A stretch of DNA of 64,000 bases from Bowmanella sp. JS7-9 (GTDB lineage Bacteria > Pseudomonadota > Gammaproteobacteria > Enterobacterales > Alteromonadaceae), in assembly GCF_004329715.1 (NCBI RefSeq), contig NZ_JXSY01000021.1, forward strand, positions 186,001 through 250,000, in the 5' to 3' direction. The position numbers and the translations under genes were made by a program. How positions within the stretch are numbered: position 1 is the stretch's first letter; every line of letters starts with the position of its first letter. Of this stretch, positions 1 to 64,000 are shown in pieces. The notes beneath the pieces are model-generated. The model worked only from the letters and a program-made list of their open reading frames with translations. It did not search any database and was not told the origin of the DNA.

Positions 1-2
1 CC

Positions 3-1190
3 GTTGCGGTGTTACCGGCTATTTTGCTGGCGGTGTGGTTATCGCGCGAGTCCCTGAATAAAACCATCAGCCAGTTCGTTGAGGGGGCGGGTAACCACAA
101 TATCATCACCATGTGTTTAATTTATTTGCTGGCCGGTGCGTTCTCCTCGGTAGCCAATGTCACAGGCGGGGTGAACAGCACGGTGGCGCTGGGGCTTAGC
201 GTGATCCCCACCGACTGGTTGCTGCCAGGATTGTTTTTGTTAGCGGCGTTTGTTGCTACCGCCATGGGCACATCGATGGGCACGCTGGCCGCCATGGCAC
301 CGATTGGGCTGGGTCTGGCGCAGGCCAGTGGCATTTCACTGCCGTTGATGGCGGGCGTGTTGATGAGCGGTGCCATCTTCGGCGATAACCTGTCGATTAT
401 TTCCGATACCACTATCGCGGCCACCCGTACCCAGGGCGCGCGCATGCAGGAAAAGTTTATTGAAAATATCCGTTTTGCCGCACCCGCTGCGGTAATGACG
501 CTGGTGTTGTTGTTGTTGCTGGTCAATCCGGTCAGTGCCGAGGTCTCCGCAGCAGAAGCTAATCCCTGGCTGGCGTTACCTTATTTACTGATCCTGTTGT
601 TGGCCATCAGTGGCGTTAATGTCTTCGTGGTGTTGGTGCTGGGTATCCTGGCGTGCTTAGCCATGGGCGTCTGGCAGGGCGGGTATGCAATTGGCGATAT
701 CGGCAAGGACGTGTATGCCGGCTTTGGCCAGATGCAGGAGATTTTTATTCTCTCCATGCTGATAGGTGGGTTATCCGAGCTGATGCGTCGTCAAGGCGGC
801 CTGCAATTTCTGGTCAACGGCCTGACTCGCTTTGCGAAAAAACTCTCCAGCCATGATCAGGCCAGTCACGGTTTTGCTATTGCCGCGTTAATCAGCGTGA
901 CGAACCTGTGTGTGGCGAACAACACGGTGGCGATTATTGTGGCCGGCGATGCGGCTAAATCACTGGCAGAGCATGGTGGGGTGCCCCCCAAACGCGCTGC
1001 CAGCTTGCTGGATATTTTCGCCTGTATTATTCAGGGCTTATTACCGTATGGGGCGCAGGCCCTGTTGCTGGGCGCAAGCTTCGCCATTTCACCAATCGAT
1101 CTGCTGCCCTACGTCTATTACTGCTTTATGCTGGCTGGGGTGGCGATAGCGGTTGTCAGCTGGTCACTGTTTAAGCCCGCGGCGCGCTGA
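3..1190 (+). CDS. Na+/H+ antiporter, NhaC family (5' end outside window)
   Basis: An inner-membrane carrier predicted to exchange Na+ (or an organic cation/acid) for H+. The reading frame is open to the left edge, so the first part of the gene lies outside; 395 residues are visible against about 430-470 for the family. The chain is almost entirely hydrophobic helices. Two family signatures are visible: a Gly/Ser-rich GTSMGTLAAMAP stretch near residue 90 and GDNLSIISDTT near residue 127, the NhaC-type cation-site motif with its Asp residues. It converges on and overlaps by 20 bp the end of the following minus-strand gene. The exact substrate cannot be told from sequence; the family assignment is firm. 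Confidence 0.85.
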   Translation, partial: VAVLPAILLAVWLSRESLNKTISQFVEGAGNHNIITMCLIYLLAGAFSSVANVTGGVNSTVALGLSVIPTDWLLPGLFLLAAFVATAMGTSMGTLAAMAPIGLGLAQASGISLPLMAGVLMSGAIFGDNLSIISDTTIAATRTQGARMQEKFIENIRFAAPAAVMTLVLLLLLVNPVSAEVSAAEANPWLALPYLLILLLAISGVNVFVVLVLGILACLAMGVWQGGYAIGDIGKDVYAGFGQMQEIFILSMLIGGLSELMRRQGGLQFLVNGLTRFAKKLSSHDQASHGFAIAALISVTNLCVANNTVAIIVAGDAAKSLAEHGGVPPKRAASLLDIFACIIQGLLPYGAQALLLGASFAISPIDLLPYVYYCFMLAGVAIAVVSWSLFKPAAR

Positions 1191-1812
1191 AATCCTGCAG
1201 CGCCATCATATTACGCGCGACGGTATCGGCCTCAACCGGCCGGTACTTGCGTAGTGGGCCAATCATCAGTGGCGCCACGAGTTTACCGAATAAAATACCA
1301 AGGCGTTCTAACGGACGTGATTCCTCGCGCTCACCCAGTAATAGCGAGGGTTGTACCGCTGCCGGTTTGCGCAAATTGAGCATGGGTAAAATGGCATTTT
1401 CCAGCTCACCTTTCACGCGCAAATAGAAATTGCTGCTGTTGGCATTGGCGCCGATGGACGAAATCCACACAAAGCTTTGACAATGCTGCGCCCGGGCACA
1501 TTGCGCGGCGGCATGCACATACTCAAAGTCGACTTTGCGAAACGCGGCTTTGCTGCCAGCCTGTTTAATGGTGGTACCCAGGCAAACGTAAGCATGGTCG
1601 ACAGAAAAATAACCCTGATAGTCATCCAGTTTGTCAAAGTCGGTCACCACCACCTGCAATTTTTGCTCGGGATCAGCAAACAGGCTGTCGGGCAGCGGAC
1701 GCCGTACCAACAAGGTAATGTGGTGGTAACGCTTATCGTTAAGTAGCTGTTTTACCAGTGCTTTGCCAACCAGACCGGTGGCGCCCAACACAATGGCTGA
1801 AAAGTGGCTCAT
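1171..1812 (-). CDS. NAD(P)-binding SDR-family oxidoreductase (HTATIP2/YbjT-like)
   Basis: A 213-residue atypical short-chain dehydrogenase fold. The N-terminus carries the dinucleotide-binding glycine motif GATGLVG at residues 10-16, followed by a basic LLVRRPL turn typical of NADP binding. Later segments (VCLGTTIKQAG, FVWISSIGAN, LRVKGELE) match the HTATIP2/CC3-like group, in which a YxxxK pair is replaced by a YLRVKGE element. Family members are cytosolic; their substrates are mostly unknown. The 3' end overlaps the convergent antiporter gene by 20 bp. No operon partner is evident. Confidence 0.8.
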   Translation of the reverse strand: MSHFSAIVLGATGLVGKALVKQLLNDKRYHHITLLVRRPLPDSLFADPEQKLQVVVTDFDKLDDYQGYFSVDHAYVCLGTTIKQAGSKAAFRKVDFEYVHAAAQCARAQHCQSFVWISSIGANANSSNFYLRVKGELENAILPMLNLRKPAAVQPSLLLGEREESRPLERLGILFGKLVAPLMIGPLRKYRPVEADTVARNMMALQDFSAPRA

Positions 1813-1877
1813 GTCACTTGCTCTGCAATTTTTATCAAGGCTACTATGGGGCGAAACCGATAAATAGGAAGTCTTTA

Positions 1878-2345
1878 ATGAAAAAATTTGTTTTGCTGCT
1901 GTGCTTGAGTTTGCTGGGCGCGTGCGTCAGTAGCAATGCACAACAACACAATCTGGGCCCAATCGAGCCGGCGGTATTGTTGGCAGAACATCGCGCGTTC
2001 GCAGAGGAATACGATGCCTATATTCCAGCTGAAAGTGCCAAAAACGTCGTAAGCGCTTTACAAGGAAAGCGCCTGATAGTCATTTTCGGTACCTGGTGTC
2101 ATGACAGTCAGCGTGAGGTGGCAAGGTTATTAAAAATTCTTGATGTGGCCAACATGCCGGTGGAGATAGACCTTCTCGCCGTAGACCGAAATAAGCAGGA
2201 CCCAGATGGTATCGCCGAGAGAATGGGGTTGGTATACACCCCGACCATTTACGTTTATAGCGGCAACAAAGAGTTAGGACGGATTATCGAAAAACCCACC
2301 GTGTCATTGGAACAGGATTTGGCAGAAATTTTACGTCGTGAGTGA
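1878..2345 (+). CDS. thioredoxin-like lipoprotein with single active-site Cys
   Basis: A 155-residue exported protein. I start at the ATG preceded by AGGAAG rather than 120 bp upstream, because this gives a clean lipoprotein signal: Lys-Lys, hydrophobic core, lipobox LGAC with Cys16. The mature part has a thioredoxin-like fold: a beta strand, then the GTWCHDS motif at residues 71-77, and a cis-Pro loop VYTPTIYVY. The second active-site cysteine of CxxC is replaced (WCHDS), so a disulfide-exchange mechanism with a resolving Cys in this loop is impossible; a monothiol or structural role is more likely. A rho-independent terminator follows. Confidence 0.8.
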   Translation: MKKFVLLLCLSLLGACVSSNAQQHNLGPIEPAVLLAEHRAFAEEYDAYIPAESAKNVVSALQGKRLIVIFGTWCHDSQREVARLLKILDVANMPVEIDLLAVDRNKQDPDGIAERMGLVYTPTIYVYSGNKELGRIIEKPTVSLEQDLAEILRRE

Positions 2346-2409
2346 ACCGATATTTAGCGAAATGCGTAAAGACAAATGTAAGTTCGTGTTTTCTTGATGA
2401 CATAGTTTT

Positions 2410-2435
2410 GCCGCCCACCCCGGGCGGCTTTTTTT
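2410..2435 (+). terminator. rho-independent terminator of the thioredoxin-like gene
   Basis: A perfect 7-bp stem GCCGCCC/GGGCGGC with a 5-nt loop is followed by seven T. It sits 65 bp after the upstream stop codon and touches the stop codon of the convergent DUF3185 gene. Confidence 0.85.
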
Positions 2436-2628
2436 ATTTCTTAAACAGCAAGCCCAAGCCCACAATCACCGCCACAGCACCACCAATCAGCAGATATTTG
2501 GCATCGTCAGTCGGGTTGCCTGTGACCATTTCGGTTAATTGCGACGCATGGCTGTTGTACTCGGTGTAGCCGAAATACAGCAGAATTGCCCCGCCAACTA
2601 ACGCCGCTAATCCCAGAATCTTTTGCAT
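2434..2628 (-). CDS. DUF3185 family small membrane protein
   Basis: A 64-residue protein with two hydrophobic helices (residues about 3-18 and 46-61) joined by a polar loop, ending in Lys-Lys. I start at the ATG giving MQKILGLAALVGG, since the upstream extension has no membrane or family character and AGGAATA lies before this ATG. The pattern (Gly-rich first helix, YFGYxEY, GNPTDDAKYLLIGG) matches DUF3185, whose function is unknown. Inner-membrane location is inferred. Confidence 0.75.
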   Translation of the reverse strand: MQKILGLAALVGGAILLYFGYTEYNSHASQLTEMVTGNPTDDAKYLLIGGAVAVIVGLGLLFKK

Positions 2629-2712
2629 GATTATTCCTTGTTGTTTTGAAAAGACCTGCTCAGCAGAACATATTTTTAGCATCCGGTAAATGTTCTGAAC
2701 TATGGAGAAAAA

Positions 2713-3558
2713 TTACCCCACCCGTGCCTGAATAAACTCGGCCAGTTTGGCGCAGGCCTGTGGGTGTTGTTTGCTTTGCTCAAACAGGCAGATATTGATG
2801 GTGCCCAGTTCCGGCAGGTTTTTGTGCCGAAGCACAGCAAGCTCAGCGGGTAGTGAGCTCTTGGCCAGCGCGGTAATGCCCAGCCCCTGCTGAATAGCGG
2901 CAGTAATGCCAGACAAATCGGCGATGGTGTAGCTGATGCGCCATGGCAGGGTTTGCTGTTTTAAATGTTGAATGACCCGGCTGCGGTACATGCAGCCATC
3001 CGGTGCCAGTACCAGCGATAAGTACTCCGGATTCCAGTTTTGATTTTTATCACCAACCCATACCAGCGGGTCGGCCACCAATAGCTGGCCGTCGGTAGGT
3101 TGGCCCGGTGGTACCAGTGCCATTATCAAATCAAAATCGCCACGTCGCTCGTTGCTGAGTAACTGCTTACTTAATGCCGATGTCACCTCCAGTGCCACAT
3201 CCGGGTAGAGTTTAGAAAACTCACCAATGATGCCCGGCAGCAGGGTGGTGGCAAACTCACTGGGAATGCCCAGGCGCAACCGCCCGCGCAGGCTGGGCTG
3301 CTCGAACGCGCGAAACACATCGTCATTCAGGCTCAGGATGCCACGGGCATGCTGATATAACAGTTGGCCATCGTGGTTAGGTAAATGCCGTTGGCCCACT
3401 TTGGTAAACAGCTTGCGGCCTAATTGTTCTTCGAGCTTTTTAATCTGCAAACTGATAGCGGGTTGCGAACGCCCGAGAATATCCCCGGCTTTGGCATAGC
3501 CGCCCATGTCCACCACCGTGACAAAGGTACGCAGATTGTCGAGAGATAGCTGCTTCAT
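2713..3558 (-). CDS. LysR family transcriptional regulator
   Basis: A 281-residue regulator with the family's usual two-part layout: an N-terminal winged helix-turn-helix (residues about 3-62, with the GRSQPAISLQIKKLEEQLG recognition region) and a periplasmic-binding-protein-like effector domain (about 90-280). I start at the ATG giving MKQLSLDNLRTF; the 19-residue upstream extension is not family-like. It is divergent from gcvTHP with 171 bp between starts, so it may control that operon, but its sequence is not close to enterobacterial GcvA, which is encoded away from gcv. The effector is unknown. Confidence 0.9.
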   Translation of the reverse strand: MKQLSLDNLRTFVTVVDMGGYAKAGDILGRSQPAISLQIKKLEEQLGRKLFTKVGQRHLPNHDGQLLYQHARGILSLNDDVFRAFEQPSLRGRLRLGIPSEFATTLLPGIIGEFSKLYPDVALEVTSALSKQLLSNERRGDFDLIMALVPPGQPTDGQLLVADPLVWVGDKNQNWNPEYLSLVLAPDGCMYRSRVIQHLKQQTLPWRISYTIADLSGITAAIQQGLGITALAKSSLPAELAVLRHKNLPELGTINICLFEQSKQHPQACAKLAEFIQARVG

Positions 3559-3619
3559 GGCATGTAATAAATTTACAAAGCTGATGGATATGCATTGTAT
3601 ACATAAGTTTTGCAAATGT

Positions 3620-3638
3620 ATTGATAAGGATTATCAAT
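3620..3638. promoter_or_regulatory. Fur-box-like palindrome in the lysR-gcvT intergenic region
   Basis: An 8-bp inverted repeat ATTGATAA/TTATCAAT with a 3-nt centre. Counted against the Vibrio-type 19-bp Fur consensus (AATGATAAT-N-ATTATCATT) it matches 16 of 18 informative positions. It directly abuts a possible -35 element (TTGTTG, 3639-3644) of the gcvT promoter, so a bound repressor could block it. Fur is the best match; a LysR-type or other dimeric regulator could also use such a palindrome. Confidence 0.55.
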
Positions 3639-3667
3639 TTGTTGTGCTGCCTTCGGCTTTCTATACT
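3639..3667 (+). promoter_or_regulatory. gcvTp: putative sigma-70 promoter of gcvTHP
   Basis: A TATACT -10 hexamer at 3662-3667 (5 of 6 to consensus) lies 17 bp from a weak TTGTTG -35 at 3639-3644. It precedes gcvT by 62 bp. No glycine riboswitch fold was seen in the leader. Confidence 0.45.
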
Positions 3668-3695
3668 GCGACGCAACATTTGGCTAACAAACTCC

Positions 3696-3714
3696 GTTTG
3701 CCCGTGTGGCAAAC
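3696..3714 (+). promoter_or_regulatory. leader hairpin next to the gcvT ribosome-binding site
   Basis: A perfect 7-bp stem GTTTGCC/GGCAAAC with a 5-nt loop CGTGT ends 3 nt before the AGAGGA ribosome-binding site (3718-3723). It has no T-run, so it is not a terminator; it may affect initiation or mRNA stability. Confidence 0.45.
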
Positions 3715-3729
3715 CGCAGAGGAATGCAC

Positions 3730-4809
3730 ATGACCAACAAAACCGTATTACATGCCAAGCACATCGAAGCCGGTGCGCGTATGGTTGACTTCCACGGTTG
3801 GGAAATGCCCATCAATTACGGCTCGCAAATCGAAGAGCACCACGCGGTGCGTAAAGATGCGGGTATGTTCGACGTTTCACACATGACCATCGTTGACGTG
3901 ACTGGCTCACAGGCTCAGGCCTACCTGCGCTACTTGCTGGCTAACGACGTGGCTAAGCTGCAGGAAAAGGGTAAAGCCCTTTATAGCGGCATGCTGAACG
4001 AAGCCGGTGGCGTGGTGGATGACCTGATCGTGTATCACTTCGATGCCGAAAACTACCGTTTGGTAGTGAACAGCGCCACCCGCGAAAAAGACATCAACTG
4101 GTTAAACAGCAAAGCCGCCGGTTTTGACGTGACCATCACCGAAAGACCAGAGTACGCGATGATCGCGGTACAAGGCCCGAACGCCAAAGAAAAGGCCGGC
4201 CAGGTATTCTCTGCCGCACAAAACGAAGCGGTAGCCGGTATGAAGCCATTCTACGGCGTGCAGGCTGAAGACTTGTTTATTGCCACCACTGGTTACACCG
4301 GTGAAGCCGGTTACGAGATCATGGTGCCAAACGAGCAAGCCGCTGATTTGTGGCAACAACTGCTGGATGCCGGTGTGCAGCCATGTGGTCTGGGCGCACG
4401 CGATACCCTGCGTTTAGAAGCGGGCATGAACCTGTACGGTCAGGACATGGACGAAACCATTTCTCCGCTGGCGGCGAACATGGGCTGGACCATCACCTGG
4501 GAACCGGCCGAGCGTGATTTCGTTGGCCGCGCGGCGCTGGAGCAACAAAAAGCCGCAGGCACCGACAAGCTGGTTGGCCTGCTGATGGAAGAAAAAGGCG
4601 TACTGCGTAGCGGCCTGACTGTGAAGGTCAGCGGCGGCGAGGGTGTGATCACCTCAGGTACCTTTTCTCCTACTCTTGGCAAGAGCATCGCAATGGCCCG
4701 CGTACCGGCGGATCACGGCGATACGGCCGAAGTGGAAATGCGTAAAAAGTGGGTTACAGTAAAAGTGATTAAGCCGGCCTTCGTGCGTAACGGCAAACCG
4801 CTGATTTAA
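3730..4809 (+). CDS. gcvT: glycine cleavage system aminomethyltransferase (T protein)
   Basis: T protein takes the aminomethyl group from lipoyl-GcvH, releases ammonia and transfers the one-carbon unit to tetrahydrofolate as 5,10-methylene-THF. At 359 residues it has the family length. Recognisable blocks are [22 protein letters not shown] with the folate-site Asp, [33 protein letters not shown], and [10 protein letters not shown] near the C-terminus. I choose the ATG 6 nt downstream of AGAGGA (an in-frame ATG two codons upstream is also possible). First gene of gcvTHP; gcvH follows after 20 bp. Confidence 0.97.
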
Positions 4810-4829
4810 TAAAATTAAGAGGAAAAACA

Positions 4830-5219
4830 ATGAGTAACATCCCTAAAGAGCTACGTTATGCATCAACTCACGAATGGGTTCGCGACGAAGGCGACGGCAC
4901 TTTTACCGTAGGTATCACTGAGCACGCACAAGAACTGCTGGGTGACATGGTTTTCGTTGAACTGCCAGACGTTGGCAGCGCGGTAAATGCCGGTGACGAT
5001 TGCTGCGTAGCAGAATCAGTAAAAGCGGCTTCTGACGTATACGCACCATTAACCGGCGAAATCATCGCGACTAACGAAGATCTGGAAAACTCACCTGAGC
5101 TGGTAAACAGCGATCCATACGGTGACGGCTGGTTATTCAAAATCAAAGCCGAAGATCCGGAAGAGCTGGGCGACCTGATGGGCGCTGAAGATTACGCAAA
5201 TTCCATCGACGAAGAATAA
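4830..5219 (+). CDS. gcvH: glycine cleavage system lipoyl carrier H protein
   Basis: A 129-residue lipoyl carrier that shuttles the methylamine intermediate between GcvP and GcvT and is reoxidised by the L protein. The lipoylated lysine is Lys65 in ESVKAASD. The conserved THEWV near the N-terminus and the acidic C-terminus fit the family. An AGAGG site lies 8 nt before the start. It is the second gene of the operon; no lpd (L protein) gene is nearby, so the shared dihydrolipoamide dehydrogenase is presumably used. Confidence 0.97.
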
Positions 5220-5221
5220 GT

Positions 5222-5286
5222 CCAGCGCGGTATTTACCGCTGGCCATTCAAGATTGCAGCCCTGAGGAAACTCGGGGCTGATTTTT
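5222..5286 (+). promoter_or_regulatory. tandem hairpins between gcvH and gcvP
   Basis: Two stems fill the 90-bp gap. The first pairs GCGGTA with TACCGC (5227-5240) and is extended by CCA/TGG. The second pairs CAGCCCTGAG with CTCGGGGCTG (5257-5280, one G-U pair) around a GAAA loop and is followed by A-TTTTT. The second could act as a partial terminator or a processing/stability element that sets the gcvP to gcvH ratio. Confidence 0.5.
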
Positions 5287-5309
5287 ACAACACAACGCAG
5301 AAGTAGATT

Positions 5310-8192
5310 ATGTCGCACGTCACACTGTCACAATTAGAGCAGCAACAGGATTTTGTCCGCCGCCACATTGGCCCGGGACAGGCTGAACAGGCTGAAATGC
5401 TGGCCACTATTGGCGCCACATCACTGGATGATCTGATCGAGCAAACCGTTCCGGCTGCCATTCGTCTGCCGCAGGATATGAACCTGCCAGCAGGCACCAC
5501 CGAAGCGCAGGCCCTGGCTGAACTGAAAGCCATCGCCGGTAAAAACAAAATTTACCGCAGCTTTATTGGTATGGGTTACAGCGATGTGCACGTGCCAAAC
5601 GTGATTCTGCGTAATGTGTTGGAAAATCCAGGTTGGTATACCGCTTATACCCCGTATCAGCCAGAAATTGCTCAGGGCCGTTTACAGGCGCTGCTGAACT
5701 TCCAGCAGGCAACCCTGGACTTAACCGGTATGGATCTGGCCTCCGCGTCATTGCTGGACGAAGGTACCGCCGCCGCCGAAGCCATGGCGCTGGGCAAGCG
5801 TGTGTCTAAAAACCGCAAAGCCAACGCGTTCTTCGTCGCCGATGACGTGCACCCACAAACCTATGATGTGGTGCGCACCCGCGCCGAGATGTTCGGTTTT
5901 GAGATTATTGTCGGCAAGGCCGAAGATGCTGCCAGCCACGATATCTTTGGTGCGCTGCTGCAATACCCAGGTACCACGGGTGAAATCCGTGATCTGACTG
6001 ACATCATCGCTGCGGTACAAGCTAACAAAGGTATTGTTGCGGTTGCCGCCGATATCATGAGCTTAGTGCTGCTGAAATCACCGGGCGAAATGGGCGCCGA
6101 CGTGGTGCTGGGCTCTGCTCAGCGTTTCGGTGTACCTATGGGTTACGGTGGTCCACATGCGGCATTCTTCGCTACCCGCGACGATTACAAGCGTTCACTG
6201 CCAGGCCGTATTATCGGTGTGTCACAGGATACCCGTGGCCGTCCTGCTCTGCGTATGGCACTGCAAACCCGTGAACAGCACATCCGCCGTGAAAAGGCTA
6301 ACTCCAACATCTGTACTGCGCAGGTGTTACTGGCCAACATGGCCAGCTTCTATGCGGTGTATCACGGTCCGAAAGGCCTGAAAACCATCGCCAGCCGTAT
6401 TCACCGCTTTGCCGATATCATTGCTGCGGCACTGCAAAACGCTGGCTTTAGCCTGGCGCATGCTAATTACTTCGATACCATCACAGTCAACGTGGGCGAT
6501 AAGAAAGACGCCATCGTTAGCGCCTCTGATGCGGCGATGATCAACCTGCGTACCGATCTGGACGGCAAGCTGGGTATCAGCGTGGACGAAACCACCACCC
6601 GTGCTGACGTTACTAAGCTGCTGGCGGTATTTGGCATCAATGATGTGAATTTTGATGCATTGGATGCAAAGGTGAGCGAAATGCCAGCCTCTATCCCAGC
6701 TGAACTGGCGCGCACCTCGGAGATCCTGACCCACGAAGTGTTCAACAAGTACCACAGCGAAACCGAAATGCTGCGTTACATTAAGTCTTTAGAAGACAAA
6801 GACTTAGCCCTGAACCACTCGATGATTTCGCTGGGTTCCTGTACCATGAAACTGAACGCCACCGCCGAGATGATCCCGGTCACCTGGCCAGAGTTTGGTT
6901 CATTGCACCCGTTTGCGCCGCTGAGCCAGGCGCAGGGTTACCAGCACATGATTCAGGAACTGGCCGACTGGCTGGTGGAAATCACCGGTTACGACCATAT
7001 CGCCATGCAGCCTAACTCAGGCGCACAGGGCGAATATGCCGGCCTGATTGCCATTCGCAAATACCACGAAAGCCGTGGCGAAGGCCACCGTAATATATGT
7101 TTAATCCCAAGTTCTGCCCACGGCACCAACCCGGCATCGGCTCAGATGATCGAGTACAAAGTGGTCGTGGTGAACTGTGATAAAAACGGTAACGTGGATA
7201 TGGCCGACCTGAAGGCCAAAGCCGAAGAAATGGCCGACAACCTGGCCTGTATCATGATTACCTACCCGTCAACCCACGGGGTATACGAAGAAACCGTGCG
7301 TGAGATTTGCGACATCATCCACGCTAACGGTGGCCAGGTGTATCTGGACGGTGCCAACATGAACGCCCAGGTAGGCTTAACCTCACCGGGTTACATTGGC
7401 GCTGACGTATCGCACCTGAACCTGCACAAAACCTTCTGTATCCCGCACGGCGGCGGCGGCCCGGGCATGGGCCCAATCGGTGTGAAAAAGCACTTAGCAC
7501 CGTTTGTCCCTAACCACCCAGTGGTTAAAATCGACGGGCCAAACCCAGAGAACGGTGCCGTATCTGCCGCGCCGTGGGGCAGTGCGTCAATTCTGCCAAT
7601 CAGCTACATGTATATCCGCATGATGGGTGCCGCGGGCCTGAAAAAGGCCACTGAAGTGGCGATCCTGAATGCTAACTACATCGCTAAAAAGCTGGGTGAG
7701 CACTTCCCGGTGCTGTACAAAGGCCGCAACGAGCGTGTGGCGCACGAATGTATTATCGATATGCGTCCGCTTAAAGAAGCCAGCGGCGTGACCGAGATGG
7801 ACGTGGCCAAGCGTTTGAACGACTACGGTTTCCACGCGCCAACCATGAGCTTCCCAGTAGCGGGTACGCTGATGATTGAGCCAACCGAGTCAGAAGCCAA
7901 AGCCGAGCTGGACCGCTTTATCGAGGCCATGATCAGCATTCGTCACGAAATCGCCAAAGTAGAAGCGGGCGAGTGGGATGCCACCAACAACCCACTGCAT
8001 AACGCACCGCACACCCTGGCCGATATCTGTGACCATAACTGGGATCGCGCTTACGACCGTCAGCTAGCCGCATACCCGGTCGCTGCGGTAGCGCGCAACA
8101 AGTTCTGGCCAACGGTTAACCGTATCGACGACGTCTACGGCGACCGAAATCTGGTATGTAGCTGCCCGAGTGTGGAGTCGTACAGAGACTAA
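5310..8192 (+). CDS. gcvP: glycine dehydrogenase (decarboxylating), P protein
   Basis: P protein is the PLP-dependent decarboxylase that loads the aminomethyl group of glycine onto lipoyl-GcvH. The 960-residue single-chain form is typical of gammaproteobacteria. The N-terminal half carries FVRRHIGPG and the fixed [10 protein letters not shown] block; the C-terminal half carries the PLP-binding lysine, Lys707, in [13 protein letters not shown]. The chain ends in [11 protein letters not shown] plus a short tail, YRD. The stop codon lies inside a 15-bp perfect palindrome (8184-8198). A strong terminator follows about 80 bp downstream. Confidence 0.97.
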
Positions 8193-8198
8193 GTCTCT
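8184..8198. repeat. palindrome spanning the gcvP stop codon
   Basis: AGAGACT-A-AGTCTCT, a perfect 7+1+7 inverted repeat, includes the TAA stop. A second inverted repeat TTGATC-AC-GATCAA follows at 8202-8215. These sit at the left edge of the AT-rich accessory segment. Confidence 0.6.
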
Positions 8199-8213
8199 GA
8201 ATTGATCACGATC

Positions 8214-8251
8214 AACCTAGTAGGTAACCGAGCAAACCTAGTCGGAAACCG
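8214..8251. repeat. two-copy 21-bp imperfect direct repeat
   Basis: Two units beginning AACCTAGT and containing AACCG recur with a period of 21 bp (15 of the first 17 positions identical). They lie between the end of gcvP and its terminator. Could be a protein-binding site or a scar of insertion; nothing else identifies them. Confidence 0.5.
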
Positions 8252-8270
8252 TCAATCTGATTATTTAGAT

Positions 8271-8301
8271 AAAAGGTGAGCATTTTTTGCTCACCTTTTT
8301 T
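8271..8301 (+). terminator. rho-independent terminator of gcvTHP
   Basis: A 12-bp stem AAAAGGTGAGCA/TGCTCACCTTTT with a 5-T loop, ending in TTTTTT. Symmetric enough to work on both strands. It separates the gcv operon from the AT-rich segment. Confidence 0.9.
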
Positions 8302-8366
8302 GTATGTAAAAAATAGTAGATAAGATAAGATTATTTACGATCGAATAAGAATAATAAGTTCGTGAT

Positions 8367-9178
8367 GTGAAAGGTCTATTTACTTGGTTTGGTAAAGCTG
8401 ATATTGATGGTATGAAACAGGATGCTTCCTCTCCGATTTCTAATATCGCGTTAAAGCATCCTGAACTATTCTATCAAATTGTAATTATTTCGAAAATTTG
8501 GGAAGACGAAAGGCGTAAATATATTCCTTGGCTGGAAAAAGTTAGATATAGCCCAGCGACCTTTTAAATTTGTTGAAGGTCACACTGTTAGTATTACCAG
8601 GCCAATTGATTAAGTTTCAATGTCCAAACAATCAGGGAATTTTATCAATGAACTTTCAAATTAAAGCGAAAAGCTCTATATAAATTTAACTTTTGGCTCT
8701 CCTGCTATGTCAGAAGTGAGTATTAAATTAGGTGAAGCTAAATCTAACATGTATTTCTATCAATCAAATCGAAATAGAGAGATTTTTTTGGATGGCATTC
8801 CTTATTAACGGTAGCTTCGTTGATTGAGAAAGACAACGGTGAAGCTTTGTACAACAGGTACATAATTAGTGAGCTAGGTGCTATTTTTTTCGCGGTATTG
8901 GGTTAGACGAGCGCCACTCGAAAATGAATGATGAAGTGGTTATGCTTAACGATGAAATTTTTAGCAAACACTCTGAACAATACTGTGAGCTTAAAGCTTT
9001 TGATATTAAAGAACCTATGACAGTAAATTTAAATAGGTAACTAACTTTACCTTTAAGTAAAGAATGTAATTTTAATAATTGTGTGATTGTTGATAATGTA
9101 ATTGAAAATCAATTGGTTATGGATTGGCTTGAGTGTTGCAACGTTGTAGATGTCTTTAAGCCTGCTGATGAGGGATAA
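8367..9178 (+). pseudogene. decayed gene, CARF (RtcR-like) domain remnant
   Basis: No single frame is open, but consecutive pieces in three frames read as one protein. Piece one (8367-8564) gives LFTWFGKADIDG, PISNIAL and YIPWLEKV, the layout of the N-terminal strand and helix of CARF domains in RtcR-type activators. Piece two (from about 8560) gives SITRPID with a TAA where Tyr is expected (PTDY motif), then INLTFGSPAMSEV, matching the NLTxGTPAM CARF signature. Later pieces (to 9178) are not recognisable. Frame changes occur near 8560 and at two T-runs (about 8783-8789 and 8884-8890), with in-frame stops at 8611, 8662 and 9038. It ends 2 bp before the helicase gene, so it was probably its first operon gene. 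Confidence 0.6.
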
Positions 9179-9180
9179 AT

Positions 9181-11082
9181 ATGAAAAACAAAGCTGAACA
9201 ACACCGCGCTAAAATAGAAACACTGCTTAGTGAACCAAGTGTATTCAAACATCAACGAGATGCTGCACGTAATACCTACTTAGCCCTGCAAGGTGAAACA
9301 CGAGCTGTGATAATGGCTGCTGAGATGCAAGCAGGAAAGTCAGGTGTTGCATTTGCTACTGCATGTTACCAACGTAAAAGCCTCAGTGATGAAGATATCT
9401 GTAACCCGAAATATTTAAAAGACACCCTTTACGTCATGACAATGGCAGACACCTCTTTGTTAGCACAAGCCAAAGAGGATTTGAAACCTGCGGGTAATGT
9501 CGTGGTTTCGAACTTAATCCATTTTCTTGCGGATATTGAAAAAAACTTCAGACGGCAAGATCCTAAATTAATCATCGTGGACGAATGTCATTATGGTTCT
9601 GGCGATACATCTGTTAGGTATGAAGCGCTATTTGATTATCTTCAGAATGAAAATACCGAATGTCGAGTTGTATTTATATCTGCAACGCCGTTAAGTGCTC
9701 TGCTGGCGACTGAAGGGGACTCACTGATAAATCGGGGCATACCCACCAAACTAGTTTTCCACCGAACCAGTGATGATTACTTTGGTGTCAGAGAGATGTT
9801 GGCTGAAGGCCAAGTCATCGACTTGGAAAGCAGAACCCGCAATATTCAGTTTAAATCAGACGCTCAAGACGTTTTTATAAATCATTTTAACAGTTATGAG
9901 GGTGAAGGCTGGGCTTTAGTTAGGGTTCCGGCTGGCACTGCAATGGAAGCTAAACGTTTTTTGGCTGAGCATTGTGTGCCTGAGGATAATATATTTATTT
10001 TAGGTAAGAAATTATCGGGTGTGCCTGAAGAAGAGCATACGTCAATTGATGACTTCAAAGACGAATATAAAACAGCAATGGAGTTTGGGCAAAAAGTTAT
10101 AGCAATTACCGTTGCCGGATGTCGAGCGGGAATAAACTTTGGCCTTGACATGAAGAAGAATATTATTGCTACTTGGGACAGTACGGTATCTAACATTGCT
10201 GCTGTCGTACAAGCCAATATTGGTCGAGCTTGTGGATACCATACCAATAGGAAAGCAATCCACTTTACTAATTTAGATGCGACTCGAGCATATGGTGAAT
10301 TACTCTCATATTTAGAACAAACATGTTCTAAACAAGCAACTGGCAACATTAAAGGCCTTAGAGACAAATACAATGATATTTGTAAAAGTTATGAAGTAAA
10401 AGGGCTAGATGTCGGCGCGAGAGTGTCTAAAAATGGCGAGTTAAGAGGACGTAAAAAGCTAAATGACTCTCAAACATTTTTGACCGATGGTTATTATGCT
10501 ATTCCTGCTAAGTTGCATGATCTAGATTTTGATTTTCGTATTTACACCGATGATGAAACAGTATTACAAGCAATTGATGCGATTAGGCAGGTTTATCTAA
10601 AAGATAACCCCATTGCGCCCAAAAGCTCTCGATCACTGCGCGGTTATAAATGGATTAAAGCGCACTGGGTAAATGGTGATACTTATGATAACCCTGAAAA
10701 GGCATTAGCACTCGGAACAATGTGGGAGCGAGCACTAAACTTAACGGAAAAATTAAATATTGGTGAAGATGTGGAGTTCAATCTAGCGGTAACACCAGGT
10801 GGTAACGAAAAAACATCGGATAAAGAAGTAGCAGTTAAAATCTTCAGTGTATATAACCGCTCTCGAAGAGTAACAGACAAGCGTTGTATGACGGAAGAAG
10901 ATGTTCATGACGTATGTAATTGGTTTGGTGTTGTACCAGATGACACTTTGCTTCTAATCTTCAAAAGGGGGAATTACTGTCCGGTAAGAACGTCAGAAAA
11001 AGAGAGAACAGCCAAAGTTCAAATAGCTAAAGGCAATATTTTGGAAGGTAATCATTTCCAAAAAGTTGAAGAAGAAGCTTAG
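9181..11082 (+). CDS. superfamily 2 DEAD/DEAH-box-type helicase, accessory
   Basis: A 633-residue protein with a full set of SF2 motifs: a Q-like FKHQRDA at 22-28, Walker A as AEMQAGKSG (Lys53), motif II DECH at 134-137, motif III SAT at 167-169, and motif VI QANIGRACG with the arginine finger Arg349. The degenerate AEMQxGK Walker A resembles phage and defence-island helicases rather than housekeeping RecG/UvrB-type ones. Residues 400-633 hold a domain I do not recognise. Codon use is visibly AT-rich compared with gcvP. It is coupled to the next gene (2 bp gap) and preceded by the CARF-like remnant. Likely role, inferred: nucleic-acid translocase of a defence or mobile-element system. Confidence 0.8.
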   Translation: MKNKAEQHRAKIETLLSEPSVFKHQRDAARNTYLALQGETRAVIMAAEMQAGKSGVAFATACYQRKSLSDEDICNPKYLKDTLYVMTMADTSLLAQAKEDLKPAGNVVVSNLIHFLADIEKNFRRQDPKLIIVDECHYGSGDTSVRYEALFDYLQNENTECRVVFISATPLSALLATEGDSLINRGIPTKLVFHRTSDDYFGVREMLAEGQVIDLESRTRNIQFKSDAQDVFINHFNSYEGEGWALVRVPAGTAMEAKRFLAEHCVPEDNIFILGKKLSGVPEEEHTSIDDFKDEYKTAMEFGQKVIAITVAGCRAGINFGLDMKKNIIATWDSTVSNIAAVVQANIGRACGYHTNRKAIHFTNLDATRAYGELLSYLEQTCSKQATGNIKGLRDKYNDICKSYEVKGLDVGARVSKNGELRGRKKLNDSQTFLTDGYYAIPAKLHDLDFDFRIYTDDETVLQAIDAIRQVYLKDNPIAPKSSRSLRGYKWIKAHWVNGDTYDNPEKALALGTMWERALNLTEKLNIGEDVEFNLAVTPGGNEKTSDKEVAVKIFSVYNRSRRVTDKRCMTEEDVHDVCNWFGVVPDDTLLLIFKRGNYCPVRTSEKERTAKVQIAKGNILEGNHFQKVEEEA

Positions 11083-11084
11083 CT

Positions 11085-11888
11085 ATGCATGATGAAACCG
11101 AATTATATCGTCATATGAGTGCGGTTCATGCGAAGGACTTTAACACATGTTTTTACTGTGGCTGCATTGCGACTAAGTATGATTTGGCCCCTCCACTTAA
11201 ATTTGCTGAATTTTATTTAAAAACTAGAGAGGATGCAGACTTTTATCGCGTTCCTAGCTGCCAAGAGTGTTTTGATTTTTTACAAAACGATAAAAGTAGT
11301 TTATTAGGGCAGCGCGTTGATAACGTTAAAGGTAAATTAGCCCAAAAATATCAAAAAGCAATTCGAATTTATGAAATGTGGGAGCATGATGAGTTAGAAC
11401 AGCTTGATTACCAACTTCAAAGAAGCGTGAAAGCAGGCTTAGAACTTGGAAAGGAATCATATGAGAGATACAAGTTTAAAGGCTTTGAATTTGAGGCTGA
11501 TGGTGAAAAGCACTCGGCTCACTATGTAAGTTCTAAAGGGTTTACCATATTTGGTGAACAATATGACAGTTTTCGGGATGCGCTCGATTACGGCAGTAAA
11601 GCATTTCGAATACCAAAAGCTAAACTCAGAGACTTGTATGCTGAGCACGATAATGACTTTGACGCCGCCATTCGCTCTTTCCAAGAGTTGATGGCTCAAA
11701 AGTTATATGAAAAAGAACTTGAGCAGAAGTGCAAAGCTTTTGCTGATGAGCATAAACAAAACATTAAATTTGTTATGCATACGGTAGAGATCTATAGAAA
11801 ACAAAACGACACTCTTACTATAGAAGGAGCTCTTGATAAGCTCTATCAGGAGCGGATTAAAAAAATCAATCAGAGTTACAGTCTGTAG
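11085..11888 (+). CDS. zinc-binding HNH-like protein with NUMOD-like module
   Basis: A 267-residue protein of unknown function. The N-terminus has two CxxC knuckles, Cys22/Cys25 and Cys59/Cys62, bracketing a DLAPP segment (Asp33-Pro37). This is the layout of HNH proteins with CxxC...DHxPP...CxxC, but the catalytic His of DH is Leu here and no clear later N/H is seen, so nuclease activity is uncertain. Residues 150-200 (GEQYDSFRDALDYG, then a Lys-rich helix and DFDAAI) resemble the NUMOD/IENR1 DNA-binding module of homing endonucleases. The C-terminus is a charged helix. It starts 2 bp after the helicase stop, implying translational coupling and joint function. Confidence 0.6.
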   Translation: MHDETELYRHMSAVHAKDFNTCFYCGCIATKYDLAPPLKFAEFYLKTREDADFYRVPSCQECFDFLQNDKSSLLGQRVDNVKGKLAQKYQKAIRIYEMWEHDELEQLDYQLQRSVKAGLELGKESYERYKFKGFEFEADGEKHSAHYVSSKGFTIFGEQYDSFRDALDYGSKAFRIPKAKLRDLYAEHDNDFDAAIRSFQELMAQKLYEKELEQKCKAFADEHKQNIKFVMHTVEIYRKQNDTLTIEGALDKLYQERIKKINQSYSL

Positions 11889-12334
11889 TTCCAATCTTAT
11901 TAACCAATACCAACTACTTCAAATTACTTCCATACTGGAAACTAAAAAAGAGGCGGTAAAGGCGGTAACAGTGCAAGCAGAGAAGATGAAAGCAGAGGCC
12001 GAAGCAAAAAATTAAAGGGGTCAGATTCAATTTTACCCTGGCCCCATTCAATATCTGAGCTAACTAACCAGCTGCGCTTTAGTGCCCTGATGGCTGTTAT
12101 TTTGAAACCCATCCTCGCACGCAGCGTGCACACTTTCGAATGACCGGGAAGAGAGGGGCGATTAGTTTTGCTGGCGACGATAACGGTGGTAGCAGGCAGA
12201 GATGTGAGCTGGCTTAAACTCGCCTCTATTCTTTAGTGCCTTCACTACTCCATGACTATTATTTTGCTGGGAATTCAGCAGTCATTGCTGTTTTCTGGCA
12301 CACTAGCGGCCTTGCCGACCAGCTGATGTGAGAT
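11889..12334. other. gene-poor right boundary of the AT-rich segment
   Basis: About 450 bp without a convincing gene. A short open stretch to 12015 ends in an Ala/Glu/Lys-rich KAEAEAKN-like tail with no start signal and may be the end of a lost gene. It is followed by a REP/IS200-like hairpin (12017-12045), then a GCACGC-A-GCGTGC palindrome (12117-12129). Base composition returns to that of the chromosome after about 12050. Confidence 0.5.
12017..12045. repeat. REP/IS200-like hairpin (GGGGTCAG element)
   Basis: GGGGTCAG pairs with CTGGCCCC (one G-T pair) around a 13-nt loop. GGGGTCAGA(C/T)TC boxes are common at ends of REP-associated tyrosine transposase and IS200/IS605-like elements in marine gammaproteobacteria. 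No transposase gene remains nearby, so this is at most a remnant. Confidence 0.4.
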
Positions 12335-13162
12335 ATGACCGATTCCCTCTACCAATGCCCTGTTTGCCAACTGCCGCTGACACTGGCGGAGCGCACCTAT
12401 CGCTGCGACAACGGCCATAGCTTTGATCAGCACAAAAAGGGCTATGTGAACCTGCTGCTGGTGCAGAACAAGCGCAGCAAGATGCCGGGTGATGATGCGG
12501 ACATGGTGCAAAGCCGCCGGCGGTTCCTCAATAGTGGTTTTTATCAGCCCATGGCCATGGCACTCGCGGAGCTTTGTAAGCAACAATTGCCTGCCGATGC
12601 GCGGGTATGGGACGCTGGCTGTGGCGAGGGGTATTACACCCATATTATTGCCAGTCATAACCCGGGATTTGCAATGCAGGGGCTGGATATTTCCAAGCCG
12701 GCGATTCAGGCGGCCAGCCAATATAAAGGAATTGAATGGTGTGTGGCCTCCAGTGCTAACCCACCGTATCGGGATGCCAGTATTGATGGGATTGTCAGTG
12801 TGTTTTCGCAGGTCGATGCCGCCGCTTTTGCGCGGGTACTCAAGCCTGCGGGCAAAGTGTTTTTGATATTGCCGGATGCCGACCATTTAGCAGCGCTGCG
12901 CGCACTGATTTATGCCAACGTGCGCGACTATGACACCAGCAAGCACCTTTCCTATTTGGGGCAGGGCTTTAGCCTGCTGAGCGAAACCCGGCTTGAAGTG
13001 CCGCTGGCGCTCACTTCTGCCGAGCAAATTCAGGATTTGATTGGCATGACGCCGCACGCACACCGCCTATCAGCCGAGGTGCGTGAACGGCTTGCCAGCC
13101 TGGAATCATTAAACGATAACGCCTGCTTTAAGTTGTATGTGTTTGAAAAATCTAGGACATAA
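12335..13162 (+). CDS. rlmA: 23S rRNA (guanine-N1)-methyltransferase RlmA
   Basis: Methylates N1 of a guanine in helix 35 of 23S rRNA (G745 in E. coli) using S-adenosylmethionine. At 275 residues it has the family length. The N-terminal zinc ribbon is complete: Cys8, Cys11, Cys24, His28. The family hallmark FDQHKKGYVNLLL follows. The SAM-binding motif I is DAGCGEGYYT at about residues 90-99. The gene marks the return to ordinary chromosomal base composition after the AT-rich segment and stands alone. Assignment against E. coli RlmA is firm; the TlrB-type G748 specificity is less likely in this group. Confidence 0.9.
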   Translation: MTDSLYQCPVCQLPLTLAERTYRCDNGHSFDQHKKGYVNLLLVQNKRSKMPGDDADMVQSRRRFLNSGFYQPMAMALAELCKQQLPADARVWDAGCGEGYYTHIIASHNPGFAMQGLDISKPAIQAASQYKGIEWCVASSANPPYRDASIDGIVSVFSQVDAAAFARVLKPAGKVFLILPDADHLAALRALIYANVRDYDTSKHLSYLGQGFSLLSETRLEVPLALTSAEQIQDLIGMTPHAHRLSAEVRERLASLESLNDNACFKLYVFEKSRT

Positions 13163-13205
13163 CTTCTTTTCTATACCACCTGGCGTTACCCAACACTTAT
13201 ACAGT

Positions 13206-13520
13206 TTAACCACCCCCGTTCAGTCACACCGGGCTTGACTCGGTGTCCATTGGCTTTGTTTGTGGATTCCGGCTGGTCGGGCCGCGCAGGGCGGGCCGCG
13301 TAGGCGCCGGAATGACAAAAGAATGGATTCCGTGTCGTAACACGGAATGACTGTGCTGTGGACTTCGGCTGTGCGGGTTGGGCCGCGCAGGTCGAGAAAT
13401 GACTACTTAAGGTATATCGCTAAATCTAAACTATGTCGTCACCCTGAACTTGATTCAGGGTCCACTACCGTCATGCCGGACTCTACCCGCTGGCCATTGG
13501 CCTTGTTTCTCTATTCCGCT
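13206..13520. repeat. cluster of intergenic palindromic repeats
   Basis: The 460-bp gap before the porin gene has no credible gene but contains several hairpins of one style: ATTCCGGC/GCCGGAAT (13266-13313), ATTCCGTGT-CGTA-ACACGGAAT (13327-13348) and CCCTGAA-CTTGA-TTCAGGG (13442-13460). The phrases 'CCTGAACTTGATTCAGGGTCCA' in type and 'GGAATGAC' belong to the dispersed intergenic repeats common in proteobacteria. An apparent frame inside (13347-13535) is a by-product of the repeat. Confidence 0.65.
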
Positions 13521-13622
13521 TCGCCGCCACAATGACTGCATCCTTTCTCTATATTCAGTTTGTTTTGAACTTTTTCGCCATGGGCGGCGTAATTGAGTGA
13601 CCAATCATGGAGTGTGCTGAAT

Positions 13623-14447
13623 ATGAAAAAGATTCTCTTGGCAGTGTTAGTTTCAGCTTTGGGGTTGAGCTTTCAACCGGCGATGGCGCAGCAGGAATCC
13701 GCGGCGTTAGTGCCGTTACCTTCGCTGGATGACTTTAGCAAAGGTAAAGACGGCTGGGCGTTTGGGCTTGGCCTGGGCGTGGAATATGAAACAGCCTATG
13801 AAGGTTCTGATGAATTCGGATTCGAACTTCAGCCTGCTGGTGCTGTGCAATGGCGCAGTGGGGATAATATTTTTTACTTTGCTGGCGAAGCATTCGGTTG
13901 GCGCGGCCTGCGCGATGACGTCTGGCTCTTAGAGGCACTAGTGGGGTTTGAAGAAGGCCGCGAAGAGGGTGATTCGGATGAAGGCTGGCTGGATGGGCTG
14001 GGTGAACAAGAAGAAGGATTTCAACTGGTGTTGCAGGCACGCCGTGCATTAACGAACGATTGGCGCTATTGGCTGGTGAGCCGCGTTGTCACTGGCGGTG
14101 ACGGCAATCTGGGGCTATTCGGCGTTGGTCGTCGTTTTGGGGATCAAAACGATGGCTCTGGCCATGAGGTGAATGTTGTCGCCGTGTTTCATGACAGTGA
14201 ATACGCCAACAATGGGTTTGGGATAAACCAGGTGCAAGCCGCCGCTTCTGGCTTAAATGCCACCACGTTAAGCGGTGGGTTACGTTCTGTTGGCATCGAT
14301 TACAGTTTCCGACACAATCTGAATGAAAACTGGCAAACATATGCTGAGGCGCTGTTCGAATATTACAGCAGCGAGGTGCGTAAAAGCCCTATCGCACGCA
14401 GCGATTATGAGGCAGAAGTGGGCATTGGATTTATATATATCTTCTAG
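13623..14447 (+). CDS. MipA/OmpV family outer membrane protein
   Basis: A 274-residue beta-barrel protein. I start at the ATG giving MKKILLAVLVSALG, which produces a standard signal peptide cleaved after AMA; an upstream in-frame ATG would bury the signal. The mature part has the MipA/OmpV pattern: FGLGLGVEYETAYEGSDEF at the barrel start, alternating strands, FGVGRRFG, GGLRSVGIDYSF, and a terminal aromatic residue (FIYIF) for BAM recognition. MipA links lytic transglycosylase and PBP1B in E. coli, but most members have no proven role. A strong bidirectional terminator follows. Confidence 0.85.
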   Translation: MKKILLAVLVSALGLSFQPAMAQQESAALVPLPSLDDFSKGKDGWAFGLGLGVEYETAYEGSDEFGFELQPAGAVQWRSGDNIFYFAGEAFGWRGLRDDVWLLEALVGFEEGREEGDSDEGWLDGLGEQEEGFQLVLQARRALTNDWRYWLVSRVVTGGDGNLGLFGVGRRFGDQNDGSGHEVNVVAVFHDSEYANNGFGINQVQAAASGLNATTLSGGLRSVGIDYSFRHNLNENWQTYAEALFEYYSSEVRKSPIARSDYEAEVGIGFIYIF

Positions 14448-14494
14448 CTCGTTTTACGCTGACCACAATAGTGGAAGTCAGATGTGTTAAGCGG

Positions 14495-14521
14495 AAAAAG
14501 GCGAGCCATGCTCGCCTTTTT
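14495..14521. terminator. bidirectional rho-independent terminator
   Basis: AAAAGGCGAGC-CAT-GCTCGCCTTTT, an 11-bp perfect stem with A-run and T-run on opposite sides. It serves the porin gene on the plus strand and the DUF4097 gene on the minus strand. Confidence 0.9.
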
Positions 14522-14542
14522 CGTTGGTATCCCAATTTACAC

Positions 14543-15373
14543 TCAGTGCTGGCGCACGTAGATATCGCCGCTGTAGGTATTGAGGCTAATTTGCTGCCCA
14601 CCGCCATTGACCGCTGCGCTCATATGCCCGCCGATAATGATTTCCTGCTCCTCTGTTTTTTCCACCCGGTCGGTGCGGGTAAAGGGGGCTTTTACGCCAG
14701 AGTACAATTGGCCGCGAAAGCTTTGCACCACCACCTGGGCTTTGATGTTTTGGCTTAGCGAGATATCAATGTTACCGCTGTGGCTGGCCAGCGACGTGGG
14801 ATTGGCCTGATCCAGCGAGCTAAATCGCACCACGATATCCTCTGAATGGGTTTCGGCCACGATTGGGCCGCTGACATCCAGCGCTTCTATCGGGCTTTTC
14901 CAGCTTTCCAGCTCCAGCGAACCATTGATACCGGATACTTTTAAACTGCCGCCACTGCGTAATTGTGACTCGACACTGCTGTTACGCGGTACGCGGATAT
15001 CCACTGCCACATATTCGTTGGAATACTCAGCGCTGACTTCCACGTGATTGTTGTGTTCTTCAATCGCCACCACGCTGGAGGAAATCGCCACCGGGGTTAA
15101 CCCTGCCACTGAACGGCTTGGGGTATGCGCGTCGGCTTTTGCTTTGCGGCGGTTGTCGTCCGGGTTTTCCCGCTCGGTTTTCCGTACCGACACCTCGACC
15201 TGTTTGCCATCGAAACCGACGATGTTGATCTCACCAAAGTACACGCTGACTTCCAGTTGCACCGGTTTGTCCGGTGAGGTTAGTTCCAGAATGTATTCAC
15301 GCTCGCTGGTTTGGGCGGTGGCGGACAGTGCCAGCATTAACGCGGCCAGGGTACTGATTAATCGAAATTGCAT
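14543..15373 (-). CDS. secreted DUF4097-like beta-strand repeat protein
   Basis: A 276-residue protein with a signal peptide (cleavage near ALSATA-QT). The rest alternates beta strands with short motifs such as SGGSLKVSGINGSLELES, VSGPIVAETHSEDIVV, SGNIDISLS and NTYSGDIYVRQ, the pattern of DUF4097/DUF2807 putative adhesins that form a beta solenoid. Function in this family is not established. It is the last gene of an operon after an ECF sigma factor and its likely anti-sigma partner, so it may be the cargo or an envelope-stress read-out of that pair. Confidence 0.75.
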   Translation of the reverse strand: MQFRLISTLAALMLALSATAQTSEREYILELTSPDKPVQLEVSVYFGEINIVGFDGKQVEVSVRKTERENPDDNRRKAKADAHTPSRSVAGLTPVAISSSVVAIEEHNNHVEVSAEYSNEYVAVDIRVPRNSSVESQLRSGGSLKVSGINGSLELESWKSPIEALDVSGPIVAETHSEDIVVRFSSLDQANPTSLASHSGNIDISLSQNIKAQVVVQSFRGQLYSGVKAPFTRTDRVEKTEEQEIIIGGHMSAAVNGGGQQISLNTYSGDIYVRQH

Positions 15374-15389
15374 AATGGACTCCTCGGCA

Positions 15390-16187
15390 CTACGCCTGTT
15401 GTTTAGAGAAAATCTGGGTCAAAAACTGTTGCACGTCCGGCGCGATGGCCTGTTGCTGCAATTGGGTAGAAAACTGTTGAAATTCGCTGGCACTAAGCTT
15501 GCCGAGCAGCAGACTTATAAGCTCAATTTGCACTAGCGGGTTGCTCTCGCTGCTGGCTAGTTGTTGTAACTGTTGTAAATCATTTTGTGGCAGCTGCGCC
15601 TTTTGTAAGGCGCGAATAACGGCTAAACGCACGGGCGTGGCTTGATCATGTGTCAGCGTGTCCATCAGGGCGTTAAGCAACTGTGGGGCGGCCAGATTGC
15701 TTTCCATGCTGTAGGCCACACCGCTCAACCGCCGCGACGCGTTGGGTTGATCCAAAAGCGACACCGCCAGCATGGTATTGAGTGAATTCACCTGCTGTTG
15801 CAGCGCGGTTAAATCATTGCCGGATTGCGGGGCATTGCCAGCCGTGTACCAACCCAGCGCAAACACCGCACACAGGGTTGCGAAGCGCGGCGCCGTCAGC
15901 CCGGCGAAAGCCTCTTTCAAGCTTTGCCACCAGGTGGGTTTTGCAACCGGTGCAGGGGCAACTAGCTGAGCCTGTTTGGCGCGCTCCAGCATGGCATAAA
16001 AACCGGCATCCATGGCCGAAGAAGGCTGCGACTGAGGTAACGGTATTGCCCAAAACGCCTCGATGAAATCCAGTTCCGCCTGCAACGCTGAGTCGGCGGC
16101 GATGTGCGCTTTGACGGCGTCTGTCCACACGACAGGCTGGCCGTTTAACTCATCAATTTTTAATTGGATAATGTCTTGCGTATTCAT
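15390..16187 (-). CDS. putative anti-sigma factor with periplasmic HEAT-like domain
   Basis: A 265-residue protein. Residues 1-85 form an acidic cytoplasmic segment, where an anti-sigma domain would sit, although no zinc HxxxCxxC motif is visible. A single membrane helix lies near residues 101-117 (FATLCAVFALGWYTAG). The periplasmic part has helical repeats (DTLTHDQATPVRLAVIRAL and SNPLVQIELISLLL) typical of HEAT-type units. It overlaps the sigma-factor stop codon by 4 bp (ATGA), which argues for a stoichiometric partner. The call as anti-sigma factor is from context and topology. Confidence 0.7.
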   Translation of the reverse strand: MNTQDIIQLKIDELNGQPVVWTDAVKAHIAADSALQAELDFIEAFWAIPLPQSQPSSAMDAGFYAMLERAKQAQLVAPAPVAKPTWWQSLKEAFAGLTAPRFATLCAVFALGWYTAGNAPQSGNDLTALQQQVNSLNTMLAVSLLDQPNASRRLSGVAYSMESNLAAPQLLNALMDTLTHDQATPVRLAVIRALQKAQLPQNDLQQLQQLASSESNPLVQIELISLLLGKLSASEFQQFSTQLQQQAIAPDVQQFLTQIFSKQQA

Positions 16188-16750
16188 TGACTTACCCCCT
16201 CACATAACGTTTGTACCTGAGCCTGCAGGCGTTTAAGCGCGGCCTGCATGCGTGATTTAAGTGTGTTGATATTGCATGCCATCAGTTCGGCGATTTCCTG
16301 ATAATTCAGATCCGCAAAGCGGCTGAGCAATATCATGTCGCGATCCTCTGCGGGCAGGGCGTGCAGCGCCTGCTTAAATACCCGTTGCTGTTGGCTCAAT
16401 TCCATATCCTGAGTCAGTTCACTGCCGGATGGATCACAGTCGGCGATGTCCTCATGGCCTTCGTGCCGCTGATTTTTGCGGAAATGATCCACCGCCGCAT
16501 TACGGGCAATGCCATACATCCAGCTGCGAAAGCTCGCCTGCCCGCTAAAACCATGGCGATAGGCCAGGATGCGCATAAAGGTGTCCTGAACTAAATCCTC
16601 ACTGGCGCTGCGGCTACAACCCATATGCAGAAAAAAGTTAAACAGGCGCACTTTATTGGCCTCATACAACACGGCTAGCTTGTCTAGCTGCTGTTGCTGA
16701 ACCTGTCGCATCAATGTGCATTCATCTATTACCAACTGCTTGTTTTCCAA
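16184..16750 (-). CDS. ECF-type RNA polymerase sigma factor
   Basis: A 188-residue extracytoplasmic-function sigma factor. Region 2 (about residues 25-95) contains FLHMGCSRSASEDLVQDTFMRILAY and FRSWMYGIARNAAVDHFRK. Region 4 (about 125-180) contains LPAEDRDMILLSRFADLNYQEIAELM and the helix-turn-helix INTLKSRMQAALKRL. The N-terminal 20 residues are Gln-rich, and an internal ATG at MRQ could be the true start. First gene of a three-gene operon with the putative anti-sigma factor and a DUF4097 protein. The target regulon is not visible here. Confidence 0.9.
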   Translation of the reverse strand: MENKQLVIDECTLMRQVQQQQLDKLAVLYEANKVRLFNFFLHMGCSRSASEDLVQDTFMRILAYRHGFSGQASFRSWMYGIARNAAVDHFRKNQRHEGHEDIADCDPSGSELTQDMELSQQQRVFKQALHALPAEDRDMILLSRFADLNYQEIAELMACNINTLKSRMQAALKRLQAQVQTLCEGVSQ

Positions 16751-16911
16751 AACTATTCAGGTGTTGTGGGTTAATACCGCGACCATGACACAAAAGTTGA
16801 AGGGGCGAGAAAAAATTTTTTGAAAAGTGAAATACGGGGGAATGTAAGTGGGTTTAATACTGTGCGATTGGCGTTTATGCTAGGCGCATAACAATCAATA
16901 AGAGCCAGCCG

Positions 16912-17586
16912 ATGCAGCCCCATGACCACACACCATTAGATGACTTTATCACATATCCAGCCGATGAAATGCTGGCGCGCAGCCATGAGTTCCTGGCTCA
17001 GATGCGCCGTCGTCACAGTGTTCGTAGCTTTAGTGATAAACCAGTGGCGCGTGAGGTGATTGAAAACTGCCTGCTCACGGCAGGCTCTGCGCCAAGTGGT
17101 GCCAATCATCAGCCATGGCATTTCGCCGCCATCCATTCGCCGGAGGTTAAACGCCAAATTCGTGAGCAGGCCGAAGCCCACGAACGCGGTTTTTATGATG
17201 GCCGAGCCGGGCAGCAGTGGCTCACTGACTTAAAACCGCTTGGCACCGATGCCAGTAAACCCTATCTGGAAACGGCACCCTGGCTGATTGCCGTGTTCAG
17301 CCAAAAAACCGGTGGGCTGGATGGTGATGAATCAAAACAGAATTACTACGTACATGAGTCGGTGGGCATTGCAGTTGGGATGTTGCTGACTGCGTTACAC
17401 AATGCCGGGCTGGCGACCTTGACCCATACCCCAAAACCGATGAATTTTCTTACCCAGGTATGCAACCGCCCCGAAAACGAGCGGGCGTACATGCTAATTA
17501 TCGCCGGTTACCCGGCTGATGACGCCACCGTACCTGCCCATGCCCGCAACAAAAAAGCCTTGGCGGATATCGCCAGTTTTTTATAA
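16912..17586 (+). CDS. nitroreductase family FMN-dependent oxidoreductase
   Basis: A 224-residue FMN flavoprotein. The FMN-phosphate binding motif RRRHSVRSFSDKPV (about residues 32-45) and SAPSGANHQPWHF (about 61-73) mark the family, closest by pattern to the iodotyrosine deiodinase/BluB-like group. Later, HESVGIAVGMLLTALHNAGL and a C-terminal ADIASFL fit. It transcribes divergently from the sigma-factor operon over 161 bp. The substrate (nitro compound, halogenated aromatic or flavin) cannot be told. Confidence 0.85.
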   Translation: MQPHDHTPLDDFITYPADEMLARSHEFLAQMRRRHSVRSFSDKPVAREVIENCLLTAGSAPSGANHQPWHFAAIHSPEVKRQIREQAEAHERGFYDGRAGQQWLTDLKPLGTDASKPYLETAPWLIAVFSQKTGGLDGDESKQNYYVHESVGIAVGMLLTALHNAGLATLTHTPKPMNFLTQVCNRPENERAYMLIIAGYPADDATVPAHARNKKALADIASFL

Positions 17587-17592
17587 ACGGTG

Positions 17593-18171
17593 CTAGGCAA
17601 ACAGCCACCAAAGGACGACAGCGCTAACCGTGAGTAATATCATCGCTTTGGTTTTGTGCTGGCGAATGATGCGCTCGGCGCTGTTGCCGGCAAAATACAC
17701 CACGGCAGCCAGCCCAAAGTAACGAATACTGCGGGCAATGGCGGTGGCCAACAAAAACAGCCCAATCGAATAATGAGTTGCGCCAGCGGCAAGCATCGCG
17801 ATCTGGAAAGGAATGGGGGCGATGCCCAGCGTGAGCACGAACCAAAAGCCCTGAGTCTGCATTTTTTGCTCAACGCTTTGAAATTTTTGCTGATTAGAAA
17901 ACAGCTCAATGAGCTGGTCGCCGAGCAGATCAAACAGAAAATACCCGAGCGCATAGCCAAATAAAGCGCCGACTATACAGCCCAGTGTAGCCAACAAGGC
18001 AATCCACCATAGCTTGTCCCGGCGCGCCTGCATCAGCGGTATCATCACGGCTTCCAGCGGGATGGGCACAATAGTCGACTCTAAAAATGAGGCAATGGTG
18101 ATGCCCTTCAACATATGTTCAGAGTCCACCATCTTCTTGGTTTTGTGTTTCAGTTTTTTCTTTAGGCCCAA
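17593..18171 (-). CDS. YqaA-like membrane protein, SNARE-associated/VTT (DedA-related)
   Basis: A 192-residue integral membrane protein with about five hydrophobic helices. Family features are FLESTIVPIPLEAVMIPLM with its conserved Glu and Pro residues, ATLGCIVGALFGYALGYFL, and the re-entrant-loop region TLGIAPIPFQIAMLAAG. The group is linked to lipid scrambling and membrane homeostasis, but YqaA members are uncharacterised. The N-terminus is strongly basic (KKKLKHKTKK). The stop lies 6 bp from the convergent nitroreductase. Confidence 0.8.
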   Translation of the reverse strand: MGLKKKLKHKTKKMVDSEHMLKGITIASFLESTIVPIPLEAVMIPLMQARRDKLWWIALLATLGCIVGALFGYALGYFLFDLLGDQLIELFSNQQKFQSVEQKMQTQGFWFVLTLGIAPIPFQIAMLAAGATHYSIGLFLLATAIARSIRYFGLAAVVYFAGNSAERIIRQHKTKAMILLTVSAVVLWWLFA

Positions 18172-18243
18172 CTTACTATTCCCGCTGCTATGTATACAGG
18201 GTAAGAAGTTGCATGAACTATGCCTGTTGGACGCAAATTTTGG

Positions 18244-18762
18244 CTAACAGCGTTCGGTGCGCAGTCTTGAAAACAAATTCAGGTTCACCAACTGGCCTTT
18301 GAAAAATCGAGCCTGACGCAGGGTGCCTTCGAACTGAAAGCCGGCCTTTTTCAGCATGTGTTCTGAGACCGAATTTCCCTCGATGGTCACCGCTTGCAGG
18401 CGATTGAATGAAGTGCTTTGAAAGAAGTGCTCGGTGAGTAACGCTAATGCCTCGCGGGCATAACCATTACCCCGATATCCGCTGAAAATACGATAATAAA
18501 TTTCGCGCCCGTCCAGGTAGTGGGTGGAGCGAAATAACCCCGCTTCTCCCACAATATTGCCTTGCAGGTCTTCAATAATTAGCTTGCCACAATGGTCTTG
18601 CCAAAAGCCGGTATCGTTGAATGCCTGCTTAAACGCCACCTCGGATTGCAGACCGACGGGCATAAATTCACCCGGATCGGATTGATCGCTGGATAATTCG
18701 TACAGGCTATCCAAATCGGCTTGGCGGACGGTACGTAATCGAATGTGGCGTCCCTGAATCAT
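18244..18762 (-). CDS. GNAT family N-acetyltransferase
   Basis: A 172-residue acetyltransferase of the RimJ/RimL-like type. Visible elements are LRTVRQADLDSLYEL at the N-terminus, the acetyl-CoA-binding loop YRGNGYAREAL near residues 93-103, and NSVSEHMLKKAGFQFEGTLRQA, the usual C-terminal signature. Likely acts on a protein N-terminus or a small amine. Monocistronic; AAGGAGATA lies shortly before the ATG. Confidence 0.85.
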   Translation of the reverse strand: MIQGRHIRLRTVRQADLDSLYELSSDQSDPGEFMPVGLQSEVAFKQAFNDTGFWQDHCGKLIIEDLQGNIVGEAGLFRSTHYLDGREIYYRIFSGYRGNGYAREALALLTEHFFQSTSFNRLQAVTIEGNSVSEHMLKKAGFQFEGTLRQARFFKGQLVNLNLFSRLRTERC

Positions 18763-18851
18763 GCATATCTCCTTTTATTGACTTGTCAGCCTACCAGATC
18801 TGCCACTGCATAAAATCCTTAGCGAATTTTTATTCAGGGGCAGATCGAGGA

Positions 18852-19361
18852 CTAATTCTTAACGCGTTGGTAGTTGAATTTTTCTTCAGTGATGTTGCCG
18901 TTTTGCTCAATGGCTACGTAGATGTTGATTTCGTCATCGCTAATTTTTTCCAGTGTTAATCCGTTGAAAAACACTTTGTTGTCCGTGACGTTGACGAGTT
19001 TAAAATCGACAGTTTGGTCTTTTTCTTCCCAGCCTTTGAGATTGGCCGCGAAGTGCTTGAGCCGGAAAATCAGGCTGTTGTTTTCTTCAATGATGGTTTC
19101 CAGTTCATAAAATGACACCTGGTTATTCACCACAAGTTTAAAGGCGCCCATCATGCTGCCGCCCAGTGGTGGCGACCAAACCTCTTCCGTCAGCCCGCCA
19201 AATGCTTCACCTCTCCAGTGACCAGCCAGCCAACTGACGGCATTCAGGTTTGCAGGTGGAGATGTTTGTTGTTCCAGAAATAACAGGTTTTTAAATTCAC
19301 TTTGCGAGAATGCATTAAGGCTGGTGATGAGCAGCACAATGGATAAACAGTATTTGAACAT
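18852..19361 (-). CDS. DUF6265 family secreted protein
   Basis: A 169-residue protein with a signal peptide (cleavage near NAFS-QS). The mature part has the DUF6265 pattern: VSWLAGHWRGEAFGGLTEEVWSPP then GGSMMGAFKLV, with alternating strands consistent with a lipocalin-like beta barrel. Members bind or process unknown ligands. It stands alone, preceded on the other side by a 316-bp gap. Confidence 0.75.
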   Translation of the reverse strand: MFKYCLSIVLLITSLNAFSQSEFKNLLFLEQQTSPPANLNAVSWLAGHWRGEAFGGLTEEVWSPPLGGSMMGAFKLVVNNQVSFYELETIIEENNSLIFRLKHFAANLKGWEEKDQTVDFKLVNVTDNKVFFNGLTLEKISDDEINIYVAIEQNGNITEEKFNYQRVKN

Positions 19362-19677
19362 GACCTAATTCCTTCTCATTGCTCCTTTTTGAGCGGCTTC
19401 GTCAGTGTAGACTTGTGCCGATTAGTTGGTAAGTCAGTATTGTTGATGTGCTCTGTTTAGACGCGTAAGTTATTTCGCTGAGGCTGAGTGGTAACCACTC
19501 AATACGGTTTATACACAATCCCGCTAATGCATTATTCAGATGCGATGGGAGCTTGGTACGACAAGAGTCCATCCGACTTATATATGTTAAATTTTGTTAC
19601 AAATTTATCGCTTCATTTTTTCGGCCTTTGTCTTTAGCATCTGCCGGTTTTTTCCTCAATGAATTGGAAGTTGTAAA
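19362..19677. other. intergenic region upstream of the large lipoprotein
   Basis: A divergent promoter region without a gene. The only clear structure is a palindrome TGAGTGGT-A-ACCACTCA at 19485-19501, a plausible operator, about 180 bp before the lipoprotein start. The segment 19580-19620 is AT-rich and may hold the promoter. A GGAAG ribosome-binding site precedes the start at 19678. Confidence 0.5.
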
Positions 19678-22600
19678 ATGCAGGGACGTCATTCTGACCG
19701 TTTGTTGTCGTTATTAGTTTTTGGAACCTTATTGTCTGGATGCGGGGGCGGTGGAGAATCGTCTTCGAGCCAAACGCCACCGCCGGCACCTGTGCGTACC
19801 GGAGTATTTTTGGATGCAGCTGTTGAAGGGCTCAGTTACACGAGTACGTCAGGCGAATCAGGTGTCACTAACGCCGCTGGTGAGTACAAATACAAAGATG
19901 GCGCCATGGTTACCTTCTCGCTGGGTAGCATTCAGTTTCCAGCGGTAGCAGCGGCAAGAACCGTCACCCCTTTCAGTTTTTTTGAAAGCCGTAATTTACA
20001 TGATCCAGAGCTACTAAATACCCTGCGCTTATTGCAGTCTCTGGACGCCGACAAAGATCCGTCCAATAACATTCAACTGGATGCCAGTGCGGTACAAAGA
20101 CTGACCGCCGCCAGTATTACATTCGCGGATTTGGCTCTTAGCGCCGATGAATTTGAGCAATTGTTGGTGAGCACTGACGTGTTTACGGCCGCGGGCAATA
20201 CTTCCATGGTCTCCAAGGGGGCAGCGATGCAGCACTTTGCCTCCACGCTGAATTCCTCATCACAGTTGGATACTGATGGGGATGGGATCAGTAACGTCAA
20301 TGATACTGACGATGACAATGACGGTGTTCCTGACAGCAAAGATCTGTTTCCGTGGGACAGCAGCGAAAGTACTGACTTTGATTTAGATGGTATTGGTGAT
20401 TCGGCGGATGACGATGACGACAACGACGGTATCGTTGATGTTAGCGACCCGACATTACGCCTGATTTACGAAATGTCCTCTTCGGTAGTGACTATTACGC
20501 ACCATCAATACCACGCAGATAGCAATAAACTCTTTATTACCAATAAAGGTGCCAAATCACTGCTTGTCATCAATCCAGATGATGGCCAGGTGCTACAAAC
20601 ACTTACCTTTGAAAAAATGCCGTGGCGTATGGCGCTTAGTGGCAACACCCTGTACGTCAGCTTATTAAACCGTGATTTCCAATATTATTCGACGGAAGGC
20701 GAGGGCGGCGAAGTTGTTGTAATGGATATTTCCGGGGCAACAGCACAAGAAATACGTCGATTTACCGTTACGGTTGATCCATTTGATATTGTGGCGACCT
20801 CTCAGGGTAAAGTTATCGTCTCTTCGGGTTCCAATCAGTGGACATCGATACAGGCATACAATGGTAGTGACGGCGTATTTTTGGGTAGCGCTGGGATTCG
20901 CCACCAGTCATACCTGTCACTGGATCCAGCCGAAAAAGCAGTATTCGCTGCGGACACCGACCTTTCGCCGTCAGATTTCGAGAAATTTGATATCTCCGTC
21001 GAAGGGATTTCAGCGCTCGGCGATTCCCCTTATCACGGTAGTTATTCACCCAGCGGCAGAGTGTGGGCCGCAGGTGAGTATGTATTCTCACGATCTGGTA
21101 ATGTTTATAACGCGTCTGATATGACGTATGTATCACGTATTTTGCCCGGGCAATCAATTTCAGATGTGCAGGTAGACATGACGCAAAACATAGCATTTGT
21201 GGTGTCTGCAGGCGTGACCTACCTGGTCAACCTGGAATCCGCGGAAGTGTTCAGTGGCATTGCAAATCCTGGTGTGGTGCAGCATGTACTTGTCGGCGAT
21301 GCGATCAATTACACCCTGGCCATGTCAAATAATTCGCTGGTGTTAGTCAAGACTCCACACCCTTGCCCTAGCTGCGGAACCAATACCAAGCCGGTTGCAA
21401 ACTTCACATATACGCCGACGCAGGGCTCAACCACAGATACCTATGAGTTTGATGCGTCTATGAGTAATGACGCGGAAGATGGTCATCAACTGCAGTTTCG
21501 TTGGGATATGGATAACGATGGACAGTGGGACACGAACTTCAGTACCGATCCACAATACAGCCAAAAATTTCTGACTGCTGGCACTAAATTTGTCACCTTG
21601 CAGGTGCGCGATTCGGCTGGCGCGTTACACAGCAAAACAATCGATATTCAGGTGGAACAGGGTATTGATAGTGGCGAAGTGATCAATGATTCTGCGCCTT
21701 TCGAATTACAGTTCAATGTCACCGCGACGGCTATCGACAGTGTCAGACAAAAAATGTACGTGTCTGATAAGAGTGCAAAACGCTTGTATGTGGTGAATTT
21801 GCAAACCGGACAAACGGAGAAGTTTTTCCAGTTTAGCTATATGCCAGAACGCATGACAATTTCACCTGATGGCGCGAAATTATATGTGGCGTTACTGACC
21901 CAAGAACACAGTTCTTATTGGTGGGAAGAGGAGCAGAATGGCTACATCGCCGTATTTGATCTCGCTCAGCAAGCTCAGGTAAATGTGTATGAAATCCCGA
22001 CCGATCCCTATGATTTGGTTGTGAATAGCCAAAACAAACTGATTGTCTCCTCTGGGTCGGGTCAATGGACTGATATTTACGCGTTTAATGCTGACGACGG
22101 TACGGTACTTGGTAAGGCAGGTATTCGTCAGGCTTCGCGCTTATCATTGCATCCTTCAGGAGAAATGGTATTCGCGGCCGACACGGATTCATCTCCTTCT
22201 GACTTCGAAAAATTTGATATCAGCGGCACAGGAATTGTGTCCGTTGGGGACAGCCCTTATCACGGTGATCACAGTATTGCGGGCCAGGTGTGGGTGTCAC
22301 CTGCCGGCGATATTCTGGTCAGTCGCGGTGGTGATATTTTCCGCACGTCGGATATGACCTATGTGCAATCAATTTCAGGTATCAATGGCGCAATTAAACA
22401 GGTGACTTTTGATAGCGCGCAAAACCTCGCCTTTGTGGTAATGCTCGATGGTCAGGTGAGTTATTACAACTTAACCACCTGGGTAGAAATTGACTCGCTG
22501 GCAGTGTCTGACGCCACTGGCGTTGTTGTTGTAGATGGTAGCGTATTGGTGCTGCAGAACGGTGGTGTGAATACTCAGTTAGTGAGTCTGGATCATCCAT

Positions 22601-23835
22601 GTATGCAGTGCGGAGCGAATACCGCGCCGGTTGCCAGTTTTACTTATACCCCTGCACAGGGCACGACGCTTGATACCTATGAGTTTGATGCATCGTCGAG
22701 TAGTGATGCTGAAGATGGCGCAGCGCTGCAGTACCGCTGGAACTTTGATAACGATAACCAATGGGATACTGAATTCAGTGACAATCCACTGACCAGTAAA
22801 AAATTCATCTCGGCCGGGACGCGATTTGTCACGCTGCAGGTCAAAGACTCTGCTGGCGCATTGCATAGCAAAACCCTGGATGTTGAGGTTGCACAGGGCA
22901 TTGATTATGGCACCACGGTCAATGATTCAGTGGCGTATAGTCTGGCGTTTGATGTGACTGCAACCGCGACGGATGCATTACGTAACAAGCTGTATGTGTC
23001 GGATCAGGCCGCCAAACGAGTGTATGTGGTGAATCTGGAAACCGGCCTCACAGAAAAATATTTTGAATTTGATTTTATGCCGGAGCGCATGACGATTTCC
23101 CCTGACGGTGGAACCTTGTATCTGGCCTTGCTAACGCAACAACACAGTTACTCCTGGTGGAAAGAGGATCAGAGCGGCTACATCGCTGTGTTTGATCTGG
23201 CGCAGCAGGCACAAACTCTGGTGTATGGTATTCCTACCGATCCTTACGATTTAGTCGTCAATGATCAAAACAAGCTGGTTGTATCTTCAGGTTCAGGCCA
23301 GTGGACGGATATCTATGCGTTTAATGCTAACGACGGTGCTGTGTTGGGTAAATCCTCGATCAGACAAAGTAGCCGCTTGTCGCTGCATCCATCCAGTGAT
23401 CTGGTGTTCGCCGCCGATACCGACATAACTCCGTCAGATTTTCAGAAGTTTGACATCAGTGGGACTGGCATAAGATCACTGGGAGACAGCCCCTATCACG
23501 GCGATTACTACATTGATGGTAAAGTCTGGTTGTCGCCGGATGGCAATAATGTAATTAGTCGCGGCGGTGAGATGTTCCGGGTCGCCGATATGAATTGGCT
23601 GCAAGCACTTGATGGCGTTGATTCCGCTATACACGACATCGTGTTTGATACGGATAATAACCGTCTGCTAATGCTGACGGACGCAAGCCTGATTGCCTTA
23701 AGTTTAAGTGACTATGCTGTTACCAGCGTGTTGCCATCGCAGGGTGCCAAGTCGTTGGTAATTAGTAATGGCCGTGTGTTTGGCTTGCTCAACGGCGGGT
23801 TAAGCACCACCGTCATAGAGTATGTATTTGAATAA
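19678..23835 (+). CDS. giant lipoprotein with TSP3 repeats, three beta-propeller modules and two PKD domains
   Basis: A 1385-residue exported lipoprotein; the lipobox is LSGC, followed by a Gly/Ser/Pro linker. Residues 40-190 resemble the carboxypeptidase-like domain of other marine lipoproteins (GVFLDAAVEGLSY). Residues 196-255 are Asp-rich thrombospondin type 3 calcium repeats (DTDGDGISN, DNDGVPD, DNDGIVD). Three related YncE/SMP-30-like propeller segments follow (about 261-557, 661-970, 1075-1385), each with LYVVN, SPDGxxLY, SSGSxQWTxI, PSDFxKFDIS and GDSPYHG. Between them lie two PKD domains (about 561-660 and 974-1074; FDASxSxDAEDG, QYRWxxDxDxQWDT), each introduced by a CxxCGxN pair (CPSCGTN, CMQCGAN). 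Likely surface exposed, calcium stabilised, ligand unknown. Confidence 0.8.
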   Translation: MQGRHSDRLLSLLVFGTLLSGCGGGGESSSSQTPPPAPVRTGVFLDAAVEGLSYTSTSGESGVTNAAGEYKYKDGAMVTFSLGSIQFPAVAAARTVTPFSFFESRNLHDPELLNTLRLLQSLDADKDPSNNIQLDASAVQRLTAASITFADLALSADEFEQLLVSTDVFTAAGNTSMVSKGAAMQHFASTLNSSSQLDTDGDGISNVNDTDDDNDGVPDSKDLFPWDSSESTDFDLDGIGDSADDDDDNDGIVDVSDPTLRLIYEMSSSVVTITHHQYHADSNKLFITNKGAKSLLVINPDDGQVLQTLTFEKMPWRMALSGNTLYVSLLNRDFQYYSTEGEGGEVVVMDISGATAQEIRRFTVTVDPFDIVATSQGKVIVSSGSNQWTSIQAYNGSDGVFLGSAGIRHQSYLSLDPAEKAVFAADTDLSPSDFEKFDISVEGISALGDSPYHGSYSPSGRVWAAGEYVFSRSGNVYNASDMTYVSRILPGQSISDVQVDMTQNIAFVVSAGVTYLVNLESAEVFSGIANPGVVQHVLVGDAINYTLAMSNNSLVLVKTPHPCPSCGTNTKPVANFTYTPTQGSTTDTYEFDASMSNDAEDGHQLQFRWDMDNDGQWDTNFSTDPQYSQKFLTAGTKFVTLQVRDSAGALHSKTIDIQVEQGIDSGEVINDSAPFELQFNVTATAIDSVRQKMYVSDKSAKRLYVVNLQTGQTEKFFQFSYMPERMTISPDGAKLYVALLTQEHSSYWWEEEQNGYIAVFDLAQQAQVNVYEIPTDPYDLVVNSQNKLIVSSGSGQWTDIYAFNADDGTVLGKAGIRQASRLSLHPSGEMVFAADTDSSPSDFEKFDISGTGIVSVGDSPYHGDHSIAGQVWVSPAGDILVSRGGDIFRTSDMTYVQSISGINGAIKQVTFDSAQNLAFVVMLDGQVSYYNLTTWVEIDSLAVSDATGVVVVDGSVLVLQNGGVNTQLVSLDHPCMQCGANTAPVASFTYTPAQGTTLDTYEFDASSSSDAEDGAALQYRWNFDNDNQWDTEFSDNPLTSKKFISAGTRFVTLQVKDSAGALHSKTLDVEVAQGIDYGTTVNDSVAYSLAFDVTATATDALRNKLYVSDQAAKRVYVVNLETGLTEKYFEFDFMPERMTISPDGGTLYLALLTQQHSYSWWKEDQSGYIAVFDLAQQAQTLVYGIPTDPYDLVVNDQNKLVVSSGSGQWTDIYAFNANDGAVLGKSSIRQSSRLSLHPSSDLVFAADTDITPSDFQKFDISGTGIRSLGDSPYHGDYYIDGKVWLSPDGNNVISRGGEMFRVADMNWLQALDGVDSAIHDIVFDTDNNRLLMLTDASLIALSLSDYAVTSVLPSQGAKSLVISNGRVFGLLNGGLSTTVIEYVFE

Positions 23836-23842
23836 TCCCGGT

Positions 23843-23875
23843 AATGGCGCACTATCCGGTGCGCCATTTCTCTCT
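23843..23875 (+). terminator. terminator after the giant lipoprotein gene
   Basis: AATGGCGCAC pairs with GTGCGCCATT (10-bp perfect stem, 6-nt loop), followed by a pyrimidine tract TTTCTCTCT. The tract is not a pure T-run, so termination may be partial. Confidence 0.7.
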
Positions 23876-24059
23876 ATAACTCAGAGCCAGTAATTTCGTG
23901 CGGCAATCCTGCTGCGTGTGAACCTCAAAACACAGGGCATATCCGCAGTTCACGATGGATGGATTCATCTTTCTTCTGCATGTATGCTGCGCTCACAAAA
24001 ACGAAAAATTAAACAGGGAATGTGTTTTTCGCCGTCCCTCTGTCAAGGAATGAAGTTGT

Positions 24060-25292
24060 ATGAATCTTGGTAAAGTTACTTCTGCGTTATGTTTGTCTGC
24101 CAGTCTGTCATTACCCTCTATGGCGACGGATTTGATTAATTTGAAAGAATTGCCCGAATGGATCCAAACCGCATCGGCGCGTGAGGCGACGGTAGCTCAA
24201 CGGGGCAAAGTGGCGATTGAACAGTTTAACGTCGATGGTGAAGTCATTGGTGAGGTAGTTCACGCAGAAGGCGAAGACGGTACCTGGTATTACAATTTTA
24301 ATATTGGAACTGCCTCGCCGGTTGAATGTTACGTATTTACTGAGTTCGATGGCGCAGCAAATTCGTTGCACAGCATTATTGAATACAGCTTGTCTGGCGC
24401 TGAAACCTTAAACAAAAAAGAGCTCACCGATAAATTCAATTTTGCAGTTGATAGTGGTGTTATCGGCGATACGCCGTATTTACTACTAGATACCCTGTAC
24501 AAATTGTCTGATGGAAAAGCGCCGGTTTTGGGCACCTTGAAAGGCTTAGCTGCACGGACTAACGACACGCTGCAGGTGTGTGTTCACAATGAAATGGGTT
24601 ACCGCAGCACATTTTTTGAAGTGTTCGAATCGTTTGTGAATCTGTTTACCAAGACTGAGGCGCAGCCTGAGTTTTTTGAGATGGTACATCAGATCACACT
24701 CAACGGAATGGCAGTGGGGTATGCCCGCGAGAAATATAGTGTGGACAGCGACAACGATGTTCATCAGTTAACTGACACGGCATTTTTAATACCGGTTGAT
24801 GCGAATAATGTCATGCGTTCTGATACGTTGAATGACGCGTGGAGCCGCCAGGATGGATCATTGATCAATGGATACGAGCACAATATCGAAAATGGTGAGT
24901 TGGCCTCTGAATTCTCTATTGAATTTAAAGATGAAAGTTGGCTTGTCAGCGGTCAAATGCAGGGTAAAGAGGTCAATTCTACGCTCGAGTATAACGGCTG
25001 GTTATTATCGAGCATCGGCAGCTACCGCGCAGCAGCAGAATTATTGGCGAGTGATGAAACATCCGCAGAATATCAGTTATGGACATCACAGGCGGATCCG
25101 ACCTCGGCGATGAAAATTGTTGTAAGTAAATTAACCGACGATAACAACGCTAACATTAAAGTCGACATGGGCCCTATGGTGTTGAAATACCACTCTGATG
25201 AACAAGGCGTTATGCACAATGGTGTAGTGATGCAGGGCGGTATGGAGTTGGGTTTTGCGCCACTGTATAGCAAAGGTACTCCACAACCGTGA
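24060..25292 (+). CDS. secreted protein of unknown function
   Basis: A 410-residue protein with a signal peptide (cleavage near LPSMA-TD). The remainder is a soluble mixed alpha/beta chain with few cysteines, and I do not recognise a domain. Phrases such as FNVDGEVIGEVVHAEGEDGTWYYNFN and GMAVGYAREKYSVDSD suggest two large beta-rich halves. Its stop codon overlaps the start of the next gene (GTGA), so the two proteins are probably made together. Homologues would be worth finding next to transglutaminase-like genes. Confidence 0.65.
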   Translation: MNLGKVTSALCLSASLSLPSMATDLINLKELPEWIQTASAREATVAQRGKVAIEQFNVDGEVIGEVVHAEGEDGTWYYNFNIGTASPVECYVFTEFDGAANSLHSIIEYSLSGAETLNKKELTDKFNFAVDSGVIGDTPYLLLDTLYKLSDGKAPVLGTLKGLAARTNDTLQVCVHNEMGYRSTFFEVFESFVNLFTKTEAQPEFFEMVHQITLNGMAVGYAREKYSVDSDNDVHQLTDTAFLIPVDANNVMRSDTLNDAWSRQDGSLINGYEHNIENGELASEFSIEFKDESWLVSGQMQGKEVNSTLEYNGWLLSSIGSYRAAAELLASDETSAEYQLWTSQADPTSAMKIVVSKLTDDNNANIKVDMGPMVLKYHSDEQGVMHNGVVMQGGMELGFAPLYSKGTPQP

Positions 25293-26071
25293 GGGGAATT
25301 CTGATTGGGCTGGCATTGCTGGCTTCCAGTTTCGTCGTTGGTGCGCAAAGTGTACCTACGTTAGCCATGCTGGACGTGACATTAGCGCGCGGGGAATCCC
25401 TGCCGCTAGTGGGACGCATTGAGCTGAACCTGACGACCAGTGACTCCGCGCTTACGCTAGCAGAGCTGAAGCGCTGGTCAGGTGTAGAAGTGATGCAAAA
25501 CGAAGATGGTACTTTGCGCCTGTCTATCGTCCGTCAGCCTCAGATGCAGGATGGCTACACTGAAAAAGATCTGCTGGATACATTTGTCATGGACTTCACC
25601 GAGGCGAGTGTACTGGCGGTAAAGGACGCATATTTAGAGTCACACCCAACACTCGAGTCCGTGCAGCAACTGGCGTCTTTTGTTAGTGGTTTTATTACCC
25701 AACCTACCTATGTAAATGGATTTAATATTGCTTCAAAAGTCGCTACCCAACGCAGTGGCGATTGCACGGAATATGCGGTGTTGACTGCTGCGTTGGCACG
25801 CTCGTTGGAGATACCTGCGCGGGTTGTTATTGGCAGTGTCATTATTGGCGCAGAAAATGAATTGCTGGGCTTTGGACATGCGTGGACTGAAGTTTGGTTT
25901 CAGAACAGATGGCAAATTGTGGATGCCGCACTGTATGGTGAGAACAGAGAGCAAATTTACTATTTACCCGCTAGCGTCATAAAAAATGAAGGGCCCGGCT
26001 TTATGTTCGGACTCGCAGGCATAATGAATCTTATGCCACATAAGTTGACGAACATCCGCAGCGTTAAGTAG
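25289..26071 (+). CDS. transglutaminase-like (papain-fold) protein, exported
   Basis: A 260-residue protein. The GTG start overlaps the upstream TGA by 4 bp, and the N-terminus is a signal peptide (GLALLASSFVVGAQS). The transglutaminase core has a complete triad: Cys159 in SGDCTEYA, His197 in GFGHAWTEVW, Asp212 in QIVDAALYG. Residues 20-130 form an N-terminal domain. Enzymes of this fold act as peptidases or amidases, or crosslink proteins, in the periplasm. The coupled upstream gene product is the obvious candidate partner or substrate. A terminator follows at once. Confidence 0.8.
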   Translation: MRGILIGLALLASSFVVGAQSVPTLAMLDVTLARGESLPLVGRIELNLTTSDSALTLAELKRWSGVEVMQNEDGTLRLSIVRQPQMQDGYTEKDLLDTFVMDFTEASVLAVKDAYLESHPTLESVQQLASFVSGFITQPTYVNGFNIASKVATQRSGDCTEYAVLTAALARSLEIPARVVIGSVIIGAENELLGFGHAWTEVWFQNRWQIVDAALYGENREQIYYLPASVIKNEGPGFMFGLAGIMNLMPHKLTNIRSVK

Positions 26072-26073
26072 AT

Positions 26074-26098
26074 AAAGCGAGCCAGAGCTCGCTTTTTT
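26074..26098 (+). terminator. rho-independent terminator
   Basis: AAAGCGAGC-CAGA-GCTCGCTTT, a 9-bp perfect stem followed by more T residues, directly after the transglutaminase-like gene. It adjoins the stop of the convergent patatin gene. Confidence 0.85.
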
Positions 26099-26987
26099 AA
26101 TCCATCATCAGCTGATATTTAATTTGCGCGGCCAGACGCTCGACACTTTGGCGGCCTTCTTCAATCAGCTCCTCCGCGCGATAGAACTCCATAATGCCAA
26201 AGTCACGCAATTGAGGTTCGATAATCACGTCAGGTGGGTCGCCGGCCAAACGTGAGCGGGTGACGCGTGCCTGCAGAATCTCCAGCGAGTTGGACATCAC
26301 GCTGATGATGCTGGGAGGTGCCGGTTCGCGGCTGCCGTTACCAAATTTTTCCCGAAGAAATGCATGGCTTTTGGCAAGGAAGTGATCGGTTTTTTCCTGA
26401 TTATGTTCGTGTTCCTGCACGGTGCGTTCGGCCAGATCCGGCCTAAAATCGGCACTGAGATTCACCGCAATGATGACGTCGGCTCCGAGCGCGCGACACA
26501 GATTAACCGGAACCGGATTGACCACGGCACCATCTACCAGCCAGCGATCATTCAGGCGATGGGGTGGGAACAACCCTGGGATCGCGCAGGAAGCGCGCAC
26601 GGCCGGCAGAATCTCACCGGTTTTAAAGTTGACTTCTTTACCGCTGTACATATCCGTGGTGGTGATCGCCAGTGGCTTTTGTAACTCTTCAAAGGTGGGG
26701 GCGCTGAAATTCTCTGCCAGCATCTCAAACACCTTTTGCCCGTGAGCGAAGCCGCCTTTATTCAGACCGATCCCCATCAGACGGATAACCTGCCACTCGG
26801 TCAGGGATTTAGCCCATTCGGCAAGAGGTTCCAGATTACCACTGGCATACGCGGCGCCCACATAAGAGCCAATCGAACAGCCCGCGACTACATCGATATG
26901 AATGCCCATTTCTTCCAACGCGCGAATAATGCCGATGTGCGCCCAACCGCGCGCCGCGCCGCTACCTAATGCCAGACCTACTTTCAT
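26097..26987 (-). CDS. patatin-like phospholipase (RssA/NTE family)
   Basis: A 296-residue serine acyl hydrolase. The oxyanion glycine loop is GLALGSGAARGWAH at residues 4-17, the nucleophile elbow is GCSIG with Ser38, and the catalytic Asp is Asp152 in VDGAVVNPVP. This is the compact bacterial RssA-like form without a signal peptide. The C-terminal 60 residues include the SLEILQARVTRSRL segment usual for this subgroup. Probable substrates are phospholipids or lysophospholipids at the inner membrane. Monocistronic. Confidence 0.9.
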   Translation of the reverse strand: MKVGLALGSGAARGWAHIGIIRALEEMGIHIDVVAGCSIGSYVGAAYASGNLEPLAEWAKSLTEWQVIRLMGIGLNKGGFAHGQKVFEMLAENFSAPTFEELQKPLAITTTDMYSGKEVNFKTGEILPAVRASCAIPGLFPPHRLNDRWLVDGAVVNPVPVNLCRALGADVIIAVNLSADFRPDLAERTVQEHEHNQEKTDHFLAKSHAFLREKFGNGSREPAPPSIISVMSNSLEILQARVTRSRLAGDPPDVIIEPQLRDFGIMEFYRAEELIEEGRQSVERLAAQIKYQLMMD

Positions 26988-27130
26988 TCTTAGCCTCTGT
27001 CCTTGCTATGGGTAAATTGAAAAATTGCTGTCTTTTCATGCTATTACATTGGGACAAAGTTACTTTTGGCAAGTGGTTGTCCGCAATTTACTGCATATGA
27101 TCTGGCTATCACCAGCGTTCAACAATCCTG

Positions 27131-28132
27131 TTAACGCCCCTCGCCTTGCCAGCGGAACAGCCAGGAGCCAACAGCCATAAACAAAGCTGTCATACCCGCC
27201 ATGGCCCATAGATGAAACTGAATATCTAACAGGCCAGCCCCGTCATTCATAATGGCGCGTGCGGCCTGTAACAAATGGGTAAGTGGTAACAACAGGGCTA
27301 TGTTTTGCACCATTTGCGGGGCGCCCTCCAGTGAAAACCACACGCCGGAAAGCAGCATCATAGGCCAGCTGATTAGATTAAGCAGGCCACCGGTAAGTTC
27401 TTCGCTGTGGCTGCGGCTGGCGATCAGCAAGCCCATGGCGATCATGGCCGCGGCACCAAACAGGGTCACGATTAACAGATTCAGATAGCTACCGAGCATG
27501 TAAAAATCGAACATCCAGTTACAGGCGATAAATACGCCACTGGTAATGCTGACCACAATAAACAAACGCGACAGGATCTGCGCGGCAATAAATTCGACCG
27601 GTTTTAATGGCGTGGCCTGCAGGCGCTTGAGTACCGAACTTTTGCGGTAGCGTACAATCACGTAGCCCACCCCAAACAGGCAGCTGAACATCATATTCAT
27701 ACCCAGAATACCTGGCAGCACCCAGTCCAGATAGCGAATTTCGCGGCCTTCGAGCTTTTGTGCCTGATAATCAGGCAGCTGGCCAACTAACAACTGTTCG
27801 GCAAAATACCCCTGTGGCGAGGAGGAATTGATCCAATACGTCTTTGCGGTGGAGTCGACGAGGATATCCAGCTGATGGCGCTGCAATTTAGCTTTGGCTT
27901 TATCCACATCCTGATAGGTGACGTATTCCACATGGGGCATATGGAAAAAGCTATTGTCGGTGACCGTCTGCATCACGCCTACTTTGTATGCTGCGCGCCC
28001 ATCACCACTGAAAATAAACGCAAAGCCAATTACCAGCAGCAGAGGGAAGGCCAGATTCCAGCCCAGTGAACTGCGGTCGCGGAAAAACTCCAGATTACGC
28101 GCGATAAACACCGCCCAAAAACGCTTAAGCAT
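27131..28132 (-). CDS. ABC-2 type transporter permease
   Basis: A 333-residue membrane protein with one N-terminal helix, a periplasmic domain of about 100 residues, and a block of five C-terminal helices, the ABC-2 (YhhJ/DrrB-like) arrangement. GILGMNMMFSCLFGVGYVIVRYRKSSVLKRLQATPL is the characteristic cytoplasmic coupling region. Its start overlaps the end of the ATPase gene by 8 bp. Function inferred: export of a lipid, drug or other hydrophobic compound; substrate unknown. Confidence 0.88.
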   Translation of the reverse strand: MLKRFWAVFIARNLEFFRDRSSLGWNLAFPLLLVIGFAFIFSGDGRAAYKVGVMQTVTDNSFFHMPHVEYVTYQDVDKAKAKLQRHQLDILVDSTAKTYWINSSSPQGYFAEQLLVGQLPDYQAQKLEGREIRYLDWVLPGILGMNMMFSCLFGVGYVIVRYRKSSVLKRLQATPLKPVEFIAAQILSRLFIVVSITSGVFIACNWMFDFYMLGSYLNLLIVTLFGAAAMIAMGLLIASRSHSEELTGGLLNLISWPMMLLSGVWFSLEGAPQMVQNIALLLPLTHLLQAARAIMNDGAGLLDIQFHLWAMAGMTALFMAVGSWLFRWQGEGR

Positions 28133-29036
28133 GGCTAACCTCCTGTTTGGCGCCTGACTCCTGCAGCCCGTGGCCGGTGAGTTTCAAGAACAAGTCATCC
28201 AGATTGGCGGTTTTCACATGCAGTCCTTCTAAATCGGCGCCGTCTTCTACCAGCAGGCGCAGTGTTTGCTCGACCGCGTCGGTATGGATGTGCCAATGGT
28301 TATGCTCCAGTTGCGGCTGACATTGCTGCATGATTTGTGCAGACAGAGTCTGGTTACGCAGGCGGATTAGCACGCCAGAAAAGTGCTCAGCCAGCAGTTC
28401 CCGTGGCGCACCGCGGGCAATGATCTTGCCCTTGTCCATGATGGCGATGTCATCGCACAAGGTTTCCGCTTCATCCATGTAGTGGGTGGTAAGCACAATG
28501 GTTTTTCCTAATGCTTTGATTCGGTTGATTAAATCCCAGAAATTACGCCGTGCGTGGGGATCGAGCCCGGTGGTTGGCTCATCCAGAAACAGAATGTGAG
28601 GATCGTTAACCAGCGCCAATGCAAGTAACAGGCGCTGCTTTTGGCCGCCCGAGAGTTTACGGTGATCCTGATCGGCGAAGTCCTGCAGATGACATAACGC
28701 AATCAGTTCTTCTTCGCCCAGCGCGTTAGGATAAAAACTGCCAAACATGCGCAGGCATTCGCGCCCGGTCAGGTAGTCCTGTAGCGCAGTATGCTGAAAC
28801 TGGATCCCGATGCGCTGGTTCATGCCGCGCTGCAATACCTCGCCGGCGTACAGGATTTGCCCGCCATCAGGCGTGACAATGCCTTCCATCATTTCAATCG
28901 TGGTGGTTTTGCCCGCACCATTGGGGCCGAGCAAGCCAAAACAGATCCCTTGCGGTACGTCGAAACTGATGTCATTTACCGCGATAAGTTGTTTAAAACG
29001 TTTCTGGAGGTGGCTGACCTGAATGTATGCGGACAC
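28125..29036 (-). CDS. ABC transporter ATP-binding protein (ABC-2 exporter)
   Basis: The ATPase of the exporter. Motifs are complete: Walker A GPNGAGKTTT, signature LSGGQKQR, Walker B ILFLDEPTTGLDP, and the H-loop LTTHYMDEAE. The C-terminal 80 residues form the usual regulatory extension. I start at the GTG giving VSAYIQVSHLQKRF because AGGGA lies about 8 nt before it; an ATG 12 codons upstream (29072) is possible but has no ribosome-binding site. The gene is divergent from the winged-helix/TPR regulator, which may control it. Confidence 0.88.
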   Translation of the reverse strand: MSAYIQVSHLQKRFKQLIAVNDISFDVPQGICFGLLGPNGAGKTTTIEMMEGIVTPDGGQILYAGEVLQRGMNQRIGIQFQHTALQDYLTGRECLRMFGSFYPNALGEEELIALCHLQDFADQDHRKLSGGQKQRLLLALALVNDPHILFLDEPTTGLDPHARRNFWDLINRIKALGKTIVLTTHYMDEAETLCDDIAIMDKGKIIARGAPRELLAEHFSGVLIRLRNQTLSAQIMQQCQPQLEHNHWHIHTDAVEQTLRLLVEDGADLEGLHVKTANLDDLFLKLTGHGLQESGAKQEVSHA

Positions 29037-29227
29037 GAGCCGTCCCTGTGTGAATGTGCATCGCTCCATCATGCCCGAGCCAACGCGGTGCGTACAGTGA
29101 CAAATAAGTGAACAGGCAGCTTTTGCAAAGGGCCGCAGATATGGTTAATCTTTGAACAACAAACAGGCTTCGCGCCTATTGTTCAGGTTACCCTGAATGT
29201 GACGCGACGAGGGAATGGCGCACCGTT

Positions 29228-30826
29228 ATGAGTTACACCTTTGATCAATTCGAAGTCGATACCGACAACTACCAGTTGCGTTGCAATGGGAAGCCTCTGG
29301 CGATAGAGCCACAGGTGTTTAATTTGCTGGCGTATTTATTGGCCCATCGCAGCAATGTGGTCAGTAAAGATGAGCTGATGGACAAACTCTGGGCCGGTAA
29401 AATAATTAGTGAGTCAACCCTCAGTAGCTGTATCAAAGACGCCCGCAAAGCTATCGGTGACGATGGCAAAGAGCAAAAATACATTGCCACTGTTAATCGG
29501 CGCGGATTTCGTTTCGTTGGTGAAGTGACAGAGCCACAGGCCGTGGGCGGCAGCGCTGCTGTGCAACCGGTCGATGAACAGTTACGCCAAAGCGCCATTG
29601 CAGGTAGCCAGGAAGGCGGCAGTGTGTGTCTGTTTCCTATTCGTAATCTGGCGCCGGATAAGCGTATCGTGATTGCGGTGTTACCGTTTCAGTGTCTCGG
29701 CGGTGAGCTGGTGGAGTTTTGTGCCGAGTCTCTCTACGAGGATATCAATATTCATCTGGCACGCACGCCGGGCTTTCTGGTGACCTCGCGTAACTCTGCT
29801 GCTTACTACCGTGCCCATCAGGCCAGCCATAGCCATATTGGCCAGGAGTTGGGCGCGCAGTATGTGGTAGATGGGGCGATTCGTAGCTTAGGTGATCAAA
29901 TCAATCTATCCATTAAGCTGGTGGAAGTGGATGGTGATCGGGTGTTATGGGGGCTTAGAAAAAATTTGCCATTAGCTGATTTGGCCACCCAACTTGAAGA
30001 CATCACCTTAAGCATCACCAGTGCGATTGAACCTGAGATAAACCGGGTGGAATTTGCCTCATTGCGTAAACGCCGTCAGGTGGATTTGGCCGCCTGGGAA
30101 TTATATCGCCAGGGCCACTCAGTGCTGGGATTAAAAGGCTGGAGTGAAGAGAGCTTTCAGGAATGCGCCGATTTATTGCGTCAGGCCATCAGTAAAGATC
30201 CTGAACTGGCATTTGCCCATGCGTATTTGTCTCTGACGCTGGCAATTGGCCATTTGGTCGGGCTGGTTAACCACGATGGCTGGCATGAGGAAGCACTGGC
30301 TGCGGCGGAAAAAGCCTTGTTATTAGATAGCCAGGATCCGGATGTGCTGGGGTATGTGGGCTGCGCGTTTGCCGATATGGGCGACTATTTTCGCGGTATT
30401 AAGTTATTGGAACGCTGTGTGGAGCTGGACCCCAGCAATGCGCAGGGCTGGGCGGCACTCGGTGCGGCGCAGTTACAGATTGGTGAGGAGCGGGGTTTTA
30501 CCAATATGTATCACGGCATTCGTATCAGTCCGCGGGATAACCGGATTGGAGCCTGGGGAGCGTTACTGGCCAGAGCGTTGCTGAGTTTTGGCCGCTTGGA
30601 TGAAGCGATTGAAGTGGCACAAAATGCTTGTGCCTTTGATGATAAAATTTTCCTGCCGCGGGTAGTGCTGGGCATTGCGCTGGCTCAGGCGGATCAACCG
30701 CAGGCGGCAGCCACCGCCATTGATGATGCCCGGCGCATTCGGCCTAATCTGAGTTTGGGCGACATTCAGCGCTTTGTACGTCCGGAAGAAATGCCCAAGA
30801 TGCAACAATACGCATTGCTGGCCTAA
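29228..30826 (+). CDS. OmpR/CadC-type winged-helix protein with TolB-like and TPR domains
   Basis: A 532-residue protein. Residues 1-100 form an OmpR-type winged helix (LRCNGKPLAIEPQVFNLLAYLLAH, KDELMDKLWAGKIISESTLSSCIKDARKAIGD, RRGFRFVGEV). Residues about 140-270 match the TolB-like domain of CadC-related regulators (IAVLPFQCLGG...ESLYEDI, LGAQYVVDGAIRS). The C-terminal half is TPR repeats. Unlike CadC no membrane helix separates them, so the protein is probably cytosolic and senses a protein or small ligand. It is divergent from the ABC exporter operon. Confidence 0.82.
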   Translation: MSYTFDQFEVDTDNYQLRCNGKPLAIEPQVFNLLAYLLAHRSNVVSKDELMDKLWAGKIISESTLSSCIKDARKAIGDDGKEQKYIATVNRRGFRFVGEVTEPQAVGGSAAVQPVDEQLRQSAIAGSQEGGSVCLFPIRNLAPDKRIVIAVLPFQCLGGELVEFCAESLYEDINIHLARTPGFLVTSRNSAAYYRAHQASHSHIGQELGAQYVVDGAIRSLGDQINLSIKLVEVDGDRVLWGLRKNLPLADLATQLEDITLSITSAIEPEINRVEFASLRKRRQVDLAAWELYRQGHSVLGLKGWSEESFQECADLLRQAISKDPELAFAHAYLSLTLAIGHLVGLVNHDGWHEEALAAAEKALLLDSQDPDVLGYVGCAFADMGDYFRGIKLLERCVELDPSNAQGWAALGAAQLQIGEERGFTNMYHGIRISPRDNRIGAWGALLARALLSFGRLDEAIEVAQNACAFDDKIFLPRVVLGIALAQADQPQAAATAIDDARRIRPNLSLGDIQRFVRPEEMPKMQQYALLA

Positions 30827-30844
30827 TCACCGGTACTGCGGCGG

Positions 30845-32323
30845 TTATTGGCAGACTAACACTTTTCTAACGGCATCCTGCCAGCCCTGATAAAGAGCGG
30901 AGACGACTTCCCTATCCAGTTGTGGCTGGCGTTGTTGCTCGGCTTGCCAAAGTTGCTGAATATGCGCGGTAGAGTCAAACAAGCCCTTGTGTAAGCCAGC
31001 CAGGTAAGCCGCGCCCAATGCCGAGGTCTCCACCGTGACCGGGCGTTCAATGTTAATTGCCAGAATATCCGCCAGAAATTGCATAAACCAGTTGTTCGCC
31101 GCCATCCCACCGTCGATACGCATGGTATGAATGCTGATGCCATCCTGCTCGATAGCCGCCAGCAGATCTTTGGTTTGGTAGCCCACTGACTGAATTCCGG
31201 CGGAGACGATTTCATTGATACCGGACGCGCGGGTCAAGCCGCTAATCGCGCCTCTGGCGTCCGGATCCCAATAGGGTGCACCTAAACCCGTTAATGCGGG
31301 CACAAAATACACGCCGTGATTGAGGTTGGTTTTTGCTAACAGATCTTCGGTGTCTGTTGCGCAGCGAAACAGATGCAAATTATCGCGCATCCATTGCACG
31401 GCGGCGCCGGCGATAAAGATACTGCCTTCAATGGCATAGCTGGCTTCACCGTCGATTTGGTAGGCGATGGTGGTCAGTAATTTATTGTGGGATGTCAGCG
31501 CCAGTTTGCCGGTATTGACCATTAAAAAGCAGCCGGTGCCATAGGTGCTTTTGGCCATCCCTTCGGTAAAGCAGCCCTGACCGATCAGTGCGGCTTGTTG
31601 GTCGCCGGCGATCCCGCCGATGCAAAGTGGCGCACCAAACAGGTGGCAGGTGCCGAAATCATCCGCACTGTTTTTTACCTCTGGCAGCATACTGCGGGGA
31701 ATATCGAACAGGGCGAGCAGCTCTGCATCCCAGCTATGGGTGTGGATATTGTACAGCAGGGTGCGACTGGCATTGGTGGCGTCGGTAAAGTGGGACTGAC
31801 CTTCGGTTAAATGCCACAGCAAGAACGTATCGACTGTCCCAAACGCCAGTTCGCCCTGTTCGGCGGCGTGTCGCGCCCCCTCAACATTGTCCAGGATCCA
31901 GCGGATTTTAGTGGCGGAAAAATACGCGTCGATTAACAGGCCGGTTTTTGCATTAATGAGTTCGCCATGACCTTGTTCGCTGAGTTCGTGGCAGTACTGC
32001 GCGGTACGTCGATCCTGCCAGACAATCGCGTTATAAATCGTTTTGCCGGTTTTTTTGTTCCAAATCAGCGTGGTTTCCCGCTGATTACAGATACCGATGG
32101 CACTGATTTGAGCAACAGTGATGCCCGACTCATTTAGGGTTTGTTTAATGGTATTGAGCACCGATTGCAGGATGTCGTCCGGATCATGCTCTACCCAGCC
32201 ATTTTGCGGATAATGCTGGGTAAATTCCTGGGAAGCGGAATGGATCAGGTTACCCTGCTGATCGAAAATAATCGCGCGTGAGCTGGTGGTGCCCTGGTCG
32301 ATGGACAATAAATAGGGTTTCAT
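30845..32323 (-). CDS. glpK: glycerol kinase
   Basis: Phosphorylates glycerol to sn-glycerol 3-phosphate with ATP. The 492-residue chain has the FGGY kinase features: [15 protein letters not shown] at the N-terminus, [25 protein letters not shown], and the C-terminal [21 protein letters not shown] signature. Its start overlaps the stop of glpD (ATGA), so product and next enzyme are made together. A glpF facilitator gene is not adjacent, which is unusual for glpK. Confidence 0.95.
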
Positions 32324-33840
32324 AAATTCACTACCGATTTTGCTGTTGTTATGGGCAGTTCAAACATTGCCAAATAATTGCTCAGACTCTGCTGTTGCTC
32401 CTCACTGAGCTGCAGCCCTAATTTGGTGCGGCGCCATAAAATATCCTCGGCGCAGCTGGCCCACTCCTGTTGTACCAGATAATCGACTTCTTTTTGATAC
32501 AAACCACAACCAAAATCCTGCCCCAAATCAATCAGTTGCATACAGTTCAGCAGTAGTTGCCGGGTATCGGTACCAAATTGGCGCACATAGCGCGCGAGTG
32601 TGGGCTTGGGCACAAAGCCATAGTCTTGGCATAGCGCTGCCAACAGCGTGTCACGATCGGTAAAATCGCCACCGGGCAGTGGCATACTTTGAGTACGGCA
32701 GGCTGTCATGGCCGGGAATTTAGGTTTAAGGGTATCTACTACCGCTTCAGCTAATTTGCGGTAGGTGGTGATCTTGCCACCGAAGGCGGAGATCAGCGGT
32801 AGCTGGCTATTTTGCCAGTTCTGCACCACGGTGTAGTCGCGGGTAACTTTCTGCGCTTCGACAGATTCATCATTCATTAAAGGACGCACGCCGGAGTAGG
32901 TGCTTACAATATCGTTGGCGGTTATCTGATGCTTAAAGTAATGATTGGCACTGTTGATCAGGTAATCGATTTCCTGCTGGCTGATAGCTGCATCATTCGG
33001 TGGGCCTGCATATTCCACATCCGTGGTACCCACCAGTGAATAGGCCTGCTCAAACGGGCTGACAAAAATAATGCGGCCATCGGGATTTTGCAGAATATAG
33101 GCTTCGTCGCCGTCATGTATTTTCGGCACGATGATGTGGCTACCTTTCACCAGCCGGATTTGCTGTGGGGCCTGGTAATTATCAATGTCGCCAAATAGCG
33201 AGCTAACCCAGGGGCCGGCCGCATTGACTAAGGCATCGCTGGTGACCTGAAATGATTGGCCATGCTGAGGCTGCAGTGACACGCGCCATTGGTTGTCATG
33301 CTGGTCGATGTGGGTGCAGCGGCAATAATTGATAATGGTGGCACCATGCTGTTCGGCAGCTTTGGCATTTAAGATAACCAGCCTGGCGTCATCAACCCAC
33401 ACATCAGAATAAGTAAAGCCTTTGCTTATTGTCGCTTTCAGCGGTGAGTTGGCATCAAAGCGCACGCTGCGTGAACCAGGCAACGTAGCGCGACTGGCCA
33501 GATTGTCATATAAAAACAGGCCGAGGCGGATCAGCCAGGCCGGGCGTAAATGGGATTGGTGTGGCAGAACAAAACGCAGCGGATGCATGATATGTGGCGC
33601 GTTTTTTAGCAGCACTTCGCGCTCAGCCAGCGCTTTGCGTACCAGCGAGAACTCATGGTGCTCCAGATAGCGCAGCCCGCCGTGAATCAGTTTGCTGGAG
33701 CGTGAGGAAGTTGCCGAGCCCAAATCATTCTGCTCGCACAACAACACTTTCAGCCCACGTGATGCCGCATCGGCAGCGATGCCGGTACCGTTTACACCAC
33801 CACCGACAACAATAAGATCGTAATGCTCTGCAATAACCAT
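32320..33840 (-). CDS. glpD: aerobic glycerol-3-phosphate dehydrogenase
   Basis: FAD-dependent, membrane-associated dehydrogenase that oxidises glycerol 3-phosphate to dihydroxyacetone phosphate and passes electrons to ubiquinone. I start at [20 protein letters not shown] (506 residues, close to E. coli's 501); the 32-residue upstream extension is not family-like. Seen are the FAD motif [23 protein letters not shown], and [13 protein letters not shown] in the second half. Organised glpD then glpK, overlapping by 4 bp. No glpR is nearby. Confidence 0.93.
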
Positions 33841-34134
33841 AGCGGCTGTGAGCCTAACCCCTGCAATTGGTTGCGTATGTATAACATCATTAGCATTACC
33901 GCTTGCAGAAAGCGAACTTAACTCAACGCGAATCATAATTTATGCGGACGAAGAAAAAAGCGCGTTTTTTGCTCTATACGTATTTTAAAATTCTTTCGTA
34001 AAAACAAAGAGATAATCATCCCCACGAAATCCCCATAAAACCTCCAGGTTATCTTCAAGCCCCGCGAGCGACATCTCCCTATTCTTGCTCCTGTCGAGAC
34101 AACAATGTCTTACCAACACACAGGAGAAAGAACC

Positions 34135-34968
34135 ATGTTAACGATTACCCAACCACAACAAACCAATGCAGTTAATTATTCAGCAATAAAAGAAAAACAG
34201 CGTATTACCTGGGGCTCTGGTGATTACGGCCGTATCGGTGTGACGCTGCAAATTACCGGAGAGGAGTTATGCGAGAGTCTGGACGTGCATGCCGGTGATA
34301 CGGTTTTAGATGTCGCGGCAGGCAACGGCAATGTCACGCTGGCGGCGGCGCGTCGTTTTTGTCAGGTGACATCAACCGATTATGTGGATGATTTATTGGC
34401 ACAATCAAAATTACGGGCTGAGGCTGAAGGCCTGGCCGTGGACTATCAGTTCGCCGATGCCGAAGCGTTGCCTTTTGCGGACGAGCACTTCGACCATGTG
34501 GTCTCTACCTTTGGCGTCATGTTCGCCCCTAATCAGGCGCAAAGTGCCGCGGAACTGCTGCGGGTGTGCAAGTCAGGCGGCAAAATTGGTTTGGTCAACT
34601 GGACGCCGGAAGGTTTTGTCGGGCAACTATTCAAATTAATCGGCAGTTATGTGGCGCCACCGGCTGGCTTAAAGTCACCGGCGTTGTGGGGTACCCAAGT
34701 GTTTATTGATGAACATTTTGCCGCCGAGGCTTGTGAAATCACTTATCGGGTCAAGGAATTCAACTTCCGTTATCGCTCGGCGCAGCACTGGATTGATTTG
34801 TTCCGCGATTATTACGGCCCGGTGCATAAAGCGTTTGGGGCGCTGGATGCTGAGCAAGCGAATAGTCTGGAGCAGGATATTCATCAGTTAATCGCGCGGT
34901 TTAATCGTGATGCAAACCTTATGGTGGTGCCATCTGAGTATCTCGAAATTGTGATTCAGAAACGTTAA
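34135..34968 (+). CDS. class I SAM-dependent methyltransferase
   Basis: A 277-residue methyltransferase. I start at the ATG 8 nt after AGGAG rather than an ATG 30 bp upstream. Motif I is VLDVAAGNGNVTLAAA (about residues 60-75), and motif IV follows LPFADEHFDHVVSTFGVMF. The enzyme resembles ubiquinone/menaquinone-type UbiE relatives but lacks their exact signatures. The next gene, 28 bp downstream, encodes a second methyltransferase-like membrane protein, so both may act on one small substrate, but the substrate is unknown. Confidence 0.85.
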   Translation: MLTITQPQQTNAVNYSAIKEKQRITWGSGDYGRIGVTLQITGEELCESLDVHAGDTVLDVAAGNGNVTLAAARRFCQVTSTDYVDDLLAQSKLRAEAEGLAVDYQFADAEALPFADEHFDHVVSTFGVMFAPNQAQSAAELLRVCKSGGKIGLVNWTPEGFVGQLFKLIGSYVAPPAGLKSPALWGTQVFIDEHFAAEACEITYRVKEFNFRYRSAQHWIDLFRDYYGPVHKAFGALDAEQANSLEQDIHQLIARFNRDANLMVVPSEYLEIVIQKR

Positions 34969-34996
34969 TCCGTGGGACGAAATTGAGGATAAGATC

Positions 34997-35779
34997 ATGA
35001 AAAGTACCAATGAATTAGTCGCTACTATGCCTGTGCAACTGGCTGGCACAAATTTGGCCAAACGCCTGAGTGTGCTGACTTATGGCATCATCGCTTACGG
35101 GGTGGGCTGCTTTGGACTCTTCTGGCTGATTCTCGGCGCAGGCGCTTTTGCGCCTGTTGGCCTGAGTCAGTGGCAGGCAGAGTCAGTTTGGCTGAGCCTG
35201 CTGGTGAATATGGGGTTAATTGGCCTTTTTACTCTGCAACATACCGTGATGGCCAGAGCCTGGTTTAAAAACTGGCTGACACGCTTTATTCCAGCAGCCA
35301 CGGAGCGCGCCACCTTTGTTTTGATGTCGGGGTTAATGTGTTGCGCAATTATGTATGGCTGGCAGACGGTTCCAGGCGTGGTGTGGCAGTTACACAATCA
35401 GGTGGCGATGTGCAGCGTGTATACCTTGTATGTGACAGGCACTGCCTATTTATTGCTGGCAACCTTTGTGACCAACCACTTTGAACTGATGGGGCTGCGT
35501 CAGGTATACCTGTATTTTCGTGACATTCCCTATCAGCCGCTGGCGTTTACTAATAAGTTTATGTACCGCTACAGCCGTCATCCGATGATGCTTGGCATGC
35601 TGATATTGTTGTGGGCGGTGCCGACCATGACGGCAACGCGCCTGGTATTGTCTGTCCTGTTTACTGTTTACACCTTCATCGGAATTTTCTTTGAAGAGCG
35701 AGATTTATTAAAGAACTTCGGAGATACCTATCGTGAGTACAAACAAAAGATTGCCGCATTTATTCCCGGTATCTACTGA
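34997..35779 (+). CDS. mddA: methanethiol S-methyltransferase (MddA)-like membrane protein
   Basis: A 260-residue integral membrane protein of the NnrU/isoprenylcysteine methyltransferase fold with six hydrophobic helices. The MddA-type blocks are visible: LFTLQHTVMARAWFKNWLTRFIP, TFVTNHFELMGLRQVYL, YRYSRHPMMLGMLI, and FFEERDLLKNFGDTYREYKQK. In characterised members (Pseudomonas) this enzyme methylates methanethiol to dimethylsulfide, using SAM. The upstream gene is a soluble SAM methyltransferase. The function is transferred from the family; activity here is not proven. Confidence 0.75.
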   Translation: MKSTNELVATMPVQLAGTNLAKRLSVLTYGIIAYGVGCFGLFWLILGAGAFAPVGLSQWQAESVWLSLLVNMGLIGLFTLQHTVMARAWFKNWLTRFIPAATERATFVLMSGLMCCAIMYGWQTVPGVVWQLHNQVAMCSVYTLYVTGTAYLLLATFVTNHFELMGLRQVYLYFRDIPYQPLAFTNKFMYRYSRHPMMLGMLILLWAVPTMTATRLVLSVLFTVYTFIGIFFEERDLLKNFGDTYREYKQKIAAFIPGIY

Positions 35780-35785
35780 TTCAAT

Positions 35786-35819
35786 GCGGGCAGTGAGTGC
35801 AGTTCTGCCCGATGTTTTT
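35786..35819 (+). terminator. putative terminator after the MddA-like gene
   Basis: CGGGCAG/CTGCCCG, a 7-bp stem with an 11-nt loop, then ATG-TTTTT. Reasonable but with a long loop. Confidence 0.6.
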
Positions 35820-35881
35820 CTCATTGCAGCCTGCCAGTCGAGCCCCTATGCTGGGGGCAACTTGCGTTAAGAGACGATGTT

Positions 35882-36277
35882 ATGACTGAGGAATATCAGT
35901 GCTGGCAATGTGGGCAGGCACTCAAGGGGTTGATTTTGCCGTTATCGCGTCGCGAAGAATGCGGCGAGTGCGGGGCCGACCAGCATGTGTGTAAAATGTG
36001 TGTGCATTTTGATGGGCGCTATTGCACCGAACAGCGCGCCGAACCACCTAACGACAAAGAGAAGGCCAATTTTTGCGATTACTTCGCGCCAAAAGCTAAC
36101 GCCTACAGTGGCGGTTATGTGGACAAATCTGCCGCAGCAAAAGCCAAACTAGCAGCGCTATTTGGTGATGAGCCTGCCGCACCTGCTGATAAGGCTAATG
36201 AATCTGCACAGCACAAAGCCAAAACGCCGGCCGAGTTAGCGGAAGAAAAGTTACGTAAATTATTAGGCGGCGACTAG
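35882..36277 (+). CDS. zinc-ribbon protein of unknown function
   Basis: A 131-residue soluble protein. The N-terminal 70 residues contain eight cysteines arranged as CWQCG, ECGECG, CKMC and later Cys/His residues, consistent with two zinc-binding knuckles. The second half has a Lys/Glu/Ala-rich helix with GGYVDKSAAAKAKLAALFG and a short LRKLLGG tail. This family is recurrent in gammaproteobacteria as an uncharacterised protein. A role in protein or nucleic-acid interaction is a guess. Confidence 0.65.
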   Translation: MTEEYQCWQCGQALKGLILPLSRREECGECGADQHVCKMCVHFDGRYCTEQRAEPPNDKEKANFCDYFAPKANAYSGGYVDKSAAAKAKLAALFGDEPAAPADKANESAQHKAKTPAELAEEKLRKLLGGD

Positions 36278-36347
36278 CCCGAGCCTGTTTTAATATCCGG
36301 GATCTTATTCCTGATTTAAGTCTGATTCGTTTGAGGACAAACCTGTT

Positions 36348-36779
36348 GTGATTGCGAAAATTCTCCACCATTTACGTCCCCTGATTGTATCCATGCTGAC
36401 TATTTTGTTGTGTTTTGCCGTACTGGATGGGATCTGGCTGGGATTAATCGCCCAGTCCTGGTATCAAACTGAGATGGCGAGCCTACTGCGTAATGAATTT
36501 ATCCAGTGGCCGTGGCTGGTGTTTTATCTGAGCTATTCTGCCGTGGTGTTGGTATTAACCGTCATCGCCAATCGCGAAAAGCCCTGGTGGTACGCAGGTA
36601 TTGATGGCGCCTTTTTAGGGCTGGCCAGTTACGGGGCATATAACCTGACCAACTACAGCATTATTGAAGGTTACAGCCTGTTTATTACGCTGGTGGACTG
36701 GAGCTGGGGCATTTTTGTGACCAGCATGAGTGCCATCGCCGGTTGGTGGGGCTTTAACCTGAAAACCAAGCCTAATTAA
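36348..36779 (+). CDS. DUF2177 family membrane protein
   Basis: A 143-residue protein with four hydrophobic helices. The DUF2177 signatures are FAVLDGIWLGLIAQSWYQTEM near residues 25-45 and ASYGAYNLTNYSII in the third helix, with VDWSWGIFVTS in the fourth. Starts with GTG. Inner-membrane protein of unknown function, alone between the zinc-ribbon gene and the EF-P-like gene. Confidence 0.8.
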   Translation: MIAKILHHLRPLIVSMLTILLCFAVLDGIWLGLIAQSWYQTEMASLLRNEFIQWPWLVFYLSYSAVVLVLTVIANREKPWWYAGIDGAFLGLASYGAYNLTNYSIIEGYSLFITLVDWSWGIFVTSMSAIAGWWGFNLKTKPN

Positions 36780-36902
36780 TACATTCAGGCGCTTATTTAG
36801 TTATCAGTGGCTTTTCCAAAGAGCAAAAATGCTGGAAAATAGCCGGCGAATTTTAAAGCTAGTTGTCGGCTGCGCGCTGACTCAACAACGCAGGATTACC
36901 CC

Positions 36903-37478
36903 ATGCCAAAGGCAAGTGAAATCAAAAAGAACAACACCATCATTTTTGATGGCAAAACCTGTATCGTGCGCGATATCGAGCGCTCTGTGCCGCAAGGCCG
37001 TGCGGGTGGCAGCATCTACCGTATGCGTATGTATGATGTCGTGACCGGTCAGAAGTTTGATGAGACCTTCAAAGACTCTGACATGCTGGATTATGCGGAT
37101 CTGATCCGTCGTCCTGCGATGTTTTCTTATATGGATGGCGACGAGTTCGTGTTCATGGATAAAGAAGATTACACCCCATATCACCTGAACAAAGACTCTG
37201 TGGGCGATGACGCCTTGTTTTTCAATGAAGAGACTGACGGTATTCAGGTCATTATCGTGAGTGAAGTGCCAGTGGCGCTGGATATGCCAATGAGCGTTGA
37301 ATTGCAGGTGGAAGAAACTGATCCGTCAATCAAAGGTGCATCAGCGACCTCGCGTACTAAACCAGCCAAGCTGACTACCGGTCTGGTTGTTCAGGTACCT
37401 GAATACATCAGCACTGGCGAATGGATCAAAATCAACACCGAAGAGCGCAAGTTCCAAAGTCGCGGTGACAAGCACTAA
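36903..37478 (+). CDS. yeiP: elongation factor P-like protein YeiP (EfpL)
   Basis: A 191-residue EF-P paralogue with three beta-barrel domains: a KOW-like N-terminal domain (1-65), an OB domain (66-130), and a third OB domain ending [18 protein letters not shown]. The tip of the first domain reads [16 protein letters not shown], the YeiP/EfpL type, instead of the lysine loop of true EF-P. Such proteins rescue ribosomes at difficult sequences without the usual lysine modification. A strong terminator follows. Confidence 0.9.
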
Positions 37479-37498
37479 GACGCAAGTTCTGTGTTGCA

Positions 37499-37525
37499 AA
37501 GGCGGGCTCAGGCTCGCCTTTTTTG
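37499..37525 (+). terminator. rho-independent terminator of yeiP
   Basis: AAAGGCGGGC-TCAG-GCTCGCCTTT, a 10-bp stem with one G-T pair, then further T residues. Confidence 0.88.
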
Positions 37526-37631
37526 TTGCTGTGATTAGCTTTAACTCAATTTGTATTATGCCAGTCGCACAAAAGCATTTTATGCGGTGTTTACTGATAA
37601 GCTTGCACAAAAATACACAAGAGATAGTTAA

Positions 37632-38285
37632 ATGCGTGCCACTGTATTGATGTTGTTTGTGATGTTAGGCGGTTGCGTCGGTGTAAATTCGCCCCGGATC
37701 ACTCAATGGCCAATTACTTTTGATGCTGAACGTGAACAGTTGTCGCTGGAATACATGCGCGAACACTACGGTATTGTGCAGGAAAAAGCGGCGATCTCCC
37801 CCAATATGGTGGTAGTCCACTGGACAGTGGTTCCTACGTTGCAAAAAACCTTTGAGGTATTTAACCCCTCTACTTTGCCAGCGTCGCGGGCAAAAATCAG
37901 TGCGGCCAGTGGGTTAAATGTCTCGGCGCATTTTTTGGTGGATCGTGATGGCAGTATCTACCAGTTGCTGCCGACCAACGTCTTCGCCCGTCACGTGATT
38001 GGCCTTAATCACACCGCCATCGGTATTGAGAATATCGCCGACGGTGAAGCGCTGCCGCTGACTGAGGCGCAAATCGAGGCAAATATCCGCTTAATCCGTT
38101 ATCTGGCTGGTAAGCACGCAATTGACTATGTGATAGGTCATCACGAGTATCAACGCTTTATCGGTCACCCATTGTGGAAAGAAAAAGACGCCAGTTACCT
38201 GACTGAAAAAACCGACCCCGGAGATGCCAATATGCAGATTATTCGTGCCGGTTTGGACGATTTGAATCTGCTGCCACTGCCGTGA
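37632..38285 (+). CDS. N-acetylmuramoyl-L-alanine amidase, lipoprotein (Amidase_2)
   Basis: A 217-residue lipoprotein with lipobox LGGC (Cys15). The mature part is a zinc amidase of the AmpD/PGRP fold: VVHWT supplies the first zinc ligand His63, a second block reads HVIGLNHTAIGIENI, and GHHEYQRF gives late His residues. It would cleave the MurNAc-L-Ala bond at the cell envelope. The downstream minus-strand pair encodes two further peptidoglycan- or envelope-related proteins, so the locus is a small peptidoglycan-turnover neighbourhood. Confidence 0.88.
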   Translation: MRATVLMLFVMLGGCVGVNSPRITQWPITFDAEREQLSLEYMREHYGIVQEKAAISPNMVVVHWTVVPTLQKTFEVFNPSTLPASRAKISAASGLNVSAHFLVDRDGSIYQLLPTNVFARHVIGLNHTAIGIENIADGEALPLTEAQIEANIRLIRYLAGKHAIDYVIGHHEYQRFIGHPLWKEKDASYLTEKTDPGDANMQIIRAGLDDLNLLPLP

Positions 38286-38287
38286 AA

Positions 38288-39103
38288 TCAGGGCGTGGTA
38301 CTTATCAATTGCTCGAAAACGAAATCGATCATCTGTTGCTGCTCCGTTAGATGGTCTTGGCCAAAGCCATCGTCATCGACGCGTTCAGCTTCAATATTGA
38401 TATAGCGTCGTCCCTGCTTTTCTGCCAGCACTGATAAAGAGCCGTCATCCTCATCTGGCTCCGTAGCAACCTGCGGATTTTGCAGCACCACGTTGAATCC
38501 GGCTTGTTGCATGTGTGCATAATCGGTCGGCTCGGTAATAAAAAACAGGTCGTCTTCATCCTGACCCGCATCATGCACCTTTAACAGGTATTTAGCGCCT
38601 TGCGCCAATTTGTCCTGATAACGCTTGATAGAGATAGTGCCGCGGCCCTGATGGCCATCATCATCGAATCCTTGCGTGTTGTTGTGAATGGCGACCCAAT
38701 TGGGCGTTTGCAATTGAGCCAGAATAAAATCGGCCAGTTGCTGACTGAGCGCCATGGCGGTAACAAAATCCGGGGAGGTGCTTGTGAGGTCTTTGTTCAG
38801 TTTTAAAAGCGTCGCCTCGCGCCCGGCTGGGGTAAAAATGCGATTCGGATCAATCTCATAGTGCTGCTCGCCGATCTGCAAGTGAATGTGTCGTTGTCCG
38901 GATTGCTGCAGACGTACAAATTTGCCGCCAGTTTGTGTTACTTTGTTGGCCAGATATTGATTGGCGATGTTTTCATTCTGATGGGGGGCGAAAAACACCC
39001 AGGTATTCAGCTGTTCGCCGCTGGTAATCTCCAGCGAGATATCCGGTTGTGGAGCAAATAACAGCGACTGGCTTAACGCCAGTAACCCAACACTCGTCAA
39101 CAT
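38288..39103 (-). CDS. secreted protein of unknown function, linked to an LD-carboxypeptidase
   Basis: A 271-residue protein with a short hydrophobic N-terminus (MLTSVGLLALSQSLLFA) as a likely signal. A conserved-looking core reads YEIDPNRIFTPAGREATL and WVAIHNNTQGFDDDG, which resembles an envelope hydrolase-like fold, but I cannot name the family. Its start abuts the stop of the LD-carboxypeptidase gene (zero spacing), implying a two-gene operon and a possible role in murein peptide processing. Confidence 0.65.
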   Translation of the reverse strand: MLTSVGLLALSQSLLFAPQPDISLEITSGEQLNTWVFFAPHQNENIANQYLANKVTQTGGKFVRLQQSGQRHIHLQIGEQHYEIDPNRIFTPAGREATLLKLNKDLTSTSPDFVTAMALSQQLADFILAQLQTPNWVAIHNNTQGFDDDGHQGRGTISIKRYQDKLAQGAKYLLKVHDAGQDEDDLFFITEPTDYAHMQQAGFNVVLQNPQVATEPDEDDGSLSVLAEKQGRRYINIEAERVDDDGFGQDHLTEQQQMIDFVFEQLISTTP

Positions 39104-40141
39104 TTAGCTCACCCCACTTTCCAATAACTGAATAGCGGGCTGACTGGTATCCAACCGCGCGCGGACCCCAATGGGAATCGTTGCCAGGTCGTCAATATGA
39201 CCGATCATCAGGCCGCGTATCACTGGGATGCCCAAGGGTTGTAAATGATCGTTAAGCACCTGCTCGATGCTCAAGCTATTGCCATCTATTTCACAATCGC
39301 TGCATTTTCCAAACGCAATGCCCGCAAGTTGTTGTAATTTTCCTGCAAGTTTTAAATGTGTGAGCATGCCATCAATGCGATAGGGCGCCTCGCTGACATC
39401 CTCCAGAATCAGAATATTGCCGCGATAGTCCGGCTCGTAGGGCGTGCCGACTAACTTAACCATTAGCGACAGGTTGCCGCCGATAAGTTTACCTTCCGCT
39501 ACCCCCGGTGTAATGACGGTGATGCGGTTGTCGCGCTCGGCGCGGCCCTCTGCTGTTTCAAACGCTGGTGGCGCAGCGATGGTGGCAGCCTGGGCGTCAA
39601 ACAGCACCTGCTTGAACTGACTAAGGGTGTAATCTGTGAAGTTCTGCGCGGCGATCGGGCCATGAAACGTGACCATGCCGGTTTGGGTATAAATGGCGTT
39701 GAGCAGAGCCGTTACATCGCTGTAGCCGATTATCACTTTAGGATGTTTGGCGATGCTGGCGTAATCCAGATAAGGCAAGATACGGGGGGAGCCATAGCCC
39801 CCGCGCAAGCAGAAGATGGCATCAACGTCCGGATCTTTGAACATGGCGTTGACATCCGCTGCGCGGACTTGGTCCTCGCCGGCCAAATAGCCGTGTCTCG
39901 CATACAAATGCTGGCCGGTTTTTACCTTAAAGCCGAACGATTTGAGAATATCGATAGCAAAGCCAATATCCTGGTTTTCCATGACATTACTGCTTGGCGC
40001 AATCAGGCCAACGGTTTGACCGGCGCGTAAACGCGGTGGTTTATGCATCCCGGTTTTGCTTTGTGCGAAAGCCAGGGTGGGTTGCATCGCCGTTGCCAAA
40101 GCGCTGATGATTGCGGTATGAATAAACTCACGTCGTTCCAT
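39104..40141 (-). CDS. LD-carboxypeptidase (peptidase S66 family)
   Basis: A 345-residue serine peptidase of the LdcA/MccF family. It cleaves the L,D bond to terminal D-Ala in murein tetrapeptide, or related peptides. The N-terminus MERREFIHTAIISALATAM looks like a twin-arginine-type export signal, which is unusual because LdcA is normally cytosolic. Family motifs seen are VGLIAPSS, FCLRGGYGSPRILPYLD, the nucleophile block IGYSDVTALL, and FHGPIAA. A periplasmic form would act on mature peptidoglycan. Confidence 0.85.
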   Translation of the reverse strand: MERREFIHTAIISALATAMQPTLAFAQSKTGMHKPPRLRAGQTVGLIAPSSNVMENQDIGFAIDILKSFGFKVKTGQHLYARHGYLAGEDQVRAADVNAMFKDPDVDAIFCLRGGYGSPRILPYLDYASIAKHPKVIIGYSDVTALLNAIYTQTGMVTFHGPIAAQNFTDYTLSQFKQVLFDAQAATIAAPPAFETAEGRAERDNRITVITPGVAEGKLIGGNLSLMVKLVGTPYEPDYRGNILILEDVSEAPYRIDGMLTHLKLAGKLQQLAGIAFGKCSDCEIDGNSLSIEQVLNDHLQPLGIPVIRGLMIGHIDDLATIPIGVRARLDTSQPAIQLLESGVS

Positions 40142-40336
40142 TATTTTGCTCTCGATAATTCCCTAAGTGGTAACCCATTATTGGGAATTCGCGGGTAAAT
40201 GTCATGATATGTGGCAACAACTGGTCGTGTTCCCGCTCATTTCAGCGTATTGACTGAGCATATGCACAGAGACAGGGCGACTTGTTTTTATCAAAGCTTT
40301 GAGGTGAGGTAGAATGTCTTTTTTCGTTATACAGAT

Positions 40337-40822
40337 ATGCAAATGACAGTGCCATTTCACTATTCGACCACGTTTGTATTGGATAAAAGCCATTTCAGTG
40401 AAACGTTTGATGCCTCGGTGCCGCCAATAGAAGGGGTTAAACCTTATACAAAGGCGATATTAATCGCGCTGTTTGGCGTGGTTTTACTATACGGGACGCC
40501 CGTTAGTGGCTATCTGGCCTGGTTTATTATCTGCCTTGGTGCCGTTGAGGCATTGAGTGTAAAGTTTCGCAAGGCCTGGTGGCTGTGGCGGCAGTTATTA
40601 AGCCGCAGTGCGAACAGCCCGGTAGAACTGAAAATGGATGAATCCGGCATTTATTGGCAGTCTGCTTACGTTAACAATCAGCTTCGCTGGGATGAGCTAA
40701 ATCGAATTGAATCTACCGAGGCCGGTTGGCTTTTGCACAGTCAGGCTGGTAGAACCTATTTATCTAATCGTTGTTTAAACGATGAGGCGTTAGCGTTTCT
40801 ACAACGCCAATCGACCAGATAA
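40337..40822 (+). CDS. YcxB-like membrane protein
   Basis: A 161-residue protein. Residues about 38-75 hold two hydrophobic helices; the N-terminus (FHYSTTFVLDKSHF) and the C-terminal soluble part (MDESGIYWQSAYVNNQLRWDELNRIESTEAGWLLH) follow the YcxB pattern, in which a short PH-like domain follows two helices. Start uncertain by two codons (an ATG at 40343 is equally good). Function unknown. Confidence 0.7.
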   Translation: MQMTVPFHYSTTFVLDKSHFSETFDASVPPIEGVKPYTKAILIALFGVVLLYGTPVSGYLAWFIICLGAVEALSVKFRKAWWLWRQLLSRSANSPVELKMDESGIYWQSAYVNNQLRWDELNRIESTEAGWLLHSQAGRTYLSNRCLNDEALAFLQRQSTR

Positions 40823-41002
40823 GAACGTTACGTTTCGAAATCGTAACTGCGTGCGCGGCCTTGCATACCTGATGTTGGCCCGCATGCAACTACGCTACAC
40901 ATTTACACAAAACGCTACAGATTAGACTCTGCCTCGCATTCATACTTCCATCTGTAATCCGACGTTGTCGGTATCAAACTTACCTTACAAGAGAAGGAAA
41001 AC

Positions 41003-41455
41003 ATGATGCGAATTTGGCCCGCTTTACTTCTGTTACTCAATGGCTGTGCGACCCAGGGTGTGGATCGTGCCAGTCAGAATCAAATTATCCAGCAGTTCTA
41101 CGCGCAGGTAGTCAATGCTGAACCCGTCAAGCTGGCATCGCATGTTAAAACGGGCATGCTGATTGGCGGTGTCAGTGGTTTTCTGGATGAATTAGATGGC
41201 AATTCTGAAGATATGATTGCGGGTGGTTTAGTCGGATTACTGTTTGGTGGTTTGTTTACCGCTATAGCGGAAGGCGATGATGATGCCACCCAGTACCAAT
41301 TGTATTCTCCTGAATATGGGGAATTCAGTTTTGTACAAAAAGAATGGATTGATATTACCAGCGGCTGCGTCAAAGTCAGTCGCGCTGAGATAGATCGTTT
41401 ATCCACTGCCGAGCCGGCGATGTGTGAGTTTGACAACTATGTCGAAGTGGAGTGA
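41003..41455 (+). CDS. small lipoprotein with glycine-zipper segment
   Basis: A 150-residue lipoprotein with lipobox LNGC. A Gly-rich hydrophobic segment of about 35 residues (MLIGGVSGFLDELDGN, MIAGGLVGLLFGGLFTAIAEG) resembles the glycine zippers that span the outer membrane. The C-terminal half is polar with two cysteines. AGAAGG lies before the start. No known domain beyond this. Confidence 0.65.
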   Translation: MMRIWPALLLLLNGCATQGVDRASQNQIIQQFYAQVVNAEPVKLASHVKTGMLIGGVSGFLDELDGNSEDMIAGGLVGLLFGGLFTAIAEGDDDATQYQLYSPEYGEFSFVQKEWIDITSGCVKVSRAEIDRLSTAEPAMCEFDNYVEVE

Positions 41456-41526
41456 TTTGGCTGTTTATTGACCGGCATTAAGTCCTGTGCTTTGCTGCTG
41501 ACTTCTCTGATGATGGAATAGCCCTA

Positions 41527-42492
41527 ATGAAATCATGGTTTGCATTACTGATTGCTACACTCGCTCTGTTAACCAGCAACACCACTCTGGCAGGTGGCGA
41601 TGTAAAAATGATCCCTGTGCAGACGCCCAAAGGCACATTTGAGGTTTACACCCGTAAAGTGGGAGATAATCCCAAAATTAAATTGCTGTTATTGCATGGC
41701 GGGCCGGGCGCTACCCATGAGTATTTCGAAATTCTCGATCAATATCTGCCCGCACAAGACATCGAATACTATTACTACGACCAGCTGGGATCGGCCTTCA
41801 GTGATCAGCCAGATGAGCCGGCATTATGGGAAATCCCGCGTTTTGTTGATGAAGTGGAGCAAGTCAGGCAAGCGCTGGGCTTGAACAAAGACAACTTCTT
41901 TTTGCTGGGGCATTCGTGGGGCGGCATTCTTGCCATCGAATATGCCTTGCAACATCAGCAACACCTGAAAGGCTTAATCATTTCTAACATGATGGCCAGT
42001 GTGCCTGAATATAATCGCTACGCCGATCAGGTGCTGAAAACCACAATCGATCCTGCTGTGTTAGCGGAGCTACAAGCCATCGAAGCGGCAGGGGATTTCG
42101 CAAACCCCAGATATATGGAGCTGCTAGTTCCTAACCATTATGAAAAACATGTGTTACGTATGCCGGCCGAGCAGTGGCCTGATGCAGTTAACCGCGCGTT
42201 TAGTAAGATTAACAATTCAATCTACATACCACTGCAGGGTCCCAGCGAACTGGGTGCCAGTGGCAAGTTAGAAAACTGGCAGCGTTTTGAGGAGCTAAAA
42301 ACCATCACAGTGCCCACCTTAGTCATCGCGGCAACCCATGACACGATGGAACCCGCTTATATGGAATCGATGGCCTCGGCGCTACCAAACGGTGAGTATT
42401 TACTGTGCCCCAATGGCAGTCATATGGCGATGTGGGACGATGCAGATAACTATGCCGGCGGTTTGATTGCCTTCTTACAAAAGCACAAATAA
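41527..42492 (+). CDS. proline iminopeptidase-like alpha/beta hydrolase (S33), exported
   Basis: A 321-residue serine peptidase/hydrolase. A signal peptide (ALLIATLALLTSNTTLAGG) precedes the fold. The oxyanion region is LLHGGPGA at about 56-62, the nucleophile elbow is GHSWGG with Ser130, and the late Asp/His are in AATHDT and NGSHMAMW. The closest pattern is proline iminopeptidase, which removes N-terminal proline; most such enzymes are cytosolic, so the signal peptide suggests a periplasmic peptidase. A terminator follows. Confidence 0.87.
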   Translation: MKSWFALLIATLALLTSNTTLAGGDVKMIPVQTPKGTFEVYTRKVGDNPKIKLLLLHGGPGATHEYFEILDQYLPAQDIEYYYYDQLGSAFSDQPDEPALWEIPRFVDEVEQVRQALGLNKDNFFLLGHSWGGILAIEYALQHQQHLKGLIISNMMASVPEYNRYADQVLKTTIDPAVLAELQAIEAAGDFANPRYMELLVPNHYEKHVLRMPAEQWPDAVNRAFSKINNSIYIPLQGPSELGASGKLENWQRFEELKTITVPTLVIAATHDTMEPAYMESMASALPNGEYLLCPNGSHMAMWDDADNYAGGLIAFLQKHK

Positions 42493-42513
42493 GAAAGGTG
42501 AACGTATGATTTG

Positions 42514-42538
42514 GCGGTAACCCAGTTACCGCTTTTTT
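42514..42538 (+). terminator. rho-independent terminator
   Basis: GCGGTAAC-CCA-GTTACCGC, an 8-bp perfect stem followed by six T, after the S33 hydrolase gene. Confidence 0.9.
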
Positions 42539-42594
42539 ACGTTTACATGTTCTGCCATGCCTTAACCGATTATCCATTTTGAATGACTTAATTA

Positions 42595-42614
42595 TACTGT
42601 TTATATTTACAGTA
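42595..42614 (+). promoter_or_regulatory. LexA (SOS) box of yebG
   Basis: TACTGT-N8-ACAGTA, an exact match to the enterobacterial/gammaproteobacterial LexA operator TACTGT(AT)4ACAGTA including the flanking T/A. It overlaps a TATACT -10-like hexamer and lies 44 bp upstream of the yebG start, so LexA binding would block transcription until DNA damage. Confidence 0.9.
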
Positions 42615-42657
42615 TTTGTGTTATGCTGCACCGGTATTTATCCAACAGGAGAATGAA

Positions 42658-42948
42658 ATGGCAATTATTGTGCGCTATGTGGTGGAGCATAAAGGGGTCG
42701 AAAAAATGGTCACAACGGACAAAAAAGAAGCCGATCTGTACGATAAAATGCTCGATGTTGCGGATAACGTCGCAGAATATATCGAAGCGAAAGGTATTCG
42801 GTTGGAAGAGTCTGTGATGGAAGAATTGTCTATTCTGCTGGCCAAGAATAAGGACTCGGTTGGCAAACTGTTTAAAGGTACCCCAGCTGCCGACCTGCTA
42901 GAGGAAGAATCAGCCGAGGTCGTTAAGCTGGAAAAGAAGCAGGCCTGA
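42658..42948 (+). CDS. yebG: YebG family DNA damage-inducible protein
   Basis: A 96-residue protein. I start at the ATG after AACAGGAGAAT; the longer frame upstream runs through the LexA operator and is not coding. The sequence MAIIVRYVVEHKGVEKM, with TTDKKEADLYDKMLDVADN, matches YebG, a conserved SOS-induced protein of unknown molecular function. The LexA box and the terminator downstream (42971-42995) define a monocistronic SOS gene. Confidence 0.9.
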   Translation: MAIIVRYVVEHKGVEKMVTTDKKEADLYDKMLDVADNVAEYIEAKGIRLEESVMEELSILLAKNKDSVGKLFKGTPAADLLEEESAEVVKLEKKQA

Positions 42949-42970
42949 TTCCTGAATTCCGCATGTTGTT

Positions 42971-42995
42971 AAAACGAGCCGCTGGCTCGTTTTTT
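42971..42995 (+). terminator. rho-independent terminator of yebG
   Basis: AAAACGAGCC-GCT-GGCTCGTTTT, a 10-bp perfect stem with T-run; the A-run side also allows use from the other strand. Confidence 0.9.
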
Positions 42996-43108
42996 CGTTT
43001 TTAACCCGTCTGATTACCTGCCCAACTATACTTAGCCAGGTCGCCCGGATGTCCCGGACCCATGTCCCCGCGAGCGATGCTTTGCAAATATCGAATGAGG
43101 ACAATCCA

Positions 43109-43351
43109 ATGTTAATCAGGAAACAACGTCGAACAGCAATTATCAGAACCGCAGTGATTGGGGGATTCAGCTTGATGCTCGCAGCCTGTGCTGGCGGGAT
43201 GAATGGCATGGCTGATGCTGACTCCGGCCAATGCTGGTCGATGAAAGGTGGTGTGGGCGTATTGAAGAAAAATTCCTCCACTCAGGAAGAATGTAAGGAA
43301 CTCGGTGGTAAGTCCTGGTGCCCGGTGGGCGGGGGATGCATCAACCTGTAA
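43109..43351 (+). CDS. small cysteine-containing lipoprotein
   Basis: An 80-residue protein. I start at the ATG after GAGGACAATCCA; this gives a basic n-region, hydrophobic core and lipobox LAAC. The mature part of about 45 residues has four cysteines (QCWSMKGG, EECKELGG, WCPVGGGCINL), suggesting two disulfides. No recognised domain. It may be a small envelope stress or metal-related lipoprotein; nothing in context supports a role. Confidence 0.65.
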   Translation: MLIRKQRRTAIIRTAVIGGFSLMLAACAGGMNGMADADSGQCWSMKGGVGVLKKNSSTQEECKELGGKSWCPVGGGCINL

Positions 43352-43433
43352 TGATCAAGGCGGACAACAGTCCACTTTTTTCTGCCCTGTGACTTGGTAC
43401 ACTTGGCCTCGGTTTAACAACTAGTACCTGGTA

Positions 43434-43991
43434 GTGATGACAGGCAAAAGCTTACAAATTGGCTTGGGCGACTTTGATGCTCGGCTAAGAATCTATGTGG
43501 CGAATCCTCCGCCAATCCCAGAGATAATTGCACTGCATACCATCCAGCCGCTGGTGGCGGGGCAGGTACAGGCAATTGGCCAGCAATGTGGTAACGGTTG
43601 GCGCAAGGTATTTAATGTATACAGCAAGCTGGTGTTCGCTTTACCCCCTACATTCCCCATTGTGCGCGATGAATATCACCGATGGCAGGACTGGCGTGAT
43701 AACTGTTTATTGCAGTCAGGGTCTTGTTGCGCTTTGTTATTCAGCCCGCCCGATTTAACTCGGTTAACTGATAACGAAGGTCGCCCGGTTATCCATATTA
43801 TTGCCGGTCGGCAGCACGCCAGAGCCCTGATAGACGACAATCAATTGCATAGTCAGCTTGTTTGGCTAAATGGAGAGTTAGCACTGGATGCGGCGCAGCA
43901 TCTATTGGTGTGTCCGTATCTGGATTATCGCCAACTCAACAATGAGAAAATAGCGAAAGTCAGCGCCTTGCTGACTCCGCTATTATCGTAA
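43434..43991 (+). CDS. DUF6942-like protein of unknown function
   Basis: A 185-residue soluble protein without signal peptide. YVANPPPIPEI near the N-terminus, GWRKVFNVYSKLVF around residue 56, and a C-terminal HVIxGRQHA-type segment are the features I see; I believe this fits the uncharacterised DUF6942 proteins of Alteromonadales. No catalytic motif is evident. It converges on the chemoreceptor gene with 14 bp between stops. Confidence 0.6.
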   Translation: MMTGKSLQIGLGDFDARLRIYVANPPPIPEIIALHTIQPLVAGQVQAIGQQCGNGWRKVFNVYSKLVFALPPTFPIVRDEYHRWQDWRDNCLLQSGSCCALLFSPPDLTRLTDNEGRPVIHIIAGRQHARALIDDNQLHSQLVWLNGELALDAAQHLLVCPYLDYRQLNNEKIAKVSALLTPLLS

Positions 43992-44005
43992 GTTTGCCAT
44001 GTATT

Positions 44006-45988
44006 CTAGGGATGGCTGAGATCGTACAGTCGCTGCGATAGTTTGGCGGAATGGCCACTCATATTCGACAGGGTATTGGCATCTTCTGAGTTAAGCTCAT
44101 TACTCTCCCGAATTCCCTCGGCTAGCTTATGGATCTCACTGGCCACCGTGGCCTGTTCACTGGCCGCCACCGCAATTTGTGAGGTGCGATCGGCAATACC
44201 GCTAAACGCAGCAACAATTTCGCGAAATCCGGCAATGACTTTGTCGGAACGCTCCAGCGATTGCTCGGAAAGGTTTTGTGAATTATTGATAATTTCCACA
44301 CCACGTTTCGCGGAGTTTTGCAGTTGCGCGATCATATTTTCAATCTCATTGGCGGACGATTGTGAGCGGCCAGCGAGAGTGCGTACTTCATCTGCCACCA
44401 CCGCGAAACCACGACCTTGTTCACCGGCACGCGCGGCTTCGATAGCTGCATTGAGTGCCAGTAAGTTGGTTTGTTCGGAAATACTCTTTATCACGTCTAA
44501 TATGGCGCCCATCTGCTGCGAGTCTTCAGATAAACGGGTGATGATATCGGCGGTTTGCTGCAACACGCCTGCCAATTCACGGCTGGCCGCGTTATTCGCT
44601 TCCACATCCCCCATACGCCGTTGCACTAATTGCTGCGACTCGTCCACCGTGCCCGAGGTACTGCGGGTGTTATTGGCGACCTCAGTGGCGCTGCTGGCCA
44701 TCTGATTTATCGCTGCGGCAAGCATATTGTTTTCATTAAGCTGGCCCTCGGCACGCTTTTTCAGCACATTAGCCAGCTGGCTAAGTTTCTCTGCGCTGGA
44801 TTTCGATTCTTTTGCTTCCGATGCGATTTGGCGCAAGATACCATTCAAATGTTCGCCATAGTCATTTACCGCTTGCTTCAGTAAGCCAATTTCATCCAAC
44901 CGTTCGATTGTTAGTGTGGCAGAGGACCCGCCACTGATCAGGCGTTTAATCTGACTGGTAGTTTCGTCAATCCAATCCATCAGTTTGCGGCTATACAACA
45001 CCAGTATTACGCCAAATACGACCAGCAGCGGCAGCAAGGTCAGATATAGACTCAGGCTGAGTTTATTTACCGGGCTTTGCATTACACTCAGTGGCAGTAC
45101 CATGCCCATTTTCATGCCGTAGTCAGGTAAATTGAGCAGGGTGAGTAGGCTTTCTTCGCCATCTACCACGCCAGAGGGTAAATAACTCAGCGGGGCACCA
45201 CTGCTGATGGCGCTGGCTAATGGCGAAAGGCTTGAGTCTTGTTGTACTGCGTCACTGAGCATCTGCATATCCAGTCTGCTTTTACGAATAGCCGGAAAGC
45301 TGATGATTTGATTATTAGCACCCAGCGCAAAACTATAGCCCTGAGATTCCTGATTCTGACGCGCGAACAGTGCTGCCAGGCCTGATAATTTCAAGTCGAT
45401 GGTGGCCACGCCCCAGAAGGTGCCATTGGCTTTTATTGGTACGGTACAGGTCACCATCGCAACGCCACTGCTGGGGTCTTCATAGGCATCCGACCAACCA
45501 CACTGACCCGTCTTCAGTTGTTTGCCAACCGTGTACCAGGGCTCATTATGGTACCCGCTGCCGGCAGGGTCGTTGTAATCCTGTAACATTTCCAATTGGC
45601 CCGTATTGCCACGTGCCCAAAATAGCGAGTCTCGCTGCACAGAGGGGCTCAGGGCACCGGGCTCCGGCCACAAACCGCCGCCAGCAATATCCTGGTTACC
45701 AAATTGGTTGATGATGCCTGGTGCTTGCTCCACCAAAAGGGCTTTATTTGAAGAGGCTTGCTCAGCTAAGGCGGCAAGTGCTTGGGTGACCGCTTCGCCA
45801 CGAGCCAGTGCGACCTTTAATTCATTGGCACTGCTGTTGACCCGTAACTGGGTTTCGATTTCCATCTCATGCTGGATGATGGGCAATGCGAGCAATTGCA
45901 TGACACTGTAGATCACAATAATTGCTGTGAGCAGCAGGCCCCCCCCGAGGTACAGGGCTTTGGTGCGGATTAACATAGCTGGCTTCAT
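44006..45988 (-). CDS. methyl-accepting chemotaxis protein with periplasmic Cache-type sensor
   Basis: A 660-residue transmembrane chemoreceptor. TM1 lies at about residues 8-30, a periplasmic Cache-like sensor at about 35-300 ([60 protein letters not shown]), TM2 at about 310-330, a HAMP-like region next, and the MA signalling domain with its hairpin tip [33 protein letters not shown] start at the ATG giving MKPAML; a TTG upstream is less likely. No C-terminal CheR-binding pentapeptide. The GTWYxx and DAYED residues are typical of Cache domains that bind amino acids, but the ligand is unknown. Confidence 0.88.
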
Positions 45989-46102
45989 AGAACTTGCTCT
46001 TATCAAACATAATCACGGCATGTTTGAGCATAGACCAGACTACTTCGCAGACGCTAAATTTGAATTAAAAATCAGTGACTAAGTGTGTGGCAGCGACTGG
46101 CG

Positions 46103-46426
46103 TTACATATATCTGCGACGTTCTGCCAGAAATCCGATTAACACAAAGCTGAGCAGAAACCCCAGACCCTGATAGTGCCATGGCAGATATTTGATTACGT
46201 AGAGTACGAACGGTGCGGCGTATAGGGTCATGGCGCCGTAGCCGAATGCGCATAACAATACGAATACAATGCAACGCACGATAAAGTGATAAGGTGAAAT
46301 GGCCCGCTTCACATGGCTGTTAATCAGGTCACCGTACACCACTAAAATCGTAGCGGTGAGCATCAGGCTCATGTCTTTGAAGTAAGCAGAGAGAAATTGA
46401 GTCAGTTGACCAAGCAAGTCCAACAT
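46103..46426 (-). CDS. DUF3392 family membrane protein
   Basis: A 107-residue protein with about four hydrophobic helices. I start at MLDLLGQLTQFLSAY, matching family N-termini; the upstream 7 codons are not. Further family features are VVYGDLINSHVKRAI and YHFIVRCIVFVLLCAFGYGA. Inner-membrane protein of unknown function, 69 bp from the next gene on the same strand. Confidence 0.8.
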   Translation of the reverse strand: MLDLLGQLTQFLSAYFKDMSLMLTATILVVYGDLINSHVKRAISPYHFIVRCIVFVLLCAFGYGAMTLYAAPFVLYVIKYLPWHYQGLGFLLSFVLIGFLAERRRYM

Positions 46427-46495
46427 CTTGTGGCTCCGTAAACGCACTGGACGGGCGGCAGTATATCTACAGACGCCCGGCAGGGTAAAGCGGGC

Positions 46496-47122
46496 TTACC
46501 AGTAGCGGGCTTTGAGCAGCTCCAGGCGACGCTGATAGTTCAGTTCTGTTTCTTCCATGCGTGCCTGCAAGGCTTCGGTTTGCTCTGCCAGATCTGCAAA
46601 TTGCAGGCCGATGTCTTCAATTTCCTGACGGATCGCCGCGCGTTCATCTCGGGTGTAACCATCGGCAATGAGTTGTTCTTTTTTGCTTTCCAACAAATCA
46701 GTCAGCTGGGCGAGTTGCCGTTGTTGCTGTTCGAATTCATTGGCGGCCTGTTTGGCGGCAATTTGCAGAGTATGAAGATCTTTGCCATCCCGGTGGCCAC
46801 GTAAAAAGGTCTGTTCCAGATTGGCTGGACAATTGCCCTGATAGTTTTGCCCCTGGCGTCCCACTTCAAAGCCATTTCGCGCGGTACAATACTTCTGCGA
46901 GCCTTCATTATGACCCTGTTGATAACGGGTTAAATCCGGTGTCACGCTGTATTCCGCGCAGTCTTTTCGGTAATCGCCAATTTGTTGCGGGTTGCGGCCG
47001 GCCGCTCCATCTTCATAACCAATCAGATACCAATCGGCGCTGAGGCATTCATCTTTATTCATGCTGGCGCATCCAGACAAGGTGAGAAGGCCAAGCACTA
47101 GTAGGAGCAGGTGTCGTGTCAT
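46496..47122 (-). CDS. DUF2799 lipoprotein with C-terminal coiled coil
   Basis: A 208-residue lipoprotein; lipobox LSGC. Residues 25-110 carry DUF2799 repeats with WYLIGYEDGAAGR, RYQQGHNEGSQKYC and FEVGRQGQNYQGNC, in which Gly-x-x-x-Gly and Cys residues recur. The C-terminal 90 residues are a charged coiled coil (EFEQQQRQLAQLTDLLESKK, EIEDIGLQFADLAEQTEALQ). Function unknown; envelope location. Confidence 0.75.
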   Translation of the reverse strand: MTRHLLLLVLGLLTLSGCASMNKDECLSADWYLIGYEDGAAGRNPQQIGDYRKDCAEYSVTPDLTRYQQGHNEGSQKYCTARNGFEVGRQGQNYQGNCPANLEQTFLRGHRDGKDLHTLQIAAKQAANEFEQQQRQLAQLTDLLESKKEQLIADGYTRDERAAIRQEIEDIGLQFADLAEQTEALQARMEETELNYQRRLELLKARYW

Positions 47123-47250
47123 AATTATTCGGAATCCGGGAATTTTGCGTCACGATACTAAATTGTGTTGGTTACGCCAAAGAGTTTTGCGAATTCCAGC
47201 GATCCGTTCACCATTGATTCACGTAATAGCTCGCCCTAGCAGGAGGAACA

Positions 47251-47910
47251 ATGCGATTACGAGCAGATTTTGCCAAACGAGAAGTGGTAGTGCCGAGCGA
47301 CTATGAGTGGGTGCCTTCGCCAGTGGCAGGGGTCGAGCGCATGATGTTAGATCGCATCGGCGATGAAGTTGCCCGCGCCACATCTTTAGTGCGCTATGCG
47401 CCGAACAGTGTATTTCCTGCTCATCAGCATGCAGGCGGTGAAGAGATATTGGTGCTGGAGGGGGAATTTGGCGATGAACATGGCCTGTATCCGGCCGGTA
47501 CCTATATTCGTAATCCGATTGGCTCCAGCCATACCCCACGAGTCGGGTCACAGGGCGCCCTGATATTTGTCAAACTGCATCAGTTCAGTGCAGAGGATAG
47601 CCGGCAATGTGTTATCAATACCCGTAGCGCCAGCTGGGCTCAGGGGCTCGTCGAAGGATTAACTGTGTTGGGCTTACACCAGTTTGGTGGTGAGCATGTG
47701 GCGCTGGTGTGCTGGGCTCCCGACACACTATTTAAACCCCATCAACACTGGGGCGGTGAAGAAATTTTAGTGCTAGAGGGCACTTTCTATGATGAGCATG
47801 GTGCATACCCGGCCGGAAGCTGGATACGCAGCCCGCACATGTCAGCGCACCATCCCTTTACCCGGGAAGATGGCGCGCTGATTTATGTCAAGGTGGGTCA
47901 CCTGGCCTGA
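47251..47910 (+). CDS. tandem ChrR-type cupin protein
   Basis: A 219-residue protein made of two ChrR-like cupin domains (about 5-105 and 115-215). Each carries the metal-binding His pair and Glu: HQHAGGEEILVLEGEF in the first and HQHWGGEEILVLEGTF in the second, followed by YPAGTYIRNP/YPAGSWIRSP. In ChrR this domain controls a bound sigma factor under singlet oxygen, but here the ZAS anti-sigma domain is absent and no sigma gene adjoins it. So it is likely a free metal-binding cupin, perhaps an enzyme. AGGAGGAACA precedes the start. Confidence 0.8.
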   Translation: MRLRADFAKREVVVPSDYEWVPSPVAGVERMMLDRIGDEVARATSLVRYAPNSVFPAHQHAGGEEILVLEGEFGDEHGLYPAGTYIRNPIGSSHTPRVGSQGALIFVKLHQFSAEDSRQCVINTRSASWAQGLVEGLTVLGLHQFGGEHVALVCWAPDTLFKPHQHWGGEEILVLEGTFYDEHGAYPAGSWIRSPHMSAHHPFTREDGALIYVKVGHLA

Positions 47911-47924
47911 AAGCCCAAGCCTGC

Positions 47925-48923
47925 TTACAACTTGACCAGCATTTTACCCTGGTTGTCGCCATTGAATAACATCTGCAAACCATTAACGGCCTGGTCGAGG
48001 CCCTCGATGGTATGCGCGCGATATTTGATTTTACCTTGCATCACATAGGGCGTGAGTTGGCCGAGTAATTTGGGTACTTCGTGAAAGTGATCCGGCATCG
48101 CAAAGCCCTGGATGGTCAGGCGTTTTTTGATCATATTGATCCAGTTTGGCCCGGGGGCTGGCGTAGCCGACAGATAATCGGCAATCATGCCGCACACAAC
48201 AATTCGGCCATGGGTATTCATGCGTTGATAAATCAGTTGCTGTATTGGGCCGCCAGTATTTTCAAAGAAAATATCGATCTTATCCGGGGTGAGAGCAGCA
48301 AGCTTGTCGGCCAAATCATCTGATTTATAATTGATTGCGCCATCGAACCCAAGCTCTTCCACAATCCATTTCGCCTTTTCATCGCTACCCACGACGCCAA
48401 TCACACGTAAACCGTCGGCTTTCGCCATCTGGCCGACGATGGAGCCTACCGAGCCGGCGGCTCCGGTTACCACCAGGGTTTCGCCTGCCTTGGGCTTGCC
48501 CACGTTCAGGTAGCCCTGGGTAGCGGTCAGGCCGGGTAATGCAAAGATACACAGAGCCATTTCCGTACTGATACTGTCCTGAATTTTGTTCAGCCCTTTG
48601 CCATTACTGACGGCATATTCCGTCCAGCCCATCATACCCATTACCCGATCGCCCACGTTGAAGTTGGGATGGTTTGATTCGACGACTTCACCGGCACCGC
48701 TGGATCGCATCACTTCACCCAGTTGTACCGGTGGGATATAACTTTCGGTATCCGGGCTCATCCAGCCCAGCATGGCGGGATCCAGTGACATATGCGTTTG
48801 TTTTACCAAAATCTCGCCTTCAGCTGGAGACGGAATAGCAACCCGCTCACGGGTAAACAGATAATCGCCAATGCCGCGTTTGTCAGGGCGGGCAGTGAGT
48901 AGGATACGGGTATAGTCAGTCAT
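47925..48923 (-). CDS. NADP-dependent MDR oxidoreductase (leukotriene B4/curcumin reductase type)
   Basis: A 332-residue medium-chain dehydrogenase of the zinc-independent type. I start at MTDYTRILL after GGAGAACAATA. Features: GEILVKQTHMSLDPAM at the N-terminal domain, the dinucleotide motif VTGAAGSVGSIVGQMAKADG at about 150-170, DIFFENTGG, and the C-terminal YRAHTIEGLDQAVNGL. Reduces the double bond of conjugated aldehydes or ketones with NADPH in characterised relatives. Probably stands alone. Confidence 0.88.
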   Translation of the reverse strand: MTDYTRILLTARPDKRGIGDYLFTRERVAIPSPAEGEILVKQTHMSLDPAMLGWMSPDTESYIPPVQLGEVMRSSGAGEVVESNHPNFNVGDRVMGMMGWTEYAVSNGKGLNKIQDSISTEMALCIFALPGLTATQGYLNVGKPKAGETLVVTGAAGSVGSIVGQMAKADGLRVIGVVGSDEKAKWIVEELGFDGAINYKSDDLADKLAALTPDKIDIFFENTGGPIQQLIYQRMNTHGRIVVCGMIADYLSATPAPGPNWINMIKKRLTIQGFAMPDHFHEVPKLLGQLTPYVMQGKIKYRAHTIEGLDQAVNGLQMLFNGDNQGKMLVKL

Positions 48924-49085
48924 TATTGTTCTCCTTGGCTGGCGCAAAAGTGGTCAGATGGCGCCGCTAACGCTATGTTTTGATACGGTTTAGTTATCTG
49001 ATTGTCAGCATACTCGCAAGAAAGATGTCTGACCAGTCGTCATAGAAGTCGTATTGACATGCCAAACCTATAGCAGGAGTTGTTA

Positions 49086-49511
49086 ATGTATCGCGTGCTT
49101 TTTGCCATGTTTTATTCGTTGTGGTTGGTGGGCTGTGAACCGTCTGTTGTGGAAGATAATAGTGTCGCCGATCAGGCAGCCAAAAGTCGGGCGCTGCAGT
49201 ATGCCAATGATGCACGGCAAATCGATGCGGCGATTACCTTTTTCATCATGCTATATGACGGGCTGCAACCAGAAAGCATCGCCAACGCTGTTCATGATGC
49301 CGATGGCAACGGCATCAAGGATTCACTGGTGGATGAAGAACTGCTCACCGGTGACTACAGTAACTGGACGCTGGTGGACAATCAGTTGCATCGCGATAAC
49401 GTACCCCACCGGGTATGTCTTGCGTTACAAAGTCACAGCAATTTTGTTCAATGTCAGCTCATGGCCGGTGCCGATGATCAATATGTCGCGCAATTTGCCC
49501 GTGAAGATTGA
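49086..49511 (+). CDS. small lipoprotein of unknown function
   Basis: A 141-residue lipoprotein; lipobox LVGC. AGGAG lies 6 nt before the ATG I use. An acidic, EF-hand-like stretch is visible (DADGNGIKDSLVDEEL), so calcium binding is possible, and a pair of cysteines follows (VCLALQ, VQCQLM). No family recognised. Confidence 0.65.
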   Translation: MYRVLFAMFYSLWLVGCEPSVVEDNSVADQAAKSRALQYANDARQIDAAITFFIMLYDGLQPESIANAVHDADGNGIKDSLVDEELLTGDYSNWTLVDNQLHRDNVPHRVCLALQSHSNFVQCQLMAGADDQYVAQFARED

Positions 49512-49571
49512 TAGGTCTCTGATTTAAAAGCGATTACACTATCAGCGAGGCTTGTTTGATGGTGTTTCAGG

Positions 49572-50222
49572 ATGTACCACCTGCTGGGTGTAATAAGTTC
49601 GCTATTATTTCTGCTGACCTGGTATGGACTGGCACGACAGTGGTGGGAAATCGAACGGCGTCGTCGACAACACCTGCCCGCCACGCAAAGCCTATCCGTT
49701 AACCAATTTGCCTCCAGTTATTTTGGCTTTTATGCCAACTTTATTTTTGGCATCGCCATCGACCCTTTCAATCATTATCTGGTGTGGACCCGGTGTGGGG
49801 CATTGATATTACTGCTGGCGATTTTATGGCGGATTTGGCAAGAGCGACGCCATAGCCGCACGCTGTGGGTAACCTCATTGGCTTCTCTGGCTTTTGTTGC
49901 AGGGTGGATTTCAATGGGTTTTAGGCCTTATCCGGCGCTTGCCAGTATGGCCGCCAACGGGATGATGCTGGTGGTGACGGTTATACTGGTGCAAGGCACA
50001 TTGCATCAATATTGGGTATTGAACCGCACCGGCGAAGTTGGGGCGTTATCGGCTTCGTTATTCAGAAGTATTTTGATCAAGGATATCAGTACCCTGATGT
50101 TCGGGTTGACCATGCCCATAGTGCAGGCATGGCCATTATTGGTGCTCAATGGCGCGAGTGTTTTAAGTCGCGGAATGTTGTATCTGCGTATTCGCCAGTT
50201 GCAACGGCTCAAGCCTGTTTAG
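49572..50222 (+). CDS. polytopic membrane protein, possible PQ-loop/SWEET-like
   Basis: A 216-residue protein with about seven predicted helices (SLLFLLTWYGLA, SYFGFYANFIFGIAI, CGALILLLAILW, VTSLASLAFVAGWIS, NGMMLVVTVILVQ and so on). Each half repeats a motif, QSLSVNQFASSYFGFYANF and LSASLFRSILIKDISTLMFGL, that resembles the paired three-helix bundles of SemiSWEET/PQ-loop proteins. I would not name a substrate. The stop overlaps the end of a convergent lipoprotein gene by 14 bp. Confidence 0.6.
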   Translation: MYHLLGVISSLLFLLTWYGLARQWWEIERRRRQHLPATQSLSVNQFASSYFGFYANFIFGIAIDPFNHYLVWTRCGALILLLAILWRIWQERRHSRTLWVTSLASLAFVAGWISMGFRPYPALASMAANGMMLVVTVILVQGTLHQYWVLNRTGEVGALSASLFRSILIKDISTLMFGLTMPIVQAWPLLVLNGASVLSRGMLYLRIRQLQRLKPV

Positions 50223-50652
50223 CGGCTTGCGTTTCCTCGGCGGCATTTTCTTCCAGTTTAGTCAGAGCTTTGTCCTGTTCTCGCGTCAATGGATAAATCT
50301 TACCTATCCGGCAGGGAATGTTAGGTTGTTCTCCGCTTACGATTGAATCAAACCCTGCATCTAACGACGAACTCATCGTTTGCTTTGTACCAATAGCATG
50401 TGACCAGTCCAGATCAGGACAACGACTGCTGAGTTCAATCAGATAAGGGCGAGCAAACGAGGCGCGCAGAATCAGGTATTTTTCGCCTAGCGGTGTCCAA
50501 CTGTCGAGGCGGAATGTGTTAATACGTCGCACATCCTCCAAGTTCCACTCGCTGACCTTCTGTTCAACACTGGCTTGCCATTGTTGTTCACTAAAACGAA
50601 AACTGGCACAGCCACTTAAAACTACCGCGGCGATTAGTAAAAAATAACGCAT
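50209..50652 (-). CDS. DUF6491 family lipoprotein
   Basis: A 147-residue lipoprotein, lipobox LSGC. After WNLEDVRRINTFRLDSWTPLG comes a compact beta-rich segment with ILRASFARPYLIELSSRCPDL and IPCRIGKIYPL holding two cysteines, then a Glu/Ala-rich helix. This pattern fits DUF6491, a family of unknown function. Overlaps the convergent membrane protein gene by 14 bp. Confidence 0.75.
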   Translation of the reverse strand: MRYFLLIAAVVLSGCASFRFSEQQWQASVEQKVSEWNLEDVRRINTFRLDSWTPLGEKYLILRASFARPYLIELSSRCPDLDWSHAIGTKQTMSSSLDAGFDSIVSGEQPNIPCRIGKIYPLTREQDKALTKLEENAAEETQAAKQA

Positions 50653-50779
50653 AACCCAACTCCTTCCGTTGTTTTGTCAAAACTATAACTTAACTCGCTG
50701 AATAGAATATGAATTATTCACTGGGTTTAGAGAGTGTCCATTCGTAAAATAGCGCTCTTTTTTTAACGGTTAGAGTCTT

Positions 50780-51295
50780 ATGAAAACGTTCGCAGCATTG
50801 TTGGGCTATATAGCTTTGGGAGTATGTGGAATAGGGTTGCTCATTGCTTTTATGGCGTGGGATGAGAGTGAGCGAGACCAAGGTTATGTGCAATTAATGG
50901 AATATGACCTGTATTACACCTACAAAGATGGTGTTGAGCCACAGGATTATCGTGACGGCAATGGTTGGTACGCGGAACTGTTTTGGGTTGATGCGAATGG
51001 TCGGACTGAGCTATGTGATAAAGCAACCATTGGTGTGTATGACTATGCAGTGCTGGCGAAACTGTCTGATCTTGCTCATGAAAAGAACAAAACTGCGACT
51101 GCTCCGGCCTGGGTATTTCAGCGCAAAACCAGCAACAAGCCGACCTGTCAGGTCGCGCTGGATCAGTGGCCGGAGGCTGCAAAAAAGCAGATATTGAGCA
51201 CCGAACAGGTGGTTAAACTGAACACCATATACAAAGCCAAAAAAGAGGTGCAGCGCTATCTGGAGGCGGTTAACGCGGCCAAAGCCAGTAAATAA
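50780..51295 (+). CDS. single-pass membrane protein of unknown function
   Basis: A 171-residue protein with one N-terminal helix (LLGYIALGVCGIGLLIAFMAW) and a periplasmic domain of about 140 residues containing two cysteines (ELCDKATIG, KPTCQVAL). The C-terminus is a lysine-rich helix. No family recognised and no operon partner. Confidence 0.6.
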   Translation: MKTFAALLGYIALGVCGIGLLIAFMAWDESERDQGYVQLMEYDLYYTYKDGVEPQDYRDGNGWYAELFWVDANGRTELCDKATIGVYDYAVLAKLSDLAHEKNKTATAPAWVFQRKTSNKPTCQVALDQWPEAAKKQILSTEQVVKLNTIYKAKKEVQRYLEAVNAAKASK

Positions 51296-51320
51296 CAAAA
51301 GCGCGATGCATGCATCGCGC
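51296..51320 (-). terminator. terminator/palindrome between convergent genes
   Basis: A perfect 20-bp palindrome, GCGCGATGCA-TGCATCGCGC (51301-51320). Read on the minus strand it is followed by TTTTG, giving a terminator downstream of the PEP-CTERM gene; on the plus strand there is no T-run. Confidence 0.7.
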
Positions 51321-51447
51321 TAACAGGTTTTTGGTGGTAATGCCCAGGTTAGGTAACCACACTATTCAAGCGGGTAAATGCCAAGACAACTAATATCAGG
51401 TAATTCGCGAGAGGTGCGGATTATTTGATATTACTGGTCAAACCCAA

Positions 51448-52251
51448 TTAACCCTTTTTACTACGTCTTACTGAAGCGATTCCGATTAATCCAAGTGGTA
51501 GCAACCACAGAGCTGTTGGCTCGCTCACCCCTTGAGCATTTGCCGGACGTAATAAAGCCTGACGAGTTTCATATTCGATTTCTAACTCAAACGTCAATGA
51601 ATCAAAGTGTCCAGCGCTAATTTGTCCGGTGTAACCGAATAACCCATCAGCCAACAAATCTGCAAACGAATCCACACTCAGTGTTGTGCTGGCAAAGATG
51701 TCACCAAAGTCATTTCTGTCGTACTGATTGTAGGTACGGTAATTTCTCGAGTAGTAATACACGTTATTGTTGGTGTACTGACGCACAAACACATCGTCAT
51801 TTTGGGTGGTGTCAGTCAACTGCTGGTCACCAAAATCTACTAACAGAATGTCTGCTTCACCATCGCCAATAAATTCGTTGTAGGTGTAATTGGAATAATA
51901 GTAACTGGGACTGTAGTAACAACTGCTGCCACCCCAACGGCTGTAGTAACATCCGCCGCTACTAGGACTGTAATAAGAACTGCCTGAAACATACTGGGTG
52001 TAGGTGCTGGTTTGTAACTCAGAAGAGAAGCCATACACCTTGAATGTGGCATGCACCAGGTCAACGTCAACGCCTAATCCAGACTGTTCTTGTAGAAAAG
52101 GATTGATATCGAAGACACCTTCGATGAGGTTGTTACTGTCCATGTAACTGTCTAATTGGTTTGTAATGCTCACTAATCCGGCTTGAGCACTAGAGGATAA
52201 CCCTGCGGTTGCAAGCAAACCCAACGCGACTTTGGTTTTATTTGATGTCAT
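51448..52251 (-). CDS. PEP-CTERM-like secreted protein with Tyr/Trp/Cys-rich stretch
   Basis: A 267-residue exported protein. I start at MTSNKTKVALGLLATAGL, giving a signal peptide cleaved near SAQA-GL. The C-terminus has the PEP-CTERM layout: Ser-Glu-Pro, a 15-residue hydrophobic helix (LWLLPLGLIGIASV) and a basic RRSKKG tail, i.e. a signal for exosortase-mediated sorting. Residues 84-124 are extraordinarily rich in tyrosine, with two GGCYYSRW / SSCYYSPSYYY blocks. It is transcribed toward the same side as DUF6445, which lies 122 bp upstream. Its Tyr/Trp/Cys cluster resembles that of the second PEP-CTERM protein at 56.9-57.7 kb. Confidence 0.75.
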   Translation of the reverse strand: MTSNKTKVALGLLATAGLSSSAQAGLVSITNQLDSYMDSNNLIEGVFDINPFLQEQSGLGVDVDLVHATFKVYGFSSELQTSTYTQYVSGSSYYSPSSGGCYYSRWGGSSCYYSPSYYYSNYTYNEFIGDGEADILLVDFGDQQLTDTTQNDDVFVRQYTNNNVYYYSRNYRTYNQYDRNDFGDIFASTTLSVDSFADLLADGLFGYTGQISAGHFDSLTFELEIEYETRQALLRPANAQGVSEPTALWLLPLGLIGIASVRRSKKG

Positions 52252-52372
52252 AACTACAACTCCAACTACATGAACAACATGTCTCAATTAGCAAAGTTCA
52301 GGCCAACTTTAAATGTACTGTAAATCAGAGGTTTATCAATTAACCATAATAACAGTGTAAAATATTTTGACA

Positions 52373-53065
52373 TTAACCTATGGCATTAATAATGACTCGC
52401 TGCGTTAATCGCTTCTCGTCAAGTTGGCCGCTAGCAGGATTAACTTTTACATCAATAGAGTGGAATACATTACCCGGCCAAATTACCAGACGGTTGAGTT
52501 TGCCCTCGATGGTATCCACTTTTTCCCATTGGGTATTCGTGTCTGTCACATAACCCAATGGAGTGTCTAGTTTCCGTTGAGCACTCAGGTTTTGATAATG
52601 CGCTTTTTGTGCCTCGGTCACTACCGTCATAGAGTTTGTCTCGCGGTTGCGAAAAAAAACGGTTCCGCCTAAATCCTGTTCGTTGAGGTAAATCACCCCC
52701 AACATCGGTGTGCCATCGATATGTGGCTGCCCTTGATTGTCTAACAACTTCTCTTCCGGTGTAGTCAGGATTGAAAAGTCGGTTGAAATGGCTTCTGTTT
52801 TGATTTGCTTTCCGGTCGCTCGGGTCAATACCGTAGCGATAAAATGGCAAAACGCCTTGATGCTTGGGTCTTCCTGACTAAGTGGTTGATGCCGACCAGG
52901 GTAGTAAGCAACTGAAGATGGAAACGAGTTTGAAAACGCCAGATGCCTCACTTCAAGAGGTGTGGCAAAAATGTCATCAATGACAAATAACGGAACTTCT
53001 TTATTTCCGAGCCAAATAATATATGGTTTGGAGTGTGGGTTGATCAGTAACTTATTCAAGGTCAT
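52373..53065 (-). CDS. DUF6445 family putative Fe(II)/2-oxoglutarate-type oxygenase
   Basis: A 230-residue protein. PSSVAYYPGRHQPL and the core GQPHIDGTPMLGVIYLN, GGTVFFRNRETNSM match DUF6445. A candidate iron facial triad is visible: His115 and Asp117 in PHIDG, then His202 in WPGNVFHSID, with an Arg (Arg223) after it, the HxD...H...R spacing of 2OG/Fe(II) dioxygenases. Activity is inferred. It is divergent from the halogenase with only 38 bp between start codons, so both probably share a promoter region. Confidence 0.75.
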   Translation of the reverse strand: MTLNKLLINPHSKPYIIWLGNKEVPLFVIDDIFATPLEVRHLAFSNSFPSSVAYYPGRHQPLSQEDPSIKAFCHFIATVLTRATGKQIKTEAISTDFSILTTPEEKLLDNQGQPHIDGTPMLGVIYLNEQDLGGTVFFRNRETNSMTVVTEAQKAHYQNLSAQRKLDTPLGYVTDTNTQWEKVDTIEGKLNRLVIWPGNVFHSIDVKVNPASGQLDEKRLTQRVIINAIG

Positions 53066-53103
53066 TCCCGCGCTTAGCTGATGGCATCTGAAGGTGAGTC
53101 TAT

Positions 53104-54621
53104 ATGAAAAAAAGCCGCGTTGTTATAGTCGGAGGTGGTTCCGCTGGCTGGATGACTGCGTGTTATCTGAATCATGTATTCGGTAACAACAGTCAGTTTG
53201 AAGTCACGTTAATTGAGTCAGCAGATGTACCGACGATTGGGGTTGGCGAGGCAACGGTACACACCTTGCGCGGTTTCTTGGAAGCCTGCGATTTGTCAGA
53301 AGGTGAATTTATGGTGGCAACTGATGCCACGCTAAAACACGGAATTCTATTTAAACACTGGCAGATTGGAGATGATCCCAAGGATCAGTATTTTCACCCC
53401 TTTGAAGACATCGCGCCAATAGCGCCTGAAGGGGTAATTAACCATTGGTTGAATCTGAAATTTAAATCTGCCACACCTCCACGGTTTGATCGCTTTATGG
53501 GGGTGCAGGGGATTCTCGCTGCAGCGGAAAAATCACCCAAGTTAATGCACGATAGCCAATATCGCGCACCGGTTCCTTATGGATATCATTTAGATGCGAT
53601 TAAGTTTGCTCATTTCCTGCGTGATGTATCCGTAAAACGTGGGGTAAAGCATATTTGTGACCACGTGACCGACGTTAATCATCAAGACGGGATCATAGGT
53701 TCGGTGCGATTAGCATCTGGCCAGCAAGTGGAAGGGGATTTGTTCATTGATTGCAGCGGATTCCGTTCCATTCTGGCATCTGCGCTAGGTGCTACGTTTA
53801 TTTCTTACAGCGACAAATTGTTCTGCGACAAGGCTGTTACTGCACGAGTACCACAAAGCGACAAGTTCGTACCCAAACCCTATACCACCGCAACTGCGAG
53901 GCGTTCTGGCTGGACGTTTGACATCGATTTGCAAAGTCGTAAAGGACTTGGTTACGTCTATTCCAGTCAACATTTATCAGAAATGGAAGCCGAAGCTGAA
54001 TTTCGTCAGGTATTCGGGTTAGGTGACGAACAAGGAGTGAACCATTTCACTACTCGTGTCGGTCGTCAGGATCGGGCTTGGGTCGGAAATTGTGTCTCAA
54101 TCGGTTTAGCTCAGGGTTTCATCGAACCACTTGAGTCCACAGGCTTGTATTTTATTGAAATGAGTTTGCGATTCCTGACCGATTATCTGGTGCTTGAAGA
54201 TAGCGATGCCGCGAGGGACAAATATAACGCAGTACTGAACAACCTATTCGATCAGACGGTTGACTTTATAGTGTTGCATTACGTTTTGACCAAGCGCCAT
54301 GACACGCCATTTTGGCAGGATATACAAACTAATATGGCTCGTTCAGGTGATCTCAATGAGCTATTGCAGTTGTGGAAGCACAAAGCGCCTACTGATTCCG
54401 ATTTCCTAAATGCTGGCCTGATATTTCGTGCCACAAATTATGCGGCGATATTGTATGGCATGGAGTCTCTTCCTCAAGATTTGCCAACGATTGTCCGACA
54501 TATGGGGATTGAACAAAGTCACGAAGTCCTGAGTAAAATCCAGTCAGTTCAAAAAATGGCGATTACTTCCTCTCCTTCGCATCAAGAGTTCTTACAAAAG
54601 TTTTTGGGGGCATTCAGCTAG
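53104..54621 (+). CDS. tryptophan 7-halogenase family FAD-dependent protein
   Basis: A 505-residue flavoprotein of the tryptophan-halogenase family. FAD motif GGGSAG at 10-15, VGEATVHTL block, and Lys78 in TLKHG, which lines up with the catalytic Lys79 of PrnA; the EPLESTG block supplies Glu341, matching Glu346 of PrnA. The substrate-tunnel motif WxWxIP is altered: at residues 270-275 it reads WTFDID, so the Trp and Pro positions are changed. The family is therefore firm, but halogenating activity is not. Many marine members act on unknown substrates and sit beside TonB receptors; none is here. Instead PEP-CTERM genes surround it. Confidence 0.85.
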   Translation: MKKSRVVIVGGGSAGWMTACYLNHVFGNNSQFEVTLIESADVPTIGVGEATVHTLRGFLEACDLSEGEFMVATDATLKHGILFKHWQIGDDPKDQYFHPFEDIAPIAPEGVINHWLNLKFKSATPPRFDRFMGVQGILAAAEKSPKLMHDSQYRAPVPYGYHLDAIKFAHFLRDVSVKRGVKHICDHVTDVNHQDGIIGSVRLASGQQVEGDLFIDCSGFRSILASALGATFISYSDKLFCDKAVTARVPQSDKFVPKPYTTATARRSGWTFDIDLQSRKGLGYVYSSQHLSEMEAEAEFRQVFGLGDEQGVNHFTTRVGRQDRAWVGNCVSIGLAQGFIEPLESTGLYFIEMSLRFLTDYLVLEDSDAARDKYNAVLNNLFDQTVDFIVLHYVLTKRHDTPFWQDIQTNMARSGDLNELLQLWKHKAPTDSDFLNAGLIFRATNYAAILYGMESLPQDLPTIVRHMGIEQSHEVLSKIQSVQKMAITSSPSHQEFLQKFLGAFS

Positions 54622-54826
54622 AAAGTTTGACAGGGCAAAATAGCGTTAGCGTGGCATGCAATGTAATAGGCGATTTTTGATTGGTGCAAAAGGCGCACTT
54701 TGATTTTCGAATGTCCTTGCATTTAAAGCACTACTATTATGATTATCAACAAGTTACAGATGGATAGCGCAGGCAGATAAATTATTTCGCTCCGCGTGTT
54801 TAATCAGTCAGATTGGAAAGAGACTC

Positions 54827-56977
54827 ATGTTAAAGCGCTTTTTGTCTGAGTTACGCCGCCGCCGGGTATTTCAAACTTTATTACCCTACTTGGGAGTTGT
54901 CTGGTTGCTGTTGCAAGTTGCCAGTGTGTTGCAACCCATGTTGCATTTCTCCCAGACTGCATCAGCCATCTTTGGCTTGATTCTGTTGTTTTCCATCCCG
55001 CTGGTTGCCTATTTATCCTGGTATTATGATTTTGGTTTGGATGGCATTCGTCAGGTTGAGGAATCAGACGGCACAATTCGGCCACTGAGATTACGGCATT
55101 GGTTGTGGTTGATGATGATTATTGGCCTGTCTGGTGTTGTTGGGTTCCAGTATTACCAGTCACTCCAGTCGTCGATCAACAAACAGGCTGAGGGTTTATC
55201 CAAACAGCTTACAGCCAGAAGTATTGCGGTACTGTCATTCCGGGATGTGAGTCAAAATCAGGAGCAACTCTATCTGGCACAAGGAATGAGTGAAACGCTT
55301 AGCCAGATGCTCGGACAGGAACCTGCGCTTAAAGTATTGTCCAGCTCCTCTGTGTTTGCTCTACAGCAACAAAGTCTGCTCCCTGTTGATATCGCCCATC
55401 GTTTGCAGGCGGATATACTACTCAATGGCAATGTTCGCTTGACGGGGTCTAAGCTGAGGGTCTATGCCGAGTTATTAGATCCAATCAGTAGCAAAGTGTT
55501 GTGGAGCGACACATTTGATCGGCAATTAAATGATGTGTTTCAGGTGCAGGAAGACATCGCACGAAGTGTATTAAATCTGCTGCAAGATCAGTATCTGGCG
55601 CCAGGGAGTTTACAGGCATCCCAAAAAACCGCTGCTTCCGATGCGTATTTGCTCTATTTACAGGGCCGGGCAGCATATCGTAAACAAACCGCCGCAGATA
55701 TGCAGGTTGCACGTGACTTATTCCGGCAGGCCATTGCAATGGATCCTGAGTACGCATTAGCCTACGCGGCAGAAGCTGACAGTGTGGTGATGTTGGCGGA
55801 CACACCTAATACATTTGGCGTGCTACAGCCTGACGTGGCCTTACGGCTTGCAAATGAAAAATTGGATGCAGCTCTGCTACGTGCACCAGAATTAGCCGAA
55901 GCGCACGCCGTGCGCGGGCATACCATGTGGTTGTTGTCTAATGACCCACTGGCTGCCATTGATGCTCTTAACAAGGCCATTGAATTAAATCCGAGTCTCG
56001 CCAATGCCTATATGTGGCGATTTCAGGCCCAAAACCAACTTGGCCACTATGCAGATGCACTAGTGTCATTGCAACAGGCCCATGAGTTGGATCCTGTTTC
56101 TATTGCAACCAGCTACAACCTGGGATGGGAGTTGATGGTGCGTGGCCAACTAGATGAGGCTACCAGGCAATTTGAACAGCTAAGTAAAGATTTTCCAGAC
56201 TCTCCGATGGGTATTGAAGGGCTAGCCAATGTGGCGTTAATGCGCGGAGATTTGGCGCAAAGCGCCGTTTACCGTCAGCGAATCTGGCAGCAGTCTCCGC
56301 AAAATCCGCAGTTTAGGGATAATTACCTGATTATCTTGTATTCGTTGGGTCTGACAGAGCTTGCTCAGCAAGTTAGTGATGAGCCGTCCTGGCAGTCTTC
56401 AAACCTCCTGATAGAAGGCAAATACCGCGACTTTATTGCTGAGCAAGAATTTAATTTGGCGGCTAATCCAGGCGAGCCATGGGTACAGTTTGAGGCTGCC
56501 TGGTATCATAGTTTAGTGGGGGAGCGTGCTCGTGCGGTTCAGTTATTAACTGAACTTAATGGGCAATTCACTGATGCCGAACAATACGCGATGCCGATGT
56601 GCAGCCCGGCACTGGAAATCGCCTGGGCGTTTCAGCAGAGGCAAGATAATAAGGCTGCGCAAATCATTAGCCAATGTAAGCAACAAGTAAAGGAAGCCAA
56701 AACCAGTGGTAAGGTGGATAGCTTTGTTGATTATACTGCCGCACGAATCGCCGCGTTGCAGGGCGATAAGCCAACCATGATTACAGAACTTAACAGCGCG
56801 CTGAAGCATGGCTGGCGGGAATGGTGGACAAAAATGGATCCGTTGCTGGCACCTTATCTGAGTGATCCGGAAATTACCGATATGATGGCCTTTTTAGACA
56901 GGGAATTAGCGCACCAGAAGCAACTGGCGATTACGCTGTTGACGCCGGAACACCCAGCCACTCAGGGCAAAGAGTAA
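54827..56977 (+). CDS. membrane-anchored TolB-like/TPR regulatory protein
   Basis: A 716-residue protein. The N-terminus reads LSELRRRRVFQTLLPYLGVVWLLLQVASVL, then two more hydrophobic helices (residues about 15-115), the anchor of a large class of marine TPR proteins. Residues about 125-265 form a TolB-like domain (IAVLSFRDVSQNQ, LAQGMSETLSQML, LNGNVRLTG, VLWSDTFDR). The rest is TPR repeats (for example AIELNPSLANAYMWRFQAQNQLG). No DNA-binding domain. The relation to the halogenase is positional only (205 bp gap). Its 3' end overlaps an opposing gene by 72 bp. Confidence 0.8.
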   Translation: MLKRFLSELRRRRVFQTLLPYLGVVWLLLQVASVLQPMLHFSQTASAIFGLILLFSIPLVAYLSWYYDFGLDGIRQVEESDGTIRPLRLRHWLWLMMIIGLSGVVGFQYYQSLQSSINKQAEGLSKQLTARSIAVLSFRDVSQNQEQLYLAQGMSETLSQMLGQEPALKVLSSSSVFALQQQSLLPVDIAHRLQADILLNGNVRLTGSKLRVYAELLDPISSKVLWSDTFDRQLNDVFQVQEDIARSVLNLLQDQYLAPGSLQASQKTAASDAYLLYLQGRAAYRKQTAADMQVARDLFRQAIAMDPEYALAYAAEADSVVMLADTPNTFGVLQPDVALRLANEKLDAALLRAPELAEAHAVRGHTMWLLSNDPLAAIDALNKAIELNPSLANAYMWRFQAQNQLGHYADALVSLQQAHELDPVSIATSYNLGWELMVRGQLDEATRQFEQLSKDFPDSPMGIEGLANVALMRGDLAQSAVYRQRIWQQSPQNPQFRDNYLIILYSLGLTELAQQVSDEPSWQSSNLLIEGKYRDFIAEQEFNLAANPGEPWVQFEAAWYHSLVGERARAVQLLTELNGQFTDAEQYAMPMCSPALEIAWAFQQRQDNKAAQIISQCKQQVKEAKTSGKVDSFVDYTAARIAALQGDKPTMITELNSALKHGWREWWTKMDPLLAPYLSDPEITDMMAFLDRELAHQKQLAITLLTPEHPATQGKE

Positions 56978-57667
56978 AACGACCGGTGCTTCATTAACCG
57001 GTAAAATTAACACTGACTCACTGTAGCCACTGAACCCAATTGACTGGCTCGCACTGCCTCGATAACCGCATAATCCTTCAGCGTAGAGTTCGTCATTACA
57101 TTCGATCTCGTCGCGAGTATAAACGTGGAAAAAACTGCGATTATCACCCGCACTGTAACTGGTGTTGAGGGATATGGAATATTGCCCGGGCCTCAGATCT
57201 GCGGGCATTGGCACATCAAGTGTGGCAATCCCATCAATGATCTCGCTTGCAAAAATCCAGTATTGCGACCCCTGGCTGAGTCGCCAGGTTGCGCTGCTAA
57301 GCGCCTGATTAAAGTGTATTTGAGAAAAGCCTTCGAACTGGAGGCGTTGGCCTAAAGTGAATTGGTAATAACAGGGGGTGTAGTATTGCGCCCATTCCGC
57401 GTCATCGTCCCAATCCTGAGAGTAAAAATAGCAACCTTCCGGCGCCGGATTGGCATCAGTCAGACCTGTCGTATAACTTTCATATTCTATTGCCGAGGCA
57501 AAATCGCTGACCAGCCCCGCAGAATTTATCAGCGTGTCATCAAGTAAATAAAGAGCCTGTGGACTGGTACTGGTTGTTGATCCGCGGCCGGAACCGCGGA
57601 TAAGTTCCGCGTTACAGATATTGGTAAACAGTAGGCTAACAATGGCTAATATATGCTGGAATTTCAT
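56906..57667 (-). CDS. second PEP-CTERM-like secreted protein
   Basis: A 253-residue exported protein. I start at MKFQHILAIV, which gives a signal peptide cleaved near CNA-EL. The C-terminus VNEAPVVLLFALSGWVFRRQQ has the NEAP-type anchor followed by a basic tail, a variant PEP-CTERM. Residues 79-102 hold GCYFYSQDW...EWAQYYTPCYYQF, echoing the Cys-Tyr-Tyr/Trp block of the other PEP-CTERM protein. The tail coding region overlaps the opposing TPR gene by 72 bp. Function unknown. Confidence 0.7.
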   Translation of the reverse strand: MKFQHILAIVSLLFTNICNAELIRGSGRGSTTSTSPQALYLLDDTLINSAGLVSDFASAIEYESYTTGLTDANPAPEGCYFYSQDWDDDAEWAQYYTPCYYQFTLGQRLQFEGFSQIHFNQALSSATWRLSQGSQYWIFASEIIDGIATLDVPMPADLRPGQYSISLNTSYSAGDNRSFFHVYTRDEIECNDELYAEGLCGYRGSASQSIGFSGYSESVLILPVNEAPVVLLFALSGWVFRRQQRNRQLLLVR

Positions 57668-57767
57668 TGGATTTCCACTCCGTATGGGAACCACTTCATC
57701 CCTGTTATGTTTAATTTGTAGCCTAGTCAATCACGCAATAAAAAGCGATGTAATACAGTGAATTAAA

Positions 57768-59069
57768 TTACAGCGCTTTTTTCGTTGGCATCACCACGTT
57801 GGCAAATATCAGCCCAGCCACCAGTGACATGAAAATCAGGAATACTTCCTGACCCAAATGGTCTGATTGCACTAAATCCTGTCCGGACACAAATGAATTG
57901 AGGCCAATATAGGTTTTTGAGCCGGGTACCAGCACAATCAAGCCATGCATCGCCACGATGGTGGAAGGCTGATTGGCAATACGGGTGAATAAATTGGCAA
58001 ACACTCCTAGCGCAAAGGCGCCGGCGAACGCACCCAATCCAGCGGTCATATACAGGCCGCTCCAGGTCGCGGTACCGTAGGCGATAAAGGCAGATAACAT
58101 CGCCCACAGGATATGCTTAGCGCGGGTTCGGAAGATCGCGACCAGGCCAAGGCAAAGTAGCGCCACGGCTAACCAGGTTGCCCAAAACGGCAAAGATTGG
58201 GCGGGAACATATTCGTTGGCACCGAACAAAGCGAATCCGGCTGAGATGCCGAGAAAGCCGCCAAAGTACAATTTGAATAACTGCATTAAGGCATCCATCA
58301 CCCGTGCGGTGCCGGACACCATATTGCGTGACGATAATTCCGCCAGCCCCATGGTAAGTGCCAGACCTGGTACCAATATAATCACCGAGGACAGCACAAT
58401 AAGTGGGATGTTAATACCCGGATCAAGATAGTGGCTGATAGCACATGCGGCGAAACCGGCGACGAACGATGTAACCGGCTCAAGCATCAGGTTTACCCGC
58501 CGGCTGTATTGCGCCCACAAGGTCCAGATATAGGCGATAAACCCAAGCAGTCCTGACCACAAAATTTCCGGCCAACTCGCCCCCATCAGCATCGCAAAGG
58601 CACCGGTAGATAAACCAAACGCCAGACAGGTCACCGTCTTCCCGTAGGGACTGCCCATCTGGTCAATTTCATCTAACCGGGCATCCGCTTCTTCCAGCGA
58701 CACTTCACCAGCCAATAACTGACTGGCCAGTTCATCGGTCAGCGACAGCGCATTCATATCCAAATCACCCGGCAATAAACGCGCTGCGTGATTATATTCG
58801 TCCTCGTGACGGTCGCTCCAGATAACAAATGTTAAGGCCGTTGGCGTGGAAATAAACGAGGCGCGAACCCCCAAAAAGGCCGCAACTTCGCTTAGGTAAG
58901 CTTCCAGACGAAATGCGGGCGTACCGTATTTGTGCAACATTTTGCCGAGCTTAACGATAAATTTGCGGATTTGGATAAATTCGGATTTGTTCAACGACCT
59001 GTCACTCAGATAAAAAGAATAGTGGTTACTAATTGCGCGGATTGTAGGGGTTAACGCAGGGCATAGCAA
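57768..59069 (-). CDS. threonine/serine exporter (ThrE/YjjP-YjjB fused type)
   Basis: A 433-residue membrane protein with about ten helices. The N-terminal DUF1212 domain includes LGKMLHKYGTPAFRLEAYLSEVAAFLGV and the soluble SLEEADARLDEIDQM region; the membrane part has GAFAMLMGASWPEILWSGLLGF and GLALTMGLAELSSRNMVSG; the C-terminal DUF3815 half is fused on. It exports threonine/serine or similar acids (e.g. succinate for YjjP/YjjB) in relatives. The only upstream ATG is used; a TTG at 58994, nearer the conserved start, is possible. Confidence 0.85.
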   Translation of the reverse strand: MLCPALTPTIRAISNHYSFYLSDRSLNKSEFIQIRKFIVKLGKMLHKYGTPAFRLEAYLSEVAAFLGVRASFISTPTALTFVIWSDRHEDEYNHAARLLPGDLDMNALSLTDELASQLLAGEVSLEEADARLDEIDQMGSPYGKTVTCLAFGLSTGAFAMLMGASWPEILWSGLLGFIAYIWTLWAQYSRRVNLMLEPVTSFVAGFAACAISHYLDPGINIPLIVLSSVIILVPGLALTMGLAELSSRNMVSGTARVMDALMQLFKLYFGGFLGISAGFALFGANEYVPAQSLPFWATWLAVALLCLGLVAIFRTRAKHILWAMLSAFIAYGTATWSGLYMTAGLGAFAGAFALGVFANLFTRIANQPSTIVAMHGLIVLVPGSKTYIGLNSFVSGQDLVQSDHLGQEVFLIFMSLVAGLIFANVVMPTKKAL

Positions 59070-59128
59070 AACAAGTTTGGGCGTTTTGTGAGGTGGCGCT
59101 GCGGGCGCCCGCCGACAACCGATCCAAA

Positions 59129-59269
59129 TTAATTATCTGCCGCTTCCTGCACTTTTTCGCCAGCGGTTTCAATATCCTCTCCCATGCCCTTTACGGTGGC
59201 ACAGGCGCTCAGTTGGCCAAGAAACAGCAGCATAGCCAGGCAGGTGAGTACACGCTTTAACTTTAACAT
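59129..59269 (-). CDS. entericidin-like small lipoprotein
   Basis: A 46-residue lipoprotein with basic n-region, hydrophobic core, and lipobox LSAC. After the Cys comes ATVKGMGEDIETAGEKVQEAAD, the entericidin A/B pattern of a short amphipathic helix. I start at MLKLKRVLT, because the upstream extension is not family-like. Entericidins are outer-membrane lipoproteins that modulate cell lysis in E. coli. No paired partner is seen. Confidence 0.85.
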   Translation of the reverse strand: MLKLKRVLTCLAMLLFLGQLSACATVKGMGEDIETAGEKVQEAADN

Positions 59270-59467
59270 ATTGATTTCCTTATGGTTGATAGCTGTTAAA
59301 CGGTAGATGTTAAATGCCAATCTCGCCAACCTGCGTTGCTACAGCTATGTAGCCTGCTGGATAATTCTAATATTTAGAATGTAGTGTGTATTTATTACGT
59401 ATTTTATTTTGCATTTTTAGAATTAAACTGTGTGCATTGAAGTTTGTTGCACAACAGAGGTGTGGTC

Positions 59468-60076
59468 ATGCAAAACGTATTAGTGATTAATTCTTCCCTG
59501 AATGGCGCGGCGGGTAATTCTGCCAAACTGGCTGCAGAGTTTGTTGAAAAGCTGCGTACTACCCATCCTGGCGTTACCGTAACCCAGCGTGATTTAGTGG
59601 CGATGGGCCTGCCACATCTGGCGAGTGAGGAAATGCAAGCCTGGATGACGCCTGCCGAAGAACGCAGCGCTGAGCAGCGCGCGTTGGCAGGGTTATCTGA
59701 TCAGCTGATTGCGGAGCTTAAAGCCCATGATGTCATCGTCGTTGGTATGCCGATGTACAACTTTGGCGTGCCGTCGGTATTCAAAGCCTGGATCGACCGT
59801 ATTGCCAGAGCCGGCGTGACCTTCCGTTACACTGAAACGGGTCCGGCTGGCCTGCTGGAGGGTAAAAAAGTGGTCATTACCGCGGCGCGCGGAGGCCAAT
59901 ATGTGGGAACCAGTATGGATACCCAATCAAAATACCTCAAAGACGTGTTTGGCTTTATCGGTATTCGTGATGTGGAATTTGTTTATGCTGAAGGGCTGAA
60001 TATGGGATTGGCGGAGACAGCTTTACAACAAGCGAGTCAGTCCATCGAAGCCATCGTAGGCAGCATTGCGGCCTGA
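59468..60076 (+). CDS. azoR: FMN-dependent NADH-azoreductase
   Basis: A 202-residue flavodoxin-fold reductase. VLVINSSLNGAAGNSAKLAAEFV is the FMN-phosphate loop; VVGMPMYNFGVPSVFKAWIDRIARAGVTFRYT is the AzoR signature, followed by ITAARGG and the C-terminal GIRDVEFVYAEGL. Reduces azo and quinone compounds with NADH and protects from quinone stress. Ends in a strong terminator. I start at the ATG after GAGGTGTGGTC; the TTG upstream is unnecessary. Confidence 0.9.
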   Translation: MQNVLVINSSLNGAAGNSAKLAAEFVEKLRTTHPGVTVTQRDLVAMGLPHLASEEMQAWMTPAEERSAEQRALAGLSDQLIAELKAHDVIVVGMPMYNFGVPSVFKAWIDRIARAGVTFRYTETGPAGLLEGKKVVITAARGGQYVGTSMDTQSKYLKDVFGFIGIRDVEFVYAEGLNMGLAETALQQASQSIEAIVGSIAA

Positions 60077-60090
60077 TTGAATTAGTTTGA

Positions 60091-60119
60091 AAAAAGCGTG
60101 GTTTAACCACGCTTTTTTT
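60091..60119. terminator. rho-independent terminator of azoR
   Basis: AAAAAGCGTGG-TTTAA-CCACGCTTTTTTT; an 11-bp stem with A-run and T-run, usable in both directions. Confidence 0.9.
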
Positions 60120-60172
60120 ATGTCTGAGAATTAGCGTAGACTGCACAATGACTCATTCGATGGAGAAGCACC

Positions 60173-60436
60173 ATGTGGTTAAGGGATGCGCCATGGGCGC
60201 GCTGGTTACGTCAGGCGTTGTTGATGTTAATCATCATTAGCCCGGTATTTGCGCTGATTCAGTTTTTAAAGGGACATTCGTTGGAATATAGCCTGGAGTT
60301 TGGCGCGTTTTGGGGCGTGATATCGACGGTGATCTTTAGCCTGACCCGCGCCTATAACTACAAACGCAATATTTATTGCGCTTTGTGCAATGATTTGCCC
60401 GCTGCCAAAGAGCAACGGGCTGAACATCGGGATTAA
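60173..60436 (+). CDS. small membrane protein of unknown function
   Basis: An 87-residue protein with two hydrophobic helices (LLMLIIISPVFALIQFL, SLEFGAFWGVISTVIFSL) and a basic loop ending in YNYKRNIYCALCNDLPAAKE with a CxxC pair. No family recognised. Its stop overlaps by 4 bp the end of the convergent M1 peptidase gene. Confidence 0.6.
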   Translation: MWLRDAPWARWLRQALLMLIIISPVFALIQFLKGHSLEYSLEFGAFWGVISTVIFSLTRAYNYKRNIYCALCNDLPAAKEQRAEHRD

Positions 60437-62145
60437 GGCTTTTGCTGTTTGGCCTGCTGTGCCTGCATCCATGTCTGATAGTTATCTACCCGGCTTTCTG
60501 CTTTGAGCACTTTACTGAATGGGTCGATAATCACCACATCCGCCAACGTTACATTCAACGTTGCAGGTAGATTCAGGGTACTCACCTTACCATTAATACT
60601 CACCTCGAGTGGCATAGGGAACGGCAGGTCATTTTGTGTCTGCCAGGCTAATGTCAGCGCCGAGCTGTCACGCTGCTGATTCAAATGTGGCAATGGCGCA
60701 TTAAACACGTACACATCAAAGAACCAGCGTAAATCCTTGCCCATTACCCGATTGACGATCTGTACGAAGTCATCAGTACTGCGCAACAGCGGAGCAAAAT
60801 TGCCCGGTTGTGGAGTCGCTGTGCCATAGGTTAACTCACGTACCGCGCGGAAGAACTTTTCATCCCCCATCAGCTGCCGCAAGCTATGCAGTACCAGTGA
60901 GCCTTTGACATAAATATCACCCCCCGGGCCAGTTTCCGGGCTGTAGACTTCTTCAACCGCCATAGGTTTGTGTGATACCAGTGGGGAATGATTGCTGATA
61001 GTGCTGCGCTGCTTAAACAGATACGCCATATAAGCCATATTGCCATGCAGATACTCCGCATATAGCGGTTGCATATAGGCGCCAAAACCTTCATGCAACC
61101 ACATATCGTCGGCATTCTTATTGGTTAACTGGTTGGCGAACCACTCGTGAGCAAACTCATGTTGCAACAACCAGTCAAAACCGTAGGGATCTTTGCGGTA
61201 TTCATTGCCGTAGGCATTGATGCTTTGGTGCTCCATACCCAGGTGAGGAGTCTCCGCAATGCCCATTTTATCTGCCGCGAATGGGTATGGACCGAACACC
61301 CGCTCAAAGAAGTCGAGCATGCTGTGCATTTCCTCCACCAGTGCTTTGGCGGGTTCAGCATTTTGCGGTAAGTGGTAGTAATGCACCGGGATCTGATTGC
61401 CGTAAATACTTTGGTGCGTCTCGGTTATCAGAGCATAAGGTGCGATATTCAGGGCTACGCCATAGGTGTTTTGTGGGGTGTCCGAATGCCAGTGATAAAC
61501 CTTGTAATCTCCCTCGTCAGTGCTGCCTTTGAATACGCCATTGGCAGCGGCTGTCAGGTTGGCCGGTACGCTTATATGCATGTCCAGCGATTGCGGTTCG
61601 CCCTGTGGTCGATCGATACAGGCCCAGAATAAGTCGCAACCTTCGCCTTGCACCGCCGTGGCGATCCAGTCCTGTCCATCTGCGGTTTTACTCCACACAA
61701 AACCACCGTCCCAGGGGGCGCGAACTGCCTCACGGGGCACACCGTGATAACTCACTGCAATTTGAAATTCGCCGGATTGCGCCTGTGGAAGGTTAATGAT
61801 CAATTCACCTTCAGGGTTGCGATAGGCGTCTGCGGCGAGGTTGACGCCATTAAGCGCAACGCTTTCGATGGTAAACAGCGCATCCAGATCCACAGAGATT
61901 TCAGTTTTTGGCACATCGCTAACCAGTGTTAGTGTGCTGGTGCCTGATATGGACTTGCTCTGTGGGAAGACTTTAAAACGTAAATCAGCGTGTTTGACCT
62001 GCAAATTCTGCTGCCGTGCTGGCACTGTGCCATCGGATTGCATGGTATATACGCTGCGCTTTGGCGCTTCGTCAGGTTGTGTCGGGGTGGTGTTACAGGC
62101 GGCCAGCAACAGGCTGCAAAAGCTGATGAGTATAGGACGTGACAT
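60433..62145 (-). CDS. M1 family zinc metallopeptidase, lipoprotein
   Basis: A 570-residue exported aminopeptidase-like enzyme. Lipobox LLAAC is followed by a TPTQ linker. The zinc site is complete: His329-Glu330-Phe-Ala-His333 and, after 18 residues, Glu352 (HEGFG). The exopeptidase GxMEN-type block is represented by GMEHQSINAYG. Residues 50-230 are the N-terminal beta domain. It trims peptides at the cell envelope. The C-terminal ARM-like domain of long M1 enzymes is short. Monocistronic. Confidence 0.87.
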   Translation of the reverse strand: MSRPILISFCSLLLAACNTTPTQPDEAPKRSVYTMQSDGTVPARQQNLQVKHADLRFKVFPQSKSISGTSTLTLVSDVPKTEISVDLDALFTIESVALNGVNLAADAYRNPEGELIINLPQAQSGEFQIAVSYHGVPREAVRAPWDGGFVWSKTADGQDWIATAVQGEGCDLFWACIDRPQGEPQSLDMHISVPANLTAAANGVFKGSTDEGDYKVYHWHSDTPQNTYGVALNIAPYALITETHQSIYGNQIPVHYYHLPQNAEPAKALVEEMHSMLDFFERVFGPYPFAADKMGIAETPHLGMEHQSINAYGNEYRKDPYGFDWLLQHEFAHEWFANQLTNKNADDMWLHEGFGAYMQPLYAEYLHGNMAYMAYLFKQRSTISNHSPLVSHKPMAVEEVYSPETGPGGDIYVKGSLVLHSLRQLMGDEKFFRAVRELTYGTATPQPGNFAPLLRSTDDFVQIVNRVMGKDLRWFFDVYVFNAPLPHLNQQRDSSALTLAWQTQNDLPFPMPLEVSINGKVSTLNLPATLNVTLADVVIIDPFSKVLKAESRVDNYQTWMQAQQAKQQKP

Positions 62146-62349
62146 GTGGAATCCCTGAATGTTTTACTCAGTGTGCCTGTCTGCATCCGTTACGCAAAGG
62201 TATTTGACCGAAAATATCTGCACTTTATACCTTTTCAAATAGGGGCAACGCGTTGCAGAACATCGGGCTTACGCACCTTGACCTGAGTTTACTGGTAAAG
62301 CGTGAATGCTGTGTGGTACGAGCCGTCCACACAGCTGTTCAATGATTAA

Positions 62350-63342
62350 CTAGTAGTAATGCAAATCCTGACTTTTGCCGCGAAAAATCCAGTAAGACAG
62401 CGCGGTGTAACCAAGAATCACCGGAAACACCACTAACACACCCCAGCCAATAAATTGCAGCGATTCCGTTGCGCTGGCGGCCTGTTGCGCGGTCAGGATG
62501 CCTGGAACCACATAGGGAAAATAACTGTATGCCAGGCCAATCAAACACAGGGTAAACAGGCTGGCTACCGCTGTGAAGGGGATCCAACAGCCGAAGTCAT
62601 CGTGATGCGGCACCCGGCGTAAATAGCGGTCGGTAATCAGTAGCAAAATCACACATAGAACCGGAATGGGGGCGAGCAGTATTGCGTTCGGCATTGTCAA
62701 CCAGCGAGCTGCCACGTCCGGGCTTATCAGCGGATTGGTGATCGAAATTGCGCCGACCCCCAGCATGACTAGCCAACCCGCACGACGCGCCTTATAGGCC
62801 GCATATTTTTGCAGCTCGCCAGTGGTTTTTAAAACCAGCCAAGCCCCACCTATATAAGCGTACGCTGCGGTAACACACACTGCACTTAGCAGTGCAAAAC
62901 CGTAGGCTGCCGGTGTATGGGCGAAGCCCATGACATAGAGACCAAGGCCAAAACCCTGACTGGCGGACGCCAGCAAGGAACCTAGCTTGAACAGTGCATC
63001 CCACAGGTTTTGGTAATGAGTTAGTGCCTTGGCGCGAAAGTCGAATGCCACACCGCGCAGAATCAACCCAATCAGCATGATTGCCACCGGGAAATAAAGC
63101 TCGCGCAACACCAGACTATGGGCGGCAGGGAAAGCAATCAGTAACAAGCCGATGGCCAGCACCAGCCAGGTTTCATTGGCATCCCAGAATGGGCCGATGG
63201 AAGCAATCATATCGTCGCGCCATTTTCTGTCGTGGGCGGGCAGCAACAAGCCTACGCCCAAATCGTAGCCATCCAGAATGGCGTAAACCAATACCGCCAG
63301 GCCCATCAGACCGAGGAAAATTTCAGGTAAATAGGCGCTCAT
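62350..63342 (-). CDS. cydB: cytochrome bd-type (CIO-like) ubiquinol oxidase subunit II
   Basis: A 330-residue polytopic membrane subunit that stabilises the heme-bearing subunit I. GYDLGVGLLLP, DANETWLVLAIG and ELYFPVAIMLIGLILRGVAFDFR are the family blocks. At 330 residues and with the related partner it matches the cyanide-insensitive (CioB/AppB-like) subgroup rather than long CydB. Its start overlaps the end of subunit I (ATGA). Confidence 0.92.
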   Translation of the reverse strand: MSAYLPEIFLGLMGLAVLVYAILDGYDLGVGLLLPAHDRKWRDDMIASIGPFWDANETWLVLAIGLLLIAFPAAHSLVLRELYFPVAIMLIGLILRGVAFDFRAKALTHYQNLWDALFKLGSLLASASQGFGLGLYVMGFAHTPAAYGFALLSAVCVTAAYAYIGGAWLVLKTTGELQKYAAYKARRAGWLVMLGVGAISITNPLISPDVAARWLTMPNAILLAPIPVLCVILLLITDRYLRRVPHHDDFGCWIPFTAVASLFTLCLIGLAYSYFPYVVPGILTAQQAASATESLQFIGWGVLVVFPVILGYTALSYWIFRGKSQDLHYY

Positions 63343-64000
63343 GACAGAACCTCATTATATTGATTGATGTGCTCAGCAGGTGTTTCGCGCAGACGGTCAA
63401 ACTCTTCCACCTTGACCGCCTTTCTGGCCATGTAAAATACGGTTTGTAAATAGGCGACCAGCAGTATGGCGTAGATGGTCAGGTACATGATCAGCGATAC
63501 ACCGACATTGGTCGGGGCAATCGTGGTGACGGCCTGTTCCGTGCTGAGTATGCCGGTGACCAACCAGGGTTGGCGGCCAATTTCAGTCACATACCAGCCG
63601 GCCAGCGTGGCCAACCAGCCGGAGAACGTCATGCCCACCATGACTTTGAGTAACCAAGGTGACGGATAGCGGCGTTTTAACAGCGGGAGCGCGGCCGCCC
63701 AACTGACTAGTAACATCAGCATGCCCACTGCGACCATAATGCGGAACCCGAAAAAGACCGGTTTGACCGGAGGGTGATGCTCAAATTCATTCAGTCCACG
63801 AATTTCCCCATCCCACTCATGAGTCAGAATTAAACTGGCACCGTGGGGGATGGCAACCTCGAAATGATTGGTTCTTTGCTGTTCATCCGGCCAGGCAAAT
63901 AACAACAAGGGCACGCCTTGTTCGGTTTCCCATACGCCTTCCATGGCCGCGACTTTTTGCGGTTGGTGTTCAAAGGTATTCAGGCCGTGCAAATCGCCGA
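63339..64000 (-). CDS. cydA: cytochrome bd-type oxidase subunit I, C-terminal part (5' end outside window)
   Basis: The open frame runs off the right edge; about 220 C-terminal residues are visible, of about 450-480 in the family. Subunit I carries the hemes and oxidises ubiquinol while reducing O2 to water. Seen are the quinol-loop ending HGLNTFEHQPQKVAAMEGVWE, the CIO-type short loop, GWYVTEIGRQPW (GRQPW signature), and the C-terminal SLIMYLTIYAILLVAYLQTVFYM helix. The 4-bp overlap with subunit II shows a cydAB operon. Its beginning and its promoter are not in the window. Confidence 0.9.
   Translation of the reverse strand, partial: GDLHGLNTFEHQPQKVAAMEGVWETEQGVPLLLFAWPDEQQRTNHFEVAIPHGASLILTHEWDGEIRGLNEFEHHPPVKPVFFGFRIMVAVGMLMLLVSWAAALPLLKRRYPSPWLLKVMVGMTFSGWLATLAGWYVTEIGRQPWLVTGILSTEQAVTTIAPTNVGVSLIMYLTIYAILLVAYLQTVFYMARKAVKVEEFDRLRETPAEHINQYNEVLS

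Follow-up and report, generated by a model that had tools for sequence, protein, structure and literature searches.

A stretch of 64,000 nucleotides from Bowmanella sp. JS7-9 (hereafter the window) contains three adjacent genes that may, in what we regard as an evenly balanced judgment, form a protein-tailoring module, whereby a flavin-dependent halogenase and a DUF6445 oxygenase modify the neighboring PEP-CTERM protein before its export. Support for this idea comes from locus L152, an operon in an alphaproteobacterium (a Rhodospirillales MAG) where a homologous Tyr-rich PEP-CTERM protein is encoded together with a matching DUF6445 protein, a related halogenase and an additional SecB. This support extends to the PEP-CTERM protein on the left of the enzyme genes. 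The features of the region are:

51448..52251, minus strand: P0001, a Tyr-rich secreted PEP-CTERM protein of 267 aa (TIGR02595 above cut-off; homologue in L152)
51454..51528, minus strand: PEP-CTERM sorting signal of P0001, SEPTALWLLPLGLIGIASVRRSKK region (TIGR02595 match)
51703..52020, minus strand: Tyr-rich insert of P0001, residues 78-183, within a beta-rich core (AlphaFold model)
51913..51951, minus strand: motif CYYSRWGGSSCYY, P0001 residues 101-113, of a pattern common to the L152 partner, and the proposed target site
52373..53065, minus strand: P0002, a DUF6445 protein (PF20043), predicted 2-oxoglutarate/Fe(II) oxygenase with H115-x-D117, H202 and R219
53104..54621, plus strand: P0003, a predicted flavin-dependent halogenase (PF04820) with K78, E344 and the tunnel motif W270-T-F272-D-I-D
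54827-56977: a TPR gene, between the halogenase gene and that of the right-hand protein
56906-57667: the right-hand protein

A preliminary description of this DNA had identified P0001 as a secreted PEP-CTERM protein with a Cys-Tyr/Trp cluster, and both points hold: TIGR02595, whose cut-off is 16 bits, gives 16.9 bits when the proteins are scanned and 21.4 bits when the genome is, and the first residue of the cluster GCYYSRWGGSSCYYSP is residue 100. The sorting signal carries the letters SEP instead of PEP. Within the cluster, CYYSRWGGSSCYY holds the sole Trp and the sole two Cys of the exported region. The AlphaFold model of P0001, built from a two-row alignment, has a mean pLDDT of 52, and insert 78-183 lies mostly below 50 (disordered or not predicted); a fold search with this model returned nothing informative. 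The Bowmanella genome encodes an exosortase (PF09721, 1.3e-69, at C17) and about ten PEP-CTERM proteins. A scan for promoters and terminators gave signals no higher than those of shuffled sequences.

The putative Fe(II) oxygenase of the preliminary description is borne out by P0002, which matches DUF6445 with E 2.4e-36 and in which the HxD...H facial triad and the 2OG-binding Arg (H115, D117, H202, R219) are invariant across 10 sequences. Its predicted structure (pLDDT 87.9) has a 2OG-oxygenase fold, the best structural neighbors being OGFOD1 (Z 14.9 over 176 residues, rmsd 2.7), lysyl hydroxylases and prolyl hydroxylases. Protein hydroxylases are the best match of the model, which speaks for the module. 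The small-molecule 2OG oxygenases PolD and PasI also rank high, which counts against a role in protein tailoring; in the fold search PolD has E 2e-5 and PHD2 E 3e-5.

P0003 is likewise, as originally described, a halogenase-family flavoprotein with an altered tunnel motif. It matches Trp_halogenase (PF04820) at 422 bits (cut-off 21, E 2.9e-126), its PDB relatives are Trp 5-halogenase, PrnA and RebH, and the landmarks GGGSAGW (GxGxxG), ATLK78 and PLE344ST are present, K78 and E344 being the catalytic Lys and Glu, whose roles are known from PrnA. The W.W.IP signature is replaced by W270-T-F272-D-I-D. The substitution of ID for IP is common to nearly the whole P0003 clade, while, among the 76 relatives compared, Phe at the second tunnel Trp was seen in P0003 alone.

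The trio is found again in L152, where the PEP-CTERM, DUF6445 and halogenase genes are separated by 93 bp and 0 bp, with a SecB gene 1 bp further. Gene order and strands differ from those of the window, so that shared synteny by itself does not account for the linkage. The DUF6445 proteins P0002 and that of L152 form one clade (support 100/99); their pairwise alignment, at 38% identity and E 6e-48, scores 362, whereas the next relative reaches 218. By sequence comparison the two PEP-CTERM proteins are homologous: the alignment of P0001 with its L152 counterpart reaches z 13.1 (best control 6.1) and, with Y, W and C masked and both ends cut, z 4.2 (best control 1.9). In both partners the sole two Cys and the sole Trp of the exported region form the pattern C-x(1,4)-W-G-x(2,3)-C-Y-Y, which was drawn up after both sequences had been seen; when either protein was shuffled 200,000 times it arose in 0 cases, and it had no further match in the window or among the 2,998 ORFs of the fetched loci. 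The recurrence of the trio with homologous partners argues that the left-hand association exceeds chance. The L152 SecB falls under every SecB equivalog cut-off (TIGR00809, 86.4 against 102.8 bits) and scores 99.5 bits with PF02556; in a comparison within its genome it reaches 99.1 bits and another SecB 161.7; to judge from these scores, the operon copy is a diverged second SecB. No SecB is encoded beside the window trio.

Contig searches place the trio, among the matches listed, in at least two loci (the window and L152), one of them from a MAG. No further trio was found in the plasmids and viral contigs searched, a search of genome contigs with P0003 alone as query found nothing, and the truncated contig end past a halogenase gene in G165 held no fragment of DUF6445 or PEP-CTERM genes. 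Two sets of candidates were set aside: weak DUF6445 matches in the order lie in other contexts, with no halogenase found alongside, and a match of P0001 in G345 is an outer-membrane-like protein that has a stretch rich in C/W/Y but lacks a PEP-CTERM signal. Points against the module are the small number of loci, the missing SecB beside the window trio, the definition of the motif after the fact, and the halogenase tree, in which the halogenases of the two loci do not group together.

The preliminary description had placed the enzyme pair between two PEP-CTERM proteins, both of them proposed substrates. The left gene does adjoin the pair, and action of the enzymes on its product is supported by the homologous trio in L152. 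On the right, the TPR gene intervenes and the protein belongs with it: homologues of the right-hand protein are paired with a TPR gene in 19 of 19 fetched loci, none of which has a halogenase or DUF6445 gene nearby, and most retain the PCYYQF motif despite the absence of these enzymes. The right-hand protein is therefore ruled out as a second substrate and is assigned to a separate conserved pair. Its Cys residues stand where they had been described (C79, C99), but no PEP-CTERM model matched it, although several homologues have PEP-CTERM-like tails. As for the reported similarity of the two clusters, an alignment gave z 7 against composition-only shuffles, a likeness that consists of short CY pieces in Tyr-rich stretches, the second Cys residues being unaligned.

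The usual neighbors of most halogenase and DUF6445 relatives are TonB-dependent receptors, found with one profile in at least 60 of 104 halogenase loci (one locus missed by this profile has a Pfam TonB receptor). Canonical operons in relatives read TonB-receptor/halogenase/SapC/cupin/halogenase/DUF6445, a TonB-receptor/DUF6445/halogenase run is borne on a plasmid, and the closest relative of P0003 (L151/L079, support 94) also adjoins a TonB-dependent receptor. The preliminary description would have been contradicted by homologues that never neighbor Tyr-rich PEP-CTERM genes; that is largely what the wider families show, while both members seen in the P0002 subfamily of DUF6445, which has at least two, adjoin such a gene. 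The wider contexts would fit a relict sugar-utilization cassette, in which enzymes derived from TonB-receptor operons keep their old target, be it the receptor, a ligand that it transports or a diffusible phenolic, while the adjoining PEP-CTERM gene plays no part. We consider this rather unlikely, since no TonB receptor, SapC or cupin was seen among the ORFs beside the window pair, the DUF6445 protein is of a separate subfamily whose other member also adjoins a homologous PEP-CTERM gene, and the PEP-CTERM partners are themselves homologous and share the motif. Accidental adjacency of a PEP-CTERM gene and two enzyme genes in two genomes is very improbable: with the PEP-CTERM genes of Bowmanella as numerous as they are and some 100 halogenase loci inspected, one locus near such a gene is unsurprising by itself, but the homology of the partners, the sister DUF6445 copies and the close packing of the L152 operon, with its additional SecB, would be left unexplained.

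The chemistry could also differ from halogenation. LodB, GoxB and QhpG are flavoprotein maturases for cysteine tryptophylquinone that modify aromatic residues of a partner protein, and they belong to a related flavoprotein superfamily. P0003 has all three among its best NCBIfam matches (E ~1e-7 to 3e-6), a Cys lies near the Trp of the motif, and the second tunnel Trp is Phe in P0003, all of which would fit oxidation of Trp (or Tyr) and its cross-linking to a nearby Cys, the PEP-CTERM protein then carrying a redox cofactor or cross-link. This is improbable, as P0003 falls far under the LodB/GoxB equivalog cut-off (31 against 400 bits), it matches Trp_halogenase far more strongly and retains the Lys and Glu of halogenases, and the two Cys could form a simple disulfide.

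On this reading the tailoring module would have the PEP-CTERM protein as its substrate and Trp and/or Tyr as its target. We propose a model whereby the cytoplasmic DUF6445 oxygenase and the halogenase would act on the freshly synthesized PEP-CTERM protein while the preprotein is still unfolded, at the Tyr loop around the single exported Trp (CYYSRWGGSSCYY); hydroxylation may precede halogenation, or the two may be independent. In the alphaproteobacterium the preprotein would be kept unfolded by a SecB-like chaperone dedicated to it. The modified protein would then be exported via Sec and sorted by the exosortase. It is possible, though we place it a little short of an even call, that the trio represents a way, not described before, of tailoring the surface proteins that exosortases sort: a halogenase and a protein-hydroxylase-like oxygenase (with a dedicated SecB in one lineage) would mark a preprotein in the cytoplasm at its one Trp, its Tyr cluster or both, so that halogenated or hydroxylated aromatics, perhaps able to cross-link, end up on the cell surface or in the matrix.

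This halogenase family is common next to exported-protein genes in Proteobacteria, and our literature search found no paper giving the natural substrate of halogenases so placed; searches for DUF6445 by name, or for a halogenase with PEP-CTERM, returned nothing relevant. If the model is correct, the trio offers a clear candidate protein substrate for such halogenases, enzymatic halogenation reaches exported surface proteins beyond small peptides, and DUF6445 gains a testable protein-hydroxylase role. The prediction is sharp: a single Trp (W106) in a single protein.

Peptide-acting halogenases such as SrpI and MibH are known (PMC12615548, PMC10858898). Together with MppI and ChlH, these RiPP/peptide enzymes halogenate an aromatic side chain in a ribosomal chain encoded alongside (PMC10858898, PMC12615548), as is predicted for the window trio. 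The candidate substrate here differs in being a full-length exported PEP-CTERM protein rather than a short leader and core precursor, none of which was found beside the pair among ORFs of at least 90 aa, and the window and L152 add an oxygenase partner, plus SecB in one case. In vancomycin synthesis, VhaA chlorinates a peptide Tyr only after its C-beta hydroxylation (PMC12615548), a similar dependence on prior hydroxylation, although its substrate is a carrier-bound nonribosomal hexapeptide and the hydroxylase is of another type. OGFOD1/Tpa1, the lysyl hydroxylases and the prolyl 4-hydroxylases share the 2OG-oxygenase fold (Z 14.9 to ~12) and the HxD/H/R residues with P0002, at only 12-17% identity. 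The TonB-receptor-linked loci (FDH, SapC, cupin, DUF6445) combine the same two enzyme families with an adjoining exported-protein gene; in the window the exported neighbor is instead a Tyr-rich PEP-CTERM protein. By analogy, these loci may apply the same tailoring logic to their own adjoining exported protein.

The genes for the DUF6445 protein (P0002) and the halogenase (P0003) are divergent, with starts 38 bp apart, and the gene for the PEP-CTERM protein P0001 lies 121 bp downstream of the DUF6445 gene on the same strand:

51448-52251, minus strand: P0001, Tyr-rich PEP-CTERM protein
52373-53065, minus strand: P0002, DUF6445 protein
53104-54621, plus strand: P0003, Trp_halogenase-family flavoprotein
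54827-56977, plus strand: P0004, TPR protein with N-terminal hydrophobic stretches
56906-57667, minus strand: P0005, second secreted protein

Away from this region, 9181-11888 holds a gene for a helicase-like protein (ResIII, weak DEAD) and, after it, one for a 267-aa protein that starts with a CxxC and looks HNH-like by eye; PADLOC returned no match for the pair.

The trio of PEP-CTERM protein, DUF6445 protein and halogenase recurs in a Rhodospirillales MAG (locus L152), whose halogenase was second-best among the matches listed in a second scan, of GTDB genomes. There, the genes for a PEP-CTERM protein (306 aa), DUF6445, halogenase and SecB follow one another on a single strand, separated by 93, 0 and 1 bp, and the surroundings look like chromosomal core genes. 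The L152 DUF6445 protein is sister to P0002 (support 100/99) and far nearer to it than any other; the halogenases share 42% identity, and the tree does not support a sister relation between them. With other proteins of the Bowmanella genome as controls, comparison of the two PEP-CTERM proteins gave z 13.1 at full length (best control 6.1) and z 4.2 once Tyr, Trp and Cys had been masked and the signal regions removed (best control 1.9); BLAST aligned a 72-residue stretch that lies outside the Tyr-rich part at 26%. By these sequence comparisons the two proteins are homologous, and the trio is present at a minimum of two loci, the window and L152, one of them in a MAG. Since a search of 344 further genomes of the order recognised no copy of the P0002-type DUF6445 subfamily, the trio is rare or often transferred.

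The exported regions of both PEP-CTERM proteins, taken without signal peptide and C-terminal membrane segment, contain exactly two Cys and one Trp, all three within C-x(1,4)-W-G-x(2,3)-C-Y-Y (CYYSRWGGSSCYY in P0001, CGWGNTCYY in L152). This pattern appeared in none of 200,000 shuffles of either protein, a count that serves as an aid and not a probability, as the pattern was written after seeing both, and in no other ORF among the 2,998 of the fetched loci. In the predicted model of P0001, a beta-rich core is interrupted by about 105 residues, most of them modelled with very low confidence, and the motif sits in this insert.

SecB is the chaperone that holds preproteins unfolded ahead of Sec export. 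The L152 operon copy scores below every SecB equivalog cut-off, and a better-scoring SecB is found elsewhere in that genome (161.7 versus 99.1 bits), with which it can be aligned. Its position beside the trio fits enzymes needing access to the chain in the cytoplasm, a role that we infer. The Bowmanella genome encodes about 10 PEP-CTERM proteins above the model cut-off, including P0001, one full exosortase match, and a second near the cut-off (G000 C44:32523-33263; 25.6 bits against 25.7, or 27.1 with its neighbours in the frame). The surroundings of the weaker match contain polysaccharide-synthesis-like genes.

The preliminary description had also placed P0005 in the halogenase/DUF6445 set, and this does not hold. 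Among 295 genomes searched in the same GTDB family, 20 besides this one encode P0005 homologues; a P0004 homologue lies tail to tail with them in 19 of 19 fetched loci, and neither enzyme is found in any of these 19 (14-16 kb stretches). PCY[YW] and the conserved Cys residues are retained in 16 of the 19. Because the homologues pair with the TPR gene and mostly keep the motif without halogenase or DUF6445, the cluster is a trait of the family, linked to its TPR partner and not to the halogenase. With 54827-56977 its gene forms a conserved convergent pair, in which the secreted partner shows conserved Cys, an RGxGRG start, PCYYQF and a PEP-CTERM-like tail.

The neighbourhoods of halogenase/DUF6445 loci bear on the expected PEP-CTERM partnership in both directions: L152 provides such a partner, but the usual one is a TonB receptor. 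In the four canonical DUF6445 loci that were read throughout, the order is TonB receptor, halogenase, SapC, cupin, halogenase and, last, DUF6445, with glycosidase-like genes by eye in two or more. The five other full-length halogenases of the Bowmanella genome occupy three loci, all with TonB receptors and two with SapC. Of 104 halogenase loci, 60 gave a TonB receptor with a single receptor profile; the one missed locus checked (L162) has a Pfam-recognised receptor. No TonB receptor was found beside two alphaproteobacterial halogenase/DUF6445 pairs: in L157 (1738-8943 with 8974-11228) the neighbouring gene encodes a protein of 2401 aa that carries PATR autotransporter repeats, and the neighbours in L170 look autotransporter-like by eye, with no Pfam match in the scanned part. 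In a second class of loci (L162, L164, L165, L166, L177, L193, L202 and similar), a TonB receptor about 990 aa long is accompanied by a 262-aa protein and a halogenase. The PKCGTH start of the 262-aa protein looks sulfotransferase-like by eye; Pfam gave no match at E 0.001 for the single example tested. This class and the other loci hint that halogenases adjoin exported-protein genes in general.

P0002 has H115-x-D117, H202 and R219, which are invariant across the 10 sequences compared. The predicted P0002 model (pLDDT 87.9) matches OGFOD1 (Z 14.9), lysyl hydroxylases (Z about 13.4), prolyl 4-hydroxylases and the P. putida EF-Tu prolyl hydroxylase; the small-molecule oxygenases PolD and PasI likewise rank high. 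P0003 retains the flavin motif, Lys78 and Glu344, and its nearest PDB relative is a Trp 5-halogenase. The altered tunnel motif noted in the preliminary description is borne out: it reads W-T-F-D-I-D, with an ID ending common to nearly all of the clade and a Phe absent from every other sequence compared.

We give an even chance to a pathway in which the DUF6445 oxygenase and the halogenase would modify the aromatic loop of the PEP-CTERM preprotein, which would then undergo Sec export and, finally, exosortase sorting; the modified residue may be Trp, Tyr or both. A flavoprotein that instead oxidises Trp to form a cross-link to Cys would find support in LodB, GoxB and QhpG, distant relatives of P0003, and we consider it improbable. 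Modification of the preprotein by oxygenase and halogenase has precedent in peptide halogenases with ribosomal substrates (PMC10858898, PMC12615548) and in VhaA, which chlorinates Tyr only after C-beta hydroxylation (PMC12615548).
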